Assembly: GCA_019637585.1 (NCBI GenBank)
Contig: JAHBVL010000002.1
Span: forward strand, 310,001-374,000
DNA from: Thermomicrobiales bacterium
GTDB taxonomy: Bacteria; Chloroflexota; Chloroflexia; Thermomicrobiales; UBA6265
Direction of reading: 5' to 3'
DNA: 64,000 nt
This document shows, piece by piece, positions 1 through 64,000 of this stretch (position 1 is its first letter; each line of letters opens with the position of its first letter). The position numbers and the translations under genes were made by a program. The notes under the pieces were generated by a model. That model was not told where the DNA came from. It was given only the letters and a program-made list of their open reading frames with translations, and did no database searches.

Positions 1-1
1 C

Positions 2-400
2 CTTCAGCAACGCCATCCTGGCTTGCAGGTCGCCGGCGCCGCAACACCCGGACAGCTCGCCATCGGTCAGGAGGAAGCACCCGACGTCATCGACGCCATC
101 AACCACGCCCAACCCGACATCCTCTGGGTCGGCCTCGGCTGCCCGAAACAAGAATGGTGGACCCACCTGCATCGCCCGCGGCTGCATGTGCCCGTCGTCA
201 TTCCAGTCGGTGCAGCATTCGATTTTCATAGTGGCGCGGTGAAACAAGCGCCGATGTGGATGCAGAGGAATGGGTTGGAGTGGGTGCATCGAACTCTGCA
301 GGACCCATATCGTTTGAGCGGTAGGTACTTGGGATCCGTCAATGCGGTGTGTCGCGAGATATGGCGAGCTCGGTCTGGGTCGGAAAGTCGGGTCCCCTAA
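2..400 (+). CDS. WecG/TagA/CpsF-family glycosyltransferase (C-terminal part, 5' end outside window)
   Basis: The reading frame is open from base 2, so the gene begins left of the window; the TTG at 23 is not its real start. The visible part carries the family's conserved C-terminal features: PDILWVGLGCPKQE, then VGAAFDFHSGAVKQAP and a tail with WMQRNGLEWVHR followed by DPYRL. In this family these enzymes transfer N-acetylmannosamine(-uronate) or a related sugar to a polyprenyl-diphosphate-linked acceptor on the inner membrane face. It is the first of a same-strand series of surface-polysaccharide genes, and the next gene starts within 3 bases of its stop. Family assignment is firm; the sugar cannot be inferred. 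Confidence 0.9.
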   Translation, partial: LQQRHPGLQVAGAATPGQLAIGQEEAPDVIDAINHAQPDILWVGLGCPKQEWWTHLHRPRLHVPVVIPVGAAFDFHSGAVKQAPMWMQRNGLEWVHRTLQDPYRLSGRYLGSVNAVCREIWRARSGSESRVP

Positions 401-403
401 TTG

Positions 404-1216
404 ATGGAACCTCAATGTGGCCTCGTCTACGATGTCGGTATGAACACGGGCCAAGACACCTGCTACTACTTGGCTAGGGGCTATGAAGTTATCGGAATAG
501 AGGCGGATCCTCGATTGGTCGACGAGTGCAAGCAAGATTTCCAGCAGGACATCACCTCTGGTCGATTGACAGTCATTGAAGGCGCAATCGCCCCCGTGGC
601 GCTAGGAGACCACATTCGCCTTTTCACGAATGAGCTTTCCGTGTGGAACTCTATTGACGAACAATGGGCAAATAGTCGTGGATCAGTTAACAGCGTCGCA
701 GTACCCAGAGTTGATCTCGAATCAGTGATTCGGGACCATGGTTTGCCTGTCTATATGAAGATCGACATTGAAGGAGCCGATGAGTACGCGCTTTCGGTTC
801 TGCGAGAAACCGATCTGGTTCCGCCAATGCTTTCGGTGGAGTCAAACAAGACGGACTACGAGTTGCTGAGAAAAGAAATCGAGGCCCTGTCAGATCTCGG
901 TTACATCAAGTTCCGAGCCGTACAACAGGCATGGGTTCAGAAAACTCAAATCGCTTGGACTGACTCGACAGGGACAACAAGGTCCTTCAGATTTCTGAGA
1001 GACAGTTCCGGGCCATTTGGAGATGACTTGAGGCAACCTTGGCGGTCAAAGGACGAAGTCCTATCAGATTATCGGGCGATTTTTGACGATTATCGAAGAT
1101 GGGGAGATGGTTCGTGCTTTGCTCGGAGTGCGTTTGGCAGCAACGTTGTGGCGGGACTCAGCAAACTAGTGCGCCGTCCGCTTGCCGGATGGTATGACAC
1201 ACATTGCATGCTCTAG
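404..1216 (+). CDS. FkbM-family SAM-dependent methyltransferase (first of two)
   Basis: A 270-residue FkbM-type methyltransferase. The SAM-binding motif I is at the extreme N-terminus (VYDVGMNTGQDT, residues ~8-19), followed by the acidic end of strand 2 (GIEAD), and the FkbM signature KIDIEGADEYAL lies near residue 120. FkbM enzymes O-methylate sugars or other hydroxyls; here the context makes a glycan or lipid-linked oligosaccharide the likely acceptor. The ATG at 404 follows the upstream TAA directly (TTG at 401 is an alternative start). The motif begins unusually close to the N-terminus. Base composition is less GC-rich than in the housekeeping half of the window. Confidence 0.85.
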   Translation: MEPQCGLVYDVGMNTGQDTCYYLARGYEVIGIEADPRLVDECKQDFQQDITSGRLTVIEGAIAPVALGDHIRLFTNELSVWNSIDEQWANSRGSVNSVAVPRVDLESVIRDHGLPVYMKIDIEGADEYALSVLRETDLVPPMLSVESNKTDYELLRKEIEALSDLGYIKFRAVQQAWVQKTQIAWTDSTGTTRSFRFLRDSSGPFGDDLRQPWRSKDEVLSDYRAIFDDYRRWGDGSCFARSAFGSNVVAGLSKLVRRPLAGWYDTHCML

Positions 1217-1217
1217 T

Positions 1218-2030
1218 ATGGTTAGTTCAAGAATTTCAGTTATCAGTCAAAGCAATATACGTAGAGCGCATCAAGCCAAGGACGCTGTTCGGAGCTTCAG
1301 GAACTGGCCCGCCGTGTTCCTGAACTACCTGCGTCCGGAGAGCACGTCGGCAACCGTTGTATACCGCCTACGGAACGGCGTGGAGTTTGAAATGCCGAAG
1401 GGGCGTATCAGTGTGGCGCTGTTAAGCGAGATTGTTCTTGAGAACAACTACTGTCCTATCCCGTGGTTTTCTCCGCAACCTGGTTGGACCGTCGCCGACT
1501 TAGGAGCGCATGTCGGGGTTTGGAGCTTGTATGTGGCCAGTCAAAGCCAAGACATCAAGATACATGCATTTGAACCTTCCTCTTTTAGTCGGTCTCTCCT
1601 GACCAAGAATGTCCACAGAAACAAATTCAAGAATGTGTTGATACATGCGAATGCTGTCGCTGACTTCGACGGGAATCAGGCATTCCTGGAAGAAGGAAGT
1701 ACTTGGGGATATCGGCTCAATGGAAGCGGCGGGAACATGAATCAGTCCCGCTACTCCGTGGATGCAGTTAGTTTAAAGACTCTCTTGTCGCGTACTGGAC
1801 CCCTTGACCTCGCCAAGATGGACATCGAGGGCATGGAACTAGCAGCCCTCATGGCGTCATCGCCAGAGACGCTACAAATGGTTTCCCGAATAGCGATGGA
1901 GTATCACGCCGTTGAGCACCAAACGGCGGCAGAGGTTGGCTCGTGTATCAGTGCCAAACTTCTGGGGGCTGGTTTTAGGACGTTGATAGACCAGCAAAGG
2001 CACTACCTCTTTGCTTGGCGGGATCCGTAG
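1218..2030 (+). CDS. FkbM-family SAM-dependent methyltransferase (second)
   Basis: A second, diverged FkbM methyltransferase of about 270 residues. Motif I is VADLGAHVGVWSLYVA (about residue 93), followed by HAFEPSS for the SAM ribose contact and the signature KMDIEGMEL in the C-terminal half. An open frame extends back to TTG 1182 inside the previous gene, but the ATG at 1218 sits immediately after that gene's TAG and is the simpler start. Tandem FkbM genes suggest two methylation steps on the glycan. The two proteins share the fold signature but little else by eye, so recent duplication looks unlikely. Confidence 0.85.
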   Translation: MVSSRISVISQSNIRRAHQAKDAVRSFRNWPAVFLNYLRPESTSATVVYRLRNGVEFEMPKGRISVALLSEIVLENNYCPIPWFSPQPGWTVADLGAHVGVWSLYVASQSQDIKIHAFEPSSFSRSLLTKNVHRNKFKNVLIHANAVADFDGNQAFLEEGSTWGYRLNGSGGNMNQSRYSVDAVSLKTLLSRTGPLDLAKMDIEGMELAALMASSPETLQMVSRIAMEYHAVEHQTAAEVGSCISAKLLGAGFRTLIDQQRHYLFAWRDP

Positions 2031-3368
2031 TTGATACGTATGGTCCTCATACCCGGAGAACCGTTCTTGGGAATGCGCCAGACTCGAACTCGACTCAAAC
2101 TCAGTCTTCCCATTGGCTATTCGATTCTAGACCAGATTGTGATCTCTCTATCTAGTCTCGCCGTCACACTTGTCTTGGTCAGGCATCTGTCTCTCAACCA
2201 ATTCGGGATCCATACAATATTGACTTCTGTCGTACTGTTCTCGCTCTCGATCCAAAACTCCCTAATTGCCTCTCCATTGGCGTATTTTGGCGCTGCTTTG
2301 CGGCCCTCACAGTTCAGATCTCTTGCGGCTCGAGCATTCGGTCTACAGTTCCTAGTCATGGCGACTTCTGCGTCAATTCTTCTGTCGGGAGCAGGACTCA
2401 CCGCGCTCAGGTTTCCAGAATTCTGGGCCCCTTTTCTCACGGTGACCTTTTCATGTGCTAGTCTGCAGATACACGAATTTTTCCGGAGATTATTCTATGT
2501 TCGACGGAAACCAGCGTTGGCTTTGTTGGTCGATTTGGTTTGTTACGGGGCCACACCACTGATCATAGTATTGCTTGCTGTGACCGATGACCTGACTCTC
2601 ACGACGGCGCTCTTATCTTCGGGAGTCATCGCCTTGATCGCAGCGCTGCTCGGATACACCATTGCGGAAAGAGATGAATACTTCTCTCTGTCCTTTCGAG
2701 TGTCCACAGAGATTGTCAAGTCATTCTGGATCTACGGCAGATGGTTGGTCGCCTCCGGGTTGGCAATGTGGGCTTCCTCGCAGCTCTATCCAGTTCTTGC
2801 AGCGGGTTTGGTGGATATCGAGGCGGCCGGTGGACTGAGGGCCAGTTTTATGGTGTTTGCTCCTTTGCTCATCGTTTCGAGGGCATTCGACGCGTATTTT
2901 GGACCCCGAGCGGCCTCCAGTTACCAGTTGAACGGAACCGGTTCCCTAAACAGATTGCTGAAGCGCGTCTCCGTTGCCGTCGGCATTGTTAGTCTGATGG
3001 GATGCGCGATTGCGCTGCCTATCGCGGAGGGACCGGCTGTTTCGTTCCTGGGAAGTGGCTTCCAAGACTATGGCTGGCTCCTCTTGCCTGCCGCCCTATC
3101 AACCGGACTTGCTGCGTTCGGGAGTATCGCGGACATTGGGCTAAGGGCAGTTGGCAAAACTCGCTCGATTTTCGCGGCGTATGCGATCGCCTCCGTTTTC
3201 GCACTTACGGCAGGTGTTGTACTTACGCAGCGTTACCAACTCCGTGGCCTCGCAGCAAATGTGATCGTCCATGGAATCATCCTTGCAGGAGTAAAGTGGG
3301 GATCCTACATTCGACTCATGCGTCCTAAATTTTCGGAAAGTCAGCAATGCCAGATTCCCACACCGTAG
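2031..3368 (+). CDS. Wzx-type polysaccharide flippase (MATE/MOP superfamily)
   Basis: A polytopic membrane protein of 445 residues or slightly less. Hydrophobic segments run through its whole length, about 12 helices, with the family-typical N-terminal helix pair (SILDQIVISLSSLAVTLVLV and RHLSLNQFG). It would flip undecaprenyl-diphosphate-linked repeat units to the outer face of the membrane, feeding the O-antigen-ligase-like protein encoded at 8134. The first codon could be TTG 2031, ATG 2040 or ATG 2073; no ribosome site clearly decides. Its 3' end overlaps the next gene by 22 bases, indicating translational coupling. The lipid-linked substrate is inferred from context. Confidence 0.82.
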   Translation: MIRMVLIPGEPFLGMRQTRTRLKLSLPIGYSILDQIVISLSSLAVTLVLVRHLSLNQFGIHTILTSVVLFSLSIQNSLIASPLAYFGAALRPSQFRSLAARAFGLQFLVMATSASILLSGAGLTALRFPEFWAPFLTVTFSCASLQIHEFFRRLFYVRRKPALALLVDLVCYGATPLIIVLLAVTDDLTLTTALLSSGVIALIAALLGYTIAERDEYFSLSFRVSTEIVKSFWIYGRWLVASGLAMWASSQLYPVLAAGLVDIEAAGGLRASFMVFAPLLIVSRAFDAYFGPRAASSYQLNGTGSLNRLLKRVSVAVGIVSLMGCAIALPIAEGPAVSFLGSGFQDYGWLLLPAALSTGLAAFGSIADIGLRAVGKTRSIFAAYAIASVFALTAGVVLTQRYQLRGLAANVIVHGIILAGVKWGSYIRLMRPKFSESQQCQIPTP

Positions 3369-4357
3369 TGCCTAGAGAGCGAGACAATCTAGCAGGCCCA
3401 GATACAGCGACTTCTATTCCACTACTTTCAGTGGTGATGCCGGTCCTGAATGCTGAACTCTATCTGCGAGAAGCAGTGGAGTCCGTCCTCGATCAATCGT
3501 TCACCGATTTCGAGCTTCTAGTCGTCGACAATGGCTCGACTGATGCGACGATGGACATTGTTTCTCAACTCGCTGAACGTGACTCAAGGATCACGAGCTT
3601 AATCTGTACTGAACCCGGAGTAGCGTTTGCTCTCAATGCAGGATTGGACGCATCTAGAGGTGACTGGATTGCACGCATGGATGCAGACGATATCGCACAT
3701 CCTGAAAGATTCGAGCGACAACTCTCGTTCTTGCGTCAGAATCCAGATACCACGCTGGTGAGCACACATGCGTGGATGGTTGGGCCGACAGGAAAAGTGG
3801 TTGGCGCATCGGAATTTGGACCCAGAAGTCGTACAGAATTTCGCGACATGGCGAATCGAGTGGATGTGAGGCTGCTCCATCCGTCGGTCATTTTCAAACG
3901 GCAAGTGATCATCGATGTCGGGAAGTATCCAGTCGACTATCCCTACAGCGAAGACTTCGCACTCTGGAGTCGTCTGGCAGAGAGCAATTACACTATGCTT
4001 ACGATACCCGAGAAGTTGCTCTACTATCGTGTTCATGATGGATCAATTGGATCGGCGAGGATTCGACAGCAAACGGAGTCGGCGGCGCTAGTCAGGGAGA
4101 ACGTTCAACGCGCGAGAGCAGGACTCCCATCGCTCACTCTGGAGTCGTTCCGGGCTCAGAGAAATCAACAGCCGTATTGGAGAAGAATTAGGCGAGAGAT
4201 CAGGCTGCAAAGCAGAATCGCCTACCGCCGTGGAGGTGGTCTCATTTCGAGTGGTGAAAGGAAGGGATATTTGTGGCTGTTGGCCAGCGCGTTGCTATGG
4301 CCGCCGCTGCCGATTCAACGGTTGAGAAGGCAAGTGTTTGGTCGAGCCAAGCCATGA
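3347..4357 (+). CDS. Family 2 glycosyltransferase
   Basis: A 336-residue inverting GT-A glycosyltransferase. It shows SVVMPVLNAELYLREAV near residue 28, VVDNGSTD for UDP-sugar binding near residue 60, the metal-binding MDADD near residue 111, and a later PYSEDFALWSRL segment of the ED-W acceptor/catalytic type. It probably adds one sugar to the lipid-linked repeat unit on the cytoplasmic side of the membrane. The ATG at 3347 lies within the flippase gene, and the stop codon overlaps the next start (ATGA at 4354). Donor and linkage cannot be read from sequence. Confidence 0.9.
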   Translation: MPDSHTVVPRERDNLAGPDTATSIPLLSVVMPVLNAELYLREAVESVLDQSFTDFELLVVDNGSTDATMDIVSQLAERDSRITSLICTEPGVAFALNAGLDASRGDWIARMDADDIAHPERFERQLSFLRQNPDTTLVSTHAWMVGPTGKVVGASEFGPRSRTEFRDMANRVDVRLLHPSVIFKRQVIIDVGKYPVDYPYSEDFALWSRLAESNYTMLTIPEKLLYYRVHDGSIGSARIRQQTESAALVRENVQRARAGLPSLTLESFRAQRNQQPYWRRIRREIRLQSRIAYRRGGGLISSGERKGYLWLLASALLWPPLPIQRLRRQVFGRAKP

Positions 4358-5673
4358 CCTTGGATTCAACGGTGCTTCTCAGGACTGCAATCAGTTCTGT
4401 CCTCGCTAGCGACATCCCATTTTGCATCATGCATGACAAGAGAACGGCGGAGGAGAGCACCGGTTCAGAAGTCGACTGCCTGACCTCCAAGGCTTTTGTC
4501 TTGACGTCCTTTGCAGACGCACTGGACAGCGGCGACACGATGTTGGTTCAGTCACTTCAGCGCCAGATAGACGGGTGCGTGTATATCATCACGCCCCGCT
4601 GTTCTCCGGGCGCGACCTACTTGTGGCTCGATGTGTACGGCGACTATCGATTAGGCCGACACGTTCTCTACACTTCGGCCGAAATATTAGCCTCGTCTCA
4701 GGTTATTGGAGACTACACCGTTCCTGCGCCGGGGGTCGATTTCATTATGTATTTGACCAAGAAACTGTTTCTCGGATTTACCAAGGCGAGCGATTTCTCA
4801 AGGTTGTCTGAACTCTACAACATCGATTCCAATGAGGCGTTCAAAGAAGTTAGCCGATTCTGGTGCACCTCCTCGGCGGAAAGAATCGCCGAATGCGCAT
4901 CAACGGGTGACTGGCGTGAGATTGCCAAGAACTCGAAAGAGTACCTAAAGGAGTTGATAGCAAATTGTCGCACCGAGTTGCTTCCCGGTGTTCGATACTT
5001 TGCGTGCGAGTCGTACCGTCAATTTAGCCGCGTCACTCGACCCGCCGGATTGCACGTCGTCTTTCTTGGGCCAGATGGTGTTGGCAAGACAACAGTCGCC
5101 GATGCCGTCACGGCTCGGATATCCCCAGCGTTCCGGCGTACTCAACGAGAGCATTTCGCACCAAGGCTACTTCGAAGGGCTTCCAGCGACTCGGAAGTCC
5201 AGTATCCTCACAGCCTTGCACCGCGAAGTCGTGTCGCGTCGGCGGGCAAGACTCTTTATTGGCTGGCAGACTTTTCCTTGGGGCACGTCCTTCGAATCCG
5301 GCCCGCTTTAGTTCGCTCCACCTTGATCGTCCGCGATCGCTACATCCATGATGTTCGAGTCGACCCTCGAAGGTATCGCTACGGCGGTCCCGAAGGTCCT
5401 CTCCGCATCATCGAGCAAATTATCCCAAATCCCGACCTATTCATCGTTCTCGATGCCCCTCCCGAGGTCATCCACGAACGCAAGCAAGAAGTCCCGTTCG
5501 AAGAGTTGAAGCGTCAATGCCAAGCATACCGAGACTTCGCCAATCGGACGCCCAATACGATTCTTGTCGATGCGTCAAAATCCGTAGACGAAGTATCCGC
5601 CGAGATCTCCAGTCATTTACTCAATTACTTGGCGAAGCGGGTCCGCAGACGATTGAAGCTGGACAACAGGTGA
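4354..5673 (+). CDS. NTase-like domain fused to a thymidylate-kinase-like P-loop kinase
   Basis: A 439-residue two-domain protein. The C-terminal half is a P-loop kinase with Walker A GPDGVGKTT at residues 239-247, VRDRYIHD as the DRY-type motif and LFIVLDAPPEVIHERK as the lid region, resembling dTMP/nucleotide kinases. The N-terminal 220 residues contain GSEVDCL and LWLDVYG, which look like the split acidic motif of a nucleotidyltransferase-like fold; that reading is an inference. ATG 4354 overlaps the previous stop as ATGA; an upstream in-frame TTG at 4273 is less likely. The following gene overlaps by one base. Such kinases occur in polysaccharide loci, but substrates are unknown to me. 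Confidence 0.72.
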   Translation: MTLDSTVLLRTAISSVLASDIPFCIMHDKRTAEESTGSEVDCLTSKAFVLTSFADALDSGDTMLVQSLQRQIDGCVYIITPRCSPGATYLWLDVYGDYRLGRHVLYTSAEILASSQVIGDYTVPAPGVDFIMYLTKKLFLGFTKASDFSRLSELYNIDSNEAFKEVSRFWCTSSAERIAECASTGDWREIAKNSKEYLKELIANCRTELLPGVRYFACESYRQFSRVTRPAGLHVVFLGPDGVGKTTVADAVTARISPAFRRTQREHFAPRLLRRASSDSEVQYPHSLAPRSRVASAGKTLYWLADFSLGHVLRIRPALVRSTLIVRDRYIHDVRVDPRRYRYGGPEGPLRIIEQIIPNPDLFIVLDAPPEVIHERKQEVPFEELKRQCQAYRDFANRTPNTILVDASKSVDEVSAEISSHLLNYLAKRVRRRLKLDNR

Positions 5674-8132
5674 TGTCCGATTGGCGGCTATTCGCCTGGA
5701 AAGCTCTCCTCCCGGAAAACGCTTCGATAAGCATTCATGGGCTGCCCGACGACGAAACAAGTGACTCTCACACTCGATCGGCCGTGGGGCCCTGCGGGAT
5801 GGCCTGCTACGGGGAACCATCCAACTGTTCAATCAATGAATTCCAGTTCTATTACCGATTCGCCATCTTGCCTGGATTCGACGATCCGCGCCGCTTTATC
5901 CCGCTCGACAACTCACAGGTTGCTCGTGGCTCGCTCTCCCTTTACGAGCCATTCCAGGACCGCGCTCGGATGATGCGTCAAGGCGCCTTGCTGGCGACTA
6001 GACTCCCCCGACGCATCTGGCGCTCCAGGCAACTCACCCTTTCTCTCTCGTCGCCATTGATCATCGAAGAATCCGTCCGTCGCGTGCTGGATGATGAATC
6101 GTTTGCCTATGCCATCCTTCCCGGTCATCCTGAGAATCCCGGCAAGGTGACAGTCGCCGTACTCGATTTAGAGGGCACGCTGAGAGCGATCTGCCGAGTA
6201 GCCACCGACAGCTCTGGCTCCGAACGCGTGCGTACTGAAGCTCGAGTCCTGGAGGCACTCTCTGCAAACCCTCGCATGGTAGGTATTGCTCCCTACTTGC
6301 TGGCTCTCGAGGAAGCGCATGGCAAGCTCATCTCAATCCAGTCGGCTTTGCCCGGAAGTCGTCCTGAGGCGAATTGGTCTCCTCTTCACGAAGAGGTTCT
6401 GGCAGCGCTGGAGTCTGAGGAGGTCCGACCACTGCGGGAGAGTGAAACAGTCTCGCTTTTGCAGAATTCGATCTCCGGTCAGGGTGATGTTGCCAGGGAA
6501 CTACACGACGCCTTACAGGCGATCCTCTCGGATCATGGTGACGACCTCGTTCCCCGTGTCATCGAACATGGCGATTTCGCGCCGTGGAACCTCAAGTCGC
6601 ACCTTGATCGGCTGGCAGCATTCGACTGGGAATTCGCCACGCAAGACGGGCTACCGCTTGTGGATCGTGTGCACTTTGAACTACAGAAAAACCTCTTGCT
6701 CGATCATGGTCCGCTTGAGGCTGGCCTCCCGCGGCTTGAAGCTGTTGTCAAGCGTTCTCCCCTCCCCGAGAGAATCTCCAGGGCACTGGTTCAATTGGGC
6801 ATTCTCAAGTTGGCCAGTCGAGAACTTCCTAATCGCAACTGGGTGCATCTTCGTGAACTCCTGAACATGTGCTCCGCAGTCAGTCCCGCGTCTAGTCGGC
6901 GAAGAACTCGGGTTCTCATGTCGGCGTACGCTTGTGAGCCCGGACGCGGATCAGAGCCGGCAGTCGGTTGGAACTGGGCGGTGCAGGCGGCAAATCACTC
7001 TGACGTATGGGTCGTCACCCGAGCAAACAACCGGGAAGTGATCGACGCCGAGCTATCTAAGAGCCCTCAGCCTAACCTCCGATTCATCTATCACGACTTG
7101 CCCACGGTCATCCAATGTCTGAAAAAGCGTTCGGGATTTGTCCAGGCATACTATTACGTTTGGCAACTCTCTGCGATTCCTCTTGCTCGGCGATTGGAGA
7201 GAGAACTTGAAATAGATGTCGGTCACCACGTGACATTCGTGAGCTGCCGCTTTCCCAGCTTTTTGGCATTCATCCAGGCACCATTGGTTTGGGGACCAAT
7301 TGCCGGTCTCGACGAACCGCCTTCGTGGGCTTTTCGAGATTATCCCACCCGAAATCGCTTGAGTCATAGATTGCGCAGACTGAGCAACCGCTCGCTTCAG
7401 TTCGATCCATTCGTACGGCACACGATGAGGAAGGCGTCGATCATCCTAGCCGCAACTTCAGCCAATAGGAATGGACTGCCCAGCTTTGCCGCCGTGAAAG
7501 CGCGAATAGAACCAGCAGTAGGGATTACCCCACCCGCTAGTGATTTCAATCGCGAACGGGAGTTCAGCGAAACACGCCTGCTATATGTAGGCAATCTCCT
7601 CTACTTGAAAGGATTGCGATTTCTGCTGTTATCCATTGCGGCTCTGGGCAGGAACGTTGGAGAGATTCGTCTCACTGTCGTCGGCACGGGCCCCGAGGAA
7701 GCAAGCCTGAAGCTTCTTGCCCATGAACTTAGGATCGGTCACGTGGTCGATTTTGTTGGCAAGCTGCCGTACTCAGAGGTTCAGTCGCTCTATCGACGGC
7801 ACGACATTCTCGTGTTTCCGAGTCTTCAGGATTCCGGAGGATTTGTCGTCTTGGAGGCTGCAAGCTACGGTTTGCCAATCATCTGCATGAACGTTGGAGG
7901 CCCGGCCCAGATCGTAAACACTTCGATGGGCATCGTAATTGACATTCAGGATCCACAGCAGATGATCAGAGATCTGGCGAACGCTATTGGAACGCTCGCA
8001 AGCGACATCTCACTTTCGCAGTCACTTGGTGAAAACGCCCGGAAAACTGTAGGTGAACGATACTCTTGGCACAGACTGGCGGACTTACTGCCTGACATGT
8101 ACGAGAGAGCACTATCTCAGACATCTACTTAG
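5673..8132 (+). CDS. Fusion of APH-like kinase and family 4 glycosyltransferase
   Basis: An 819-residue fusion. Residues ~1-400 contain an aminoglycoside-phosphotransferase-type kinase: the Brenner motif HGDFAPWN at 299-306 and the metal-binding AFDWEF about 20 residues later. From ~410 a GT-B glycosyltransferase begins (VLMSAYACEPGRGSEP, residue ~416). It ends in a GT4 donor-binding half with LLYVGNLLYLKGLRFLL, VGTGPEEASL and FPSLQDSGGFVVLEAASYG. ATG 5673 shares one base with the preceding TGA. No stop or frameshift separates the domains, although an internal ATG at 6918 could start the second one alone. The kinase substrate is probably a sugar or polyol of the glycan; this is inference from location. 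Confidence 0.82.
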   Translation: MSDWRLFAWKALLPENASISIHGLPDDETSDSHTRSAVGPCGMACYGEPSNCSINEFQFYYRFAILPGFDDPRRFIPLDNSQVARGSLSLYEPFQDRARMMRQGALLATRLPRRIWRSRQLTLSLSSPLIIEESVRRVLDDESFAYAILPGHPENPGKVTVAVLDLEGTLRAICRVATDSSGSERVRTEARVLEALSANPRMVGIAPYLLALEEAHGKLISIQSALPGSRPEANWSPLHEEVLAALESEEVRPLRESETVSLLQNSISGQGDVARELHDALQAILSDHGDDLVPRVIEHGDFAPWNLKSHLDRLAAFDWEFATQDGLPLVDRVHFELQKNLLLDHGPLEAGLPRLEAVVKRSPLPERISRALVQLGILKLASRELPNRNWVHLRELLNMCSAVSPASSRRRTRVLMSAYACEPGRGSEPAVGWNWAVQAANHSDVWVVTRANNREVIDAELSKSPQPNLRFIYHDLPTVIQCLKKRSGFVQAYYYVWQLSAIPLARRLERELEIDVGHHVTFVSCRFPSFLAFIQAPLVWGPIAGLDEPPSWAFRDYPTRNRLSHRLRRLSNRSLQFDPFVRHTMRKASIILAATSANRNGLPSFAAVKARIEPAVGITPPASDFNREREFSETRLLYVGNLLYLKGLRFLLLSIAALGRNVGEIRLTVVGTGPEEASLKLLAHELRIGHVVDFVGKLPYSEVQSLYRRHDILVFPSLQDSGGFVVLEAASYGLPIICMNVGGPAQIVNTSMGIVIDIQDPQQMIRDLANAIGTLASDISLSQSLGENARKTVGERYSWHRLADLLPDMYERALSQTST

Positions 8133-8133
8133 A

Positions 8134-9621
8134 ATGATGATTCGCGCTTTACCCTCAGCCGTACGTGATACTCGGGTTTTTGGCGCCCTGGTACTCCTAC
8201 TCTGTGCTGCAGTCGCGCTCATATCTTCATACAATTTGGCGCTCGGCCTCATTGTTTCGGTATCCGCACTCGCAGCTTGTCTTCTGGCGGTAGTGATCGA
8301 CCGAGTCGATGCAGTTTTTTTCGTATCGATTTCGATCAGTTTACTTGGATACATGTTCCTGGATAGGGGATTTGCTTACTTCGGGCTTCCGCCAATCCAT
8401 GTTGGTGAGTTGCTATTGGGGCTCGCCTTACTTGCGGTTGTTTCGCATGCTGAGTTCATCCCGGTGTCCCTGCCCGTCGTGCTTCTGGGTGCGTTTATGG
8501 CTCTTGGGGCCGTGCGAACTGTTCCGTTCATTACTCACTATGGAATTGATGCGTTTCGTGATGGAATGATCTGGGGGTACGCCTTCTTTGCGCTGGCAAT
8601 TGTTGCGGTTGCTTCCACAGAGAGGATCAAGGAACTTTGCATTCGATACAAATCAGCCCTAAGTCCTTTCGCGGTTTGGGTTCCAATGGCACTGATCCTC
8701 CAACAGAGCTTTTCCAATCTTTTGCCATCATCTCCCTTCTCGAATGTGCCGATCCTCAGCGCCAAGCCGGGAAGTTTCGGAGTTCACCTATCAGGAATCG
8801 CCGCGTTTGTATTGGCAGGCGTGATGGTCAACCAGACAAGCCCAGGAGATAAATCCGTCCCAAGGTATTTTTGGCCTCTTTGGTTTGTGGGATTCTTGTT
8901 TGTCGCATCACAGACGCGAGGCGGATTTCTTGCTGTAGCCGGGGCGCTTGGTGTCGCGCTGCTTCTCTTTCCCTCGCTCCGCTTCTTCCAAGCGGCGTTG
9001 GCAATGATCTTCCTGGCAGTGATATTCACGGCCATAAATCCGGAGGTCGACATCGGCCGAAACCGAACCGTTTCCCCACGGCAGATAGGCTCGAACGTCG
9101 TGAGCATATTCGATCGCTCCGAAGGTGGCAGGCTTCAAGGAACTGTCGACTTTCGACTCGAGTGGTGGGGCAGGATCGTGGACTACACATTTCGCGGACC
9201 CTATTTTTGGACCGGAAAGGGCTTTGGGGTCAACCTTTCAGTTGCAGACGGTGTATCCATTGAGGAGGACGTACGAGCACCTCACAATTCTCACATCACA
9301 ATTCTCGCACGCATGGGCGTCCCCGGGCTGATGCTTTGGATCGCGTTCAATCTTGCACTTGCGATCGCACTTTTAAAGGTGATTCGCAGCCGAAAGCCCG
9401 GTATCGACCCTTGGTTGTCGGCAGTCGCCGGATGGTTACTCATGTACTGGCTGGCGATGATGATCAACACCGCCTTCGATCCCTACCTGGAGGGTCCGCA
9501 GGGCGGAATCTGGTATTGGTCTGTTGTCGGTCTTTCGTTGGCGGTCATCCAGATCGCAAGGACAACGGAGCCCGCGCCGGCCAGCCGCCGCCCTCGGCGA
9601 CATCTGACCCCAAGGGTGTGA
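8134..9621 (+). CDS. O-antigen ligase/polymerase family membrane protein (WaaL/Wzy-like)
   Basis: A 495-residue polytopic membrane protein. It has the family arrangement: a run of N-terminal helices, an SQTRGGFLAVAGALGVALLL segment containing the conserved TRG arginine, a large external loop with FRLEWWGRIVDY and the family histidine in APHNSHI, then closing helices. It would polymerise repeat units or ligate the finished chain to its carrier on the outer membrane face. ATG 8134 is two bases past the previous stop; the longer frame from 8053 only overlaps that gene. Polymerase and ligase roles cannot be told apart from sequence alone. Confidence 0.85.
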   Translation: MMIRALPSAVRDTRVFGALVLLLCAAVALISSYNLALGLIVSVSALAACLLAVVIDRVDAVFFVSISISLLGYMFLDRGFAYFGLPPIHVGELLLGLALLAVVSHAEFIPVSLPVVLLGAFMALGAVRTVPFITHYGIDAFRDGMIWGYAFFALAIVAVASTERIKELCIRYKSALSPFAVWVPMALILQQSFSNLLPSSPFSNVPILSAKPGSFGVHLSGIAAFVLAGVMVNQTSPGDKSVPRYFWPLWFVGFLFVASQTRGGFLAVAGALGVALLLFPSLRFFQAALAMIFLAVIFTAINPEVDIGRNRTVSPRQIGSNVVSIFDRSEGGRLQGTVDFRLEWWGRIVDYTFRGPYFWTGKGFGVNLSVADGVSIEEDVRAPHNSHITILARMGVPGLMLWIAFNLALAIALLKVIRSRKPGIDPWLSAVAGWLLMYWLAMMINTAFDPYLEGPQGGIWYWSVVGLSLAVIQIARTTEPAPASRRPRRHLTPRV

Positions 9622-10841
9622 GATTCCTCCTCGTACACAACCACTATCAGCAGCGAGGCGGAGAGGAAGCCGTATTCGAAGCAGAGCAATCTCTTCTCGA
9701 ACGTCAGACTCTCTCTGTCCAGAGCATGGCATTCGACAACGACGACATTGGTTCGACGCTGCCAGCGGCTATCAGCACTGTATGGTCACGTTCATCCCGA
9801 TCGGCAATCGTCGATTCAGTAAATCAATTCGCACCAGACATCGTCCACGTCCACAACTTCTTCCCCACTGCCTCCCCCTCGATCTACTCCGCCGCCCGCT
9901 CCCAGGGCGCGGCCGTCGTCCAGACCCTCCACAACTACCGCCTTCTCTGCCCCAATGCCCTCTTCTTTCGCAACGGTCACGTCTGCGAGGACTGCCTCGG
10001 CAAGTTCGTCCCCTGGCCGGGCGTGGCGCACGCCTGCTACCGCGATTCCCGCGCCGCCTCCGGGGTCACCGCAGCCATGCTCACCGTTCATCGCGCCCGG
10101 CGGACCTGGTTGAAGGAGGTCGATGTCTTCATCGCCCTCACCGAATTCTCCCGCCAGAAGTTCATCGAAGGCGGCCTCCCCGCCGATCGCATCATGGTGA
10201 AACCGAACTTCATCGACCGTCCCGACCCGCCCATTCGGCGCGACGAGGACTACTTTCTCTTCGTTGGCCGGCTAGTCGACTACAAGGGCGCCTCGCTCCT
10301 TCCCGCCGCTTGGCAGCTCCTCGACAACCCACCCCCGCTCCGCATCGCTGGCGACGGCCCCGCTCGCGAAGCAGTGACGGAGTCCGTGGTCCGGAGTCCG
10401 GAGTCTGTCTTCTCGTCTTCTCATCTTCCCGTCTCCCCGTCTCCCCGTCTTCCCGTCTCGTTCCTCGGCTCCATTCCCGCCGAACAAGTGCAGCAACAGA
10501 TGTCCGGCGCTCTCGCCCTCGTCGTCCCATCACTTCTCTACGAGAACTTCCCCATGACCATCGTCGAGGCCTTCGCCACCGGTCTCCCTGTCATCGCCTC
10601 CCGCCTTGGCGCCATGGCCGAAATCGTCGACGATGGCCGCACAGGGCTCCTTTTCGAACCCGGCAATGCCGCCGATCTCGCGGCCAAGGTCCGGTGGGCC
10701 ACCGACCACCCCGCCGAAATGCGCCAGATGGGCGCTAATGCCCGTGCCGAATACGAAGCCAAATACACCGCCGAGATCAACTACCGCCAATTGATGGCGA
10801 TCTATGAGATGGCGATCGAGCGTAGGCGGAGAGGCGAATAG
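9618..10841 (+). CDS. Family 4 glycosyltransferase with in-frame repeat insertion
   Basis: A 407-residue GT-B enzyme starting at GTG 9618, overlapping the previous TGA. It shows HNHYQQRGGEEAVF at the N-terminus, VHVHNFFP, LHNYRLLCPNALFF, a cysteine pair (HVCEDCLGKF) typical of this subfamily, and a donor site with YFLFVGRLVDYKGAS, IAGDGPA and EAFATGLPVIASRLGAMAE. Two oddities stand out. The first ~70 codons are clearly lower in GC than the rest, with a shift near base 9840. In addition, ~25 extra residues rich in S and P interrupt the loop between IAGDGPAREA and FLGSIPAEQVQ; they are encoded by simple repeats at about 10375-10465. Both leave the frame intact. Confidence 0.87.
   Translation: MRFLLVHNHYQQRGGEEAVFEAEQSLLERQTLSVQSMAFDNDDIGSTLPAAISTVWSRSSRSAIVDSVNQFAPDIVHVHNFFPTASPSIYSAARSQGAAVVQTLHNYRLLCPNALFFRNGHVCEDCLGKFVPWPGVAHACYRDSRAASGVTAAMLTVHRARRTWLKEVDVFIALTEFSRQKFIEGGLPADRIMVKPNFIDRPDPPIRRDEDYFLFVGRLVDYKGASLLPAAWQLLDNPPPLRIAGDGPAREAVTESVVRSPESVFSSSHLPVSPSPRLPVSFLGSIPAEQVQQQMSGALALVVPSLLYENFPMTIVEAFATGLPVIASRLGAMAEIVDDGRTGLLFEPGNAADLAAKVRWATDHPAEMRQMGANARAEYEAKYTAEINYRQLMAIYEMAIERRRRGE
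10375..10465. repeat. Simple repeat insertion inside a glycosyltransferase gene
   Basis: Short reiterated units (read on the plus strand: copies of GGAGTCC followed by TCTTC and GTCTCCCC) lie within the coding sequence. They add a low-complexity S/P/V-rich loop to the GT4 product without breaking the frame. Related units (three GGACTAC copies) occur about 430 bases downstream. Confidence 0.7.
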
Positions 10842-10885
10842 CCGGAAAGGCGGAAAGGAGCAGTGGCGCCCGAGAGGCACTGTAG

Positions 10886-10915
10886 AACGGACTACGGACT
10901 ACGGACTACGAGCCC
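10886..10915. repeat. Intergenic GGACTAC tandem repeat
   Basis: Three near-perfect 7-base GGACTAC units lie in the 104-base gap between the GT4 gene and the nucleotidyltransferase-like gene. The gap holds no gene; a TACACT -10-like hexamer follows at 10934. Confidence 0.65.
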
Positions 10916-10933
10916 ACCCAACTCCCCGTCCCG

Positions 10934-10945
10934 TACACTCCCTCC
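10934..10945 (+). promoter_or_regulatory. Possible leaderless promoter -10 element
   Basis: TACACT at 10934-10939 ends six bases before the ATG at 10946. Transcription would then begin at or next to the start codon, giving a leaderless mRNA. No convincing -35 hexamer is seen. Several other genes in the window have TATACT/TACACT upstream, but at larger distances. Confidence 0.35.
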
Positions 10946-11977
10946 ATGTCCGGCCCATCGCCCATTGACCATTGCGTCTTGCCCGCCGCGCTCGACCGTC
11001 TCCTCGCCGCCGCTCCGCCCACGGCCAACCTGGCCACCGGCGGCATCGGCCCACTTGTCGCCTGGCGGCTGAAGGAAACGGGGAGAGCCGTGCCCGACTA
11101 CCTGGAGCGTCGCCCGGAAGGGGGCGCGTACGCAGCAGTCACCGCTCCGTGGCTCCTGCAACGCATTCGCGACGTTGTGGACGGTCCGATTCTGGTGCTC
11201 AAAGGCCCCGAGGTCGCCGCGTCCTATCCCTATCCGGCCCTCCGCCCCTATGGCGATCTCGATCTCCTGGTGGAAAACGTTGCCGCCGCCGAAGGAGCGC
11301 TGGTCGACGCCGGTTTCACCCTCTCCGGATCCGAGGAAAGCATCATCCCCGGCTATATCCACGATCGCCCCCTCCGCTACGAGCACCTTCCTTTGGCCAT
11401 TGAACTGCATCGCAGTCCGGGATGGCTCTCCTGGATGACACCACCCAGCAATGCCGAACTCTTCGCTATGGCCGTGCCGTCCGCCACCGGAGTCGACGGC
11501 ATCACGACGATGCCCGTCGCGGCACATGCGCTCTTCCTCGCCGTCCACTCCTGGCGGCATGGTCCCTATCACTCGCTGCTGCACCTCGTCGACATCGACC
11601 TGACGCGACGCAACGCTACCGAATCGGACATCGCCGCCCTCGCTGCTGAATGGGGAATGTCCAACCTCTGGAGTCGCACCACAGCCACCATCGACTGGCT
11701 TCTCTACGACGCTCCACCCCCTGGCCGCATCGATCGGTACTGGAGCCGCCACCTCACCGAATGGCGATCGCGGACAGCTCGCGAGTATTACCTGGCAACT
11801 CGCACAAAGGGGATCGCCGCCGAGCGCGTCCCTGCCAAAGCGCGCGCTATCGGTTCAGATATCTGGGACTCATTCGCCCTCCGCCCCGGCGAGTCGCCGA
11901 TCTCCGTCGCTCGCTACACCTGGCGCAAACTCACCGCCGGAAACGCGCCGGCGTCCACATCTGCCCGGAGACGGTAG
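10946..11977 (+). CDS. NTP_transf_5-type nucleotidyltransferase-family protein
   Basis: A 343-residue protein resembling the 'uncharacterised nucleotidyltransferase' family found in capsule and exopolysaccharide loci. The conserved block is visible: ILVLKGPEVA, then YPYPALRPYGDLDLLV with the GDLDLL acidic pair, AGF, HLPLAIELH as the third acidic strand, and a histidine-bearing helix (AVHSWRHGPYHSLLHLVDID). Family members are often near asparagine-synthetase-like, kinase or GT genes, and their substrate is unknown. It follows the GT4 gene on the same strand and precedes a strand switch. The family call rests on motif memory. Confidence 0.7.
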   Translation: MSGPSPIDHCVLPAALDRLLAAAPPTANLATGGIGPLVAWRLKETGRAVPDYLERRPEGGAYAAVTAPWLLQRIRDVVDGPILVLKGPEVAASYPYPALRPYGDLDLLVENVAAAEGALVDAGFTLSGSEESIIPGYIHDRPLRYEHLPLAIELHRSPGWLSWMTPPSNAELFAMAVPSATGVDGITTMPVAAHALFLAVHSWRHGPYHSLLHLVDIDLTRRNATESDIAALAAEWGMSNLWSRTTATIDWLLYDAPPPGRIDRYWSRHLTEWRSRTAREYYLATRTKGIAAERVPAKARAIGSDIWDSFALRPGESPISVARYTWRKLTAGNAPASTSARRR

Positions 11978-12070
11978 AGGGTCGTAGCGCTTGGTTGATA
12001 AGTGCATAGTGGATAGTGGATGGTCGGAGGCATGATTGATGGGCCCCTCTCGATCATCACGAGTGACCTA

Positions 12071-12853
12071 TCACCCCCTTCCTCTCCGAAACCGCACCCC
12101 CGCCTCATCCTCCCCAACCAACTCCCACCCCTGCTCCCCCATCGACCGAACCAGTCTCTCCCGCTCCCCCGCATTGATCCCCTCTGCCGGCGCGACATAC
12201 TCCTCAAAGGACTCATCCTCCCCTCTCCCGCGGTCGGGAGAGGGGTCGGGGGTGAGGGACGTCCCGCGGTCGGGAGAGGGGTCGGGGGTGCGGGACGTCC
12301 CGCGGTCGGGAGAGGGGTCGGGGGTGAGGGATTCCCTGGGGCTGGGCGTGAGGGACTCACCGCCCGCTGCCCGCTGCCCGCTGCCCGCTCCGATTACCGC
12401 CCTCGCCAGCGCCACCACCGGCCGCTCCAGTCCCACAAACTCCTCGCCGCCGGGTGCCCGCACCACGGCCTCGGCGGGGGTCATCGGGCCTGCCCCGGTG
12501 GGCAAGTGGACATCGCATCCCCAGCCTCGCTCCGCGCAGGCCGCCACCAGCGACCCCAGGTCGTAGCCATCGGACAGCACCAGCGGCCGGACGCCCGCCT
12601 GCGCCAGACTCCGCCCCATCTCGGAGTCGAGCCGGATGATCGGACGTTCCTCGACGTCGCTGAGCGGTTCCGGTCGCAACGCTGCCTGCAAGCGGCTACG
12701 CAGCTCGCCCACCACCCACGGCTCCACCCGGTTCCCTTCCCAATCCACCGCCGGAGCCTTTGCCTCGGCCAGCGCGTGCAGCAACAACCAGATTTCGTTG
12801 CGCGTCAGCACGACGCCGATATCGTCACTCCCCCAACGCATCGCTCGCTCCAT
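12071..12853 (-). CDS. Hypothetical protein carrying 12-residue tandem repeats
   Basis: A 260-residue protein that I do not recognise. The N-terminal ~160 residues look like ordinary globular sequence (DDIGVVLTRNEIWLLLHALA, then PLVLSDGYDLGSLVAACAERG). A central stretch consists of three DPSPDRGTS-type repeats. The C-terminus ends in GERERLVRSMGEQGWELV, faintly like the GWELV motif of DUF4177-type proteins. The repeats come from a 36-base DNA unit and are probably an insertion. The start overlaps the end of the glycosyltransferase gene upstream on the same strand by 29 bases (ATG 12853) or 17 bases (ATG 12841), suggesting co-translation. It could be a partly degraded gene. Confidence 0.5.
   Translation of the reverse strand: MERAMRWGSDDIGVVLTRNEIWLLLHALAEAKAPAVDWEGNRVEPWVVGELRSRLQAALRPEPLSDVEERPIIRLDSEMGRSLAQAGVRPLVLSDGYDLGSLVAACAERGWGCDVHLPTGAGPMTPAEAVVRAPGGEEFVGLERPVVALARAVIGAGSGQRAAGGESLTPSPRESLTPDPSPDRGTSRTPDPSPDRGTSLTPDPSPDRGRGEDESFEEYVAPAEGINAGERERLVRSMGEQGWELVGEDEAGVRFRRGRG
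12227..12334. repeat. 36-bp tandem repeat, three copies, inside a coding sequence
   Basis: The unit starts CCCGCGGTCGGGAGAGG and repeats with an exact period of 36 bases at 12227, 12263 and 12299, differing at one position in the middle copy. A shortened fourth copy follows to ~12356. Because 36 is a multiple of three, the host frame stays open and encodes 12-residue repeats. A run of GCCCGCT heptamers follows at about 12361-12390. Confidence 0.85.
12361..12392. repeat. GCCCGCT heptamer microsatellite
   Basis: About four consecutive 7-base units lie next to the 36-bp tandem array and inside the same minus-strand gene, where they encode part of the GAGSGQRAAGG segment. Confidence 0.7.
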
Positions 12854-14018
12854 TCATCGCTCGTCGCCGCGCCGCAATCCCGGCTTCGATCTCTTCCAGC
12901 ATCTCGGCTCGAAAGCGCTCGGGGCCAAAACGGGCCGCATTCGCCCGCGCGGCCGCCGGATCCCAGGCGACCGTTTCGAAGTGCCGAACTGCTTCGGACA
13001 GCGATTCCACCGTTTGCGCTTCGAAAAGCAAACCGGTCACGCCGGGCAAAACAGATTCCAGCGCTCCGCCTCCCCGGAACGCGATCACCGGTCTGCCGGC
13101 TGCCTGGGCTTCCACCGCGGTCATGCCAAAATCCTCCATCCCGGGCAACAACAACGCCCGGCACTCGCGCATCACCTGCGCGATGCCGTCGTCGTCCACA
13201 TCCCCGAGGAATTCCACCGTCGGACCGGCAATCCGGCGCAGATCGGCTTCGTTTCGCCCCGTTCCCGCCACTTTCAAGCGGAATCCGTATCGCCTCGCCG
13301 CTTTCACCGCCAGATCGATCCGCTTATGCGGCACCAACCGGGAGACGACCGCGAACCACTCCGCCGGTTCGCCCGCTCCACCGGCAAACCGATCGACGTC
13401 GATCGGCGGATAGACCACGGTCACCCTGCGGCCGTAGACCCGCGCGATCCGTGCCGCAACATTCCGGGAATTCGCCACATACCGGTCGACTCTCGCCGCG
13501 GCTCTCCGGTCCGATCGCCGCAACCCGGCAAACGCCAGATCCGCTGCGTGCCGCACGCCAAATGGCAGCCCAGCTGGTCCGAGATAGGTCGCATCGCCAT
13601 AGAGAAATCTGGCCGGCGAATGGCAATAGCAAACCAGCGCCGTCGCATCGGACACACCGGCATGATGTGCCCAGGCGCTCGAGTCCGCGATCACCACATC
13701 GAACCCGGCCAGATCGTCGCGCAGATCGCGAAATACCTTCGGATAAAGCGGGATCAAGCCGCGGTGGATCTTCTTGCTGGCTGGAATGCCGGATAGACGC
13801 GTTTCCCGCACGTCCCATTGCGCGGACTCGGCCGGGAGCGCTTCCCGATCCGCGACAGAGCTGAAAACCGGCGCCGTTGGAACGAGGTCGTGCAAGGCCA
13901 GGAGTACCCGTTCCGCCCCGCCATACTGAGTCAGATAGTCGTGTACCAGGGCTACTTTGAGCTGATCCAGCGGCCGGCTCGTTTTAATGGCCCGCCCCTG
14001 CTCCTGATCCAGATCCAC
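12825..14018 (-). CDS. Family 4 glycosyltransferase
   Basis: A 397-residue GT-B glycosyltransferase. N-terminal acceptor half: KVALVHDYLTQYGGAERVL with the YGGAER glycine loop, FDVVIADSSAWAHH, and CYCHSPARFLYGD. Donor half: WFAVVSRLVPHKRIDLAV, VAGTGRNEADLRR, LLLPGMEDFGMTAVEAQAAGRPVIAF and the E-x7-E element. GTG 14018 has AAGGGA six bases upstream. It is transcribed divergently from the Wzz/BY-kinase gene, with 114 bases between, and overlaps the unidentified gene downstream. It probably contributes a sugar to the same polysaccharide. Confidence 0.9.
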   Translation of the reverse strand: MDLDQEQGRAIKTSRPLDQLKVALVHDYLTQYGGAERVLLALHDLVPTAPVFSSVADREALPAESAQWDVRETRLSGIPASKKIHRGLIPLYPKVFRDLRDDLAGFDVVIADSSAWAHHAGVSDATALVCYCHSPARFLYGDATYLGPAGLPFGVRHAADLAFAGLRRSDRRAAARVDRYVANSRNVAARIARVYGRRVTVVYPPIDVDRFAGGAGEPAEWFAVVSRLVPHKRIDLAVKAARRYGFRLKVAGTGRNEADLRRIAGPTVEFLGDVDDDGIAQVMRECRALLLPGMEDFGMTAVEAQAAGRPVIAFRGGGALESVLPGVTGLLFEAQTVESLSEAVRHFETVAWDPAAARANAARFGPERFRAEMLEEIEAGIAARRRAMNGASDALGE

Positions 14019-14132
14019 GTCATTCCCTTCACCAGCATCACGTCATCTGGCTTAGCGGAGCAAAATGTTATATCGTTCCATCTGCAATCTGCTGCAAGTG
14101 CCGCGACACGCCAAGAGACTCAGGAAACCAGC

Positions 14133-15815
14133 TTGGATCTCAGTTTTCGCAATCTCATTCTTCTCGGTCGCCAGTGGTGGTGGTTGCTGATTCTCGCCCC
14201 GCTGGTGGCCGGTTCCGTCGCGTTTTTCCAGGTTTCCCGGCAGCAGGAACTCTACTCCGCATCGGCTACAGTCGAGATCAATCCTCCCACGCTTGGAACG
14301 ACCTCCTACTCATACTACGATCCCACCATCGTCTCCACCTACCGGGAGCTGATCACCACATCGGCCGTCCTCGGTCCCCTCATCGAGCGGCTCGATCTCT
14401 CGATCTCGGAAGGCCAGCTCCGCTCCCAGATCTCGACCGAACCGATCGACAACACGCGACTCATGAGGATCTCCGTTTCCGACACCGACCCGGCGACGGC
14501 CGCATTCCTGGCCAACGAGATCGCCATCGATTTCGCCGCATTCGCCCAGGAGCGGACGGAGGAACTAACGAGCCCGCTGCGCACCGCCATCGATCAGCAG
14601 ATCGAGAAAACCAGCGCCGACATCGCCACCACGCAACAACTGATCAACGATCTGCTCGAGAGTCCGGATGCGGCATCGGTCGAAACAACGGCGAGAATCG
14701 AAACACTGCGCCAGAACGTCCAGGACCTACAGGGCACCTACCGTGAGCTCGTCGTTTCCGCGAACCGGATGGATCTGGAAGCGGCCAGTGCCCAGACGGG
14801 CGTAGTGGTCGTCCAGCAAGCCACGCCACCCGGCGCTCCATACGCGCCAGATGTGCGCCTCTATACCATGCTCGCTGCATTCGCCGGTCTGTGTCTCGCC
14901 ATCGGCGCCATTGCGGTCTATGAGTATCTGGACAACACCACCAAGATCACGACGCCATACAACGAGCTCATCGGCGCACCGCTTCTGGCGACGATTCCAG
15001 TCATCCCCGGTCTTGGCGACGCCGAGCACAACCAGCTCTTCCTCCTCGACCAACCGACGAGCTCGCAATCAGAAGCAGTGCGGTTGCTGAGGACGAATGT
15101 CGAATTCGCCGCCGCAGGTCAGGAAATCGCCACCCTTGCCGTCACCAGCTCCGGACCCGGAGACGGCAAGAGCACCGTTGCCGCCAATCTGGGAGCCGCT
15201 CTCGCGCAAGCGGGTTTCTCGGTGGCGCTGATCGATGGCGATCTTCGCCGCCCGACCTTGCATCGCGTGTTTGCCATTCGGAATGAGCGTGGTCTGTCGA
15301 ACCTGTTGACCCGTCCCGATCTGAAGTGGGAAGACGTCGCCCGGTCGGTCAACGATCTGCCTCTCCACGTCATCACCTCCGGTCCGGTACCCCCCAATCC
15401 TTCCGATCTCCTTCGGAGCGACCGGCTCAAAACGTTGATGAGCCAGATCAGCACGCAGGTCGATATCGTTGTTGTCGATACCCCACCCGCGCTGGCCGCC
15501 AGCGACGCCTTGTTGATCGCGGATGCAACGGATGCCGTGCTGCTGGTCTGCCGGGCCGGCGCCACCCGCATCGACAAACTGGAGCAAGCCGTCGCGGCGT
15601 TGCCCGATTCGGCTCGGGTCATCGGGGTTCTGCTGAACCGGCACGAACGCCAACCTGGAGACGATTACTACTACTATTACTACTCGAGCGATTCCGATGA
15701 CGGTCCCGGCAATAGCGGCAGCGGTGGCACCTGGCTCGACCGGGTCAAGAGCCTCTTTGCCAAAACCGATCCACCGCCACGGGTCGTTTCGGAGAGCGAT
15801 GCCCGCTCTACCTGA
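14133..15815 (+). CDS. Wzz domain protein fused to bacterial tyrosine kinase (Wzc/CapAB-like)
   Basis: A 561-residue co-polymerase/tyrosine autokinase. It has an N-terminal membrane segment (WWWLLILAPLVAGSVAFF), a periplasmic Wzz domain with coiled-coil character, a second membrane segment near residue 250 (MLAAFAGLCLAIGAIAVYEY), and a BY-kinase domain. The kinase shows Walker A GPGDGKST at 341-348, Walker A' LIDGDLRRP and Walker B DIVVVDTPPA near 444. A tyrosine cluster of six consecutive residues lies at 512-517, the expected autophosphorylation site. It controls chain length by cycling between phosphorylated and free states. TTG 14133, with AGGAA upstream, is the only reasonable start; the upstream frame runs antisense through the GT gene. 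Its end overlaps glpX by 8 bases. Confidence 0.92.
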   Translation: MDLSFRNLILLGRQWWWLLILAPLVAGSVAFFQVSRQQELYSASATVEINPPTLGTTSYSYYDPTIVSTYRELITTSAVLGPLIERLDLSISEGQLRSQISTEPIDNTRLMRISVSDTDPATAAFLANEIAIDFAAFAQERTEELTSPLRTAIDQQIEKTSADIATTQQLINDLLESPDAASVETTARIETLRQNVQDLQGTYRELVVSANRMDLEAASAQTGVVVVQQATPPGAPYAPDVRLYTMLAAFAGLCLAIGAIAVYEYLDNTTKITTPYNELIGAPLLATIPVIPGLGDAEHNQLFLLDQPTSSQSEAVRLLRTNVEFAAAGQEIATLAVTSSGPGDGKSTVAANLGAALAQAGFSVALIDGDLRRPTLHRVFAIRNERGLSNLLTRPDLKWEDVARSVNDLPLHVITSGPVPPNPSDLLRSDRLKTLMSQISTQVDIVVVDTPPALAASDALLIADATDAVLLVCRAGATRIDKLEQAVAALPDSARVIGVLLNRHERQPGDDYYYYYYSSDSDDGPGNSGSGGTWLDRVKSLFAKTDPPPRVVSESDARST

Positions 15816-16815
15816 CGGTGTCGCCCGAGCCGTCGTACCGAATCGCCGAGATCGCGTTCAACTTGGTCAGACTATGCCTGGCATCGATCCGCCGGACGGT
15901 CCCTGAACGCGACCGCATCACAACCGTCTGCGTGGTCGCGCCCTCTTTCGAGAAGTGAACACCCTGCAGGAGCTCTCCATCGGTAATCCCGGTGGCGGAG
16001 AAGAAGACGTTGTTGCCGCTCACCAGATCCTTCCCCGTGAAGATTCTGCTGGTGTCGATCGACTTCTCCCGGACAGCCTTGGCCTCGGTCTCGTTGCGCA
16101 CCCAGAGCCGTGTCTGGATCTCACCACCGAGGCAGGAGAGTGCCGCAGCGGCAATGACCGCCTCCGGCGCGCCGCCGATCCCCATCAGGACGTCGATACC
16201 GGTGCCCGGCATGGTGGCCATCATCGCGCCAGCCACGTCTCCGTCAGGAATGAACTTGATGCGGGCTCCGGCGGCCCGGATTTCTCGGACGAGCTCCTCG
16301 TGCCGGGGCCGGTCGAGCGCCACGACTGTCAGATCCTGAACCTTCATCTCCTTGGCAGCGGCAATCCGGGTCAGATTCTCGGTGGGAGACGCCGACAGGT
16401 CGATCGATCCGGCAGCTTCGGAGCCAACGGCGATTTTCTCCATGTAGGCGATATCCTCGCAGGAGAACATCGTGCCGCGATCTGCCAGCGCCACGACAGA
16501 GATCGCGTTCGGCATCCCCATGGCCACCAGGCGGGTGCCTTCCACCGGGTCGACCGCGATATCGACCTTCGGATCTGTTCCGATCCCGACACGCTCGCCG
16601 ATGTAGAGCATGGGAGCTTCATCTTTCGCTCCCTCGCCGATGACGACGATGCCATCCATCCCCACCGATCCAAGCACCAGCCGCATGGCATCGACCGCCG
16701 CCTGGTCCGCTGCCTCTTTGTCTCCGCGGCCCATCCACCGGGCGGAAGTCAGCGCGGCGGCCTCGGTGACTCGTGCCAGCTCGAGGGCAAGATTGCGGTC
16801 GATCGTTTCGCTCAT
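15808..16815 (-). CDS. glpX: Class II fructose-1,6-bisphosphatase
   Basis: A 335-residue GlpX enzyme, the usual length; it hydrolyses fructose-1,6-bisphosphate to fructose-6-phosphate in gluconeogenesis. Family motifs: RWMGRGDKEAADQAAVDAM, IGEGAKDEAPML, the metal-binding DIAVDPVEGT, a lysine-rich binding segment and GIGGAPEAV. The ATG at 16815 has GGGAG seven bases upstream and overlaps the dinG stop as ATGA, so the two genes are translationally coupled. A longer open frame to 16944 lies inside dinG and is not used. Confidence 0.96.
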   Translation of the reverse strand: MSETIDRNLALELARVTEAAALTSARWMGRGDKEAADQAAVDAMRLVLGSVGMDGIVVIGEGAKDEAPMLYIGERVGIGTDPKVDIAVDPVEGTRLVAMGMPNAISVVALADRGTMFSCEDIAYMEKIAVGSEAAGSIDLSASPTENLTRIAAAKEMKVQDLTVVALDRPRHEELVREIRAAGARIKFIPDGDVAGAMMATMPGTGIDVLMGIGGAPEAVIAAAALSCLGGEIQTRLWVRNETEAKAVREKSIDTSRIFTGKDLVSGNNVFFSATGITDGELLQGVHFSKEGATTQTVVMRSRSGTVRRIDARHSLTKLNAISAIRYDGSGDTVR

Positions 16816-19007
16816 CGTGGTGCTCCCGTTTCGGCATGTGATTCTTGACGCTGCTCTGCGGCGGACGAAGCGGCCCCTGCCCCTTCTACCCATTCTCTCG
16901 CGACAGCGCCGACTTCGCTCATCGGTCCTCGCTCGACCCGGCATCCGGGAAGTGACTTGAGGAAGGAACGACCGTATGACTTGGCAATGACCCGGCGATC
17001 GAGGAGAACGCAGACACCCCGATCCTCGGTCGAGCGAATCAGTCGCCCGAATCCCTGCCGAAATCGCAAAACCGCTCGAGGAACCGAGTATTCATAGAAC
17101 GGCGCGGCAAAGAGCTCCGACCGCGCCTGAATCAGGGGATCACTGGGCACATCGAAGGGGAGGCGAACCACGATCAAACCGGACAACCCCTGACCCGGAA
17201 TATCGATCCCCTCCCACATCGACTGTGCGCCGAGCACCACAATGCGATCACCCAGCCGGAGACGTTCCGCCAGTTCCTGGGGCGGAGCATCGACGCCCTG
17301 GGCCAGCACTTCGATACCCCGATCACCCAGCGGTCCGCGCAATGCCGCCGCGGCCTCCCGCAAGTGGCGGTGGGAGGTGAACAACGCGAGCGTTCGTCCC
17401 TCGAGGGCCAGACCTACTGAACCGATCACCTCATCGACCCGTTGCTGGTAATCCCGCTGGGACGGCTCCGGGATATCGCTGACCACATAGACAAGCGCCG
17501 ACGACGCGTAGTCGAAGGGCGAGGGCGCGACGAGTTCCGTCGCCTCTGCGATACCTGACTGCTTGCGAAAGAGCTGGAAGGAGTCGTTGACGGTCAGCGT
17601 TGCGGACGTCAGCACGATCGTTTCCTTGTCGGCGAACACAGAACCGGCGATCCATTCACCGACATCGAGCGGCGCCGCGTTGAACGAGCATCCATCGATC
17701 GGCCCCTGCCGTTCGATCCAATAGACGCCGTTGGCATCCGGATCGATGAACGCCGTGCTCACCCGATGCGTCATCAGGGCGTTTTCCTCGATCCACGCCG
17801 AAACAGCAGCCAGCGCGGTTTCACCCGGTTCGCCAAGCAGCTTGTCGTTGACCGCTTTGGAGAGCGTGCGCTCCAGCCATTGCGCGTGCTGCTCCAGTGA
17901 CTTCAGGTCATGCACGAGATCATCGGCGGCGATTTCCACCTCAGACCAGTCAGGCAGGCGCCGCGTTGATTCCTGGATTCTGGCCGAACTTTCCCCGGAG
18001 GACGCCAGAGCGTCGAAAGCCTCATGAATTCGGTCGAACAGAAGCCGGGTGTTTCTCGTCAGTCGATCGACGTCGTGAACCGAGGATCGGACCCGGCCCA
18101 GGGCGTCGCTGCTCTGCTCGGCCGACGATACAAATGCCCCCGCACCGGCCAGCATGCCCACCGCAGTGGGCAGGACGCCTTCGGCGGCCGTTCCCTTGAC
18201 CTCGACGAGACCGTCGACATGCCGCGCAATGCTCTCAACCGTGAGCCGATAGCTGAACTGGCGCGTCGCCGCCGCTTCGAGATGATGGGCTTCGTCGACG
18301 ATCAATCGCGTGGTCGCGGGGAGAACCGTGCCACCCGCACCCTGGTCGCTGAACAGCAACGCATGGTTCACAACCACGAGGTCTGCTTTTTGCGCGGCCG
18401 ACCGGGCTCTGGCGAAAAAGCACTTCTGTCCCTGATTCATGCGACAGACCGTGTTGGAGCAGTTGTCAGTGGACGCGGACAGACGCGCGAAGAGGCGATC
18501 GTCCCGTTCGCTGAGCGCCAGCTCCGCTTTGTCCCCTGTTTTCGTCTCCGCCACCCACGGTTTCAGGCGCTGGACGAGACCGGCGAGCTCGGGGTCCGGG
18601 CCTCGTCGCCCGACCTCTGCCTGCCAGCGTTCCCGGCAGAGATAGTTGGCTCGCCCTTTCAGCGTCACCGCATTCGGCGTCCAGCTCTCCTGTGCACGGC
18701 GCATCACCCGTTGCGCAACGGGAACATCTTTCAGGATGAGCTGTTCCTGCAAGGCGCGGGTGTAGGTCGAAACGATGACTGGTTCTTCGGCAGTGAGGGC
18801 CCACCACGCCGCCGGCACAAGGTAGGCCAGCGACTTGCCAATTCCCGTTCCCGCTTCCGCGATGAGGGTGTCTCCATGTTCGAGAGACTCGGCGACCCGC
18901 AACGCCATGTCGAGCTGACCCGGCCGGGACTCATATCCCGGCAGCACCTCAGAGAGGAATCCGCCCGGCTCGAACACGGATTCGATGAATCTGGTGAACT
19001 CAGTCAT
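16812..19007 (-). CDS. dinG: DinG-family ATP-dependent DNA helicase
   Basis: A 731-residue superfamily 2 helicase of the XPD/DinG type. Walker A AGTGIGKS is at 52-59, Walker B DEAH at 238-241, and four cysteines of an Fe-S domain are in place (C124, C183, C188, C196). Motif VI, RFRQGFGRLIRS, lies in the C-terminal third. It unwinds DNA 5' to 3', including R-loops and branched intermediates, in repair. There is no N-terminal exonuclease domain, unlike the firmicute form. It is followed directly by glpX with a four-base overlap. Confidence 0.95.
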   Translation of the reverse strand: MTEFTRFIESVFEPGGFLSEVLPGYESRPGQLDMALRVAESLEHGDTLIAEAGTGIGKSLAYLVPAAWWALTAEEPVIVSTYTRALQEQLILKDVPVAQRVMRRAQESWTPNAVTLKGRANYLCRERWQAEVGRRGPDPELAGLVQRLKPWVAETKTGDKAELALSERDDRLFARLSASTDNCSNTVCRMNQGQKCFFARARSAAQKADLVVVNHALLFSDQGAGGTVLPATTRLIVDEAHHLEAAATRQFSYRLTVESIARHVDGLVEVKGTAAEGVLPTAVGMLAGAGAFVSSAEQSSDALGRVRSSVHDVDRLTRNTRLLFDRIHEAFDALASSGESSARIQESTRRLPDWSEVEIAADDLVHDLKSLEQHAQWLERTLSKAVNDKLLGEPGETALAAVSAWIEENALMTHRVSTAFIDPDANGVYWIERQGPIDGCSFNAAPLDVGEWIAGSVFADKETIVLTSATLTVNDSFQLFRKQSGIAEATELVAPSPFDYASSALVYVVSDIPEPSQRDYQQRVDEVIGSVGLALEGRTLALFTSHRHLREAAAALRGPLGDRGIEVLAQGVDAPPQELAERLRLGDRIVVLGAQSMWEGIDIPGQGLSGLIVVRLPFDVPSDPLIQARSELFAAPFYEYSVPRAVLRFRQGFGRLIRSTEDRGVCVLLDRRVIAKSYGRSFLKSLPGCRVERGPMSEVGAVAREWVEGAGAASSAAEQRQESHAETGAPR

Positions 19008-19065
19008 TGCGGGGAGGATTTTTCCGCTGTGTCTGCACTGGGTCAGGGGCGTGCAGCGGAACCAC

Positions 19066-20241
19066 TCAGAGTTGCCCCTGGGCCAGGTAGCCGGAGACCG
19101 CCACCGTCAAGGCGAGCAACTGGTAGAGGCCATCGGCCACGGGAGCGTTGTCGACGAACTCGTCTTCCCGGTGGACGTTGCCTCCGGTGGTGATGCCGAT
19201 GCAGACCGCGGGGATGCCGCGGCTGATAGGAATGTTTGCATCCGTGCTCGACGCATCACCCACAGGCTGAATGCCAATCGACTCCAGAATGCTGCTGGCC
19301 AGACGGATGATGCGGCTCTCTGCGTGAACCACCCCGGCCGGCCGTTCGCCGATCACCTCGTAGGAAACGCGGACTCCGGAACGCGGCGACTCCAGGATTC
19401 GCTCGACAGAGGAAATGAGCTGGGCAAGCGGCTCTTTTTCGACCGATCGGAGATCGAGCAGAAACTCGACGTCGGGCGCGATCGTATTGACAGAGATACC
19501 TCCGGAGATGGTGCCGACATTGAGGGTCGTTTTCGGCTGTTTCGGGAGCGGAATCGCCGCCAGCTCTGTGATGACCGAAGCCGCCGCATCGATGGCGCTG
19601 GCGTTGCCGTAATCTCCCCAGCTGTGCCCACCCGGTCCCTGGACGGTTACCCGGTAGCGCTGGCTGCCCACGGCAACATGAGTGACCCGCCCCAGGTTGT
19701 GCCCCTCGAGTGCAATCACGGCGCCAACATGCGGATGCGCGTCCATCACTGCTTTCATGCCGCGAAGATCGCCCAGACCTTCCTCGCCGACATTGCCGGT
19801 CACCAGGATATCTGTCTCGGTGAGGACGCCTGCCTGACGAAGCATTCCGGGCAACATCAGCGCCGCGGCGACGCCAAGACCATTGTCGCCAATGCCCGGT
19901 CCGGTGGAGGTATGGGGGCCGATCGACGGCCCCACCACCGTTGTCGCCGGAAACACCGTGTCGAGGTGGGCGGCAACGAGCAACTGCCGGGCCGCGATCT
20001 TGCCGGGAAGGGTGCCGACGACATCGCCGATGTCGTCACGATAGATCTGCTCGAAACCGAGAGAAGGCATCAACTCGGCGACATATGCCGAACGGCCGAA
20101 CTCCTCCCCCGTTGGAGCGGGCACCGCGGTGATCTCTGCGGCGAGGCTCAATGCCTCGGAAGCGGATGCGCGCGACACGTTGAAAAGAGCAGCGCCAACA
20201 TCGCCTGCGAGCATCGGTAACGGGGGTATCACTCGAACCAT
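19066..20241 (-). CDS. M20-family zinc metallopeptidase (peptidase T/ArgE-like)
   Basis: A 391-residue cytoplasmic dinuclear zinc peptidase. Metal and catalytic residues can be placed: HLDTVF at 92-97, bridging aspartate in GIGDNGLG at 116-123, GEEGLGD at 152-158, and a late histidine in GGNVHREDE. The lid/dimerisation domain lies between them (GPGGHSWGDYG). The family includes tripeptidase and deacylase activities, which cannot be separated here. It is on the minus strand behind dinG with a 58-base gap and is divergent from sdhA. Start ATG 20241, or ATG 20214. Confidence 0.88.
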   Translation of the reverse strand: MVRVIPPLPMLAGDVGAALFNVSRASASEALSLAAEITAVPAPTGEEFGRSAYVAELMPSLGFEQIYRDDIGDVVGTLPGKIAARQLLVAAHLDTVFPATTVVGPSIGPHTSTGPGIGDNGLGVAAALMLPGMLRQAGVLTETDILVTGNVGEEGLGDLRGMKAVMDAHPHVGAVIALEGHNLGRVTHVAVGSQRYRVTVQGPGGHSWGDYGNASAIDAAASVITELAAIPLPKQPKTTLNVGTISGGISVNTIAPDVEFLLDLRSVEKEPLAQLISSVERILESPRSGVRVSYEVIGERPAGVVHAESRIIRLASSILESIGIQPVGDASSTDANIPISRGIPAVCIGITTGGNVHREDEFVDNAPVADGLYQLLALTVAVSGYLAQGQL

Positions 20242-20420
20242 ACTCCCGCAGCCTTGTCCATAGTTCAGTGCGCGTTCCGGTCAGGTACCAGGTCCGGCGA
20301 GTATACCCGACGATTCTTAGCTGAGCGGATCGATCCCATAGCGCCAAGGTCCAAAGAATGGGAGAATGCCACAGTATTCTGAGCTCCATCCGGGGCGGAA
20401 TGGAGCGAGGGGGAGAGCAG

Positions 20421-22151
<1,731 letters not shown>

Positions 22152-22198
22152 GTCGCTGCCGAACGCTGCGGCGGCGCCCGGACGAAAGGACAACAGGA

Positions 22199-22900
22199 GT
22201 GAAGGCAACACTGCGCATCAAGCGGTTCGATCCGGAAAAGGACGTCAAACCGGTCTACCGGAATTATGAGATCGAATGCGATCCCCACGATCGTGTCCTC
22301 GACGCCCTGAACCAGGTCAAGTGGCTGCACGACGGCACCCTGACCTACCGCCGGTCGTGCGCGCACGGCATTTGCGGGTCCGATGCCATGCGCATCAATG
22401 GCCGCAATCGCCTGGCCTGCAAAATGCTCATGTCCGACGCGGGGGAGAAGGTCACCATCGAACCCCTGATGGGGTTCGAAGTGATCAAAGACATGGTCGT
22501 CAACATGGACCGGTTCTTCGACGCCTACAAGTCGGTCAAACCGTTCCTGATCACCGGGGAGAATCCTTCGGGACAGGAGCGCCTGCAAACGCCCGAAGCC
22601 CGAGAGCGGTTCGACGACACCACCAAATGCATTCTCTGCGCTGCCTGCACGACGGCCTGCCCGATAACCTGGACAAACGATCAGTTCGTCGGACCAGCGG
22701 CCATCGTCAACGCCCACCGCTTCATTTTCGACAGCCGCGATGAGGGGGCCGGACAGCGGCTCCGCATTCTCAACCAGCAGAGTGGCGTCTGGCGCTGCCG
22801 GACGGTGTTCAATTGCACCGATGCCTGCCCGCGCGACATCGAGGTGACGCGGGCCATCGAAGAAGTCAAGCGCGCACTGATTACCGAGACTATCTCGTAG
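22199..22900 (+). CDS. sdhB: Succinate dehydrogenase/fumarate reductase iron-sulfur subunit
   Basis: A 233-residue Fe-S subunit passing electrons from FAD to quinone. The N-terminal 2Fe-2S domain has C54, C59, D62 and C74, an aspartate at the third position as in E. coli SdhB. The C-terminal domain has CILCAACTTACP for the 4Fe-4S cluster and a CTDACPRDIEV segment completing the 3Fe-4S and 4Fe-4S sites. GTG 22199 has AAAGGA at 8 bases. It forms an operon with sdhA. Confidence 0.95.
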   Translation: MKATLRIKRFDPEKDVKPVYRNYEIECDPHDRVLDALNQVKWLHDGTLTYRRSCAHGICGSDAMRINGRNRLACKMLMSDAGEKVTIEPLMGFEVIKDMVVNMDRFFDAYKSVKPFLITGENPSGQERLQTPEARERFDDTTKCILCAACTTACPITWTNDQFVGPAAIVNAHRFIFDSRDEGAGQRLRILNQQSGVWRCRTVFNCTDACPRDIEVTRAIEEVKRALITETIS

Positions 22901-22923
22901 TCCAACGCTCGCCTCGGCTAGAA

Positions 22924-22946
22924 TTGACGGTCTGACTGACCGTCAA
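22924..22946. promoter_or_regulatory. Perfect 9-bp inverted repeat (candidate operator)
   Basis: Arms TTGACGGTC and GACCGTCAA flank a 5-base spacer, between sdhB and the next gene. There is no T-run, so it is not a typical terminator. The symmetric form suits a dimeric repressor such as a TetR-type protein, and the left arm contains a -35-like TTGACG. Function is inferred. Confidence 0.5.
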
Positions 22947-22974
22947 CTGCGGAAGCGCAGCGCAGAGGGTGTGC

Positions 22975-23475
22975 ATGGACAATCCGTTTTCCTGGGACTA
23001 CCTGACCACCGTGCCCGGTCCGAACGAAGTGTTCGGACCGTTTGCCGTGGTTTTTCTGATCCTCTTTGGTGGAGGATTTCTGGTTTCGCTGATCATCTAC
23101 AACGACTGGGCCAAGAAGTGGTTCAAGGATCCGGTGCTGCACCGGATGGCCAAGCGGTGGTCGGGATTCGGGCTCGTCCTCTTCACCCTTGGACTCTTCT
23201 TCTTCCTGATTCGCTGGCTCCAGATCAATCCATTCGATCTCGGGATGCGCCTCTGGCTCTGGCTCTGCCTGGTCGCACTGTTTGCCCTGATCGTCTATAT
23301 GGCCTGGGACTACAGGGCCAACTACCCGGCGGCTCGCGCCGCCTATGACGATCAGGTGAAGCAGCGGCTCTACATGCAGTCCTCGTCCGACCCGCGCAAG
23401 CTTCAGGCATATGCCCGCGAGATCAAGGGTCAGCACACACCCCGGCCCCGGCCGACACGGCGCAAGCGCCTCTAG
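22975..23475 (+). CDS. Three-helix membrane protein of unknown function
   Basis: A 166-residue protein with three hydrophobic helices (starting FGPFAVVFLILFGGGFLVSL, FGLVLFTLGLFFFLI and LWLWLCLVALFALIVYMAW). A basic, cytoplasm-type tail ends in PRPRPTRRKRL. ATG 22975 has GAGGG upstream; GTG 22969 is an alternative. It lies 74 bases after sdhB, where an SdhC/D anchor might be expected. It contains only one histidine in or near the helices (VLHRMAKRW) plus a basic-tail one, and I cannot recognise an SdhC, SdhD or b-heme signature. The function is unassigned. Confidence 0.75.
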   Translation: MDNPFSWDYLTTVPGPNEVFGPFAVVFLILFGGGFLVSLIIYNDWAKKWFKDPVLHRMAKRWSGFGLVLFTLGLFFFLIRWLQINPFDLGMRLWLWLCLVALFALIVYMAWDYRANYPAARAAYDDQVKQRLYMQSSSDPRKLQAYAREIKGQHTPRPRPTRRKRL

Positions 23476-23509
23476 CGCTCGCTCGGTCAGCCAGCATTCG
23501 GAAACAAAG

Positions 23510-23537
23510 AAACGACCCGGGAGTTCCCGGGTCGTTT
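23510..23537. terminator. Bidirectional intrinsic terminator
   Basis: A perfect 13-bp stem (arm AAACGACCCGGGA, two-base loop) ends in TTT on the plus strand and in TTTCTTTGTTT on the minus strand. It lies between the convergent membrane-protein gene and the SRP RNA gene and would serve both. It is the strongest terminator in the window. Confidence 0.9.
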
Positions 23538-23552
23538 GCCTATGTCAGAGAG

Positions 23553-23823
23553 TTGGCCGTGCACCCTTTTTCGATCATCGACATTCCGGCTTTCTGTAGC
23601 TCGCTTGCTCCAGCGGAGCGACCCCACGTCACCCAAGGCGGTCCGCTTAAGGCTGCTACCTTCCGGTCCTGACCTGGTTCACAGTGCCTCGCCGCGCAGG
23701 ACTCGGCTTTCAACACCGCGCCACCACAGCAGTCCCACAATGCCGGACCTAGAAAGGGAATTCAACCCCGCTGTAGCGGATTGCGGGTGCAGGGCACCGC
23801 TAACTCCCCGTCTAGCACGACCA
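23553..23823 (-). ncRNA. ffs: Signal recognition particle RNA, large bacterial form with Alu domain
   Basis: Read on the minus strand, the highly conserved apical domain is present (GTCAGGACCGGAAGGTAGCAGCC). The 5' Alu-type domain is also present (GTGCTAGACGGGGAG, then TAGCGGTGCCCTGCACC), as in the Bacillus scRNA. The ends are set by an 8-bp terminal pairing of GGTCGTGC with GCACGGCC, giving 271 nt. A TAGACT -10-like hexamer lies at 23830-23835 and a strong terminator follows at 23510-23537. The RNA scaffolds Ffh for co-translational membrane targeting. The rest of the 23476-23872 protein-free gap holds only these elements. Confidence 0.95.
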
Positions 23824-23872
23824 CCGGAAAGTCTATCACTCCGAAAGACCGGACGGCGAAACGTGCGTGCCG

Positions 23873-24232
23873 CTATTCGGGAGGGAGTGGATGATCGGCC
23901 GGCCATTCGATGGGCCGCGGACCTGGATCGCTCATGTCCGGGTTGTCGCGCAACCGCCGCAAGACATTGACGGCCAGGTCGTCACGGACCTGCACCTGGC
24001 AGGAGAGCCGCATGTTCTCGGGACGGTCCTCCACGCGGCTGAGCCGCTCCGATTCCCACTCGGTCATCGGACCAGCGTCACCATCGATGATCTCGACCCG
24101 GCAGGTCGTACAGCGTGCATTGCCGCCGCACCGGTGCAGAATGTCGATCCCGCCATCTTCGATCGCCAGGACGAGCCTACGCCCCGCCTCGGCCTCGATC
24201 ACGGTGTCCGGTTCAACACGAATCTGATACAC
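23873..24232 (-). CDS. 2Fe-2S (plant/adrenodoxin-type) ferredoxin
   Basis: A 119-residue ferredoxin. Cysteines C35, C41, C44 and C78 lie in the pattern C-x5-C-x2-C...C (HRCGGNARCTTCRVE, then MRLSCQVQV), binding a 2Fe-2S cluster. The spacing is that of the adrenodoxin/bacterial [2Fe-2S] group used by oxygenases and Fe-S assembly. GTG 24232, seven bases after AGGAGG, is chosen; a longer frame back to 24673 runs antisense through the next gene. The last ~25 residues (SDPGPRPIEWPADH and on) form a proline-rich tail. The redox partner is not in the window. Confidence 0.87.
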   Translation of the reverse strand: MYQIRVEPDTVIEAEAGRRLVLAIEDGGIDILHRCGGNARCTTCRVEIIDGDAGPMTEWESERLSRVEDRPENMRLSCQVQVRDDLAVNVLRRLRDNPDMSDPGPRPIEWPADHPLPPE

Positions 24233-24379
24233 ACCCACCCCTCCTGAATGCTGGTCGAACTCAACACATACTACTCGCTCGCGTATCGTTTCATGGAACA
24301 GCGGAACCCGTATACTTCCCGGAGTATCATGCCGGGTCGCGAGCCTCGTCGCGGTTGAAGCGCCAGGAGTCACATTTCG

Positions 24380-24667
24380 ATGGTCATGAAGTACATCAAC
24401 TGGGCGTTGCGGAGAGACAACGGCGAACAGCCGGTGCCGGTCTGCCCGGATCATGGCATCGAGATGCGATTGCGGGGCATGCAGGGCCGGCCAGCCCGGT
24501 TTTCCATGCAGACCGAGGGGGAGTACACGCACATCTACTTCTGCCCCATCGACGAGTGCAATCAAACGGCTGAGCGCAAGATCGCCACGTCGCAGTCCCC
24601 CGTCCCCGGCGAAGCTCCCGCTCGTCCGATCTTCGCCCGCAATCGCGAGGACATTCGCGGTTCGTAG
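24380..24667 (+). CDS. Small conserved-type hypothetical protein with zinc-ribbon-like cysteines
   Basis: A 95-residue protein with CPDHG near residue 22 and CPIDECN near residue 55, a CxxH/CxxxxC pair that could bind zinc. Between them lie alternating hydrophobic strands (MQTEGEYTHIYF). The C-terminal 25 residues look unstructured. ATG 24380 or 24386. It is convergent with the DCD/DUT-type gene (10-base gap) and divergent from the ferredoxin gene. A TATACT hexamer at 24311 may be its -10 element. I do not recognise the family. Confidence 0.65.
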   Translation: MVMKYINWALRRDNGEQPVPVCPDHGIEMRLRGMQGRPARFSMQTEGEYTHIYFCPIDECNQTAERKIATSQSPVPGEAPARPIFARNREDIRGS

Positions 24668-24676
24668 CGCCATCCG

Positions 24677-25216
24677 TCACCGGTTGGGCTGGTTTTCTCC
24701 CTGATAGATCCCCGCGTAACCCTGCTCCGTTGCCGCGCTCAAGCGGACGAAAACGAGCTGCGCGACTCTGGCCCCGAGCTGAACGCGAAATCCGGCTGGA
24801 TTGCTGACCACCAGGAGGGAGGTCGACCGGCCCTCGTACCCTGCGTCCCAGACGGCGGTATGAATGGCCACGCCGCTGCGAGTCAGACTCGACCGGGGGC
24901 GGCCCAGCGCCATCAGATCCTCCGGCAACGCCACTGTTTCCGCATACGTGATGTGGTACGGCCCCGGTTCCAGGTGGAAGAATCCTCTGTCATCGGGCGT
25001 CATCTCGGTGAGATTCGGCAGCACGCGATCGGCGTTGTCGACCCCAATCGTCCCGGCGCCGCTATGACGTTCGATCGCAGCTAAGGTCAGATCGAATCCA
25101 TTCGGCTGCAACTGCTGCCCGAGATCGGCGAAATCTCGCACCAGTGGCCGCTCGGACGCGATAAGCCGTTCGATTTCCTCACGGCTCAGCACCGCCCCAC
25201 TCAGCAATTCATTCAC
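24677..25216 (-). CDS. DCD/DUT-family nucleotide hydrolase (probable dUTP diphosphatase)
   Basis: A 179-residue member of the dCTP deaminase/dUTPase superfamily. It has an LQPNGFDLTL strand, GRPRSSLTRSGV as the phosphate-binding motif, and HTAVWDAGYEGRSTSLL as the motif holding the catalytic aspartate. In dCTP deaminases a glutamate follows (LEF-type); here that position reads LLV, which favours dUTP hydrolysis over deamination. It removes dUTP and supplies dUMP for thymidylate synthesis. It is divergent from moaA. The family is secure; the specific activity is inferred. Confidence 0.8.
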   Translation of the reverse strand: MNELLSGAVLSREEIERLIASERPLVRDFADLGQQLQPNGFDLTLAAIERHSGAGTIGVDNADRVLPNLTEMTPDDRGFFHLEPGPYHITYAETVALPEDLMALGRPRSSLTRSGVAIHTAVWDAGYEGRSTSLLVVSNPAGFRVQLGARVAQLVFVRLSAATEQGYAGIYQGENQPNR

Positions 25217-25251
25217 GCTTGCCGATTCTCCCGTCCATTGATTTCGACTGA

Positions 25252-25280
25252 TTGAAACTCATCGAACCGCGTGCTATTGT
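25252..25280 (+). promoter_or_regulatory. Sigma-70-type promoter of moaA
   Basis: TTGAAA (25252-25257) and TATTGT (25275-25280) are separated by 17 bases, a good match to the consensus spacing. Predicted transcription start is ~25287, which falls on the palindrome at 25287-25307. Confidence 0.6.
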
Positions 25281-25286
25281 ATGACG

Positions 25287-25307
25287 GTTATTCAATGATT
25301 GAATAAC
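25287..25307. promoter_or_regulatory. Palindromic operator over the moaA start site
   Basis: Perfect 10-bp arms (GTTATTCAAT and its complement) lie around a single central base. The site is AT-rich in a GC-rich genome and sits exactly where RNA polymerase would start. The form fits a dimeric winged-helix regulator (ArsR-like), but no regulator gene is nearby. Confidence 0.65.
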
Positions 25308-25338
25308 GAGCACCCCTCCGCGAATCAGGAAGCATCGC

Positions 25339-26379
25339 ATGGTTCAGGTTCTCGAACGTCCTCCCACAGCATCCCACCAGATCGTCCCGGCGCCGAAACG
25401 CGCCCAGGACGCCTATGGCCGTTTCATGACCTATCTGCGGATTTCGCTGACCGACCGCTGCAATTTCCGTTGCGTCTACTGCATGCCGGCCACGGGCATG
25501 AAGTTCCAGCCGCGAGACGAGCACCTCACCGATGAGGAGCTTCTGCGCGTGGTCAGACTCTGCACCAAACTCGGATTCCGCAAGCTTCGGCTGACCGGTG
25601 GGGAACCGACGATCCGGCCCCACCTCGTCGATCTCGTCCGGGAAATGAAGAAATTCCCCGGCGTCGACGAGATCTCCATGACGACCAACGGGTTGCTCCT
25701 CGGCCGGATGGCGGATGATCTTCGCGCTGCCGGGCTCGACCGGATCAATGTGAGCATCGACACGCTCGACCCGGAGAAGTTCAAGCTCATTACCCGGGGA
25801 GGACGGCTCGATCTGGTCATGCAGGGAATCGAAGCGGCCGAAGCATCGGGCATGACGCCGATCAAACTCAACGCCGTCGTCGTCAGGGGTCACAGCGAAC
25901 ACGAAGTCGCCGACCTGGCCGCACTGACCTTGACCAAAGACTGGGAAGTCCGTTTTCTGGAGATCATGCCCATGGAGGGGGTCGGCATCGTCTACGACGA
26001 GGGCCTGGTGACCACCGAGGAGACGAAAGCAGAGCTGGAGCGCCACTTCGGCACACTCCTCCCGATCGAAACCGATCCCTCCGATCCGGCCCGGCTCTGG
26101 CGGATCGCTGGTGCGAAAGGAAAAATCGGGTTCATCTCGCCGATTTCGCAGCCGTTCTGCTCCGCCTGCAACCGGGTTCGCCTGACGGCGGACGGCAAGC
26201 TGCGGCTTTGTCTCCTTCGTGCAGACGAGATCGACTTCCGCGAACATCTGCGCGCCGGCGCTACCGATGAGGAGCTCGAATCGATGCTCCTGGCCGGCAT
26301 CTGGCGGAAGCCTTGGGGTCATGGCGTGGCCGAGGGAGACCGGCACACCGTTCGCGGCATGTCCCAAATTGGTGGATAA
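25339..26379 (+). CDS. moaA: GTP 3',8-cyclase (molybdenum cofactor biosynthesis)
   Basis: A 346-residue radical-SAM enzyme converting GTP to 3',8-cH2GTP, the first step of molybdopterin synthesis. The N-terminal SAM cluster is CNFRCVYC (C41, C45, C48). The second, GTP-binding cluster has FCSACNRVRL and a further cysteine 14 residues on. The conserved RGM-SQIGG tail, including the terminal GG needed for activity, is intact. Other moa genes are not adjacent, although moaB is 5 kb away. It is preceded by a good promoter and a palindromic operator. Stop and next start are separated by 7 bases. Confidence 0.97.
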   Translation: MVQVLERPPTASHQIVPAPKRAQDAYGRFMTYLRISLTDRCNFRCVYCMPATGMKFQPRDEHLTDEELLRVVRLCTKLGFRKLRLTGGEPTIRPHLVDLVREMKKFPGVDEISMTTNGLLLGRMADDLRAAGLDRINVSIDTLDPEKFKLITRGGRLDLVMQGIEAAEASGMTPIKLNAVVVRGHSEHEVADLAALTLTKDWEVRFLEIMPMEGVGIVYDEGLVTTEETKAELERHFGTLLPIETDPSDPARLWRIAGAKGKIGFISPISQPFCSACNRVRLTADGKLRLCLLRADEIDFREHLRAGATDEELESMLLAGIWRKPWGHGVAEGDRHTVRGMSQIGG

Positions 26380-26386
26380 TCGGCTA

Positions 26387-27355
26387 ATGAGCCGAACCGC
26401 CGATCTGCAAACCCTTGGCCTGAGCTTCCTGCCACCCGATCCCTTCCTCGAACAGCTCCGAAGCCGCTTTTCGGACATCAATTTCGTGCTGCCGGAAAAC
26501 CGGGAAGATCGCTCCTGGCTTGGCCAGCTCGACGCGCTCTTCGCCTGGGGGCTGAGCGAAGCGGACGTCGATACCGCCCCATCACTGAAATGGGTGCAAT
26601 GGGTTGGCGCCGGCGTCGAGCAAGCTCCCCTGCGCCTCCTCTCGGAGCGAGGCATCATCCTGACCAACAACCGCGGTGTCCACGGCCCGAACATCGCCGA
26701 GCACCTGATGAGTCTGGTTCTGGCCTTCACCCGGCAGCTTCCGGCTCACATCCGGAATCAGGTCCAGCACCGCTGGATCGAGGACTATGGCGGCTGGGGA
26801 ACGATCGGCGAACTGCAGGGAGCGAGCCTGCTGATTCTCGGCGCCGGACAGATCGGTTCCGCGCTGGCCACCCGGGCCGAGGCGTTCGGGGTCGAGGTCA
26901 CCCTCGTCGGACGCACAGCGCGCCAGGAAAACGGCCGCGTCATTCACACCCTGGATGAGCTCGACCGGCTCCTCCCCGGTGCCGACCACGTGGCGATCTG
27001 CCTGCCCCTCACGGGCCAGACGGCCGGGCTCTTCGACGCGGGCCGGTTCAGCCGGATGAAGCAAGGCGCGTGCATCTACAACATCGGGCGCGGTTCGATC
27101 ATCGACACCGATGCCCTGGTCGAAGGGCTGCGATCTGGGCTGATTGGCGGCGCGGGTCTCGATGTGACCGACCCCGAACCACTCCCCACCGATCATCCCC
27201 TCTGGGACTTCGAGAACGTGATCATCACTGCCCACACAGCCGGTGTGACGCCACGTTACTGGGTCCGCGCGCTGGAGATTCTGACCGAGAACATCGAGTG
27301 CTTCCGGAGTGGCGCCCCGATGCGCAATCTGGTTCGCTACGAACTCGGCTACTGA
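26387..27355 (+). CDS. D-isomer-specific 2-hydroxyacid dehydrogenase
   Basis: A 323-residue NAD(P)-dependent dehydrogenase. It has the Rossmann motif LILGAGQIGSALA, the ICLPLTGQTAGL segment, NIGRGSIIDTDAL with the catalytic arginine region, and the DPEPLPTDHPLW to HTAG segment with the C-terminal catalytic histidine. The GHRPR/GyaR-like sequence suggests reduction of glyoxylate, hydroxypyruvate or a related 2-oxoacid; the exact substrate is unknown. ATG 26387 follows moaA by 7 bases, so the two are co-transcribed. The 3' end overlaps the convergent galactokinase gene by 7 bases. Confidence 0.88.
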   Translation: MSRTADLQTLGLSFLPPDPFLEQLRSRFSDINFVLPENREDRSWLGQLDALFAWGLSEADVDTAPSLKWVQWVGAGVEQAPLRLLSERGIILTNNRGVHGPNIAEHLMSLVLAFTRQLPAHIRNQVQHRWIEDYGGWGTIGELQGASLLILGAGQIGSALATRAEAFGVEVTLVGRTARQENGRVIHTLDELDRLLPGADHVAICLPLTGQTAGLFDAGRFSRMKQGACIYNIGRGSIIDTDALVEGLRSGLIGGAGLDVTDPEPLPTDHPLWDFENVIITAHTAGVTPRYWVRALEILTENIECFRSGAPMRNLVRYELGY

Positions 27356-28536
27356 ACCAGCGGTCCGACCGTAGCCCCGGCAGCAAATGAAAACGCAAAC
27401 ACCTGCCGCGATGGCGCACCGCCGGCCAGATCGCTGTTCGCCGACTGGAGAATCCGTTCTCGCACGGACGGGTCCGATCCGTTCTGCACGATCGCGATCA
27501 ACGAACCCCCTTCGCCTCCCCCCATCATCCTGGCCCCAAGCACCTCCGGCAGACCGAGCAACCGTTCCACGATCGATTCGACGACTGGATGGCTGATCTC
27601 GTAGTCGCCGGCCGACGATCGTCCCGACTCGGTCATCAATCTGCCAAAAGTCGCCCAATCGGAAGCAGCGAGCGCCGCCGAACCGGCTTCCACCCGGCTG
27701 GTTTCGCTGACCACATGACGGATTCGGCGGTTGAGCACCGAGGTCTCTGCGTCCTCCTCAGGCAATCCCGAAATGGCGGCAGGAGCGATGCTCGCCAGAT
27801 GCCCGACTGGCCCGCCCAGGACATCGCCCAGCCACGCTCTGGCCCGGCGGCACTCCTCCACCCGGACTGGATAGGATGATTCGGAAAGGGCGCGATGCAC
27901 ACCCGAATCGATCACCAGGAACGCCACGTCGCCTAGCTGCGGATCGAGCGTGTCGTACTCCAGCCTGGCGCCGTCGAAACGGATCACGCCACCCGCCACC
28001 GATGCCGACTGATCCATCGTCCCGCAGGGAGTCCCGGCTCGGTGTTCTGCTTCCTGGGCGATGAGCACGACCTCCCGGGCCGGTAAATCGTCGACGCTCA
28101 ACGCCAGTGACAACGCCACGCAAATCGCGGCCGACGAACTCACGCCGATACCGATCGGCACATCGCTGGCCAGCACAAATCTGCCTCGCCGTAGCGGCCG
28201 CTGTCGCGCGCCGAGAGCGGCCACAACGCCATGGGCATAGTCTGATGACGTCTGATCCCCCGAGACGTTTCTCCACGCTCCGAGCGCCTCAGGATCGATC
28301 GACACGCGATCGCCGATATCGGCGAAGAGAATCTCGATAGGCGATTCGGATCGGGTGTCGGCAACGACGACAGCGCGCCGATCGATCGCCGCGGCGAGCA
28401 CGGGTCCGCCGTTGTAGTCGATATGATTGCCCAGGAGCTCGATGCGGCCAGGCGCCGACGACTGCACCGTGGGTCGCCACTCGGTTCCCCAAGCTTCGCG
28501 GCCCGCTCGTTGTGCGCGAATCGCCGCTTCGCTCAC
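27349..28536 (-). CDS. galK: Galactokinase (GHMP kinase family)
   Basis: A 395-residue GHMP kinase. The galactokinase signature near the N-terminus reads PGRIELLGNHIDYNGG (asparagine where GalK commonly has glutamate), the ATP loop is IGIGVSSSAAICVA, and motif 3 is GARMMGGGEGGSLIAIV. It phosphorylates galactose, or a related sugar, at C1. GTG 28536 begins 3 bases after the PIG-L gene stop, so it is the last gene of the rplS-to-galK series. No galT or galE is adjacent, and N-acetylgalactosamine or arabinose kinase activity is possible. Confidence 0.82.
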   Translation of the reverse strand: MSEAAIRAQRAGREAWGTEWRPTVQSSAPGRIELLGNHIDYNGGPVLAAAIDRRAVVVADTRSESPIEILFADIGDRVSIDPEALGAWRNVSGDQTSSDYAHGVVAALGARQRPLRRGRFVLASDVPIGIGVSSSAAICVALSLALSVDDLPAREVVLIAQEAEHRAGTPCGTMDQSASVAGGVIRFDGARLEYDTLDPQLGDVAFLVIDSGVHRALSESSYPVRVEECRRARAWLGDVLGGPVGHLASIAPAAISGLPEEDAETSVLNRRIRHVVSETSRVEAGSAALAASDWATFGRLMTESGRSSAGDYEISHPVVESIVERLLGLPEVLGARMMGGGEGGSLIAIVQNGSDPSVRERILQSANSDLAGGAPSRQVFAFSFAAGATVGPLVQ

Positions 28537-28539
28537 CGG

Positions 28540-29259
28540 CTACATTCTCATGACGACCGTTTTGAAGGCCTCGGCGAGTTCGAAGTCGACATCCTTCGCC
28601 ATTTCGGCGCAGCGCTCCCGAACCCGCGGGAAGACCTCCACGCCATCGCCGATCTGGGAGACATGCGCACACAGCGAATCGACCTTGTCGTCCCATGTGC
28701 CAGTGATATCGACGAAGAGATCCGGGTGCTCCGCGTTGAAGTACCAGATCTCGTTGACCTTGTGTGGCTCCAGTCCCTCTTCGAGATGCTCGGGAAAAAA
28801 GAGGGGATCGCGAGCGGAGGGATAAACCGCGTCATGGGCCGCAAGTCCAACACCACGATGGTCCGGATGGAACGCATACGCCCGGAAAGGATCGTGTGTG
28901 ATCAGCACATTCGGTTTGTGCCTACGGATCATCCGCACGATCTCACCTCGCAGCTCGAGATTCGGCTCGACCTCACCATCGGTCTTGTGAAGGAACTCGA
29001 CCGTTTTGACGCCCAGCCGCCGGGCGGCTTCTTCTTCTTCCTTTTCCCGCAGCGCAACCAGCTCCTGGGTGGTCAGGTCTCTGCGAGGGGTGCCCTTGTC
29101 GCCAGATGTCACCTGGACAATGGTCACTTCTCGTCCCGCTTTGACCAGACGGGCAATCGTCCCGCCCGATGAAAACTCCGCATCGTCCGGGTGCGCCACC
29201 ACCAGGAGATACCGGTCGTGTCCGTCCCAGGGCAATCGTTCTGACATTGTTGACGCCAT
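28540..29259 (-). CDS. PIG-L/LmbE-family deacetylase
   Basis: A 239-residue zinc-dependent N-deacetylase. Metal and catalytic residues are in VAHPDDAEFSSGGT and FHPDHRGVG, and ITHDPF is also conserved. Relatives deacetylate GlcNAc-linked small molecules: MshB for mycothiol, BshB for bacillithiol, PIG-L for GPI anchors. The window also has an MshC-like ligase at 55.6 kb, so a thiol cofactor role is worth considering, but LmbE homologues have many substrates. It lies between hisS and galK on one strand. Confidence 0.88.
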   Translation of the reverse strand: MASTMSERLPWDGHDRYLLVVAHPDDAEFSSGGTIARLVKAGREVTIVQVTSGDKGTPRRDLTTQELVALREKEEEEAARRLGVKTVEFLHKTDGEVEPNLELRGEIVRMIRRHKPNVLITHDPFRAYAFHPDHRGVGLAAHDAVYPSARDPLFFPEHLEEGLEPHKVNEIWYFNAEHPDLFVDITGTWDDKVDSLCAHVSQIGDGVEVFPRVRERCAEMAKDVDFELAEAFKTVVMRM

Positions 29260-29278
29260 TCCTGTCTCGCTTGAAACG

Positions 29279-30610
29279 CTACTCCGCCTGTTGGAGTGAT
29301 TGTATGACTTCGTGAACGCTCATCGTCCGTTGCTCTCCGGATTCCAGATCCTTCAACGCAACCTGCTGACTCTCCCGCTCCGCCTCGCCGCCGATCACGG
29401 CAAAGCGGATTCCCTTCTTCGATCCGTACTTCAATTGATCGCCGACACTCCGGTTTGGTTGAGAGCTCAGCTCGGTCCGGAACCCGGCCTGGCGAAACTG
29501 GCTGGCCACACTGGCGGCATAGGCCGCAGCGCCGGGCATCGTCACCACCAGCACATCCGCCGATCCACCGTCGCCTGGCAGCAAATCGAACTCGCGCACC
29601 ACCTCGATGATCCGTTCCAGTCCCAGCGAAACGCCGGTGGCGGTAATGGTCCGGTTCGCAAACGAGCCGATGAGATCCTCGTACCGTCCTCCGCCGGCAA
29701 CCGACCCGATGCGTGGTTCCTCGACGACCGCTTCGAACACCGGACCGGTGTAGTAGTCGAGACCGCGCGCCAGCGTCGGATCGAACACTGCTTTGCCAGT
29801 GATGCCCATCGACGGAAGGACCTCGAAAATCTCCTGTAGCTCGGCAAGCGCCGTGTCCGCAACCGGATCATCGCCCAGCGAGTCGCGAATGAATCCCAGA
29901 GCGTCGTCCGAGGCAGACGCCTCGACGAGGAGCCGCAACGCCTTCGCCGCCGCCGGCTGCTCCACCCCGCCCTCGACCATCTCCGCCACGACGGCGTCCG
30001 GGCCGATCTTGGCCAGTTTGTCGACCGATCGATAGACCTGTCCCGCCAATCCTTCCTCGATTCCCGCCCAAACGGCAACGCGGGCCAGCAGCTGCCGGTG
30101 ACTGACCTGGATCGTGTAGTTCGGCAGACCAACCGCATCGAGCGATTCACCCAGAATGGCAAGAATCTCCGCGTCGGCCAGCGCCGACGGCGCGCCGGCG
30201 ATATCGGCGTCGCACTGCCAGAACTCCCGGAAGCGACCCCGTTGCGGTTTTTCCGCCCGCCAGACCGGCGCGATGTGGTACCGCTTGAACGGCAGGGGAA
30301 TATGGGCCTGATGCATGGCCACCACGCGCGCCAGCGGCACCGTCAGGTCGTAACGCAAGCCGATTTTGCGTCCGCCATGGTCTTCGAATCCATACATGAG
30401 CTTTTCGTTCTCGCCGGCTTTCCCAGTGAGAACTTCGAGGTACTCCAGCACCGGCGTATCGAGCGGCTCGAAACCATGCGACTCGAACACCGCGCGGAAC
30501 TTGCCGATGATCTGCTGCCGCAACCGCATGTGCTCCGGCAGATAGTCGCGGAACCCCTTCAGGATCTGTGGTTTTCGGTTGCCGCTTTTCCCCTCAGAAT
30601 CGTTGCTCAT
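29279..30610 (-). CDS. hisS: Histidyl-tRNA synthetase
   Basis: A 443-residue class II synthetase. Motif 1 region LKGFRDYLPEHM, motif 2 RAEKPQRGRFREFWQCD, the histidine-specific RGLDYYTGPVFE, and motif 3 TGVSLGLERI are all present. The C-terminal anticodon-binding domain begins near residue 345. It charges tRNA-His. It follows moaB by 45 bases in the minus-strand series. Confidence 0.97.
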   Translation of the reverse strand: MSNDSEGKSGNRKPQILKGFRDYLPEHMRLRQQIIGKFRAVFESHGFEPLDTPVLEYLEVLTGKAGENEKLMYGFEDHGGRKIGLRYDLTVPLARVVAMHQAHIPLPFKRYHIAPVWRAEKPQRGRFREFWQCDADIAGAPSALADAEILAILGESLDAVGLPNYTIQVSHRQLLARVAVWAGIEEGLAGQVYRSVDKLAKIGPDAVVAEMVEGGVEQPAAAKALRLLVEASASDDALGFIRDSLGDDPVADTALAELQEIFEVLPSMGITGKAVFDPTLARGLDYYTGPVFEAVVEEPRIGSVAGGGRYEDLIGSFANRTITATGVSLGLERIIEVVREFDLLPGDGGSADVLVVTMPGAAAYAASVASQFRQAGFRTELSSQPNRSVGDQLKYGSKKGIRFAVIGGEAERESQQVALKDLESGEQRTMSVHEVIQSLQQAE

Positions 30611-30654
30611 TGCCTTCCTTCATGTCCCATTCCGAAAACACGGGTCGACGCTCG

Positions 30655-31188
30655 TCACTTCTTCACTTCGAAAACGACATGCCCCAGCTCTGGGAGAATC
30701 AGCTTCTCCATGGCCAGGGAGATGGCATTTCTCGACCCCGGCAGGGCGAAGACAGGCGTGCTGCCAACGACCCCGGCAAAGGCCCGGGAGAGCATCGCCG
30801 CTGCCCCGATCTCCTCATAGCTCAACATCCGAAAGAGCTCGCCAAACCCATCGATCGTTCTGTCGAGCAATGGCGCCAGCGCCTCGACGCTCCTGTCACG
30901 CGCGGCAAGTCCCGTCCCGCCGGTCAGGATGACGGCATCGATGGCGTTGTCTGCCGCCCAGGAGCTCACGTGTCCTGCGATGGCGTTCTCGTCATCGGGG
31001 ACGATGGCCGCGTCGGCGACAAGATGCCCCGCCCCTTCCAGCAACTGGCGGATCAACTGCCCGCCGGTGTCTGTTTCGGGCGTGCGCGTATCGCTCACCG
31101 TCAACACGGCCACCGAAAGGGAAGCTCGCGCGGCTCCCCGGTGTTCCTCCACCGACTGCGGCGCGATATGCTGCTGCTTGTCCGTCAT
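30655..31188 (-). CDS. moaB: Molybdenum cofactor biosynthesis protein MoaB/MogA family
   Basis: A 177-residue MoaB-type protein that would adenylylate molybdopterin before molybdate insertion. Motifs: VLTVSDTRTPETDTGG, AVILTGGTGLAARD and the C-terminal PGSRNA segment of the MPT-binding site. Its start overlaps the YraN-like gene's stop as ATGA. Together with moaA it shows that the organism makes molybdenum cofactor, although the genes are dispersed. Confidence 0.93.
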   Translation of the reverse strand: MTDKQQHIAPQSVEEHRGAARASLSVAVLTVSDTRTPETDTGGQLIRQLLEGAGHLVADAAIVPDDENAIAGHVSSWAADNAIDAVILTGGTGLAARDRSVEALAPLLDRTIDGFGELFRMLSYEEIGAAAMLSRAFAGVVGSTPVFALPGSRNAISLAMEKLILPELGHVVFEVKK

Positions 31189-31556
31189 CCTGCTGTCACC
31201 GCGTTCTGGAGATGCGTCACCCTTGACGCCCCGCCGTCGGGCCCCATCGTAATAGCCAGAATGTCGATGCGCCAGAAGGAATCTCGAAACTCCGGATGGT
31301 CAGCGATGTACCACTCGCCCGTGACCAGCAGTTTGCTCCCCTTCTGCGAGGACACGGCTTCCTCTGCGGTTCCGGCGACGCGATTGCGGCGGGTTTTCAC
31401 TTCGACGAAAACGACCACGTCCCCATCCAGCATCACCAGATCGATCTCACCCGACCGGCAGCGCCAGTTCTGTTCGATCAACCGATAACCGCGCGAGACC
31501 AGGTAGCCGGCCGCCAGCGATTCCCCTGCCATTCCCGTTTCAGCGCGCGCCGTCAT
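31185..31556 (-). CDS. YraN/UPF0102 family endonuclease-like protein
   Basis: A 123-residue UPF0102 protein with the restriction-endonuclease-like core: RGYRLIEQNWRCRSGEIDLV, then D in VMLDGDVVVFVEVKTRR (the E-x-K active-site pattern). Family members commonly sit behind rplS-rnhB, as here. The role is uncertain; a nuclease in recombination or repair is the usual suggestion. Overlaps by four bases on both sides indicate translational coupling. Confidence 0.93.
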   Translation of the reverse strand: MTARAETGMAGESLAAGYLVSRGYRLIEQNWRCRSGEIDLVMLDGDVVVFVEVKTRRNRVAGTAEEAVSSQKGSKLLVTGEWYIADHPEFRDSFWRIDILAITMGPDGGASRVTHLQNAVTAG

Positions 31557-32203
31557 GGTCCGACACCGTTGGCCAGGCTGCGCACCGGTTCGAACGACCG
31601 CCGGTGGATCTCGCAGGGGCCGAGCCGTTGCAGCTCCTCCAGGTGGGATGCCGTTCCGTAGCCGCGATGACGCTCGAACGAAAAACCTTCGTACTGGCCA
31701 CAGAACGTCTCCATCATCTCATCCCGCGCGACCTTGGCCAGAATCGACGCGGCGGCAATGAGCACCGATTTCGCGTCGCCGTCGATGATGCCCCATTGAG
31801 GGACGCCGCTATCGATGGTGAAGGCATCGATCAACAGAAAGTCGGGCGACGGTTCGACGTGCGCCAGCGCCCGCTCCATGGCGATCCGGTTGGCTGCCGC
31901 GATACCGAATGCATCGATCTCCTGCGATGTGGCCAGTCCTACGGCGTGATGTTCGAAAGTGTTCAGGATCAACTCTCTGGCCACAACGCGTTGGGCTGGC
32001 GAGAGCGTTTTCGAATCGCGCAGGAGCGACGCGGTTTTCCGCCTGGCGATCCGCCTGATGCAGGCAACGTCGTCGCAACAGACGATAGCGGCGACCACCG
32101 GTCCGGCGAGCGCGCCCCGGCCCGCCTCATCGATCCCGGCAATAGACCTCAGGCCGGACGACCAGAGCGAGCGCTCATATGAGAAGAGCCGCGCCGAAAG
32201 CAC
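31553..32203 (-). CDS. rnhB: Ribonuclease HII
   Basis: A 216-residue RNase HII that nicks at ribonucleotides in DNA and at RNA-DNA junctions. It has GIDEAGRGALAGPVV with the first D-E pair, LLIDAF with the third acidic residue, and AAASILAKVARDEMM with the fourth (D). It starts at GTG 32203 after the rplS terminator hairpin, and runs into the YraN-like gene. Confidence 0.96.
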   Translation of the reverse strand: MLSARLFSYERSLWSSGLRSIAGIDEAGRGALAGPVVAAIVCCDDVACIRRIARRKTASLLRDSKTLSPAQRVVARELILNTFEHHAVGLATSQEIDAFGIAAANRIAMERALAHVEPSPDFLLIDAFTIDSGVPQWGIIDGDAKSVLIAAASILAKVARDEMMETFCGQYEGFSFERHRGYGTASHLEELQRLGPCEIHRRSFEPVRSLANGVGP

Positions 32204-32230
32204 CTGTCAACACCTTGCGTGAGAACAAAG

Positions 32231-32250
32231 AAGCACGGCGAACCGTGCTT
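32231..32250 (-). terminator. Terminator or attenuator between rplS and rnhB
   Basis: An 8-bp perfect stem (arm AAGCACGG, four-base loop) lies between the genes; on the minus strand it is followed by TCTTTGTTCT. It would end rplS transcripts while letting some read into rnhB. Confidence 0.65.
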
Positions 32251-32284
32251 CCTCAAGTCTATTGCACTGTGAACCGGTCGGGGA

Positions 32285-32857
32285 TCAGGACTCAGATGTC
32301 TCGCCGTCAGCTGCAGCTGCCTCTTCAACAGGAGCATCCGCAGTGGCCTCGACGACCTCCTCGACAGCGGTCGCCTCGGCGACCTCTTCGACAGCGACAT
32401 CCTCGACCAACTCTTCAACTTCGACCGCTTCCAGCACTTCTTCGACGACTGGAGGAGCCACGATCTCCGTGGCCTGCCGCGCTCCACGCAGCCCCACCGT
32501 GCCGGCTGGGCGTCGGCGCTCGCGGATACGAGCGGCTTTGCCGGTCCGGCCCCGCAGGAAGTAGAGGCGAGCGCGGCGGACCTTGCCATTGCGCACGACC
32601 TCGATCTTGTCGATGCGTGGCGAGTGGATCAGGAACGTTCGCTCGACCCCGATACCGTGGGACGCCGACCGGCGCACGGTGAAGTTCTCGTTCGCGCCGC
32701 CGTTGCGCCGCCGGATGACGACACCCTCGAAGACCTGAATGCGTTCCCGGTTCCCTTCGACGACCTTGGCGTGCACCCGAACGGTATCGCCAGGACCAAA
32801 CGCCGGAACCTCAGCTTTCAGCTGCTCCGCTTCAACTTGCTGAATCAACGTAGCCAT
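32285..32857 (-). CDS. rplS: 50S ribosomal protein L19 with acidic C-terminal extension
   Basis: A 190-residue protein. Residues 1-~115 are a normal L19 ([66 protein letters not shown]). L19 normally ends about there. A further ~70 residues are rich in E, V and A with repeated VEE/VEEV units, a low-complexity acidic tail. L19 sits at the 30S-50S interface. It heads the minus-strand series and has its own promoter at 32984-33013. Confidence 0.95.
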
Positions 32858-32983
32858 TGTCGAAGAATCTCCACTGCAGATTGTGATGGTCCGGGTGACC
32901 GGCTCGGAACGTGTGCTGCTCGACGACGGTCATTGAACCGTGGCGCACACAAAAACTGGCCGGAATACGACCGCAACCCGCCG

Positions 32984-33013
32984 AGTGTACCACCGTTGAA
33001 CGAACACCGCCAA
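32984..33013 (-). promoter_or_regulatory. Promoter of rplS operon
   Basis: On the minus strand TTGGCG (33008-33013) and TACACT (32984-32989) are 18 bases apart. They leave a ~120-base leader before the rplS ATG. The leader contains short inverted repeats and could hold an r-protein control structure, which I cannot identify. Confidence 0.5.
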
Positions 33014-33016
33014 CGA

Positions 33017-34903
33017 TCAGGATGCGGCAGACGCTTCCAGGATTTCGAGCACCTCGGCGGCAACTTCGTACCGGCCGAACGACGGCATCAGATAGACACC
33101 CTCGGCCAGTGGCCGGAGGTCCTGAAGGAGCTCCTGCGCCATGGCCACCCCTTCCTTCCGGCCGGCGGCGCCCGCTTCCCGCATGCGCGCTCTCGCCCTG
33201 TCGGTCAGGGTGATGCCGGGAACCTCATTGTGCAGGAATTCGGCGTGCTTGGTGCTCTGCAACGGCAGGATGCCGACGAGGAGGGGCAGCGGAATGTCGC
33301 CGCCGAACTGATCGAGAAAACGCAGCCAGATCTCGACATCGAAGATAGGCTGGGTCATCACGAAGTGAGCGCCGGCTTCGATCTTTTCGTGGAGCCGCTC
33401 CGCTTCCAGCACCAGATCGGTGCGGGTTGGGTCGACTGCGCAACCGATGAGGAAGTTCGCCCGGTCTCCAATCGACGCTCCGACGTTGTCCACACCGTCG
33501 TTCATATTCCTCAGCAACCTGATCAGACCGATCGAGTTGATGTCGTAGACCCCTGTCGAGCCAGGATAGTCGCCCAGTGTCGGGGGATCGCCAGTTAGCG
33601 CCAGGACCGATCGTACGCCGGCCGCATGAGCGCCGAGAAGCTCCGACTGGATGCCCATCAGTGAGCGGTCACGCGTGGTGAAGTGGACGATCGTTTCGAT
33701 GCCGACATCCTGGTGGATGAGCATGCAGAGCGTCAGCGCGCTCATGCGCACCCGGGCCATGGGGGAGTCGGCGACATTGATGGCATCGACCCCTGCCTGG
33801 CGCAGGAGCTCCGCGCCGGCAATCGCTTTCTCTTTACTCAATCCCTTGGGAGGATCGATTTCGACGGCGACAACGAACTCCCTGCCGAGTTTCGAGCGGA
33901 AGGAGTCGGGCCCCTCTTCCTTGAGGAGACCGACCATTTCCTCGTCGGCGACTGTCGAGAGATCGTGAACGATGTGTGTCCGGACGACTGGAACCGCGTC
34001 GCCATTTGGAGAAGCGAGTGCCGCGGCCATCGCTTCGGTGTGAGCGGGCGTGGTGCCGCAACACCCCCCGACGATCTGCACCCCAAGCTGGATCGCGTTG
34101 TGGGCGAAAGCGGCGAAATACTCGGCCGAGCTGGGATAGATGAGCCGGTCGGCGACGTGCGCGGGCCAGCCGGCATTGGGCAGACAGCTCAGTGATTGTG
34201 TGATGCCATCTTTTGCCAGCGCATCGAGAAAGGCTTCCATCACCTGGAGCAATCGCTGGGGACCCACCGAGCAATTTGCGCCCAGCACATCGACTTCCAG
34301 CTCGACGAGATGGTCGACCGCCGCTCGTACGCTGTCGCCGGCGATCGTTCGTCCATCCTCGGCGAAGGTCAGCATGGCGATGACCGGCAGGTCCGTCACC
34401 TCGCGGGCGGCTTTCACCGCTTCAGTTGCTTCGCCGATGCTGGGCATCGTTTCGATCGAAATCAGATCCACGCCCGCTTCGTAGAGCGCGCCGATCTGCT
34501 CGCGAAACGCTTCTCGCACTTTCTCTCGCGACTCTCTTCCGAACGGGCCGACCGACACGCCAGTCGGACCCACCGCGCCGGCGATCAATGCCGGCTTGCC
34601 CACCACCTCCCGCTGCTCCCTGGCGATCCGGGCTGCGGACCGGTTGATGCCGCGGACGCTGTCGGTCAGTCCATGCCCGTTGAGCTTGAAGCGGTTTGCG
34701 GCGAACGAATTCGTCTCGATGATGTCGGCGCCGGCATGCAGATAGGCGCGATGGATCGATCCGACCAGATCGGGTTGAGTCAGATTGAGCTCGTCGAAAC
34801 AGGCATCGATGCCGATACCGGCAGCGTGAAGCATCGTCCCCATGGCGCCATCGGCCAATGCGGGCTTCCGGGCCACGAGCTGCTGAAGTGGGTTGACGGT
34901 CAT
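33017..34903 (-). CDS. Bifunctional homocysteine S-methyltransferase / methylenetetrahydrofolate reductase
   Basis: A 628-residue fusion. The N-terminal half is a zinc homocysteine methyltransferase: ADGAMGTMLHAAG, ETNSFAANR, the first zinc cysteine in GANCSVGP, and GGCCGTTPAH with the other two. The C-terminal half, from about residue 320, is a FAD-dependent MTHFR (FVVAVEIDPPKG, SVLALTGDPP, HFVMTQPIFD). The fused form couples methyl-THF production to methionine synthesis. ATG 34903 is chosen; TTG 34918 in frame is an alternative. It is divergent from the LLM oxidoreductase gene. Confidence 0.95.
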   Translation of the reverse strand: MTVNPLQQLVARKPALADGAMGTMLHAAGIGIDACFDELNLTQPDLVGSIHRAYLHAGADIIETNSFAANRFKLNGHGLTDSVRGINRSAARIAREQREVVGKPALIAGAVGPTGVSVGPFGRESREKVREAFREQIGALYEAGVDLISIETMPSIGEATEAVKAAREVTDLPVIAMLTFAEDGRTIAGDSVRAAVDHLVELEVDVLGANCSVGPQRLLQVMEAFLDALAKDGITQSLSCLPNAGWPAHVADRLIYPSSAEYFAAFAHNAIQLGVQIVGGCCGTTPAHTEAMAAALASPNGDAVPVVRTHIVHDLSTVADEEMVGLLKEEGPDSFRSKLGREFVVAVEIDPPKGLSKEKAIAGAELLRQAGVDAINVADSPMARVRMSALTLCMLIHQDVGIETIVHFTTRDRSLMGIQSELLGAHAAGVRSVLALTGDPPTLGDYPGSTGVYDINSIGLIRLLRNMNDGVDNVGASIGDRANFLIGCAVDPTRTDLVLEAERLHEKIEAGAHFVMTQPIFDVEIWLRFLDQFGGDIPLPLLVGILPLQSTKHAEFLHNEVPGITLTDRARARMREAGAAGRKEGVAMAQELLQDLRPLAEGVYLMPSFGRYEVAAEVLEILEASAAS

Positions 34904-35016
34904 CGCGCTATCGCTCAATCTGCCGGGAGACGCCGAACAGACGCCTTTCGCCGGAAACGATCAGCAAGAGTACGTCAGGCGACCTGCCATTTGCACGATT
35001 CATCGGGAGAGAGCCA

Positions 35017-35877
35017 GTGTCTCAGTCATCGACGATGCGCATCGGTCTGTGCACCGACCAGAACCTGCCCTGGGATGTGAACCGGGATCGCTGGAAGTAT
35101 TTCGAGTCGCTCGGTTTCGAGAGTCTCTGGGATTGCGATCACTACCAGCAGCCCAGCCGCCCGGATGGCCCCTACTTCGAAGGGTGGACCTTGCTGGCCG
35201 CCCTGGCGGCGGAAACGACGACGGCCCGGCTGGGCGTGCTCGTTTCCTGCAACACCTTCCGGCACCCGGCGCTGGTTGCCAAAATGGCCACGACCATCGA
35301 CCACATCTCGAACGGCCGCCTGGAAGTCGGGCTTGGCGCCGGCTGGTATGTGCCGGAGCATCACACATACGGTATCGACTTTCCCGAGCCTGCTGAGCTG
35401 GTCGGCCGATTCCGGGAAGCCGTGCAGATCGTCGATTCGATGCTTCGCAACGAATTCACCACGATCGCCGGAACCTGGTACCAGCTCGACAACGCGCCAT
35501 CGAGCCCCCAACCGGTGCAGCGGCCCCGCCCGCCACTGACACTGGGCGCCCACGGACCAGTCATGTTGAAGATCGTGGCCCAGTACGCCGACCGGTGGAA
35601 CTCCCATGGATCGGTGGAGGAAATCCGGAGGCGAAACGCCATCCTCACCGAACACTGCGAAGCGATCGGCCGCAATCCCAAGGAGATCACCCGTTCGCTC
35701 TATGGCTGGGCGTCGCTCCTGGAACGAGACGCCTGGTCCTCGCTCGACGCGTTCCATGAGATGGTCGGCGCCTATCAGGAAGCCGGCATCGAAGAGATTC
35801 TGATGGACGCACCGGGACCCGAGCAGTTTTCGGTTCTGGAGGAAGTGGCGGCTTTCTACAACCCCTCCCGGAATTGA
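35017..35877 (+). CDS. LLM-class (luciferase-like, probably F420-dependent) oxidoreductase
   Basis: A 286-residue TIM-barrel oxidoreductase of the bacterial luciferase-like superfamily. Conserved features: WDCDHYQQP after the first strand, RLGVLVSCNTFRHPALVAKM, SNGRLEVGLGAGWYVPEH, and PLTLGAHGPVMLKIVAQYAD. These match the F420-dependent group, which is common in Chloroflexota and Actinobacteria. GTG 35017 has GGGAGAG upstream. The substrate is unknown. Confidence 0.87.
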   Translation: MSQSSTMRIGLCTDQNLPWDVNRDRWKYFESLGFESLWDCDHYQQPSRPDGPYFEGWTLLAALAAETTTARLGVLVSCNTFRHPALVAKMATTIDHISNGRLEVGLGAGWYVPEHHTYGIDFPEPAELVGRFREAVQIVDSMLRNEFTTIAGTWYQLDNAPSSPQPVQRPRPPLTLGAHGPVMLKIVAQYADRWNSHGSVEEIRRRNAILTEHCEAIGRNPKEITRSLYGWASLLERDAWSSLDAFHEMVGAYQEAGIEEILMDAPGPEQFSVLEEVAAFYNPSRN

Positions 35878-35992
35878 CGAAACCGCCGCGCACGGGCTAC
35901 ATTCCGGCATCTTCGACGCGTCGTGACAACGTCTGCGTTAGCGCCATTCTGGGCAATCACCCGGAGCAGTTTCGTCGCTGGATTTGAACTCA

Positions 35993-36850
35993 ATGGGAAT
36001 TGCCCAAGCCGAGACTGCAGGGGACATCACAGTTCGGACCGGGCCTGCTCCCGGCGCGCGGGGCGCAGTCATCGCCATCGGCGGCGCCGAAGACAAATTC
36101 AAGGACAAAGTCATCCTCTCCCGCTTCGTCGAGCTGGCCGGTGGCCGGGACGCCCGGATCACCATCGTCCCGACCGCCTCGTCGATCGAAACCGCCGGCG
36201 AACGCTACAAAGCGATCTTTCTGGGCCTGGGGGTCGACGCCGCGGATGTCGCGTTCATCTCGGAACGCTCGGACGCCAACGACCGGGGCATCGTTCATCT
36301 GATCCGTGAATCGACCGGCATCTTCATGACCGGTGGCAACCAGATGCGGTTGTCGGCAGTGATGGGCGGCACCCGCTCGATGGAGAGCATTCTCGAAAAG
36401 AATGCTGAGGGCGCGGTCGTCGCCGGAACGAGCGCCGGCGCTTCCATTCTGTCATCCCACATGGTCGCTTTCGGGTCGAGCGGCGGCTCGCCGCGACAGC
36501 GGATGGCCCAGATGGTGGCCGGATTCGGATTGATTCCCAACGTGATCATCGACCAGCACTTCCGGCAACGCGACCGGATTGGCCGTCTTCTCTCACTGGT
36601 GGCCGGAAATCCAAGCCTTCTTGGCGTGGGGATCGACGAGGACACCGCCGCCATCATCCTTGCCGACCAGTTTCTGGAAATCGCCGGGCGAAACAGCGTC
36701 ACCATCGTCGATGGCTCGAACATGTACAGTGATGTCTACAAGGTCAAGGGGCACGGAGGCATTTCGGTCAGCGGCGCTGTTCTGCATGTCCTCACATCAG
36801 GACACTCGTACGACATGATCGGCCGCCGGTTGACCACCCCGTTGGGGTAG
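35993..36850 (+). CDS. cphB: Cyanophycinase
   Basis: A 285-residue serine exopeptidase of the S51-like family that degrades cyanophycin to beta-Asp-Arg dipeptides. The nucleophile elbow is GTSAGAS (S147). VIAIGGAEDKFKDK forms the N-terminal glycine loop, FMTGGNQMRL and VIIDQHFRQRDR are family hallmarks, and GVGIDEDTA follows. No signal peptide is seen, so it acts in the cytoplasm. TTG 35984 is an alternative start. cphA follows 43 bases later on the same strand, giving a synthesis and degradation operon. Confidence 0.95.
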   Translation: MGIAQAETAGDITVRTGPAPGARGAVIAIGGAEDKFKDKVILSRFVELAGGRDARITIVPTASSIETAGERYKAIFLGLGVDAADVAFISERSDANDRGIVHLIRESTGIFMTGGNQMRLSAVMGGTRSMESILEKNAEGAVVAGTSAGASILSSHMVAFGSSGGSPRQRMAQMVAGFGLIPNVIIDQHFRQRDRIGRLLSLVAGNPSLLGVGIDEDTAAIILADQFLEIAGRNSVTIVDGSNMYSDVYKVKGHGGISVSGAVLHVLTSGHSYDMIGRRLTTPLG

Positions 36851-36893
36851 AGTCCGCGTTGTCTGCAGGCAATTGAGATTCGAGGGTTGACGG

Positions 36894-39539
36894 ATGATCG
36901 AGAACCGGAATCACACGATTTATCGGGGCCCGAACATCTGGGCCAGACTGCCCGTCATTCGTGTCACCACCGACATCGGTGAGCTGGAAGACCGCCCGAC
37001 CAACAAGATTCCTGGGTTCTACGAAGCCCTGACCGAGTTGGTCCCCTCTCTCTATGAGCACGTCTGCTCGGTCGGCCGCCCGGGTGGCTTTCTGCAACGC
37101 ATGCGGGAAGGGACCTGGATGGGGCATGTTCTCGAGCATCTGACGCTCGAGCTGCAGAACCTGGCGGGAGCCGAGGTCTCGCGCGGCAAAACGCGCAGCA
37201 CCGGCGAGAAGGGGGTCTACAACGTCGTCTTCGCCTACGAACAGGAAGACGTCGGATTGGCGGCGCTCGATGTCGCGACCCGCACGCTGAACCACCTGAT
37301 CTACGGTTCCGAACCCGGTTTCGACTTCCAGAAAGCACTGGAGGACGATGTCATTCGCGTTGCCGAACGACTCGCCTACGGTCCATCGACCGGCGCCATC
37401 GTGTCCGAAGCGATGCGCCGCGAGATCCCGGTCATCCGGCTCGATCCGCGCCGGTCGCTGGTGCAGCTTGGCCATGGCCGGTACCAGCAGCGAATCTGGG
37501 CGACAGTCACCTCCAGGACATCGGATATCGCCGTCGATACCGCCGCCAACAAGGAATTGACCAACCGGTTGCTGCTCGAGGTGGGGATTCCCGTGCCGCG
37601 AGCCCGCACGGTTCGCACCGTCGATCAGGCTGCCGTGGAAGCGCGGCGCATCGGGTATCCGGTGGTGCTCAAGCCACTCGACGGAAACCATGGACGCGGC
37701 GTTTGCATCAACCTCAAGGACGAGGAAGAAGTCCGGGAGTTCTACGCTGTCGCCGAATCGGAAAGCCGCAATGGCGTCGTTGTCGTCGAAACCTACATTC
37801 CCGGCAAGGACTACCGCATCCTGGTCGTGAACAATCAGATCGTCGCCGTGGCGGAACGGGTTCCGGCCCATGTGATCGGCGATGGCGTCCACGACATCCA
37901 GACCCTCATCGAGCTGACCAACCAGGACCCGCGCCGCGGTGTCGGCCACGAGAAAGTGCTCACCCGTATCTCGATCGACGAGCAGACGATCGAAACGCTC
38001 GAGCGCCAGGAACTGACCCTGACCGACGTTCCGGCTAGAGATCAGGTCGTTCCGCTCAAGCGAACCGGCAATATGTCGACGGGCGGGACGTCGATCGACC
38101 GAACCGACGACATCCATCCCGATAACGAGGAGATCGCCCGGCAAGCCGCCATGGTTGTCGGTCTGGACATCGCCGGCATCGACTTCATCGTTCCGGATAT
38201 CTCGCGCTCCATCCGGCAAACGGGTGGCGCCATCGTCGAAGTCAACGCCGGTCCGGGGTTCCGGATGCACACCCACCCCACCGAGGGTCACCCCCGGCAC
38301 GTCGGACGGGCGGTCATCGACATGCTCTTCCCACCCGGTTCACCGAGCCGGGTGCCGATCGTGGCGGTGACCGGAACCAATGGCAAAACGACGACCGTCC
38401 GCATGATCGCCCACATCATGAAAACGGCGGGCAAGCGGGTCGGCATGACCACAACCGACGGCATTTATGTTGACGGAATCCAGATCATGTCCGGCGACAT
38501 GAGTGGTCCGACCAGCGCCAAGATGGTGCTCAAGAACCCCACGATCAACTACGCGGTGCTGGAAACCGCCCGGGGCGGCATTCTCCGCTCCGGACTTGGA
38601 TTCGATCGCTGCGACATTGCGGTGGTCACCAACGTCGCCGGCGATCATCTGGGTCAACATGGGATCGACTCACTCTCCGATCTGGCGCGAGTCAAAGGAG
38701 TCGTTCCGCAGTCGGTATTCCGGGATGGCAGATCGGTGCTGAATGCCGACGACGAGCATGTGGTCGAAATGGCCCGCTACGCTCGCGGCGAGATCATCTA
38801 TTTCTCGGTCGATGAAGAGAATCCGGTCATTCGCGAGCATCTTCGGGCCAGAGGCCGCGCGGTGATTCTGCGCAAGATCAACGCCGGAGAGATGATCACC
38901 ATCATCGAACACCGCCGCGAAACGAGCCTCCTGCTGGCCAGCCAGATCCCCGCTACCTTCGAAGGACGGTTGCGGGTGAATGTGCTCAATGCGATGGCTG
39001 CCGCCGCGGCGGCCCTCGCCGACGACGTTCAGCTCGAGCATATCCGGACGGCGCTCAAGACCTTTTCGACCAGCTACTTCCAGACTCCCGGGCGATTCAA
39101 TCAGCTCGACCACAACGGCCGGCGATTCGTCATGGACTACTGCCATAACCTGGCTGGACTGCAGGCGATGGCTGATTTCGTCGGCAGAATGGAAGCTCCG
39201 CGCGTGCTCGGGATGATCTCGATGCCGGGCGACCGCCTGGATGCCGACCTCGCGGCGTTCGGGACGCTGGCCGGCGTGACCTTCGATGAACTGATCGTCC
39301 GCGAAGACACGAATACCCGCGGCCGCGAGCGGGGCGAAATCGCGACCCGTCTCAAGTCAGCGGCCATGGAGGCTGGACTGTCGGACGAGCGCGTGCATAT
39401 CGTCCTGGACGAAAAGGAGGCGGTGGAAGCCGCGTTCAAACTGAGCCAGAAAGACGATCTGGTCGTGCTGATGGTCGACAAACCGGCGCAGAGCTGGGAA
39501 CAGCTGAACGCGCTCACCGGCCATTTCTTCGCCGATTGA
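36894..39539 (+). CDS. cphA: Cyanophycin synthetase
   Basis: An 881-residue three-domain enzyme, the usual CphA1 length. It polymerises aspartate and arginine into cyanophycin with ATP. The N-terminal domain (~1-215) has GPNIWARLPVIRV and HVLEHLTLELQNLAG. The ATP-grasp domain (~215-485) has VVLKPLDGNHGRGV and IVEVNAGPGFRMH. The Mur-ligase domain has GTNGKTT at 494-500, ETARGGILRSGL and the DYCHNLAGL segment. All catalytic motifs look intact. ATG 36894 has GAGGG at 7 bases. The stop abuts the stop of the convergent Mur-ligase gene. Confidence 0.97.
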   Translation: MIENRNHTIYRGPNIWARLPVIRVTTDIGELEDRPTNKIPGFYEALTELVPSLYEHVCSVGRPGGFLQRMREGTWMGHVLEHLTLELQNLAGAEVSRGKTRSTGEKGVYNVVFAYEQEDVGLAALDVATRTLNHLIYGSEPGFDFQKALEDDVIRVAERLAYGPSTGAIVSEAMRREIPVIRLDPRRSLVQLGHGRYQQRIWATVTSRTSDIAVDTAANKELTNRLLLEVGIPVPRARTVRTVDQAAVEARRIGYPVVLKPLDGNHGRGVCINLKDEEEVREFYAVAESESRNGVVVVETYIPGKDYRILVVNNQIVAVAERVPAHVIGDGVHDIQTLIELTNQDPRRGVGHEKVLTRISIDEQTIETLERQELTLTDVPARDQVVPLKRTGNMSTGGTSIDRTDDIHPDNEEIARQAAMVVGLDIAGIDFIVPDISRSIRQTGGAIVEVNAGPGFRMHTHPTEGHPRHVGRAVIDMLFPPGSPSRVPIVAVTGTNGKTTTVRMIAHIMKTAGKRVGMTTTDGIYVDGIQIMSGDMSGPTSAKMVLKNPTINYAVLETARGGILRSGLGFDRCDIAVVTNVAGDHLGQHGIDSLSDLARVKGVVPQSVFRDGRSVLNADDEHVVEMARYARGEIIYFSVDEENPVIREHLRARGRAVILRKINAGEMITIIEHRRETSLLLASQIPATFEGRLRVNVLNAMAAAAAALADDVQLEHIRTALKTFSTSYFQTPGRFNQLDHNGRRFVMDYCHNLAGLQAMADFVGRMEAPRVLGMISMPGDRLDADLAAFGTLAGVTFDELIVREDTNTRGRERGEIATRLKSAAMEAGLSDERVHIVLDEKEAVEAAFKLSQKDDLVVLMVDKPAQSWEQLNALTGHFFAD

Positions 39540-41108
39540 TCAGATCGGACCGCCACCGCGGTCAATGATGAGGTCGCGAATCTCGATCGCCGATTCGTGG
39601 GACATGATGGCCACGACGTCGCCACGGCGCGCATTGGACAGCGCTTTCTCGACGCCCGCCAGCTCGCTCTCCGCTTCCTCATAGGTCGCGGTGGTTCCTT
39701 CAGCCATCTGGTAGCCGAGGGCATAGAGGTCCATCAGATCCCTCGCCTTGCGTCCCCGCAGGTACTTTTCCGTGTCCTTGGCCACGATGTGGTCCGACCA
39801 CATCGCCGCAATCCGGCCAAGCTCCCGAATCGACTCGTCGGTTCGGTCGCCGGCTGTGCCGACCACCGAGTAGATCTTCCCGCCGGCGCCGGCAAACGAC
39901 CGGGCGAAGGTGAGCATGCCCAGCAGTCCCGCTTCGTTGTGGGCGAAATCGACGACGATCGTGACCCCGTTCACCGCATAGACATTGAGCCGGCCCGGGT
40001 TCTTGTCGCCGCTGTTGTCGAAGGTCTGGAGTCCAGCCCGAACCTCGTCGATCGACAACCCACCCATCAGCGCCGCCGCCGCGCCACAGAGCGAATTTTC
40101 CACCATGAACCCAGCGGTTCCCCGAAAGGTCATCGGAATCTCGTCGACGCGGCAAAGCTCCACCGCATCGCCCTGGTCGTGAAAGACGAACGCTCCGCCG
40201 GTATTCACCAGTGCCTTGCCGCCTCCGGCAATATGCGCCGTCAGAGCAGGGTTCTCGGGTTGCTGGCTGACCAGAACGCGCTGCGCGCGAATGTCCTCCG
40301 TTGCGTGCATGACCAGCGGATCATCGGCGTTGACCACGGCGAAACCGCCAGGCCGGGTGATCCGCGACACCACAGCCTTCGATCTGGCCAGTCCTTCGAC
40401 GGTGCGGATACCCTGCAAATCGAGATGATCGGCGCTGATGTTGGTGAACACGCTCACGTCGAGCGATTGCGTGGAAATGCCCCTCAGCAGAATGCCGCCC
40501 CGGGCGAGTTCGACGACGCCGACTTCGACCTCCGGGTCGTTCAGCACCCGCTGAGCGCCCCTCGGACCGGAGTAGTCGCCGGAAAGCACCTCTTCGCCTT
40601 CGATGTAGACACCGGACGAACAGGACCACCCGACATGCCGGCCGGCGTGCCGAAAAATGTGCGCGATCAGGCGGGTGGTGGTGGTTTTGCCGTTGGTTCC
40701 GGTCACGCCGATGGCGAGCTTGGAGCGCGCGGCATCGCCGATCATCTCCGGCGCATCAGAGGGGTCATTCTCGTCCAGCACGGCGCCGATTTCCGCTGAG
40801 GACAGCGCTGCGGAACCACGATCGATCTCGCTGGCGATGACGTCGCACACAAGTCGCGCGAATCGCCGGTTGGTCCAGCCGAAAGCCAGCGAAATGTGGC
40901 CGTCCACTTCCATCGCTTCGATCGTGATCGCGGGTCTTGCCTGTCCAGCGTCGGCGTGGAGTTGTTCGACTCGCTGGGCGAGTTCCTGAACGTCCGCCAG
41001 ATCGTCATCCGTGACGCTGGCGTGCCCGGTGTCGAACTCGATCTTGACTGCCGGCTCGAGCATGAATATGTTCGGCCCCTCGAGCAGCCGGGTCTCCACG
41101 ATCTTCAT
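39540..41108 (-). CDS. CphA-like Mur ligase without ATP-grasp domain
   Basis: A 522-residue paralogue of cyanophycin synthetase with the middle domain missing. The N-terminal ~130 residues start with the CphA-like ETRLLEGPNIFMLEPAV. The Mur-ligase domain follows directly, with GTNGKTT at 137-143, ELARGGILLRGIS (the CphA-type ARGGI motif), FTNISADHLDLQG and DFAHNEAGLL. CphA needs ATP-grasp to add aspartate, so this enzyme alone should not make cyanophycin. It could add an amino acid to a carboxylate acceptor. ATG 41108 has GGAGG upstream. It converges on cphA with no intergenic base. The role is unknown. Confidence 0.85.
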   Translation of the reverse strand: MKIVETRLLEGPNIFMLEPAVKIEFDTGHASVTDDDLADVQELAQRVEQLHADAGQARPAITIEAMEVDGHISLAFGWTNRRFARLVCDVIASEIDRGSAALSSAEIGAVLDENDPSDAPEMIGDAARSKLAIGVTGTNGKTTTTRLIAHIFRHAGRHVGWSCSSGVYIEGEEVLSGDYSGPRGAQRVLNDPEVEVGVVELARGGILLRGISTQSLDVSVFTNISADHLDLQGIRTVEGLARSKAVVSRITRPGGFAVVNADDPLVMHATEDIRAQRVLVSQQPENPALTAHIAGGGKALVNTGGAFVFHDQGDAVELCRVDEIPMTFRGTAGFMVENSLCGAAAALMGGLSIDEVRAGLQTFDNSGDKNPGRLNVYAVNGVTIVVDFAHNEAGLLGMLTFARSFAGAGGKIYSVVGTAGDRTDESIRELGRIAAMWSDHIVAKDTEKYLRGRKARDLMDLYALGYQMAEGTTATYEEAESELAGVEKALSNARRGDVVAIMSHESAIEIRDLIIDRGGGPI

Positions 41109-41152
41109 CACGCCTGCCTCCAACCCAGCTGGCCGAATTCAAGAGTTCTCTG

Positions 41153-42103
41153 TCAATTGCCCGCGAGCACGGCAATTGTATTGAAAATCGCGTGAGTGAT
41201 GATGGCGGCTGTCGTGCCGAAGTATTTTCGTTCGAGTCCCAGGATCAACCCCATGGTGAACACCCCGGCCAGGACGAAGCTGATGCCGTATTGGTTGTGC
41301 AACAACGCAAAGAGCACGGACGACAGGAGCAGACCGTAGCGAGGCTGTAGCGCACCTCGCAGCAGTAACTCCTCGCTGATGCCGGCCCCAAGACCGAAAA
41401 AGACTGCGCCGATAGGATTCGACACGCTGTCGGTGATTCCCTGGGTCGCCTGATTGATCTCTTCGTTGAAATCGGGTTGGAAAACCGTGGTCAGCACACC
41501 AGCGACGACCATCACCACCATGCCAACCAGGAACCCGCCCACGCCAACCAGAACCTGCCGGCGCGTCGGCCAGCTCAGACCCAACCGGTAGGTCGCTTCC
41601 GGGAAGGAGCGCCAGATTCCCACCCCGACCAGGACATAGGCCAGCACCGTGAATGCCGAGAACTGGCTGATCAGGTCGATCAACGCCACTTCCCCGGCGT
41701 CCTCGGGTTCAGGCTGGTTGATATAGCTGGCCGCCAGAAAGCCGCCAATGCCCAGCAGCAGCGACAACCCGACCATGTCGATGGCCGAAGCCGGATCCAT
41801 GGGAGTGAATCTGGCGACGAGTCTGCGGAATCCCGGAAACATGGGCAACAAGAGCCCAAGTCCGGTCACCAGCCAGATGGCGCCAGACCCTTGCCCGTTG
41901 ACCACTCTGGCCAGACCGTAGATCGCCAGCAGCAGGCCGGGAAAACCGAGAACGAGATAGAGCCCTGTTTTGGCCGAACGGTCATTCTGGGCGCGATACG
42001 CCCAAAACGCGATCCCCCAGGAAACGGCGATCAGAATCGCCAATGCCGCAGCAACGATGATCGAATCAGACACGCTCGCTACCCCATTCCCGGGATCGAC
42101 CAT
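41153..42103 (-). CDS. CPBP-family intramembrane glutamic/metalloprotease
   Basis: A 316-residue membrane protein with about eight hydrophobic helices. The CPBP/Rce1 active-site motifs lie in the C-terminal half: GAGISEELLLRGAL (EE..R), LFALLHNQYG (histidine) and ITHAIFNTIAVLAG (second histidine). Relatives cleave CAAX proteins, process bacteriocins or act as anti-sigma proteases; the target is unknown. It is on the minus strand behind the Mur-ligase gene and divergent from parB. Start ATG 42103, or GTG 42073. Confidence 0.87.
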   Translation of the reverse strand: MVDPGNGVASVSDSIIVAAALAILIAVSWGIAFWAYRAQNDRSAKTGLYLVLGFPGLLLAIYGLARVVNGQGSGAIWLVTGLGLLLPMFPGFRRLVARFTPMDPASAIDMVGLSLLLGIGGFLAASYINQPEPEDAGEVALIDLISQFSAFTVLAYVLVGVGIWRSFPEATYRLGLSWPTRRQVLVGVGGFLVGMVVMVVAGVLTTVFQPDFNEEINQATQGITDSVSNPIGAVFFGLGAGISEELLLRGALQPRYGLLLSSVLFALLHNQYGISFVLAGVFTMGLILGLERKYFGTTAAIITHAIFNTIAVLAGN

Positions 42104-42217
42104 CGATGCCGTCCCGCCGGTCGCTGAGTATACCGGGGCGATGGCATCTCTTTGGACCCGCTGGCCTGGTTTACACTCGCCTCATTGACGAACGCCGCCA
42201 GTTCCTGCGGATCACGA

Positions 42218-43147
42218 ATGACCGATCAGCACTCAACTCGACCGCCACAGACGCCACCGGCCAAGGACCGCCGCCGCCGTTCGGGTCTCGGCCGCGGGCT
42301 GGGCGCACTGATTCCAGAGATCACCACGCCCGAAATCGAAGCGTCCGTCAGCGAGGTCGACATCTCATCGGTGCAACCCAACCCCTATCAGCCTCGCTCG
42401 GAATTCGAGGATGAGGCGTTTCAGGAGCTGGTCGCATCGATTTCGTTGCACGGTGTGCTGCAACCGATCATTGTCAGTCCGGATCCCGCCTCGGGAAAAC
42501 TGGTGCTGATTGCCGGTGAACGGCGCTGGCGAGCGGCGGAAGCCGCTGGTCTCGACCGAATCCCGGCTCTGATCAAGGACGCGACTCCGCAGCAGATGCT
42601 CGAGCTGGCGCTTGTGGAAAACGTCGTGCGGGCGGATCTCTCGCCACTCGAAGAAGCGATCGCCTACCGGCAGCTCATCGACGAGTTCGGTCTGACGCAA
42701 TCCGAGGTCGCGGACCGCGTCGGTCGCTCGAGGGTGAGTGTGACCAACACCCTGCGGCTCCTCTTCGCGCCCGACGCAGTGAAACTGGCCCTGCAGCGAG
42801 GCGACATCTCCGAAGGACACGCGCGCGCCCTCCTCAGCCTCCCATCGCCTGCGGATCAGGTGTCGATGCTCGAATCGATCCTGGCCCGGGAGATGACCGT
42901 TCGTCAAACGGAAGCGGCGGTGCGCAGCTGGCTGAACCGCCCCACGCGCCAATCGGAACGCTCCGCACCCCGGCTCTCTACCGGTCCCGCCGCCGAGCAA
43001 GCCGGCGAGCGGCTACAACGATCCCTTTCGGCCAAAGTCACCGTCAAATCGACCGCCAGCGGCAAGGGGACGATCAACGTTCACTTCGAGAGCATCGAGC
43101 AACTGGAAGACCTGGTCGCCCGGATCGCCGGGGAACCGCTTTTCTAG
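42218..43147 (+). CDS. parB: Chromosome partitioning protein ParB
   Basis: A 309-residue ParB. The N-terminal SGLGRGLGALIPE peptide, which stimulates ParA ATPase, is present. The CTPase/ParB-N domain has VQPNPYQPR and AGERRWRAAEAAGL, followed by ELALVENVVRADLSPLEEA. The helix-turn-helix has TQSEVADRVGRSRVSVTN, and a C-terminal dimerisation segment ends the protein. It loads on parS sites and spreads to organise the origin region. parA is not adjacent, and I found no parS-like TGTTTCACGTGAAACA in the window. A TACACT -10-like element is at 42172. ATG 42218 is preferred to 42152. Confidence 0.94.
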   Translation: MTDQHSTRPPQTPPAKDRRRRSGLGRGLGALIPEITTPEIEASVSEVDISSVQPNPYQPRSEFEDEAFQELVASISLHGVLQPIIVSPDPASGKLVLIAGERRWRAAEAAGLDRIPALIKDATPQQMLELALVENVVRADLSPLEEAIAYRQLIDEFGLTQSEVADRVGRSRVSVTNTLRLLFAPDAVKLALQRGDISEGHARALLSLPSPADQVSMLESILAREMTVRQTEAAVRSWLNRPTRQSERSAPRLSTGPAAEQAGERLQRSLSAKVTVKSTASGKGTINVHFESIEQLEDLVARIAGEPLF

Positions 43148-43452
43148 ATTCTACGCACGACGTATGTGACGGTAGCGGAACCAGAAGTGGCGCGTTGCTG
43201 ATCCGGCTCTTCCGCAGCGGCGATTGCCTCCCATCCTGCTTCGGCCAGCGTCGTTCCAATCGTCTCCTGCGTGAACTGATCGGCCCACCAGCGCAGATCG
43301 TGCAGTGCCGTCATAGCGTCCGGCAGGGAAACGCACTCATCCCGCACAACGCGCAGGCTGCTGCCCGATTCCAGGGTGACTTCGACCCGAAGACCGGCCG
43401 CGCCGCACTCGGGATTGTCCATCGCCCGGCCATACACTCGACCGAATTGCAT
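43144..43452 (-). CDS. Small hypothetical protein
   Basis: A ~102-residue protein (from ATG 43452; the frame is open to 43578). It has alternating strands (LRVEVTLESGSSLRVVRDE), a helix with DAMTALHDLRWWADQ, and a strand-rich end (ATVTYVVRRI). It converges on parB with a four-base overlap and diverges from prfB. I do not recognise it. Composition and codon use fit the neighbours, and it may be a real small cytoplasmic protein. Confidence 0.5.
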   Translation of the reverse strand: MQFGRVYGRAMDNPECGAAGLRVEVTLESGSSLRVVRDECVSLPDAMTALHDLRWWADQFTQETIGTTLAEAGWEAIAAAEEPDQQRATSGSATVTYVVRRI

Positions 43453-43485
43453 CACGTTCTCGTCTGTCGCCGCGGAAGCGGCCCG

Positions 43486-43491
43486 TATACT
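43486..43491 (+). promoter_or_regulatory. Candidate -10 element of prfB
   Basis: TATACT lies 72 bases before the GTG start of prfB. A convincing -35 hexamer was not found. Confidence 0.35.
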
Positions 43492-43562
43492 TGTCAGGAT
43501 GATAGGGCAGTCGCGGAGAAATTCGCGTCTGCGGCAGAGAGAGAGTGAAAGGGTCCTGAGAC

Positions 43563-44658
43563 GTGGAAACCGGAACACGCGACCTCGCGTCGATTCGAGC
43601 CAGACTCGAGAATCTCGAGGTGCGACTTTGACTTACCTGCACTTCGTCAGGAAATAGAAACGCTTCAGGATCAGAGCGTTCAACCAGGATTCTGGGACGA
43701 TATGGCCACGGCACAGGTGGTCATGCGGCGGCTCGGCACGCTCAACGCCCAGGTCGAGCGATGGTCAGCGCTGCGACAGAGCGCGGACGACCTGCTCGAG
43801 TTCGGCGAGTTCGCGGCCGACGACCCGGAGCTGGCGGCGAGCGTTGCCGCTGAAACAAACGAGCTCGGCACAGCGGTCGACACGCTCGAGCTGGAACTGA
43901 CCCTCAGCGGTCCCTACGACGGCAAGAACGCTCTGATGGTCGTCCATTCGGGCGAGGGTGGCGTCGATGCCCAGGACTTCGCCGAGATGCTCTCACGCAT
44001 GTATCTCAAGTGGGGAGCCCGGCGCGGGTTCGATGTCGAGCTCCTCGACAACAGCCCCGGTGAAGAAGCAGGGATCAAGAACGCCACAATCGAGATCCGC
44101 GGTCACAACGCCTATGGCTATGCAAAGAGCGAAGCCGGTTCGCATCGACTGGTTCGCCTTTCGCCGTTCGACTCGGCGCACCGCCGCCATACCGCATTTG
44201 CGCTAGTCGAGGTCCTGCCGGAGATCGACTCCGACGCCGAGATCGACCTGCGCGACGAAGACATCAAAATGGATGCCTACCGGGCGTCGGGAGCCGGAGG
44301 TCAGCACGTCAACAAAACGAGCTCGGCTATTCGCCTGACCCATATCCCGACCGGCATCGTCGTCACCTGCCAGAACGAGCGGAGCCAGATGCAGAACCGG
44401 GAATCGGCGATGAAGATTCTCCGGGCGCGTCTCCTGGAGCGAAAACTGCAGGCGGAAACCGACGAGCGAAACAGGTTGAAGGGGACGCACACGGCGGCGG
44501 GATTCGGCAACCGGATCCGCTCCTACGTTCTCCACCCCTACACGCTGGTCAACGACCACAGAACGGAGACATCGGTCGGCGACGTCTATGCGGTGCTGGA
44601 AGGGGAGATCGACCCGTTCATCGACGCGTATCTGCACCAGCAGATCGGGCAGTCCTGA
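43563..44658 (+). CDS. prfB: Peptide chain release factor 2, expressed by programmed +1 frameshift
   Basis: Coding is 43563-43628 joined to 43630-44658, giving 364 residues, normal for RF2. The 22-codon zero frame from GTG 43563 ends in CTT-TGA at 43626-43631. Slipping one base on CTTTGAC continues as DLPALRQEIETLQDQ and reaches PGFWDD, the standard RF2 N-terminus. A Shine-Dalgarno-like GAGGTG lies 3 bases before CTT, the E. coli spacing. The UGA/UAA-specific tripeptide SPF is at 200-202 and the catalytic GGQ at 245-247. RF2 controls its own level because low RF2 favours the slip. Confidence 0.95.
43617..43632 (+). promoter_or_regulatory. prfB recoding site
   Basis: SD-like GAGGTG (43617-43622), a 3-base spacer and the slippery CTT TGA C (43626-43632). 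All parts of the classical autoregulatory +1 frameshift are present. Confidence 0.92.
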
Positions 44659-44660
44659 TC

Positions 44661-45767
44661 GTGTTTTCGCGAATCGCGCTGGTTGCCGTTCTGCTGGCGG
44701 TCGTCCTGCTGCCGTCGCTCGGTCTGGTCTCCACAGTTCAGTCTGCCCAACCGAGCGATCCCGGCATCACCGTGCTCGAACAGTCCTACCGGTCGAACTT
44801 TCCCACCGGGCTGACGATGAGTCTCACCGGAACGACGCAGGAACCGGTGACCCAGGCGGCGATCCGCTTTCGGATTGGCTCGAATCCGACCTTTTTCGAA
44901 ACATCGACCCGTTTCGCCGCCACAACCGAGCTCGACCTCGATCTCGACATCCCGTTCCAGTACCTCGGGTTGCCGCCCGGGGTCGAGATCGAGTACGAGT
45001 GGCGGATTCGCACTGCCTCGGGTCAGACCGTTGAAACCTCGATCCAGTCAGCTGAGTGGTATGACGACCGGTACGACTGGCAAACCTGGGAATCCGAGGA
45101 CGTCATCGTTTTCGCTCACGGCGACGACGACGCGTTGTACGAATACACTGCGGAAGTGGCCCAGCAGACCGTCGATACATTCCAGCTGATGCTCGATGCG
45201 CCGGAACGACCGGAACCGATACGAATCTGGCTCTACAACTCCGGTCAGGAGCTGCAGGGCACCCTCTTCCCCAATAGTCGCGACTGGATCGGCGGCGCGT
45301 CGTACGCCGCCTTTTCCCTGATTGCTGCCGTAGCGCCGGAAGGGGCGGAGAATACGATGCTCCGGGTTGTGCCGCACGAGGTCATCCATCAGATTCTCGA
45401 CGACGCCACCCGCAATCCGTTCGCCTATCTTCCCGCCTGGTTCGACGAGGGAATGGCCGGCTGGGGGCAGCCGGTCGGCACCGAGAATATGGACGGACTG
45501 GTGCAGGTCGCACTGGACGAGGACCGGCTACCGACGATTCGGGCGATGATCGGCGAGTGGGGATCGGACAGCGAATCGGCCCGCATCTCGTACGCGGCCA
45601 GTTTCTCCGTCGTCTCGTTCATCTTCGACACCATGGGAGAAGAAGCCATCCTTCGGCTCACGCACGCCTACCGGGCTGGCCTCTCACACGACGAAGCGCT
45701 CTTCACCGCGCTCGGCAAGACTGCCGAGGAGCTCGATAGCGCGTGGCGGGCATCACTGCGGTCCTGA
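44661..45767 (+). CDS. Secreted MA-type (gluzincin) metallopeptidase
   Basis: A 368-residue exported protein. An N-terminal hydrophobic signal (FSRIALVAVLLAVVLLPSL) is followed by a ~100-residue beta-rich domain. The peptidase_MA-like domain follows, with zinc motif HEVIH at 239-243 and the third ligand in PAWFDEGMAGW about 20 residues later, the gluzincin arrangement. The substrate is unknown; it may be cell-surface attached. GTG 44661 lies 2 bases past the prfB stop, suggesting readthrough from prfB. Confidence 0.82.
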   Translation: MFSRIALVAVLLAVVLLPSLGLVSTVQSAQPSDPGITVLEQSYRSNFPTGLTMSLTGTTQEPVTQAAIRFRIGSNPTFFETSTRFAATTELDLDLDIPFQYLGLPPGVEIEYEWRIRTASGQTVETSIQSAEWYDDRYDWQTWESEDVIVFAHGDDDALYEYTAEVAQQTVDTFQLMLDAPERPEPIRIWLYNSGQELQGTLFPNSRDWIGGASYAAFSLIAAVAPEGAENTMLRVVPHEVIHQILDDATRNPFAYLPAWFDEGMAGWGQPVGTENMDGLVQVALDEDRLPTIRAMIGEWGSDSESARISYAASFSVVSFIFDTMGEEAILRLTHAYRAGLSHDEALFTALGKTAEELDSAWRASLRS

Positions 45768-45838
45768 CCGGGAGACTCGCCCGACGCGGTACACTCCTCT
45801 CAATTGCGATTGTCAACGGCGACGCCATCGCCTGCCGG

Positions 45839-46153
45839 ATGAGTGAGATGACAGCAAGGATTCTGGACCCAGCGGCGATCGAGCAGAAGCTCTCGCTTAA
45901 CACCTACAACGTCGACGCTGAACGGGCGCACATTCGGATCATCGATTCGGAGGTCTGTCTGAAGTGCGTCCGGCAACAATGCATCAATTGTTGCCCGGCA
46001 AATTGCTACGCCCCGCAGGACGACGGCACAGTGCTTTTCAGCTACGAGGGATGTGTCGAATGCGGCACCTGCCGCATCGTCTGCAATCAGTTCCGAAACG
46101 TCGAATGGACCTACCCCCGGGGCGGTTTCGGCGTTCAATATCGATTCGGATAG
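45839..46153 (+). CDS. fixX: FixX-type ferredoxin-like protein
   Basis: A 104-residue ferredoxin of the FixX/ETF-QO partner type. It has C40, C43, C48 and CPANCY (C52, C56), then YEGCVECGTCRIVC (C72-C82), and the diagnostic ending WTYPRGGFGVQYRFG. In FixABCX it takes electrons from the flavoprotein FixC during quinone reduction or bifurcation. fixA, fixB and fixC are not in the window. The gene pairs with the Fe-S protein encoded 6 bases downstream. ATG 45839; the longer frame from 45743 overlaps the peptidase gene. Confidence 0.9.
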   Translation: MSEMTARILDPAAIEQKLSLNTYNVDAERAHIRIIDSEVCLKCVRQQCINCCPANCYAPQDDGTVLFSYEGCVECGTCRIVCNQFRNVEWTYPRGGFGVQYRFG

Positions 46154-46159
46154 CGCTTC

Positions 46160-46666
46160 ATGTACTGGACGAACCGGCACGTTCTTGTCTGCACCGCGTC
46201 CCACTGCGCCCAGAAGGGCGCCAACGAGATGCTGGGCAAACTCAGACTCGAAATCGTGCGGCAGGGTCTGGACAGCCAGATCCTCATCAACAACTGCGGC
46301 ACCATCGATCTCTGCGACATCGGTCCGAACCTGGTTGTCTATCCTGACAATGTGATTCTGAGCGGCGTCCAGGCGAAAGATGTCAAGAGGCTCGTCGCCT
46401 ATCTCCAGGGCGAAGGGGACATGGACGAGTTCGTCACCAGCCCGACCTCCACCGCGGAAGTCCGGCGACACGATCTCTATCAGGAAGCCGCCGGCGTTGC
46501 GCCATTGACTGAGCCTGCTTTCACCGAAATCGTGGAAAAGCACGGATTCGACGCTGCCTGGATCGATGAGCAGGCCAGGCGGGGTTTCATCGCGCGCAAA
46601 CCGGGCGAGGATGGGGCGCCGTCAATCACGATCACCACCAAAGCTCGCACCCGATACGCAGTCTGA
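46160..46666 (+). CDS. Thioredoxin-like [2Fe-2S] ferredoxin-family protein
   Basis: A 168-residue protein. The N-terminal ~80 residues look like a thioredoxin-fold 2Fe-2S domain: RHVLVCTASHCAQKGA, then ILINNCGTIDLCDIGPNLVV and YPDNVILSGV. The cysteines are C11, C16, C46 and C52. The C-terminal half (EPAFTEIVEKHGFDAAW, ARRGFIARKPG) is a separate helical extension. It lies 6 bases behind fixX, so the two are probably co-expressed as an electron-transfer pair. The partner enzyme is unknown. Confidence 0.75.
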   Translation: MYWTNRHVLVCTASHCAQKGANEMLGKLRLEIVRQGLDSQILINNCGTIDLCDIGPNLVVYPDNVILSGVQAKDVKRLVAYLQGEGDMDEFVTSPTSTAEVRRHDLYQEAAGVAPLTEPAFTEIVEKHGFDAAWIDEQARRGFIARKPGEDGAPSITITTKARTRYAV

Positions 46667-46685
46667 ACCTGGGGAAAGCGCTGGC

Positions 46686-47750
46686 GTGACCTCCGACGCG
46701 AACGAACCTGCTCCACCACCGCCACCATCGGACGACACCGAGATCGTCGGCGGCGTGCCGCTCCATCCCGTGCCACCCGGGGTGATGCGCCGGCTGATGC
46801 AGGTCGACCGCACCCGCGTCATCCGCATCGTCATCGCCATCGTGCTCATCATCGTCTCGGCAATCACCAACCGCGGCTTTCTGGGTTGGGGCTTGCTCGT
46901 CGTTCTTGGCGTTATGGTGGTGCCGGTTGGGCGAGCTCGCTCATTTCTGATTGCGTTCGTGCCCTATGCCGGGGTCTGGTTCATCTTCACCGCGATGCGA
47001 TCGCTGGCCGACGAAACGGTTTTCGCCAGAACGCTGAATCTCCATGTCGCCGAGTTCGAGCGGGAGCTCTTTGGCGGCCGGATTCCGACCGTCCGGTTGC
47101 AGGACAAGTATTTCGAGCCGGGACATGCCGGGTGGCTCGACTATTTCCTGACCTTCATCCACTGGTCCTACTTTGTCGTGCCGCATGTTGTTGCGGTGAC
47201 GATCTGGTACAAGCGGCCGGCCCTCTTTCGCCGATTCCTGACCGCTATGGCGCTGATGCTGGCGATGGGGCTGGCCATCTATTTTCTCATCCCGACAAAC
47301 CCGCCGTGGCTGGCTCCGGAACCGATCAACAGTCCGTCAGCGGCGGTTGTCTACCGGATCATGGAAACGGTCGGCAAGGAACTGGGCGGCGGAATCTACG
47401 AAGCGAGCTACCGGGTCATTGGCGAATCGAACCCGCGAGCCGCAATGCCCTCGATGCATCTGGCCTTCACCGCACTACTGATCTTCCCCGCGTTCCAGTT
47501 TTCCAGGCGCTGGGGATATGCGGCAGTCGTGTACACCGGCCTGATGGGGCTCGCCCTGGTCTACTTGGGCGAGCATTATGTCACCGATCTCTTTGTGGGG
47601 TTCCTCTGCGCTGGCTGGGGATGGATCGCTGCCGGAACGTGGCTGAATGTGGCGGCTCCAGTCGTCCGGCGTCGCACAGCAGCCACCTCGAGTTCTCCGG
47701 ACCCACCCGCGGAAGCCATTCCCCAACCGGCTGCCGGCCAGGTTTATTAG
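46686..47750 (+). CDS. PAP2 / Aur1-like membrane phosphatase or inositolphosphotransferase
   Basis: A 354-residue membrane protein with six or seven helices and a Pro-rich N-terminal tail. The PAP2-superfamily motifs appear as NPRAAMPSMHLAFTALLIF (motif 2) and YLGEHYVTDLFVGFL (motif 3, H and D). The long spacing and IHWSYFVVPHVV segment match the Aur1/Ipt1-like branch, which transfers phospho-inositol or hydrolyses lipid phosphates. GTG 46686 has GGGGAAAG upstream. It converges with the next gene by four bases. The activity is not settled. Confidence 0.8.
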   Translation: MTSDANEPAPPPPPSDDTEIVGGVPLHPVPPGVMRRLMQVDRTRVIRIVIAIVLIIVSAITNRGFLGWGLLVVLGVMVVPVGRARSFLIAFVPYAGVWFIFTAMRSLADETVFARTLNLHVAEFERELFGGRIPTVRLQDKYFEPGHAGWLDYFLTFIHWSYFVVPHVVAVTIWYKRPALFRRFLTAMALMLAMGLAIYFLIPTNPPWLAPEPINSPSAAVVYRIMETVGKELGGGIYEASYRVIGESNPRAAMPSMHLAFTALLIFPAFQFSRRWGYAAVVYTGLMGLALVYLGEHYVTDLFVGFLCAGWGWIAAGTWLNVAAPVVRRRTAATSSSPDPPAEAIPQPAAGQVY

Positions 47751-48328
47751 GTGCCCGGAGCCTGCACAGACCGGTTGGCGCCGGCCAGATCGTAGAGATC
47801 ATCCAGGAACCGGGAAAAGGTCTCCACACCGGGGATGTCCCGCCGGTTGTGCATCGGCCGCGTCAACTGCACATGCCCCGCTTCAGGGTCGTACTCGACA
47901 CGAAACCACCCTTCGATCAGCGCCGGATCGCTGGTCAGCGCATCGAGCAGGGGCTGCACCGCGCCGGGAATGTCCGCTGGTTCGTGCTCGAACACACCGC
48001 TGGGCGGTCCCCCCTCTTTCGAGCGGCTCAGGGTCCAGGTCCACTTTTGTCCACCGGCCCCATCGACAAGAGCGATCTGAAAAACGCGTCCCATGCCACC
48101 GGGCAGCATCGACACTCGCGCTGTGGAGAGGTGCCCCCGATAGCGGCCGGTCACGATGGCTTCCTCGACATCCGCCTTGCCCTCCAGCACCCCCGCCAGA
48201 GGGGCCAGCGCCCGCTCGAGATCATCCTTGGCTTTGCGATTGAAGTAGTAGGCGAGATAGGAGGTTCCCGCCAGTGCGATCAGGCAGATCGCGCACATGG
48301 CCAAGCCGAATGAAACGTAGGGACTCAC
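47747..48328 (-). CDS. Membrane-anchored hypothetical protein
   Basis: A 193-residue protein with one N-terminal helix (VSFGLAMCAICLIALAGTSY) and then a soluble domain with helical and strand segments (KAKDDLERALAPLAGVLEG; RVFQIALVDGAGGQKWTW). It contains no motif I recognise. It converges on the PAP2-like gene and is divergent from gcvPB, with a 223-base gap between. Confidence 0.65.
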   Translation of the reverse strand: MSPYVSFGLAMCAICLIALAGTSYLAYYFNRKAKDDLERALAPLAGVLEGKADVEEAIVTGRYRGHLSTARVSMLPGGMGRVFQIALVDGAGGQKWTWTLSRSKEGGPPSGVFEHEPADIPGAVQPLLDALTSDPALIEGWFRVEYDPEAGHVQLTRPMHNRRDIPGVETFSRFLDDLYDLAGANRSVQAPGT

Positions 48329-48453
48329 GAGTTCTGATAGCTCCTGGTGGTGGAAAATCGCGCCGCCGGGTTCATGATCGAACCCCGCTCACACGACAGA
48401 TGGAGTTTACCGCGATGGACCACCCGTTCACCCATCGGCCCAGCACATACCGG

Positions 48454-48487
48454 GCCGCCAATGCCTCTTATGCGGCATAATGGCGGC
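48454..48487. promoter_or_regulatory. Inverted repeat upstream of gcvPB
   Basis: GCCGCCA-ATGCC pairs with GGCAT-(AA)-TGGCGGC around an 8-base loop, a 12-bp stem with a two-base bulge. It includes a 13-base palindrome, TTATGCGGCATAA, with a CATAAT -10-like hexamer. It lies 65 bases before the gcvPB start and could be an operator or 5'UTR structure. It does not resemble the glycine riboswitch. Confidence 0.45.
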
Positions 48488-48551
48488 TGCGTTGGGCGGT
48501 TGACTGGATCGCCGCAGAGTCCCCTCGTGTTTCAAGGAGAATCACCCCCAC

Positions 48552-50030
48552 ATGGCCACAGAGCCAACCATTTTTGAGCTGAGTTCGCCCGGTCGACGGG
48601 GTGTGACATTTCCCGAACCCGATGTCCCGGACGCCGAGATTCCGGCGTCGTTCCGCCGGGAATCGCTGGCCTTTCCCGAAGCGAGCGAAATCGACGTCGT
48701 TCGCCACTTCACCCGGATGAGTCAGAAGAACCATGCCATCGACATCTCGATGTATCCGCTCGGCTCCTGCACGATGAAGTTCAATCCCCGCATCAACGAG
48801 GCCGTGGCCCGGATGCCGGGGTACGCCGCGCTCCATCCGCTGCAACGACAGGAAACGGCGCAGGGCGCGCTGCAGCTGATGTACGAGCTGCAGGAGATGC
48901 TGGCCGAGATCTCGGGATTTGCGGCGGTTTCACTACAGCCGGCAGCCGGCGCACATGGCGAACTCGCGGGAACATTGATCATTCGTGAGTTTCATCGCGC
49001 CAACGGCGACAGCGCGCGCACCGAAATGCTCGTTCCCGACTCGGCCCACGGGACGAATCCCGCCACGGCGGTGATGGCCGGGTTCAGCGTGGTGACCATT
49101 CCTTCCGACGATCGCGGCAATGTCGATCTCGCCGCGCTGCGGGAGAAAGTCGGTCCGAACACCGCCGGCATGATGATCACCAATCCGAACACCCTCGGAC
49201 TTTGGGACGAGCACATCCACGAGGTGGTCGACATCGTCCACGCCGCCGGTGGCCTGATCTACAACGACGGCGCCAATTTCAACGCCATTCTCGGCCTGGC
49301 CAAACCGGGCCATTTGGGCGTCGACGTCATGCACTACAACCTGCACAAGACCTTCTCCACCCCACATGGGGGTGGCGGACCGGGGTCTGGGCCGATCGGC
49401 GTCACCGAAACGCTGAAACCCTATCTGCCTGGACCAGTCGTCGGCAAATCGGAGAACGCGAACGGCGAAACCACGTACGTCTGGGAATCGCCCGAGAAGT
49501 CGATCGGCCGGTTGCACGGATTCCACGGCAACTTCGGTATGCACGTCCGCGCCTACACCTACATTCGGATGCATGGAGCGGAGGGTCTGAAGCAGATCAG
49601 CGAGGATGCCGTTCTCAACGCCAACTATCTGAAAGCCAGGCTCGAAGGCCCATACGATGTCGCCTACGACCGGCCCTGTATGCACGAGGTTGTGCTGTCA
49701 GCCAGCAAGCAGAAACAGCAGGGAGCCAGAGCGCTCGACATCGCCAAGCGGCTCCTCGATTTCGGCGTCCACCCTCCGACAACCTATTTCCCGCTCATCG
49801 TTCCCGAAGCGCTGATGATCGAACCGACGGAAACCGAATCGAAGCAATCGATCGACTACTTCGCCGACACCATGCTGACCATCGCCCGGGAGATCGAGGA
49901 AACGCCGGACATCGTCACCGGAGCGCCGCACACGACCGACTTCAAGCGTCTGGACGAAGCCGGCGCCAATCGCTCGCTCAATCTCCGCTGGACCGAGGCG
50001 AAGGAGCCGGAACCGGTGGCCGCCGGCTAG
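48552..50030 (+). CDS. gcvPB: Glycine dehydrogenase (decarboxylating) subunit 2
   Basis: A 492-residue P-protein subunit of the two-subunit type. It carries the PLP lysine in [16 protein letters not shown], the glycine-rich [12 protein letters not shown] and the N-terminal [13 protein letters not shown]. It decarboxylates glycine and transfers the aminomethyl group to GcvH. AAGGAGA precedes the ATG by 10 bases. gcvPA, gcvT and gcvH, usually adjacent, are absent here. Confidence 0.96.
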
Positions 50031-50062
50031 CCGAAACCGCGTCTCACCGTCTGCCCACGCCC

Positions 50063-50163
50063 GCGGCGCCGTAAACGGCGCCGCTCACTGTGCGATGCCC
50101 CTGCCGGGGCTTGATTGCAGGTCCGAAGGACCTTCGCGCCGTGAGCCCGGTCCGTTTACGGCC
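50063..50163. repeat. Nested-palindrome repeat element A
   Basis: It starts with a perfect 10-bp hairpin (arm GCGGCGCCGT, two-base loop, 50063-50084). Smaller hairpins follow (CCCC/GGGG near 50098, AGGTCC/GGACCT near 50120). The far end carries an imperfect inverted copy (GTGAGC...CCGTTTACGG). A GGCGAGG/CCTCGCC hairpin lies just beyond, at 50192-50209. It fills the 209-base gap between the convergent gcvPB and leuS genes, which has no gene. Confidence 0.65.
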
Positions 50164-50239
50164 GGGCGGACACCATCGCTTGCGACCGATGGGCGAGGCG
50201 GGCCTCGCCGCTACACATTCGAATTTGGCGATTGGCGAA

Positions 50240-52750
50240 TCATGCGACGACGTTGACCAGCTTGCCCGGCACGTAGATCACGCGACGCGGTTCCGATCCG
50301 GCCAGGTGCTCCGCCACACGGTCGCTGGCCAAGGCGACTTTGCGCGCTTCTTCTTCGCTGATGCCGGCGGGTACAACGATCTTGTCACGCAGTTTGCCGT
50401 TTACCTGCACGATCAGCTCGATCGAATCCTCTTTCGCCTTTTCCGGATCGAACGTGGGCCACGACCGGTGATGGACCGAGTACTCGCCCTGCAGCTTCTC
50501 CCAGAGCTCCTCGGAGAGGTGGGGCGTCGACGGCGCCAGAAGAAGGACCAATGTCCGAATTGCGTCGCGCCACGGTCCGGTTGTCAGTAGGTCGTCGCTG
50601 CGCAGGTCTCCCAGGGCATTGCTCATCTCGATGAGCGCGGCGACCATCGTGTTGAACTGAAATCCCTCGATATCTCGCGAAACCCGCTCGATCGTCGCGT
50701 GAGTCAACCGCTGCAGCGTCCGCTCTGTGCTCGCGTCGATTGAGGATTCAGGCTGATCGATGACCGCCGCGGTGTCGACGGCAAGGGTGTAGACCCGCCG
50801 CAGGAACCGCTCCATTCCGGTCAAACCACGATCGTTCCACGGCCCGCCCTGATCCCAGGGTCCGAGATACATCAGGTGCAGTCGCAGGACATCGGCGCCG
50901 TGAACAGCCACCAGCTCATCCGGCGCCACCTGCGTGCCACGACTCTTGCTCATCTTCGTCCCTTCAGCAGCCAGGATGATCCCCTGGTTGCGCAAGCGGA
51001 CGAATGGTTCACGGTGCTCCACGAATCCGAGATCGTTGAGCACCTTTGTGATGAAACGGGCGTAGAGGAGGTGCAGAATCGCATGCTCGATCCCCCCCGT
51101 GTACAGGTTGACCGGCGTCCAGCGGGCCGCAGCGTCCTTGTCGAAGGGCGCATTCGCCTCATGTGGGCTGGTGTACCGGAACCAGTACCAGGACGAATCG
51201 ACGAAGGTATCCATCGTGTCGGTTTCCCGCCGCGCTTCGCCGCCACAGGAGGGACAGGTGGTGTTCAGGAATGCCTCATGTGAGACGAGCGGGCTTTGAC
51301 CCGTCGGTGTGAACTCGGCGTCGAGCGGCAGCAGCACCGGCAGCTGATCGTCGGGCACCGGCACGATGCCACACCCGTCGCAATAGACAACCGGGATCGG
51401 CGTCCCCCAGTAGCGCTGGCGGGAAATCAGCCAGTCGCGCAACCGAAAATTCACTTCGGCGGCGCCGCGGCCCTCGGACTGCAGCCACTCGATGATCGCC
51501 GGCACCCCTTCCGGGACCCGAACGCCATTGAACTGACCGCTGTTCACCAGTGTCCCCGGGCCGGCATAGGCTTCGGTCATGGTTTCCGGATCGAGCACTT
51601 CCCCATCCGGTTGAATGACCACCCGGATCGGCAGCCCGAACGTCCGCGCGAACTCGAAGTCGCGCTGATCCTGGGCAGGAACGGCCATGATCGCGCCGGT
51701 GCCATAGCCCATCAACACATAGTCGGCGATCCAGATCGGGATCTGCTCGTCGGTGATCGGATTGCGGATCGTCGAACCGGTGAAGACGCCGGTGCGCTCA
51801 TTTTCGTCGTCGGTCGACATACGCTCGATGTCGCTGCGCCGCCGCGACCGGTCGACATACGCCTCGACCTCCTCGCGCTGCGCCTCTGTTGTCAGCGAGG
51901 GAACAAGCGGATGCTCGGGAGCCAGCACCATGAAGGTCGCGCCCCAGACGGTATCGGGTCGCGTAGTGAAGAAATCGAGCGCTTCCCCATTCTCCATGGT
52001 GAACGCCACTCTGGCCCCTTCCGAACGGCCGATCCAGTTGCGCTGCATCGTGATGACCCGTTCCGGCCAGTCGAGATCGTTCAGGCACTCCAGCAGCTCG
52101 TCGGCATACTCGGTGATGCGGAAGTACCACTGTTCGAGATCGCGCCGGCTGACCTCTGCGCCACACCGCTCGCAGATGTTGCCGTCGATGACCTGTTCGT
52201 TGGCCAGCACGGTCTTGTCGTTCGGGCACCACCAGACCGGCCCCGCTTTGCGATAGGCCAGCCCTCGCTCCAGCATGCGCAGGAAGATCCACTGATTCCA
52301 GTGATAGAACTCGGGATCCGAGGAAATGACCTCGCGGCTCCAGTCGATCATCGCTCCCATCTGGTCGTACTGCTTGCGCATGTGGGCGATGTTGTCGTAG
52401 GTCCAGGTGGCCGGGTGGATGCCATGACGGATGGCGGCATTCTCGGCCGGCAAACCAAACGCATCGAATCCCATGGGGAAGAGAACATTGAAGCCGTTCA
52501 TCCGCTTGTAGCGGGCGAAGACATCCGGCACAGCAAAGGCATACCAGTGCCCAACGTGGAGCGTTCCGGAGGGATAGGGGTACATCGTGAGCGAGTACCA
52601 CTTGGGGAGCGGGCTGTTGTCGTCGACGCGATAGAGATCGTCGGCCTGCCAGCGATCTCGCCAGCGAGACTGGATCGCGACAGCGTCATACCCCGAAACA
52701 GTTCCCCGGTTTGATGTCGACTGGGAGTTGTCCAACTCCGCTCCTCCCAT
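50240..52750 (-). CDS. leuS: Leucyl-tRNA synthetase
   Basis: An 836-residue class I synthetase. The HIGH-type motif is in YPSGTLHVGHWYAFA, the KMSKS loop is GTKMSKSRGT, and the CP1 editing domain is inserted between, with the zinc-like CPNDK and CERCG pairs. It charges tRNA-Leu and edits mischarged products. The start is ATG 52750, or TTG 52735 (AGGAG upstream). tRNA-Ala lies upstream on the same strand but has its own terminator. Confidence 0.97.
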   Translation of the reverse strand: MGGAELDNSQSTSNRGTVSGYDAVAIQSRWRDRWQADDLYRVDDNSPLPKWYSLTMYPYPSGTLHVGHWYAFAVPDVFARYKRMNGFNVLFPMGFDAFGLPAENAAIRHGIHPATWTYDNIAHMRKQYDQMGAMIDWSREVISSDPEFYHWNQWIFLRMLERGLAYRKAGPVWWCPNDKTVLANEQVIDGNICERCGAEVSRRDLEQWYFRITEYADELLECLNDLDWPERVITMQRNWIGRSEGARVAFTMENGEALDFFTTRPDTVWGATFMVLAPEHPLVPSLTTEAQREEVEAYVDRSRRRSDIERMSTDDENERTGVFTGSTIRNPITDEQIPIWIADYVLMGYGTGAIMAVPAQDQRDFEFARTFGLPIRVVIQPDGEVLDPETMTEAYAGPGTLVNSGQFNGVRVPEGVPAIIEWLQSEGRGAAEVNFRLRDWLISRQRYWGTPIPVVYCDGCGIVPVPDDQLPVLLPLDAEFTPTGQSPLVSHEAFLNTTCPSCGGEARRETDTMDTFVDSSWYWFRYTSPHEANAPFDKDAAARWTPVNLYTGGIEHAILHLLYARFITKVLNDLGFVEHREPFVRLRNQGIILAAEGTKMSKSRGTQVAPDELVAVHGADVLRLHLMYLGPWDQGGPWNDRGLTGMERFLRRVYTLAVDTAAVIDQPESSIDASTERTLQRLTHATIERVSRDIEGFQFNTMVAALIEMSNALGDLRSDDLLTTGPWRDAIRTLVLLLAPSTPHLSEELWEKLQGEYSVHHRSWPTFDPEKAKEDSIELIVQVNGKLRDKIVVPAGISEEEARKVALASDRVAEHLAGSEPRRVIYVPGKLVNVVA

Positions 52751-52787
52751 ACGCTGGGTTGAATGTCCGCAACCGCGGCTGGCGCCG

Positions 52788-52827
52788 AAAACAAAAGCGA
52801 CAGGTGTTCACGAAAGCGAACAACCTG
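52788..52827 (-). terminator. Terminator behind tRNA-Ala
   Basis: A 9-bp stem with one bulge (CAGGT-GTTC paired with GAAC-ACCTG) lies at 52801-52827. On the minus strand it is followed by TCGCTTTTGTTTTC. It separates the tRNA transcript from leuS. Confidence 0.7.
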
Positions 52828-52868
52828 CCTCTTCTCACTGTCCCATCGATGTACCAGGAAGCGGTTGA

Positions 52869-52944
52869 TGGTGGAGCTGAGGGGACTCGAACCCCTGACT
52901 TCAACACTGCCAGTGTTGCGCTCTCCCAGCTGAGCTACAGCCCC
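52869..52944 (-). tRNA. tRNA-Ala (anticodon GGC)
   Basis: The 76-nt gene forms a full cloverleaf. Acceptor strand GGGGCTG pairs with CAGCTCC and includes the G3-U70 identity pair of tRNA-Ala. The D arm is GCTCAGCTGGGAGAGC, the anticodon loop CTGGCAG is closed by a CAACA/TGTTG stem, and the T arm holds GTTCGAGTC. CCA is encoded. It is on the minus strand. Confidence 0.97.
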
Positions 52945-53073
52945 GGGAAATTCCGGTGTGCACATCGATCAACCCACGAGGTGCGGGTTCTCTGTGCCGA
53001 CGTAGGCTAGCATTCTCCCTTGCTGAGCGTCAAACGACGCGCGAGTTCTGTCAGATGACGTCCGGGGGCTGGA

Positions 53074-53739
53074 ATGGCTGCTGCAGGTGACATCGTTGGA
53101 ATTGCCCAGGTTGGCGCACCACTGCTCGATCGACTCGACATCGCCAACCAATCACGCGATCGAGCGCTGAACGAGGGCCGGCAGATCATCCGGCTCTCAG
53201 CCAACACCGTTCGGGCCATCCACCGCAACGAGCTCGACGAAGCGGCGGTTCTTCTTGGTGAAGCGTCCACGCTCTTGCAGAACCTGCTGGCCAGTCTCGA
53301 CGATCGAACGGGCATCCGGTGGGCGGGCTATGTGCAGGACGCCATGAAGGAGTACGCGGAAGCGTGCATCACCACCGCGTTCGTGACTGGCGAGCCGGTG
53401 AAGTCGCCCCAGGAGCTGGGCGTCGATGACGCTCCCTTTCTGAATGCTCTGGCTGAATCGGCCAGCGAGCTACGACGCCTGACCCTCGATTCACTCCGGT
53501 CCGGCGATTTCGCCCGCGCCGAGCGACTCCTGGCCATCATGGACGAGGTCTACAGCTTCCTAGTGACTGTCGACTACCCTGATGGATTGACCGGAGGGCT
53601 ACGCCGCTCCACCGACGCACTGCGAGCGGTCCTGGAACGCACAAGAGGCGACCTGACCCTCACCAGCGCCCAGAATCGTCTGCGGGACACCATCCGCGAA
53701 GCCATGGCCACGCTGTCCAGTCACGACCCGGTCCCCTGA
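53074..53739 (+). CDS. Translin-family protein
   Basis: A 221-residue all-helical protein resembling bacterial/archaeal translin homologues. Hallmarks: REEAL-like RDRALNEGRQIIRLSANTVRAIHR, YVEA-like QDAMKEYAEACI, PQELGVDDAPFLNALAES, ELRRLTLDSLRSGDFARAERLL and a C-terminal DYPDGLTGGLRRSTDALRAV block. Eukaryotic translin/TRAX forms an RNA/ssDNA-binding octamer with RNase activity; the bacterial role is not known. ATG 53074. It is divergent from the tRNA gene and converges on otsB. Confidence 0.8.
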   Translation: MAAAGDIVGIAQVGAPLLDRLDIANQSRDRALNEGRQIIRLSANTVRAIHRNELDEAAVLLGEASTLLQNLLASLDDRTGIRWAGYVQDAMKEYAEACITTAFVTGEPVKSPQELGVDDAPFLNALAESASELRRLTLDSLRSGDFARAERLLAIMDEVYSFLVTVDYPDGLTGGLRRSTDALRAVLERTRGDLTLTSAQNRLRDTIREAMATLSSHDPVP

Positions 53740-53769
53740 CCTCGTTGCGGCGCTGCACCCCAATGCGTA

Positions 53770-53854
53770 GCCTCGCCATTTATGGCGCCGTCTCACCAGG
53801 ACGTGGTGAAATCCGAAGGGCGCGGCGCATGGAAAGCGCCATAAATGGCGAGGC
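53770..53854. repeat. Nested-palindrome repeat element B
   Basis: Perfect 19-bp inverted arms (53770-53788 and 53836-53854, beginning GCCTCGCCATTTATGG) enclose 47 bases, which hold a TCACC/GGTGA hairpin. Each arm is itself a palindrome (CGCCATTTATGGCG). The layout matches element A at 50063. It lies between convergent genes, in a gap without coding sequence. Confidence 0.8.
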
Positions 53855-53885
53855 CACCGATTTGGGCCGATGGGTAGTTGGAGCA

Positions 53886-54713
53886 TCACCTGACAGCTGC
53901 TTCCAGCCGGTCGGCGAGTGCGTTCAGCAAAAGCACGGTTTCGTTCACATCTGAGAGATAGGCATCCGCGGCATCGACTACCGAACGATGCGTATCCTCC
54001 GACACGACGGCCACCGCGACGCCCTCCAGCCCGCTCTGCCTGGCCCTGCGGATCGCCAAAAACGCATCGACGTCCGTGACGTCGTCGCCCAACATGATGG
54101 CTCCGTTCAATCCGCGAGCGCTGATGAGGTGCTCGACCGCCGTCCCCTTGTTGATCGCCAGCTTCGGCCGCAGCTCGAATACGAGTTTTCCCTGCGTCAC
54201 GACCAGGTCGTATCGCGCCGCCTGTGCTTCCACGAGCGGAAGGAGCAGCGAAAACGCCGCCTCCTGATCGGGAGCCAGACGGTAGTGAATCGAGGCCGAG
54301 AGGGTCTTGTTCTCGAACACCAGTCCGTCGCGCCTGCCTCGCTCTTCGACTGCCCGTTCGAGATGCGTCATCGCCGCCGCGATCGACGCAACTTGCCGTT
54401 CCGCTTCCGGCTGGATCGCGGACTCGCCATCGACGATCTCCTCGAGACCGTGATTGCCGACGTAGCGAAGACCGTGCACGGGCACACGTTCCAGTGCGTC
54501 GGATGCCGCCCGGCCGGTTACGATGGCGACGGTATCGACACAGGCAACCAGCCGCCGCAGGGCGATGTCGGCTCCCTTCGCCAGATGTGCCTCGGCCGGA
54601 GTGGGTGCAACCTGGCTGAGCGTGCCATCGAAATCGGTGAAGAGCCCCGAGGGCGCTGCCGACAGCGCCTTGAAGCAGGCGTCGATGGCCAGATCGAGAT
54701 TCGCGGAGGACAT
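53886..54713 (-). CDS. otsB: Trehalose-6-phosphate phosphatase
   Basis: A 275-residue HAD phosphatase. It has FTDFDGTLSQVAPTP with the nucleophile aspartate, AIVTGRAASD (motif 2), YVGNHGLEE, a lysine in ELRPKLAINKGTAV, and GDDVTDVDAF (motif 4). It releases trehalose from its phosphate in osmoprotection. otsA is not in the window. It lies behind the lipoprotein gene with a 17-base gap. Confidence 0.94.
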   Translation of the reverse strand: MSSANLDLAIDACFKALSAAPSGLFTDFDGTLSQVAPTPAEAHLAKGADIALRRLVACVDTVAIVTGRAASDALERVPVHGLRYVGNHGLEEIVDGESAIQPEAERQVASIAAAMTHLERAVEERGRRDGLVFENKTLSASIHYRLAPDQEAAFSLLLPLVEAQAARYDLVVTQGKLVFELRPKLAINKGTAVEHLISARGLNGAIMLGDDVTDVDAFLAIRRARQSGLEGVAVAVVSEDTHRSVVDAADAYLSDVNETVLLLNALADRLEAAVR

Positions 54714-54730
54714 ATCGGGAACCTTTCGGA

Positions 54731-55426
54731 CTACCGGGCCGGCGATGCGAACTGGAAGATCTCGCTGGTGGCGGTGTCGATGAAGAGATCTTTCACTTCT
54801 CCTCGAAACTCGAGCGACACGTGCGCCACCGTGTGGCCCAACGGAGCCTCAGGAGGACCAAATGGCATGGGGATGGTGTTGACCCGCACATCGACCCCTG
54901 TCGATGGCTGCAGAACGGTGTCGTCTGGATAGTCGTACGAGAGCAACGCCTGCCGGATCTCATGAAATGACAGCTGAGAGACGTCGAGCGATGCGACTTC
55001 ATCGGGGTCGAGGTCGATAGGCGTCGATTCCCGCGTGTCGGTGCTGTAGAGCGCCTGCGCTTCTTCCGAGTAGTAGGTCGCCTGCCACCGGAAACCGGGT
55101 TCGAAGAGCTCGCAGGTGACACGGAAACCGACCAGACGGGCGTCGTCGTGCCAGGTCAACGCAATCTGGTAGGCCGCCTCCAGGCCCGGTCCCCAGAGCC
55201 CGTCGATCGCCGAAAGATCCTGTATCAGCAGGTTGCCGTCATAGCAGGGGATGCGGTCGCCCGCTGGCGACCCTTCCGGAGAAGCCGACGCGTCCGCCAC
55301 GGTGGGGGTCGGTGTCGGCGCACCCGCATCACCACCAGCCGAACACGCCGACAGCAGCGCGAGCATGAGAAGAAGCGGAACGAGGCCAATGTGAGCCCGC
55401 GGCTGACGAGCGATCAATTGACGCAC
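54731..55426 (-). CDS. Putative lipoprotein of unknown function
   Basis: A ~231-residue lipoprotein. GTG 55426, with GGAG seven bases upstream, gives a short signal (HIGLVPLLLMLALL) ending in the lipobox LSAC. A Pro/Thr/Ser-rich linker (APTPTPTVADASAS) is followed by a globular domain with a lone cysteine pair (IPCYDG, VTCELF). The frame is open to 55495, but the longer form buries the signal. Its family is unknown. Confidence 0.72.
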   Translation of the reverse strand: MRQLIARQPRAHIGLVPLLLMLALLSACSAGGDAGAPTPTPTVADASASPEGSPAGDRIPCYDGNLLIQDLSAIDGLWGPGLEAAYQIALTWHDDARLVGFRVTCELFEPGFRWQATYYSEEAQALYSTDTRESTPIDLDPDEVASLDVSQLSFHEIRQALLSYDYPDDTVLQPSTGVDVRVNTIPMPFGPPEAPLGHTVAHVSLEFRGEVKDLFIDTATSEIFQFASPAR

Positions 55427-55510
55427 AAACCGACTCCAGACAGCGTGATCCGAACAGAACGCTCCACCTAAGCATAGTCGCCCCGACGCCCGCACGGGCC
55501 AATCCTCCGG

Positions 55511-55516
55511 TATACT
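55511..55516 (+). promoter_or_regulatory. Candidate -10 element for the MshC/CysS-like gene
   Basis: TATACT lies 58 bases before the ATG. A GGCC/GGCC inverted repeat and a run of six T follow it, so an attenuator is possible. Confidence 0.35.
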
Positions 55517-55573
55517 CCGGCCTCGACGGCCTGTCAGTTTTTTCTCGCTACGTCACAAGGTGGAAGTGCGTCG

Positions 55574-56770
55574 ATGCGTCTCTACAATACCCAGTCTGGT
55601 GCAATCGAACCGGTTCGCATCGATGGGGATCCATTGGGCATGTACGTCTGTGGTGTCACTCCATATGACACGACGCATGCCGGACACGCGTTCAACTTTT
55701 TGACGTTCGACATCATCGCCCGTTTCGTCCGCTATCTCGGCGGCGAGATCACCTATGTCCAGAACGTCACCGATATCGACGACGACATCCTTCGCAAGTC
55801 GGCAGAGCTCGGCATGACCTGGCTGGAGCTCGGCGACCGCGAAACCGCCAAGTTCCGCAACGACATGCGAAACCTCAACGCACTCGATCCCGATCACTAC
55901 GTCCGGGCTACCGAGCACACCGTCGAGATGATCGAGCTGATCACCTCCCTGCTGGAGAAAAAGCTGGCCTACGAGTCGCAGGGAAGCGTCTACTTCGACG
56001 TGAACGCCGATCCGGATTTCGGCAAACTGAGCAAGATCCCGCGAGGAGAGATGCTCGCCGTCGCCAACGAGCGAGGCAACTATCCCGACGACCCCAAAAA
56101 GCGGCATCCGCTCGACTTCGTGCTCTGGCAGGCTGCGGCTCCGGGTGAGCCGACCTGGCCATCACCCTGGTCGGATGGGCGACCGGGCTGGCATATCGAG
56201 TGCAGCGCCATGGCCATCCGGTATCTCGGTCCGTCGATCGACATCCATGGCGGCGGTTCGGATCTGATCTTCCCGCATCATGAATGCGAGATCGCCCAGT
56301 CCGAGAACGCGACCGGCGTCACCCCGTTCAGCCGTCACTGGGTGCATGTGGGCATGGTCGGATACGAGGGTGAGAAGATGAGCAAATCGCTCGGCAATCT
56401 CATTCTCATCAGCGATCTGCTGGAAACGTATAGCTCCGACACCTTCCGCCTCTATGCGTTTTCCCATCACTACCGCGAGCCCTGGGAGTACATCGACGGC
56501 GAAATCGACGAATGGGTGACCACCGCGGAAGACATCGCCAACGCCGTGGCCCTGCCTGGGGATGGCATGGGCGATCACCTCGACGCTGTCCCCAGCCGTG
56601 AACGGTTCGTCAACGCGCTCTCCGACGATCTCAACACTGGGGAAGCCATCAAGGCGTTGACTGAATTGACCACGGATATCCTCCAGGCGGCGGATGACGA
56701 CGACATTTCCGATGCGCAGAACACCCTTCGTCAGCTCGGCGAGGTGCTCGGTCTGACGATGGAACGCTGA
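55574..56770 (+). CDS. Cysteinyl-tRNA synthetase-like / MshC-like cysteine ligase
   Basis: A 398-residue class I ligase. The zinc/cysteine site and HIGH motif read MYVCGVTPYDTTHAGHA, as in MshC rather than the CGPTVYD...HIGNA of typical CysS. RPGWHIECSAMA and FPHHECEIAQSE give the other zinc ligands, and the KMSKS loop is GEKMSKSLGN. The protein stops after a short helical DALR-type segment (VNALSDDLNTGEAIK), ~60 residues shorter than CysS, as MshC does. It either charges tRNA-Cys or joins cysteine to a glucosamine-inositol-like acceptor. ATG 55574. Confidence 0.75.
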   Translation: MRLYNTQSGAIEPVRIDGDPLGMYVCGVTPYDTTHAGHAFNFLTFDIIARFVRYLGGEITYVQNVTDIDDDILRKSAELGMTWLELGDRETAKFRNDMRNLNALDPDHYVRATEHTVEMIELITSLLEKKLAYESQGSVYFDVNADPDFGKLSKIPRGEMLAVANERGNYPDDPKKRHPLDFVLWQAAAPGEPTWPSPWSDGRPGWHIECSAMAIRYLGPSIDIHGGGSDLIFPHHECEIAQSENATGVTPFSRHWVHVGMVGYEGEKMSKSLGNLILISDLLETYSSDTFRLYAFSHHYREPWEYIDGEIDEWVTTAEDIANAVALPGDGMGDHLDAVPSRERFVNALSDDLNTGEAIKALTELTTDILQAADDDDISDAQNTLRQLGEVLGLTMER

Positions 56771-56799
56771 TCCGGCGCATCACCTGCGTTTTCGTTTGC

Positions 56800-56805
56800 T
56801 ATACT
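56800..56805 (+). promoter_or_regulatory. Candidate -10 element of rpsF operon
   Basis: TATACT lies 114 bases upstream of rpsF. The long leader could hold r-protein regulation; no -35 is obvious. Confidence 0.35.
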
Positions 56806-56918
56806 CAGTCGGCCCTGAACCTGTTCATGGGCTTGATCCTTTCTGCTCCGGTCTCCGTCGCGCCCGCGCAAAGCGCGCTCCGGAAAACGGGGCTACTCCA
56901 TGGAAAGGGAGTACCTCT

Positions 56919-57500
56919 ATGCGCGAAGCAAGCGCCGCACGTTTCTATGAACTGATGGTTATCACCGCTCCGGACGGCACGCCGGAGGAGCTGATCGCGA
57001 CTGTCGACCAGATCATTGGCTACATCACCACGGCCGGTGGAACGATCATTCGGTCCAATTCCGATTCCCCCTGGGGACGTCGCCGGCTCGCCTACCCAAT
57101 CCGGTATCAGAGCACCGATGTCCGGGACGGGTTCTACACACTGATTCATCTGGAGATGGCGCCAGACAAGGTCATCGAGGTCGAGCGAGATCTCAAGCTG
57201 AACGACCGGCTGATGCGCTACATGATCCTCCAGCTGGCTGGCGAGCCCGTTTTCCCTGAGCCGGTCGAAGAAGAGCCCGCTGAAGGAGCCGAAGGCGAGA
57301 GCAGCGAGGCCGAGGGAGCTGAAGCGTCCGAGGCGACCGCTGAGGCGCGCCGCGATCCCGCTGTGGAGACCGAGGCTGTGGTTGCTGAGGCTCCGGAAGT
57401 CACCGAGGTTCCGGAGGTCACCGAGGCCCCCGAAGTTGCGGAAGCGTCCGAATCTGAGGATACAGGTGTGACCGAGGAGGAGCCGGATGTCGCTGAGTAA
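56919..57500 (+). CDS. rpsF: 30S ribosomal protein S6 with acidic C-terminal tail
   Basis: A 193-residue protein. Residues 1-~100 are S6 (FYELMVITAPDGTPEELI, WGRRRLAYPIRYQ, DGFYTLIHLEMAPDKVIEVE, DRLMRYMIL). The following ~90 residues are an acidic tail rich in E, A, V and P with EAPEV/EVPEV-like repeats, unlike the short S6 of most bacteria. ATG 56919 has AGGGAG upstream. It overlaps ssb by 14 bases in the conserved rpsF-ssb-rpsR order. Confidence 0.96.
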   Translation: MREASAARFYELMVITAPDGTPEELIATVDQIIGYITTAGGTIIRSNSDSPWGRRRLAYPIRYQSTDVRDGFYTLIHLEMAPDKVIEVERDLKLNDRLMRYMILQLAGEPVFPEPVEEEPAEGAEGESSEAEGAEASEATAEARRDPAVETEAVVAEAPEVTEVPEVTEAPEVAEASESEDTGVTEEEPDVAE

Positions 57501-57924
57501 CATCACCATCATCGGAAATCTGGGCCGCGATCCTGAAACGCGCTACACGCCGAACGGTCGGATGAATGTCCGGTTCACCATGGCCACGAATCGCAAGTTC
57601 ACGGACCAGAGCGGCCAGCAACAGGAACGGACGAACTGGTTCACTGTTACGGCCTGGGGCAAACAGGCTGAACTGATCGACAACCTCACCCAGCAGGGTG
57701 CGATTCGCAAGGGCACGCAGATGTATGTCTACGGCCGCTTCGAGACCCGTGAGTACCAGGACCAGAACGGCCAGACCCGGACCTCTCTCGATGTCTCGTT
57801 GAACGAGTTCCAGCTCCTGGGCAGCCGCGGCGACGCCGATGGCGGCTTCGGGGGCCGGCGGGACTTCAGCGGTGGCGAGGGTGCCAACTACGAACCCCAG
57901 GATATCGACGACATCCCCTTCTAG
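57487..57924 (+). CDS. ssb: Single-stranded DNA-binding protein
   Basis: A 145-residue SSB. The OB fold spans residues 1-~110 (NITIIGNLGRDPETRYTPNG, TNWFTVTAWGKQAE, KGTQMYVYGRFETREY). A short Gly-rich linker leads to the acidic DIDDIPF tip that recruits repair and replication partners. It is homotetrameric in most bacteria. Its ATG lies within rpsF. Confidence 0.97.
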   Translation: MSLSNITIIGNLGRDPETRYTPNGRMNVRFTMATNRKFTDQSGQQQERTNWFTVTAWGKQAELIDNLTQQGAIRKGTQMYVYGRFETREYQDQNGQTRTSLDVSLNEFQLLGSRGDADGGFGGRRDFSGGEGANYEPQDIDDIPF

Positions 57925-57957
57925 TCATCCAGATCAGACACGACAGGACGAACAACA

Positions 57958-58317
57958 ATGACCGAACGAGACACGCAAACAACAGAATCAGCCGGCGAAG
58001 ACCGACCATCCCGATTTGGATCGGGCGGTCCACGGCCCCGCCCCGAAGGAGGCGACTCCCGCCCTCCGCGCCGGTTCGGCGGCGGCGGACGCCCCGGCTC
58101 GCGCCGCAAGGTGTGCGCGTTCTGCATGGACAACATCGACGAAGTCGACTACAAGGATATGCAGCGGCTTCGCCGGCACCTCTCGGAGCGCGGCAAGATC
58201 GAGCCACGCCGCAAGACGGGCGCCTGCGCCCGGCATCAGCGGTCGCTCACCGTCGCCATCAAGCGCGCCCGGCACGTCGCCCTGCTGCCATTCGTTGGCG
58301 GTGCGGGTCGTCCGTAG
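57958..58317 (+). CDS. rpsR: 30S ribosomal protein S18 with Gly/Arg/Pro-rich N-terminal extension
   Basis: A 119-residue S18. The core begins near residue 50 ([17 protein letters not shown]) and keeps the zinc-binding pattern: CxxC, then C and H in GACARHQR. The first ~48 residues are an unstructured extension. rplI, often next in this operon, does not follow. Confidence 0.95.
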
Positions 58318-58346
58318 TCACGGTTTATTCGCTTTTCCGAATCGCG

Positions 58347-58381
58347 TGGCCCGGCAGGATGACACACTCCTGATCGGGCCA
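58347..58381 (+). terminator. Hairpin between rpsR and the parvulin gene
   Basis: TGGCCCG pairs with CGGGCCA, and inside it CAGGA pairs with TCCTG around an 8-base loop; TTTC follows. It is a plausible weak terminator or attenuator ending the r-protein operon. Confidence 0.5.
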
Positions 58382-58410
58382 TTTCACAGTTACCGGAGCA
58401 TCGACAGAGC

Positions 58411-60018
58411 ATGGCCAAATCGAGCAAGTCATCGTCGACGTCTGCCAGGAGTTCGAAGCAGCAGCCTCCTCCGCCACAAAGCTGGCAGGATAAGCTCCGG
58501 TCGCTTTTCGGCAGGGAGATCGATCCCACCACTGGCAAACCTCGTCGCGTTTCACGAAAAGAACGTGACGACCGCCGAACCCGCAATCTCTTCATAGCGT
58601 TCGGCGTCCTGGGCATCGGCGCGATTCTCCTGCTCTCCGGCGCCGCCATGAACGAGTACTTCCTGAAGCCGCGCAAGGTGCTGGCAACAGTCGAGGGAAC
58701 CGATATCACGCGCCGGGACTACTGGAAGTACCGGCAGCACACCCTCGCCAATCAGGTGCTGCAGTACCGGCAGTACGCCACGATGCTGACCGGACAGCAA
58801 CAGCAGCAATACCTGGCGATGGCCCAGCAAGCGCAGATCCAGCTCGACGACACCTGGGGGTCCACGTCAGTCGATAACGCGACACTGAGCCGCATGGTGG
58901 ACGACCTGGTCATCGTCGAGAGTCTCGATACGCTCGGCCTGTCGATTTCCGACCAGCAGGTCGACGATTTCATCGCCGAGCAGTTCTCCGGCCTGAATGC
59001 CCCGGTCTTCTCTCCGACACCGACGCAGACCCTTATACCGGAGCGCGCCGAGTGGGCGACGCAGACCGCCATGGCCGAAGCAGGCTCGCCAGAGGCGGTC
59101 GAAGCGTCACCTGAGGCGGTCGACGGATCGCCAGTCGCGGTCGATGGATCCCCAACCGCATCCGGCAGCCCAGCTGCAGTGAGCGGCACGCCCGCCGCGG
59201 AGAGTGCATCGCCGCAAGCGGCCGACGGAACGCCGGAAGCCACTGATCCAAACGCAGGATCCCCGATTCCCATGGCCTCCCCTGCCGAAGGCACGCCGCA
59301 ACCAACCGCCACGATCGGTCCTGAAGACGCTCGCGCCACCTCCACTGCCAACTTCGATCTCTATCAGGACGAGATTCTCGATCTCTCCCATATGTCGGTC
59401 TCCGACTACCGGCGACTGGTGGCCGAACCGACGCTGGCTCGCCAGATGGTGAACAACTACTTCGTCCAGGAGCTTGGCCAGTCAGCGGAACAGGTCCATG
59501 CCCGCCATATCCTGGTCGGAACGCAGGAACTCGCCGACTCCCTCTACGGTCAGCTGCAGGAAGACCCGGATCTCTTCGAAACGCTGGCGGAAGAAGCCTC
59601 AGTGGACACCTCCACCGCGCCAAATGGCGGCGATCTGGGCTGGTTCCCACGCGGCATCATGGTCGCCGGTTTCGAAGATGTCGCGTTCTCTCTCGCCCCG
59701 GGTGACATCAGTGAGCCCGTTCAGACGCAATTCGGCTGGCACATCATCCAGGTGATCGAGCATGCCGACGATCGCGCGCTGACCGATGCCCAGATTCAGC
59801 AGGCCAGCCAGGCCAATTCCGAACGCTGGCTCGAAACGCAGTTCGACGCGCTCGATGTCTCGTCCAGTGTGGAACCGACGCCGACCCAGTCGATCGAGCA
59901 ATTCGTCGCACCGGCTGATGCGCCTCACCTGCCCACCACAGCGCCTGAACCGACTCCCGCTGCATCGCCAGCGGGAGCCGCGTCGCCGGTGCCTGCGGCG
60001 TCCCCAGCAGGTTCATGA
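58411..60018 (+). CDS. Membrane-anchored parvulin-type peptidyl-prolyl isomerase (PrsA/SurA-like)
   Basis: A 535-residue foldase. A basic cytoplasmic N-terminus precedes one transmembrane helix (LFIAFGVLGIGAILLLSGAA, ~60-80). A SurA-like chaperone segment follows, then a long low-complexity insertion rich in S, P, A, V and E with SPEAV/SPVAV-type repeats (~215-300). The parvulin domain (VHARHILVGTQ, GGDLGWFPRG, FGWHIIQVIE) spans ~360-451, and a Pro/Ala-rich tail ends the protein. It probably helps fold exported proteins outside the membrane. ATG 58411. Confidence 0.88.
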   Translation: MAKSSKSSSTSARSSKQQPPPPQSWQDKLRSLFGREIDPTTGKPRRVSRKERDDRRTRNLFIAFGVLGIGAILLLSGAAMNEYFLKPRKVLATVEGTDITRRDYWKYRQHTLANQVLQYRQYATMLTGQQQQQYLAMAQQAQIQLDDTWGSTSVDNATLSRMVDDLVIVESLDTLGLSISDQQVDDFIAEQFSGLNAPVFSPTPTQTLIPERAEWATQTAMAEAGSPEAVEASPEAVDGSPVAVDGSPTASGSPAAVSGTPAAESASPQAADGTPEATDPNAGSPIPMASPAEGTPQPTATIGPEDARATSTANFDLYQDEILDLSHMSVSDYRRLVAEPTLARQMVNNYFVQELGQSAEQVHARHILVGTQELADSLYGQLQEDPDLFETLAEEASVDTSTAPNGGDLGWFPRGIMVAGFEDVAFSLAPGDISEPVQTQFGWHIIQVIEHADDRALTDAQIQQASQANSERWLETQFDALDVSSSVEPTPTQSIEQFVAPADAPHLPTTAPEPTPAASPAGAASPVPAASPAGS

Positions 60019-60090
60019 ACGGGCGAGTGACCGTGGTATCCTCAACGCGAATGGTGAGAGTCTGCCGAACGCAATCCAGGAACGACGCCC

Positions 60091-61038
60091 GTGAGTGATC
60101 GTCGTCGATATCCGAAGAAGGATGACTGGGACGACGATCTCGATCTCGTCGGATTCGACCGTCCTGCTCCACCGAGCAGTTCCTCGCGGGAGCAGTCCTA
60201 CGACCCTGCGCCCGCCAGAACCAGTCGATCGCGAACCTATCCAGGCGCCGAACGACCGATCGATCCTGAAATCGACGATCTCTACCCGGCCTCCCCTGAA
60301 ACGCGCCGTCCCCGGACAGAGCGTCGCTATCCGAGCGAGCCTTCACCCTACGATGACCGCGGCTACCGGAGCGCCGATCCGTACGAGACAGATCCCTATC
60401 AGGCGATCCCGGAGGACCGCTCCTATCCAGACCGCGGCTATGATGCGCCCCGATCCGGACGCAGCGCCGACGCCGGCAGCCGCTATGGCAGCGATTTCAC
60501 CGATCAGCCACCGGCACGCAGCAGTCGCAGTCGCTCCAGGCAATCAGCACCGATAGAAGTCGACCCGGAATACGCGTCCGGCTATCCAGATGCCGCCTAC
60601 GCGGAAGCTGCCTATCACGACGACGCGCGCTATCCCGAGCCGGTGAATCCCGCGAGGCGGCCCAGCCGCACGCGAGAACCGAGACAGCGCCCAGCGGTCT
60701 CCGTGCCGATGCCGGCGATCAACGACGGCATCACCATTGCCGCGGTCGCGGCATCACTGTTGAGCATCGTCTTCATGATCGCCTCGATCGCAGCGGGCAG
60801 CGGCGGCCTTGCCGATTGGTTTCCGATTCACCTCGATGCCTCCGGCAACCCCGATGTCTGGGGAACCAAAGACACGCTCTGGAGGATTCCACTCGGTTCG
60901 CTCATCGCGCTGCTCATGGCCCTGGTCGTCGCGGCTCTTCTCTGGAAGCGGGATCGCTTCGCGGCTCGATTCGCGCTCTTCGGAACGCTGCTGCTTCAGG
61001 TGCTCGCCTGGGTAGCGCTGATCGACTTCATCTGGTAG
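60091..61038 (+). CDS. DUF1648-like membrane protein with long disordered N-terminus
   Basis: A 315-residue protein. Residues 1-~210 are rich in R, S, P, D and Y with repeated DRGY/YPD motifs and look disordered. The C-terminal third has three or four helices, with a WFPIHLDASGNPDVWGTKD motif between the first two, matching DUF1648/SdpI-type domains. Its function is unknown. It starts at GTG 60091 and lies 73 bases after the parvulin gene. Confidence 0.72.
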   Translation: MSDRRRYPKKDDWDDDLDLVGFDRPAPPSSSSREQSYDPAPARTSRSRTYPGAERPIDPEIDDLYPASPETRRPRTERRYPSEPSPYDDRGYRSADPYETDPYQAIPEDRSYPDRGYDAPRSGRSADAGSRYGSDFTDQPPARSSRSRSRQSAPIEVDPEYASGYPDAAYAEAAYHDDARYPEPVNPARRPSRTREPRQRPAVSVPMPAINDGITIAAVAASLLSIVFMIASIAAGSGGLADWFPIHLDASGNPDVWGTKDTLWRIPLGSLIALLMALVVAALLWKRDRFAARFALFGTLLLQVLAWVALIDFIW

Positions 61039-61098
61039 ACACCGACATCTCGTTGTTTGCCAGTTCGCTGGCAACAAACCCAGGACGGTTCTCGGATC

Positions 61099-61752
61099 AT
61101 GGCTAATGCGATAACTGTCTTCCGCGTCGGCATGCTCTTTGTGGCCGTCTACCTCCTCTATGAAGCCAGCTTGCCCTGGGTCGTCTTCGCCGCGGCAGTC
61201 ATTGCTATTGCCATCCTCCTCGATGGTCTCGACGGCTGGGTCGCCCGCCGGACGAACACGACATCGCAGCTGGGCGCCGCATTCGACATCGCCGGCGACC
61301 GGATTGTCGAGAACGTTCTCTGGGTGGTCTATGCCCACCTCGGTCTGATTCCCGTCTGGGTGCCACTCCTGGTGCTCACCCGAGGATTTCTGGTCGATTC
61401 GCTGCGGGCAATCTCCTATTCAGAAGGGAAAACCGCGTTCGGCAGCGACAACATGATGCGCTCACCGATCACCCAATGGCTGACGGCAGGACGGTTCATG
61501 CGGTCCCTTTTCGGTCTATCCAAGCTCTATGCGTTCGTTTTCCTGGCTGGACTCGTTGGCTACGAACAACGCGATGTGGCTGGCAGCGTGCTGGGCGATA
61601 TCTATGACTGGGATCCGTTCCGCTATTTCGGGTGGTTTACCGTGTGGCTGTCGGTTGCGCTGACGGTGATCCGGGGCGTGCCGGTTATCCTCGATTCGCT
61701 CTACACCTGGGGCCCAGACTGGATTCGCAAGACGCCAAGTCCGGAAGCATGA
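61099..61752 (+). CDS. CDP-alcohol phosphatidyltransferase family protein
   Basis: A 217-residue membrane enzyme. The family signature DG-x2-AR-x8-G-x3-D-x3-D is complete (DGWVARRTNTTSQLG, then AFDIAGDRI). The enzyme transfers a phosphatidyl group from CDP-diacylglycerol to an alcohol such as glycerol-phosphate or inositol-phosphate. The adjacency to an LpxL/PatA-like acyltransferase resembles the actinobacterial phosphatidylinositol cluster. ATG 61099; TTG/GTG options upstream are less likely. The acceptor is undecided. Confidence 0.87.
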   Translation: MANAITVFRVGMLFVAVYLLYEASLPWVVFAAAVIAIAILLDGLDGWVARRTNTTSQLGAAFDIAGDRIVENVLWVVYAHLGLIPVWVPLLVLTRGFLVDSLRAISYSEGKTAFGSDNMMRSPITQWLTAGRFMRSLFGLSKLYAFVFLAGLVGYEQRDVAGSVLGDIYDWDPFRYFGWFTVWLSVALTVIRGVPVILDSLYTWGPDWIRKTPSPEA

Positions 61753-61777
61753 GTATCGTCAACACGGAGTGGCGTTG

Positions 61778-62779
61778 ATGACAGACCAGACGCCACAACC
61801 GACCGATCAGCCGGAGACAACTCCGCTGACCCGATCCGCGCTTCCCCGGATCGAGTTCGGCAAGAGCAAGAGTGGCGACCGAATCTACTACTCCGCGGTC
61901 ATCCTGGCCTCGATTGCTTCGTGGGTGGCGGCGCTTCTTCCCCACTTCGTTCTGGTTCGCATTGTGGGATTGATCGGCTGGATCTCCGGAAAACGTCGAT
62001 CGACCTACCGGACCAACATCAGGTCGAACCTGGCGCATGTCACCGACCAGCCAGCCGAATCGCATCTGGTTTCGGATCTGGTCATGTCTGCGTTCAAGAC
62101 CAATGCGCTGAACGTCGCCGACCTGCTGGAAATCCCTCACCTCGATCTGGCCGATTTCGAGAAGCGCATCAATATCATCGAAGGCGGTTTTCGGCCGCTC
62201 GATGGCGCCCTGGCTGCGGGCAAGGGCGCCATTATCGTCACTGCGCACCTTGGGCCATTCGATTTCGTCGCCAGCTATCTGCGCGTCAGGGGCTACCCGC
62301 TGTCAGCGTTGACGGCCCGCACCACGGGTCGATTCGCCTTTCACTTCGTCACCTTTCTACGCAGTTCGCAGAATATGGGTGTCATCGAAACGTCATCAGC
62401 GGGTCTCCGCCAGGCGCTTCGACTGTTGCAGCGAGGTGAAATGCTGATCCTGCTCTCTGACCGCGACTTCTTCCTCAGCGGCCGGGAGACCGATTTCTTT
62501 GGCGAGAGGACATCGCTGCCGATCGGCGCCGTCCGCCTGGCGCGCGACACCGGCGTTCCGATCATCCCCTTCTTCGCCTACCGGGAAAAGAAACACTACG
62601 GTCTCGCGCTCGGCGACGCCATCTCGATTCCTCATACCGACGATCGTGACGCGGACCTCGATGCGGGAGTGAAGCTGGTGGCTCGCGAACTGGAGAGGGC
62701 CATCGGTCGTGCACCGGGGCAGTGGGTGCTCTTCCAGCAAGTCTGGCCAGACGACCCATCCGTGTCAGAGAAGGTGTAG
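61778..62779 (+). CDS. LpxL/PatA-like lysophospholipid or glycolipid acyltransferase
   Basis: A 333-residue membrane-associated acyltransferase of the HtrB/LpxL/PIM-acyltransferase family. It has an N-terminal amphipathic/hydrophobic segment, then IIVTAHLGPFDFVASYL with the catalytic H-x4-D, LSDRDFFLSG, and ERTSLPIGAVRLARDTGVPI. It probably acylates a glycolipid head group. GGAG precedes ATG 61778 by 8 bases, and the gene sits 25 bases behind the phosphatidyltransferase gene, indicating one operon. Confidence 0.87.
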   Translation: MTDQTPQPTDQPETTPLTRSALPRIEFGKSKSGDRIYYSAVILASIASWVAALLPHFVLVRIVGLIGWISGKRRSTYRTNIRSNLAHVTDQPAESHLVSDLVMSAFKTNALNVADLLEIPHLDLADFEKRINIIEGGFRPLDGALAAGKGAIIVTAHLGPFDFVASYLRVRGYPLSALTARTTGRFAFHFVTFLRSSQNMGVIETSSAGLRQALRLLQRGEMLILLSDRDFFLSGRETDFFGERTSLPIGAVRLARDTGVPIIPFFAYREKKHYGLALGDAISIPHTDDRDADLDAGVKLVARELERAIGRAPGQWVLFQQVWPDDPSVSEKV

Positions 62780-62796
62780 CCGCTTCGGCGAAGCGG
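62780..62796. terminator. Hairpin between convergent genes
   Basis: CCGCTTC pairs with GAAGCGG over a GGC loop, in the 19-base gap between the acyltransferase and rimO stop codons. It lacks a T-run, so it is a weak terminator at best. Confidence 0.4.
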
Positions 62797-62798
62797 AG

Positions 62799-64000
62799 CT
62801 ATTCCGCGACGACCGGTTCCGCCCAGAGATCGTATTCGGACGCATCGACGATCGTCGCGTCGACCATGGCGCCGATTGGCAGCTCCCCGGGCAGGAAAAC
62901 CAGTCCGTCGACTTCTGGCGCGTTCTGCCAGGTTCTTCCGACCGATACAGGCTCGATGTTGCCCTCGACATCTTCGGACTCGCCAACGGCTTCGATGAGC
63001 ACCGTCATCGTCCGGCCGATCCGATCCTGGTTCTTGCGATAGCTGATCGCCTGCTGCGCTTCCATGATCATGCCGCGGCGTTCCTCGGCCAGTTCGGCCG
63101 GAACCGGATCACCAAGCCCAAACGCCACCGTGCCAGGCTCCGGCGAATAGGTGAAAACACCGACGTGGTCGAATTCCTCGGTTTCGATGAATCGGAGCAG
63201 CTCGCCGAACTCCTCGTCCGTTTCACCCGGAAACCCGGTGATGAGGGTGGTGCGCAGCACGCAATCGTCGAGCGTTTTGCGGGCATGATCGAGCAGCCGT
63301 GCAGTCAATTTGCGGTCGCTTGGACGCAGCATCCGGCGCAACACGCTGGGCGCCGCATGCTGGAGCGGCATGTCGATGTAGTTGAGGAGCGTGTCATGCT
63401 CCGCCATGGCATCGATCATCTTCAGCACATTGGGATTCGGGTAGATGTAGAGAACCCGCAACCAGGGCAGATTTGGCACCTGGGTGGCCACACTGGTCAT
63501 CAATTCCGGCAGTCCGTTCTTCACCCCGAGATCGGAGCCATACCGGATCGTGTCCTGCGAGACGAAAACGATCTCCTTGGTGCCTCGCGCCACCAGGTCG
63601 ATCGTTTCCTGCAGGATGTGCAGCGGTCGCTTGCTGGTCTGGCCGCCCTTGATCGTCGGGATGGTGCAAAACGCGCAGGCGTGGTCGCAGCCGTCGGCGA
63701 TCTTCACATACGCGGAAGGTCCGGCATGGGTGTGTGTGAAGGTCGTCGTCAGACCATCGCATCCGGCGCTTTCCGGCAGAACAGGCTCACCGAACAGCGA
63801 TCCGACCGTTTCACCGATCTTGAACCACTCCCGCGTGGTGAGGATGCTGTCGATGCCCGCCGGCAGGTCGTTGCGATAGTCGCCAAGCGCTGGCATACAG
63901 CCGGCGGCAATGACAAACTGCCCCGGTTTCTTGATATCGACGAACTCCTGCACCACGCCGACAGACTCATCGCGAGCGGCGCCCAGGAATCCACAGGTGT
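62799..64000 (-). CDS. rimO: Ribosomal protein S12 methylthiotransferase (N-terminus outside window)
   Basis: A methylthiotransferase of ~400 visible residues. The frame stays open to the window edge and begins TCGFLGAARDES, the RimO-type NTCGF start region, so the first residues lie outside. It has CMPALG in the N-terminal cluster domain, the radical-SAM motif CDHACAFCTIP, VFVSQDTIRYGSD, YIDMPLQHA, and a C-terminal TRAM domain. It adds a methylthio group to Asp89 of S12. MiaB is the close alternative; the SQDT motif supports RimO. Confidence 0.9.
   Translation of the reverse strand, partial: TCGFLGAARDESVGVVQEFVDIKKPGQFVIAAGCMPALGDYRNDLPAGIDSILTTREWFKIGETVGSLFGEPVLPESAGCDGLTTTFTHTHAGPSAYVKIADGCDHACAFCTIPTIKGGQTSKRPLHILQETIDLVARGTKEIVFVSQDTIRYGSDLGVKNGLPELMTSVATQVPNLPWLRVLYIYPNPNVLKMIDAMAEHDTLLNYIDMPLQHAAPSVLRRMLRPSDRKLTARLLDHARKTLDDCVLRTTLITGFPGETDEEFGELLRFIETEEFDHVGVFTYSPEPGTVAFGLGDPVPAELAEERRGMIMEAQQAISYRKNQDRIGRTMTVLIEAVGESEDVEGNIEPVSVGRTWQNAPEVDGLVFLPGELPIGAMVDATIVDASEYDLWAEPVVAE

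Follow-up and report, generated by a model that had tools for sequence, protein, structure and literature searches.

A short cysteine ligase of the MshC clade in Chloroflexota and its possible role in the synthesis of a mycothiol-type thiol

A short cysteine ligase gene and its surroundings

The window analyzed here is a stretch of 64,000 nucleotides (G000:C12:310001-374000) from a Thermomicrobiales genome of 3.94 Mb that is 96.6% complete. On its forward strand, positions 55574-56770 hold an open reading frame of 398 amino acids with an ATG start codon, preceded by a Shine-Dalgarno-like AAGGTGG (55557-55563, read by eye) located 10 bases upstream of the ATG. Neighbouring genes are leuS (recognized by eye), a trehalose-phosphatase gene, rpsF and ssb. 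The encoded protein matches PF01406 with 346.9 bits and, in addition, part of DALR_2, Pfam-type profile matches that identify it as a class I cysteine-activating protein; over 55574-56770 (forward strand) it comprises the tRNA-synt_1e catalytic domain and the beginning of DALR_2, without an anticodon-binding domain. The segment CGVTPYDTTHAGHA (residues 26-39; 55649-55690) includes the first zinc-binding cysteine (C26) and the HIGH region in the form HAGH, and is followed on the same strand by an HHECE zinc motif (56276-56290), recognized by alignment with the HHENE of CysS, and by an intact KMSKS adenylation loop (56375-56389). In its sequence, the short ligase thus retains those parts of CysRS that bind zinc and carry out adenylation (C26, C210, H235, E239, KMSKS). 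Since 100 out of 120 genomes of the class (counted by hand) hold a match at E <= 1e-110, the open reading frame is not a product of chance and is confirmed as a real gene.

Scores alone would leave it open whether this protein belongs with MshC or with CysS. In comparisons with NCBIfam models, MshC ranked first with 387.7 bits and CysS second with 376.2 bits, the former score being below the cut-off of the MshC equivalog TIGR03447 (485.1 bits) and the latter above the cut-off of CysS TIGR00435 (340 bits). For comparison, the full-length CysS of the same genome reached 483 bits with the CysS model and 318.7 bits with the MshC model. Ten other copies from the class scored 358-400 bits for MshC and 367-415 bits for CysS; CysS was ranked over MshC in eight of them by E-value and in nine by bits, and MshC came first by E-value in two. 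The best sequence match in the PDB was Mycobacterium smegmatis MshC (323.2 bits), with Escherichia coli CysRS narrowly behind (320.3 bits), and a structure search did not separate MshC from CysRS either (Z 50.1 vs 50.5). Because the CysS cut-off is passed and the MshC cut-off is failed, annotation pipelines would miss the short ligase.

A structure model of the short ligase was predicted from 36 aligned rows (mean pLDDT 95.2). Aligned with E. coli CysRS (461 residues), it covers residues 2-397; aligned with M. smegmatis MshC, it covers residues 19-412, nearly the whole protein including its end. The C-terminal 64 residues of CysRS thus have no counterpart in the short ligase, which bears out the truncated C-terminus noted in a preliminary description of the locus. 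These missing residues correspond approximately to the anticodon domain.

A full-length CysS in the same genomes

The genome of the window encodes a separate CysS of 470 amino acids (from G000:C12:453665 onwards), flanked by cysE-like and rlmB-like genes that were named by eye from their translations. A third, weak homologue in this genome is, as judged by eye, a methionyl-tRNA synthetase-like frame. The 470-amino-acid CysS is therefore the one further close homologue, and the short gene is a paralog, neither the cell's CysS nor the only cysS in the genome. This situation is general among the genomes analyzed. A full-length CysS was found alongside the short copy in all 18 genomes of the class that were checked for both (20 loci of the class were fetched, the remaining two being the short copy itself), and also in all of the 11 genomes with a short copy that were accessed via their loci, a count that excludes Nocardia (which has MshC and CysS) and in which the full-length copy of the actinobacterial genome G123 was judged by a 474-residue open frame only.

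These counts bear on one of the two explanations offered in the preliminary description, namely that the clade uses a minimal CysS, taken here as a replacement of the normal enzyme. The length of the short protein and its annotation agree with such a replacement, at that level only; however, it is disfavoured because a full-length CysS is kept in every genome checked for both, the window's own genome included. For the latter it is already refuted unless the 470-amino-acid CysS is inactive, and overall we regard it as extremely improbable.

Two unusual arrangements were noticed among the loci. In an actinobacterial metagenome-assembled genome (G123:C31:135922-138375) the short ligase adjoins a CysS-like frame of full length, with L256 as a third copy located elsewhere. 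In addition, three genomes encode CysS-like frames of 715-728 amino acids (L267, L268, L270), which carry a long extension and have HHED[EL] as their zinc motif.

Phylogenetic position and diagnostic residues

A phylogenetic tree was calculated with a C20 mixture model from 91 rows and 399 columns, hand-picked from about 200 frames; near-duplicates, the 715-728-amino-acid frames, the fragment L271 and the third, 388-amino-acid copy in G123 were left out. MshC was represented by four rows (Nocardia, Tsukamurella, Corynebacterium striatum and Nonomuraea), two of them annotated as mshC in PLSDB and two placed by similarity. A branch with 100/100 support divides MshC and the short copies, which come from Actinomycetota, Chloroflexota and a single CPR bacterium, from all 35 full-length CysS, and a quick tree agrees with the C20 tree on this split. 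The short ligase thus does not branch within CysS, and the preliminary description of a MshC-like enzyme outside the Actinobacteria holds for this Chloroflexota genome. MshC itself is nested inside the short-copy side (starred nodes), where its sister group is formed by short copies of Acidimicrobiia and further Actinobacteria (100/99). An AU test rejected a grouping of the Chloroflexota short copies with Chloroflexota CysS (p 3.1e-5) but not a topology in which all non-actinobacterial short copies form one clade, as the sister group of MshC and its relatives (p 0.09). Taken together, the branch and the AU results make the ancestry shared with MshC firm, but not the nesting of MshC. On this phylogenetic evidence, independent truncation of a Chloroflexota CysS is rejected as the origin of the short copies.

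Several alignment positions follow the same division. An Arg-Gly insertion, seen in an alignment of short copies, MshC and CysS (Arg167-Gly168 of the window protein; 56072-56077, forward strand), shows Arg in 39 and Gly in 43 of 46 short copies, is present in all four MshC and is a gap in 33 to 34 of 35 CysS. Pro30 occurs in 46/46 short copies and 4/4 MshC, compared with 8/35 CysS. Lys185 of E. coli CysS, conserved in 35/35 CysS and corresponding to Gln186 of the window protein (56129-56131, forward strand), is replaced by Gln in 45/46 short copies and by Arg in all four MshC, and Lys73 (33/35 CysS; window site 71) by Asp or Pro in 45/46 short copies and by Pro in 4/4 MshC.

The zinc site is graded in a similar way. 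CysS has HHENE (Asn in 34/35), short copies have HHx[CS]E (Cys or Ser in 45/46), and of the four MshC, that of Nonomuraea has HHECG and the remaining ones HHE[YF]S. The Glu that serves as fourth zinc ligand (E239) is kept in 45/46 short copies and is Ser or Gly in 4/4 MshC. According to an excerpt of a study of MshC (PMC9736012), zinc is bound in MshC by three ligands from the protein (Cys, Cys, His), and the residues it describes as binding zinc or contacting the cysteinyl group align with Cys26, Thr29, Tyr31, Thr66, Cys210 and His235 of the window protein. These six are identical across the groups, except that Thr29 and Tyr31 each differ in a single CysS.

The short ligase thus resembles MshC in fold, length, lack of the anticodon domain, common branch, Arg-Gly insertion, a CG[IV]TPYD motif and the presence of an additional, full-length CysS in the genome. 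It differs from MshC in its score (387.7 bits against the cut-off given above), the retained zinc Glu, HHECE instead of HHE[YF]S, Gln instead of Arg at site 186 and a genome without a convincing MshD. With CysS (TIGR00435, PDB 1u0b) it shares the catalytic domain, the zinc ligands C, C, H and E, KMSKS and a score over the cut-off, but it lacks the last 64 residues as well as the conserved Lys73, Lys185 and Asn237 (the latter in 34/35 CysS) and falls outside the CysS branch. Because the zinc Glu lost in MshC is kept and the score lies under the NCBI cut-off, the short ligase is, by these sequence features, an MshC-clade enzyme and not an MshC equivalog. A parallel is provided by six ligases from Actinomycetota, Acidimicrobiia among them (L185, L194, L211, L213, L216, L238): they are likewise short, have HHECE, stay under the MshC cut-off (405-435 bits) and come from genomes that each have a full-length CysS, but they are closer to MshC in the tree (100/99).

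The mixture of features also invites comparison with specialised cysteinyl-tRNA synthetases. An excerpt of PMC9437257 describes, after Mukai 2017, CysRS* of Desulfobacterales, a CysRS paralog without an anticodon domain that is coupled to SelB*/SelC*. Compared by this description only, CysRS* is like the short ligase in lacking the anticodon domain and differs in its coupling to SelB*/SelC*. A specialised or backup cysteinyl-tRNA synthetase of this kind, charging a particular tRNA as CysRS* does with SelC*, would account for the score above the CysS cut-off and for the retained CysS zinc ligand. However, the short ligase groups with MshC and not with CysS, has lost two conserved CysS lysines, has the MshC insertion in common and, unlike a selenium-linked oddity, is near-universal in the class; we therefore consider such a role quite improbable.

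Distribution of the short copies

In addition to the 100 genomes of the class mentioned above, five more (family f7: G002, G008, G012, G016, G020) contain a frame that is about as short; for G002, G012 and G016 its assignment to the short clade comes from the tree, for G008 and G020 from open-frame length only. All aligned copies among L022-L051 and L108-L127 are 391-416 amino acids long. In a scan of the phylum with profile A1, 143 of 301 genomes matched, and the 20 regions outside the class that were fetched from those 143 yielded 18 short frames (380-429 amino acids) and three full-length ones. The figure of 143/301 was rejected as a clean count of short copies since some full-length CysS pass the profile (L311, 486 amino acids; L312, 452 amino acids). 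Among named records, short copies occur, for example, in Chloroflexi metagenome-assembled genomes, Thermobaculum, Acidimicrobiaceae, Ilumatobacteraceae and the CPR bacterium Candidatus Levybacteria. The latter (L164 in G127, MFNJ01000038.1) encodes a 410-amino-acid MshC-clade ligase and a 461-amino-acid CysS, and showed no MshA-like match at 1e-45.

Candidate partner genes

Genes similar to other components of mycothiol synthesis are present in the genome of the window. An MshA-like glycosyltransferase (G000:C12:117286-118491) scores 380.7 bits (cut-off 462.5), has Corynebacterium glutamicum MshA as its best PDB match and, at the six positions read, keeps the pattern M24, N25, K78, Y110, H133, T134 in the numbering of the MshA sites. 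Some relatives encode a second glycosyltransferase copy, in which sites 24, 110 and 134 are Q, F and A. Among the five PIG-L proteins of the genome, one (G000:C11:34870-35727) is MshB-like, with 142 bits (cut-off 224.35) and only MshB among its PDB matches at 1e-10. The preliminary description had pointed to an LmbE-type deacetylase within the window. Such a gene is indeed located there (PIG-L/LmbE, 28543-29259, reverse strand, 26 kb from the ligase), but as a link to mycothiol it is not supported: it scores best as BshB1-like, with 105.8 bits under the cut-off, vs 142 bits for the MshB-like PIG-L protein elsewhere, and was rejected as the best pathway deacetylase. An Ino1-type gene is found at G000:C28:162994-163320. 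No convincing MshD was detected in this genome, where the search gave only weak matches. Of mshA and mshD, which the preliminary description had named as genes to look for, the first thus has a counterpart, under the cut-off, and the second does not; that description as a whole is partly supported.

Within the class, an MshA-like gene was found at 1e-60 in 106 of 120 genomes, being absent from 10 of the 100 ligase carriers and present in 11 of the 15 genomes without a short copy. It also occurs in Dehalococcoidia-sized genomes where full-length CysS alone was seen, and the tree of MshA-like proteins is weakly resolved. Seven such small genomes, of family f21 (G140, G152, G161, G169, G177, G200, G228), have no short ligase, yet encode an MshA-like glycosyltransferase (299-349 bits). 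As the MshA-like gene is phylum-wide, MshA failed as a test of co-occurrence. MshD exceeded the curated cut-off in one of 120 genomes of the class (G012:C93:7816-8838, 206.7 bits), which also holds a short ligase (L294). Ino1, probed with PF01658, which finds C. glutamicum, was detected in 81 of 120 genomes of the class; PF07994 proved misleading as a probe (5/120) and also misses C. glutamicum at 1e-10. Within the window's own family, Ino1 is present in four and missing in 23 of 27 genomes. The MshA-like, MshB-like and Ino1 genes are scattered over the genome, and when the window and 20 further short-ligase loci were compared, along with 21 MshA loci, no conserved operon emerged, with no common neighbour beyond families present in five loci.

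Ino1 may serve inositol lipids, because the window holds a CDP-alcohol phosphatidyltransferase and a PatA-like acyltransferase gene. The two lie in tandem at 61057-62779; the best model for the acyltransferase is phosphatidylinositol mannoside acyltransferase, under cut-off, and the tandem is similar to the way in which an actinobacterial phosphatidylinositol mannoside operon begins.

A possible mycothiol-type thiol in Chloroflexota

Taking into account its ancestry, its truncation and the partner genes, the short ligase would most plausibly be a tRNA-independent cysteine:amino-sugar ligase of the MshC clade that serves the synthesis of a mycothiol-type thiol, a reading of activity and product to which we assign a probability of roughly 60%. 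Zinc would select L-cysteine, and ATP would yield Cys-AMP, which would then be attacked by the amino group of a small amino-sugar acceptor, not by a tRNA, giving an amide-linked Cys-glucosamine conjugate. The likeliest acceptor, and the least certain step, would be GlcN-inositol or a close relative, which might be built by the MshA-like glycosyltransferase from inositol phosphate supplied by Ino1 and deacetylated by the MshB-like PIG-L protein. As no convincing MshD was found, the pathway may end with unacetylated Cys-GlcN-Ins or with a thiol that carries a different cap. The same chemistry, cysteine onto glucosamine, is carried out in bacillithiol synthesis by BshC, a member of an unrelated family.

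Alternatively, the MshC-clade ligase might use another acceptor amine, for example of an amino-sugar, a polyamine, a lipid or a secondary-metabolite precursor, and its product would then not be of the mycothiol type. The zinc site and several residues that are unlike MshC are consistent with this, as are the lack of coupling between the MshA-like gene and the ligase, the absence of Ino1 from most of the window's family, the missing MshD, and the CPR genome with a ligase and no MshA-like match at the threshold given above. However, the actinobacterial HHECE copies, including the acidimicrobial ones, are sister to MshC, mycothiol-linked enzymes in Acidimicrobiia are mentioned in two papers, and MshA-like, MshB-like and Ino1 genes all occur in the window's genome, so that a different acceptor seems unlikely to us.

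Since the short copy groups with the mycothiol-making enzyme, the Chloroflexota carriers probably make an antioxidant related to mycothiol. Of the genomes analyzed, we take G040 to be Chloroflexus aurantiacus and G026 to be Sphaerobacter; G040 holds the short ligase, a full CysS, an MshA-like gene and Ino1. According to an excerpt of a commentary (PMC6336425), Chloroflexus aurantiacus was found to contain a novel thiol, which makes the mycothiol-type reading testable. With the conserved MshC-clade ligase, Chloroflexota have a named candidate gene for this thiol. In the open-licence PMC literature, we recognized no report of MshC or of the short-ligase clade in Chloroflexota. A 2018 genome survey, as far as its excerpt goes, found mshA-D in Actinobacteria only and stated that for numerous prokaryotes no low-molecular-weight thiol is known (PMC6282198).

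More broadly, and tentatively, with the balance slightly against it, mycothiol-type thiol synthesis might have begun outside the Actinobacteria. The MshC-clade ligase of Chloroflexota and of at least one CPR bacterium, often accompanied by MshA-like, MshB-like and Ino1 genes, would then make the C. aurantiacus thiol, and the zinc series HHENE, HHx[CS]E, HHECG, HHE[YF]S would record the step from synthetase to ligase. The short ligases would in that case be intermediates for the change of a tRNA synthetase into a small-molecule ligase. A further carrier is G038, Herpetosiphon aurantiacus with a chromosome of 6,346,587 bp according to an excerpt of PMC3368417, which holds the short ligase, an MshA-like gene and Ino1.
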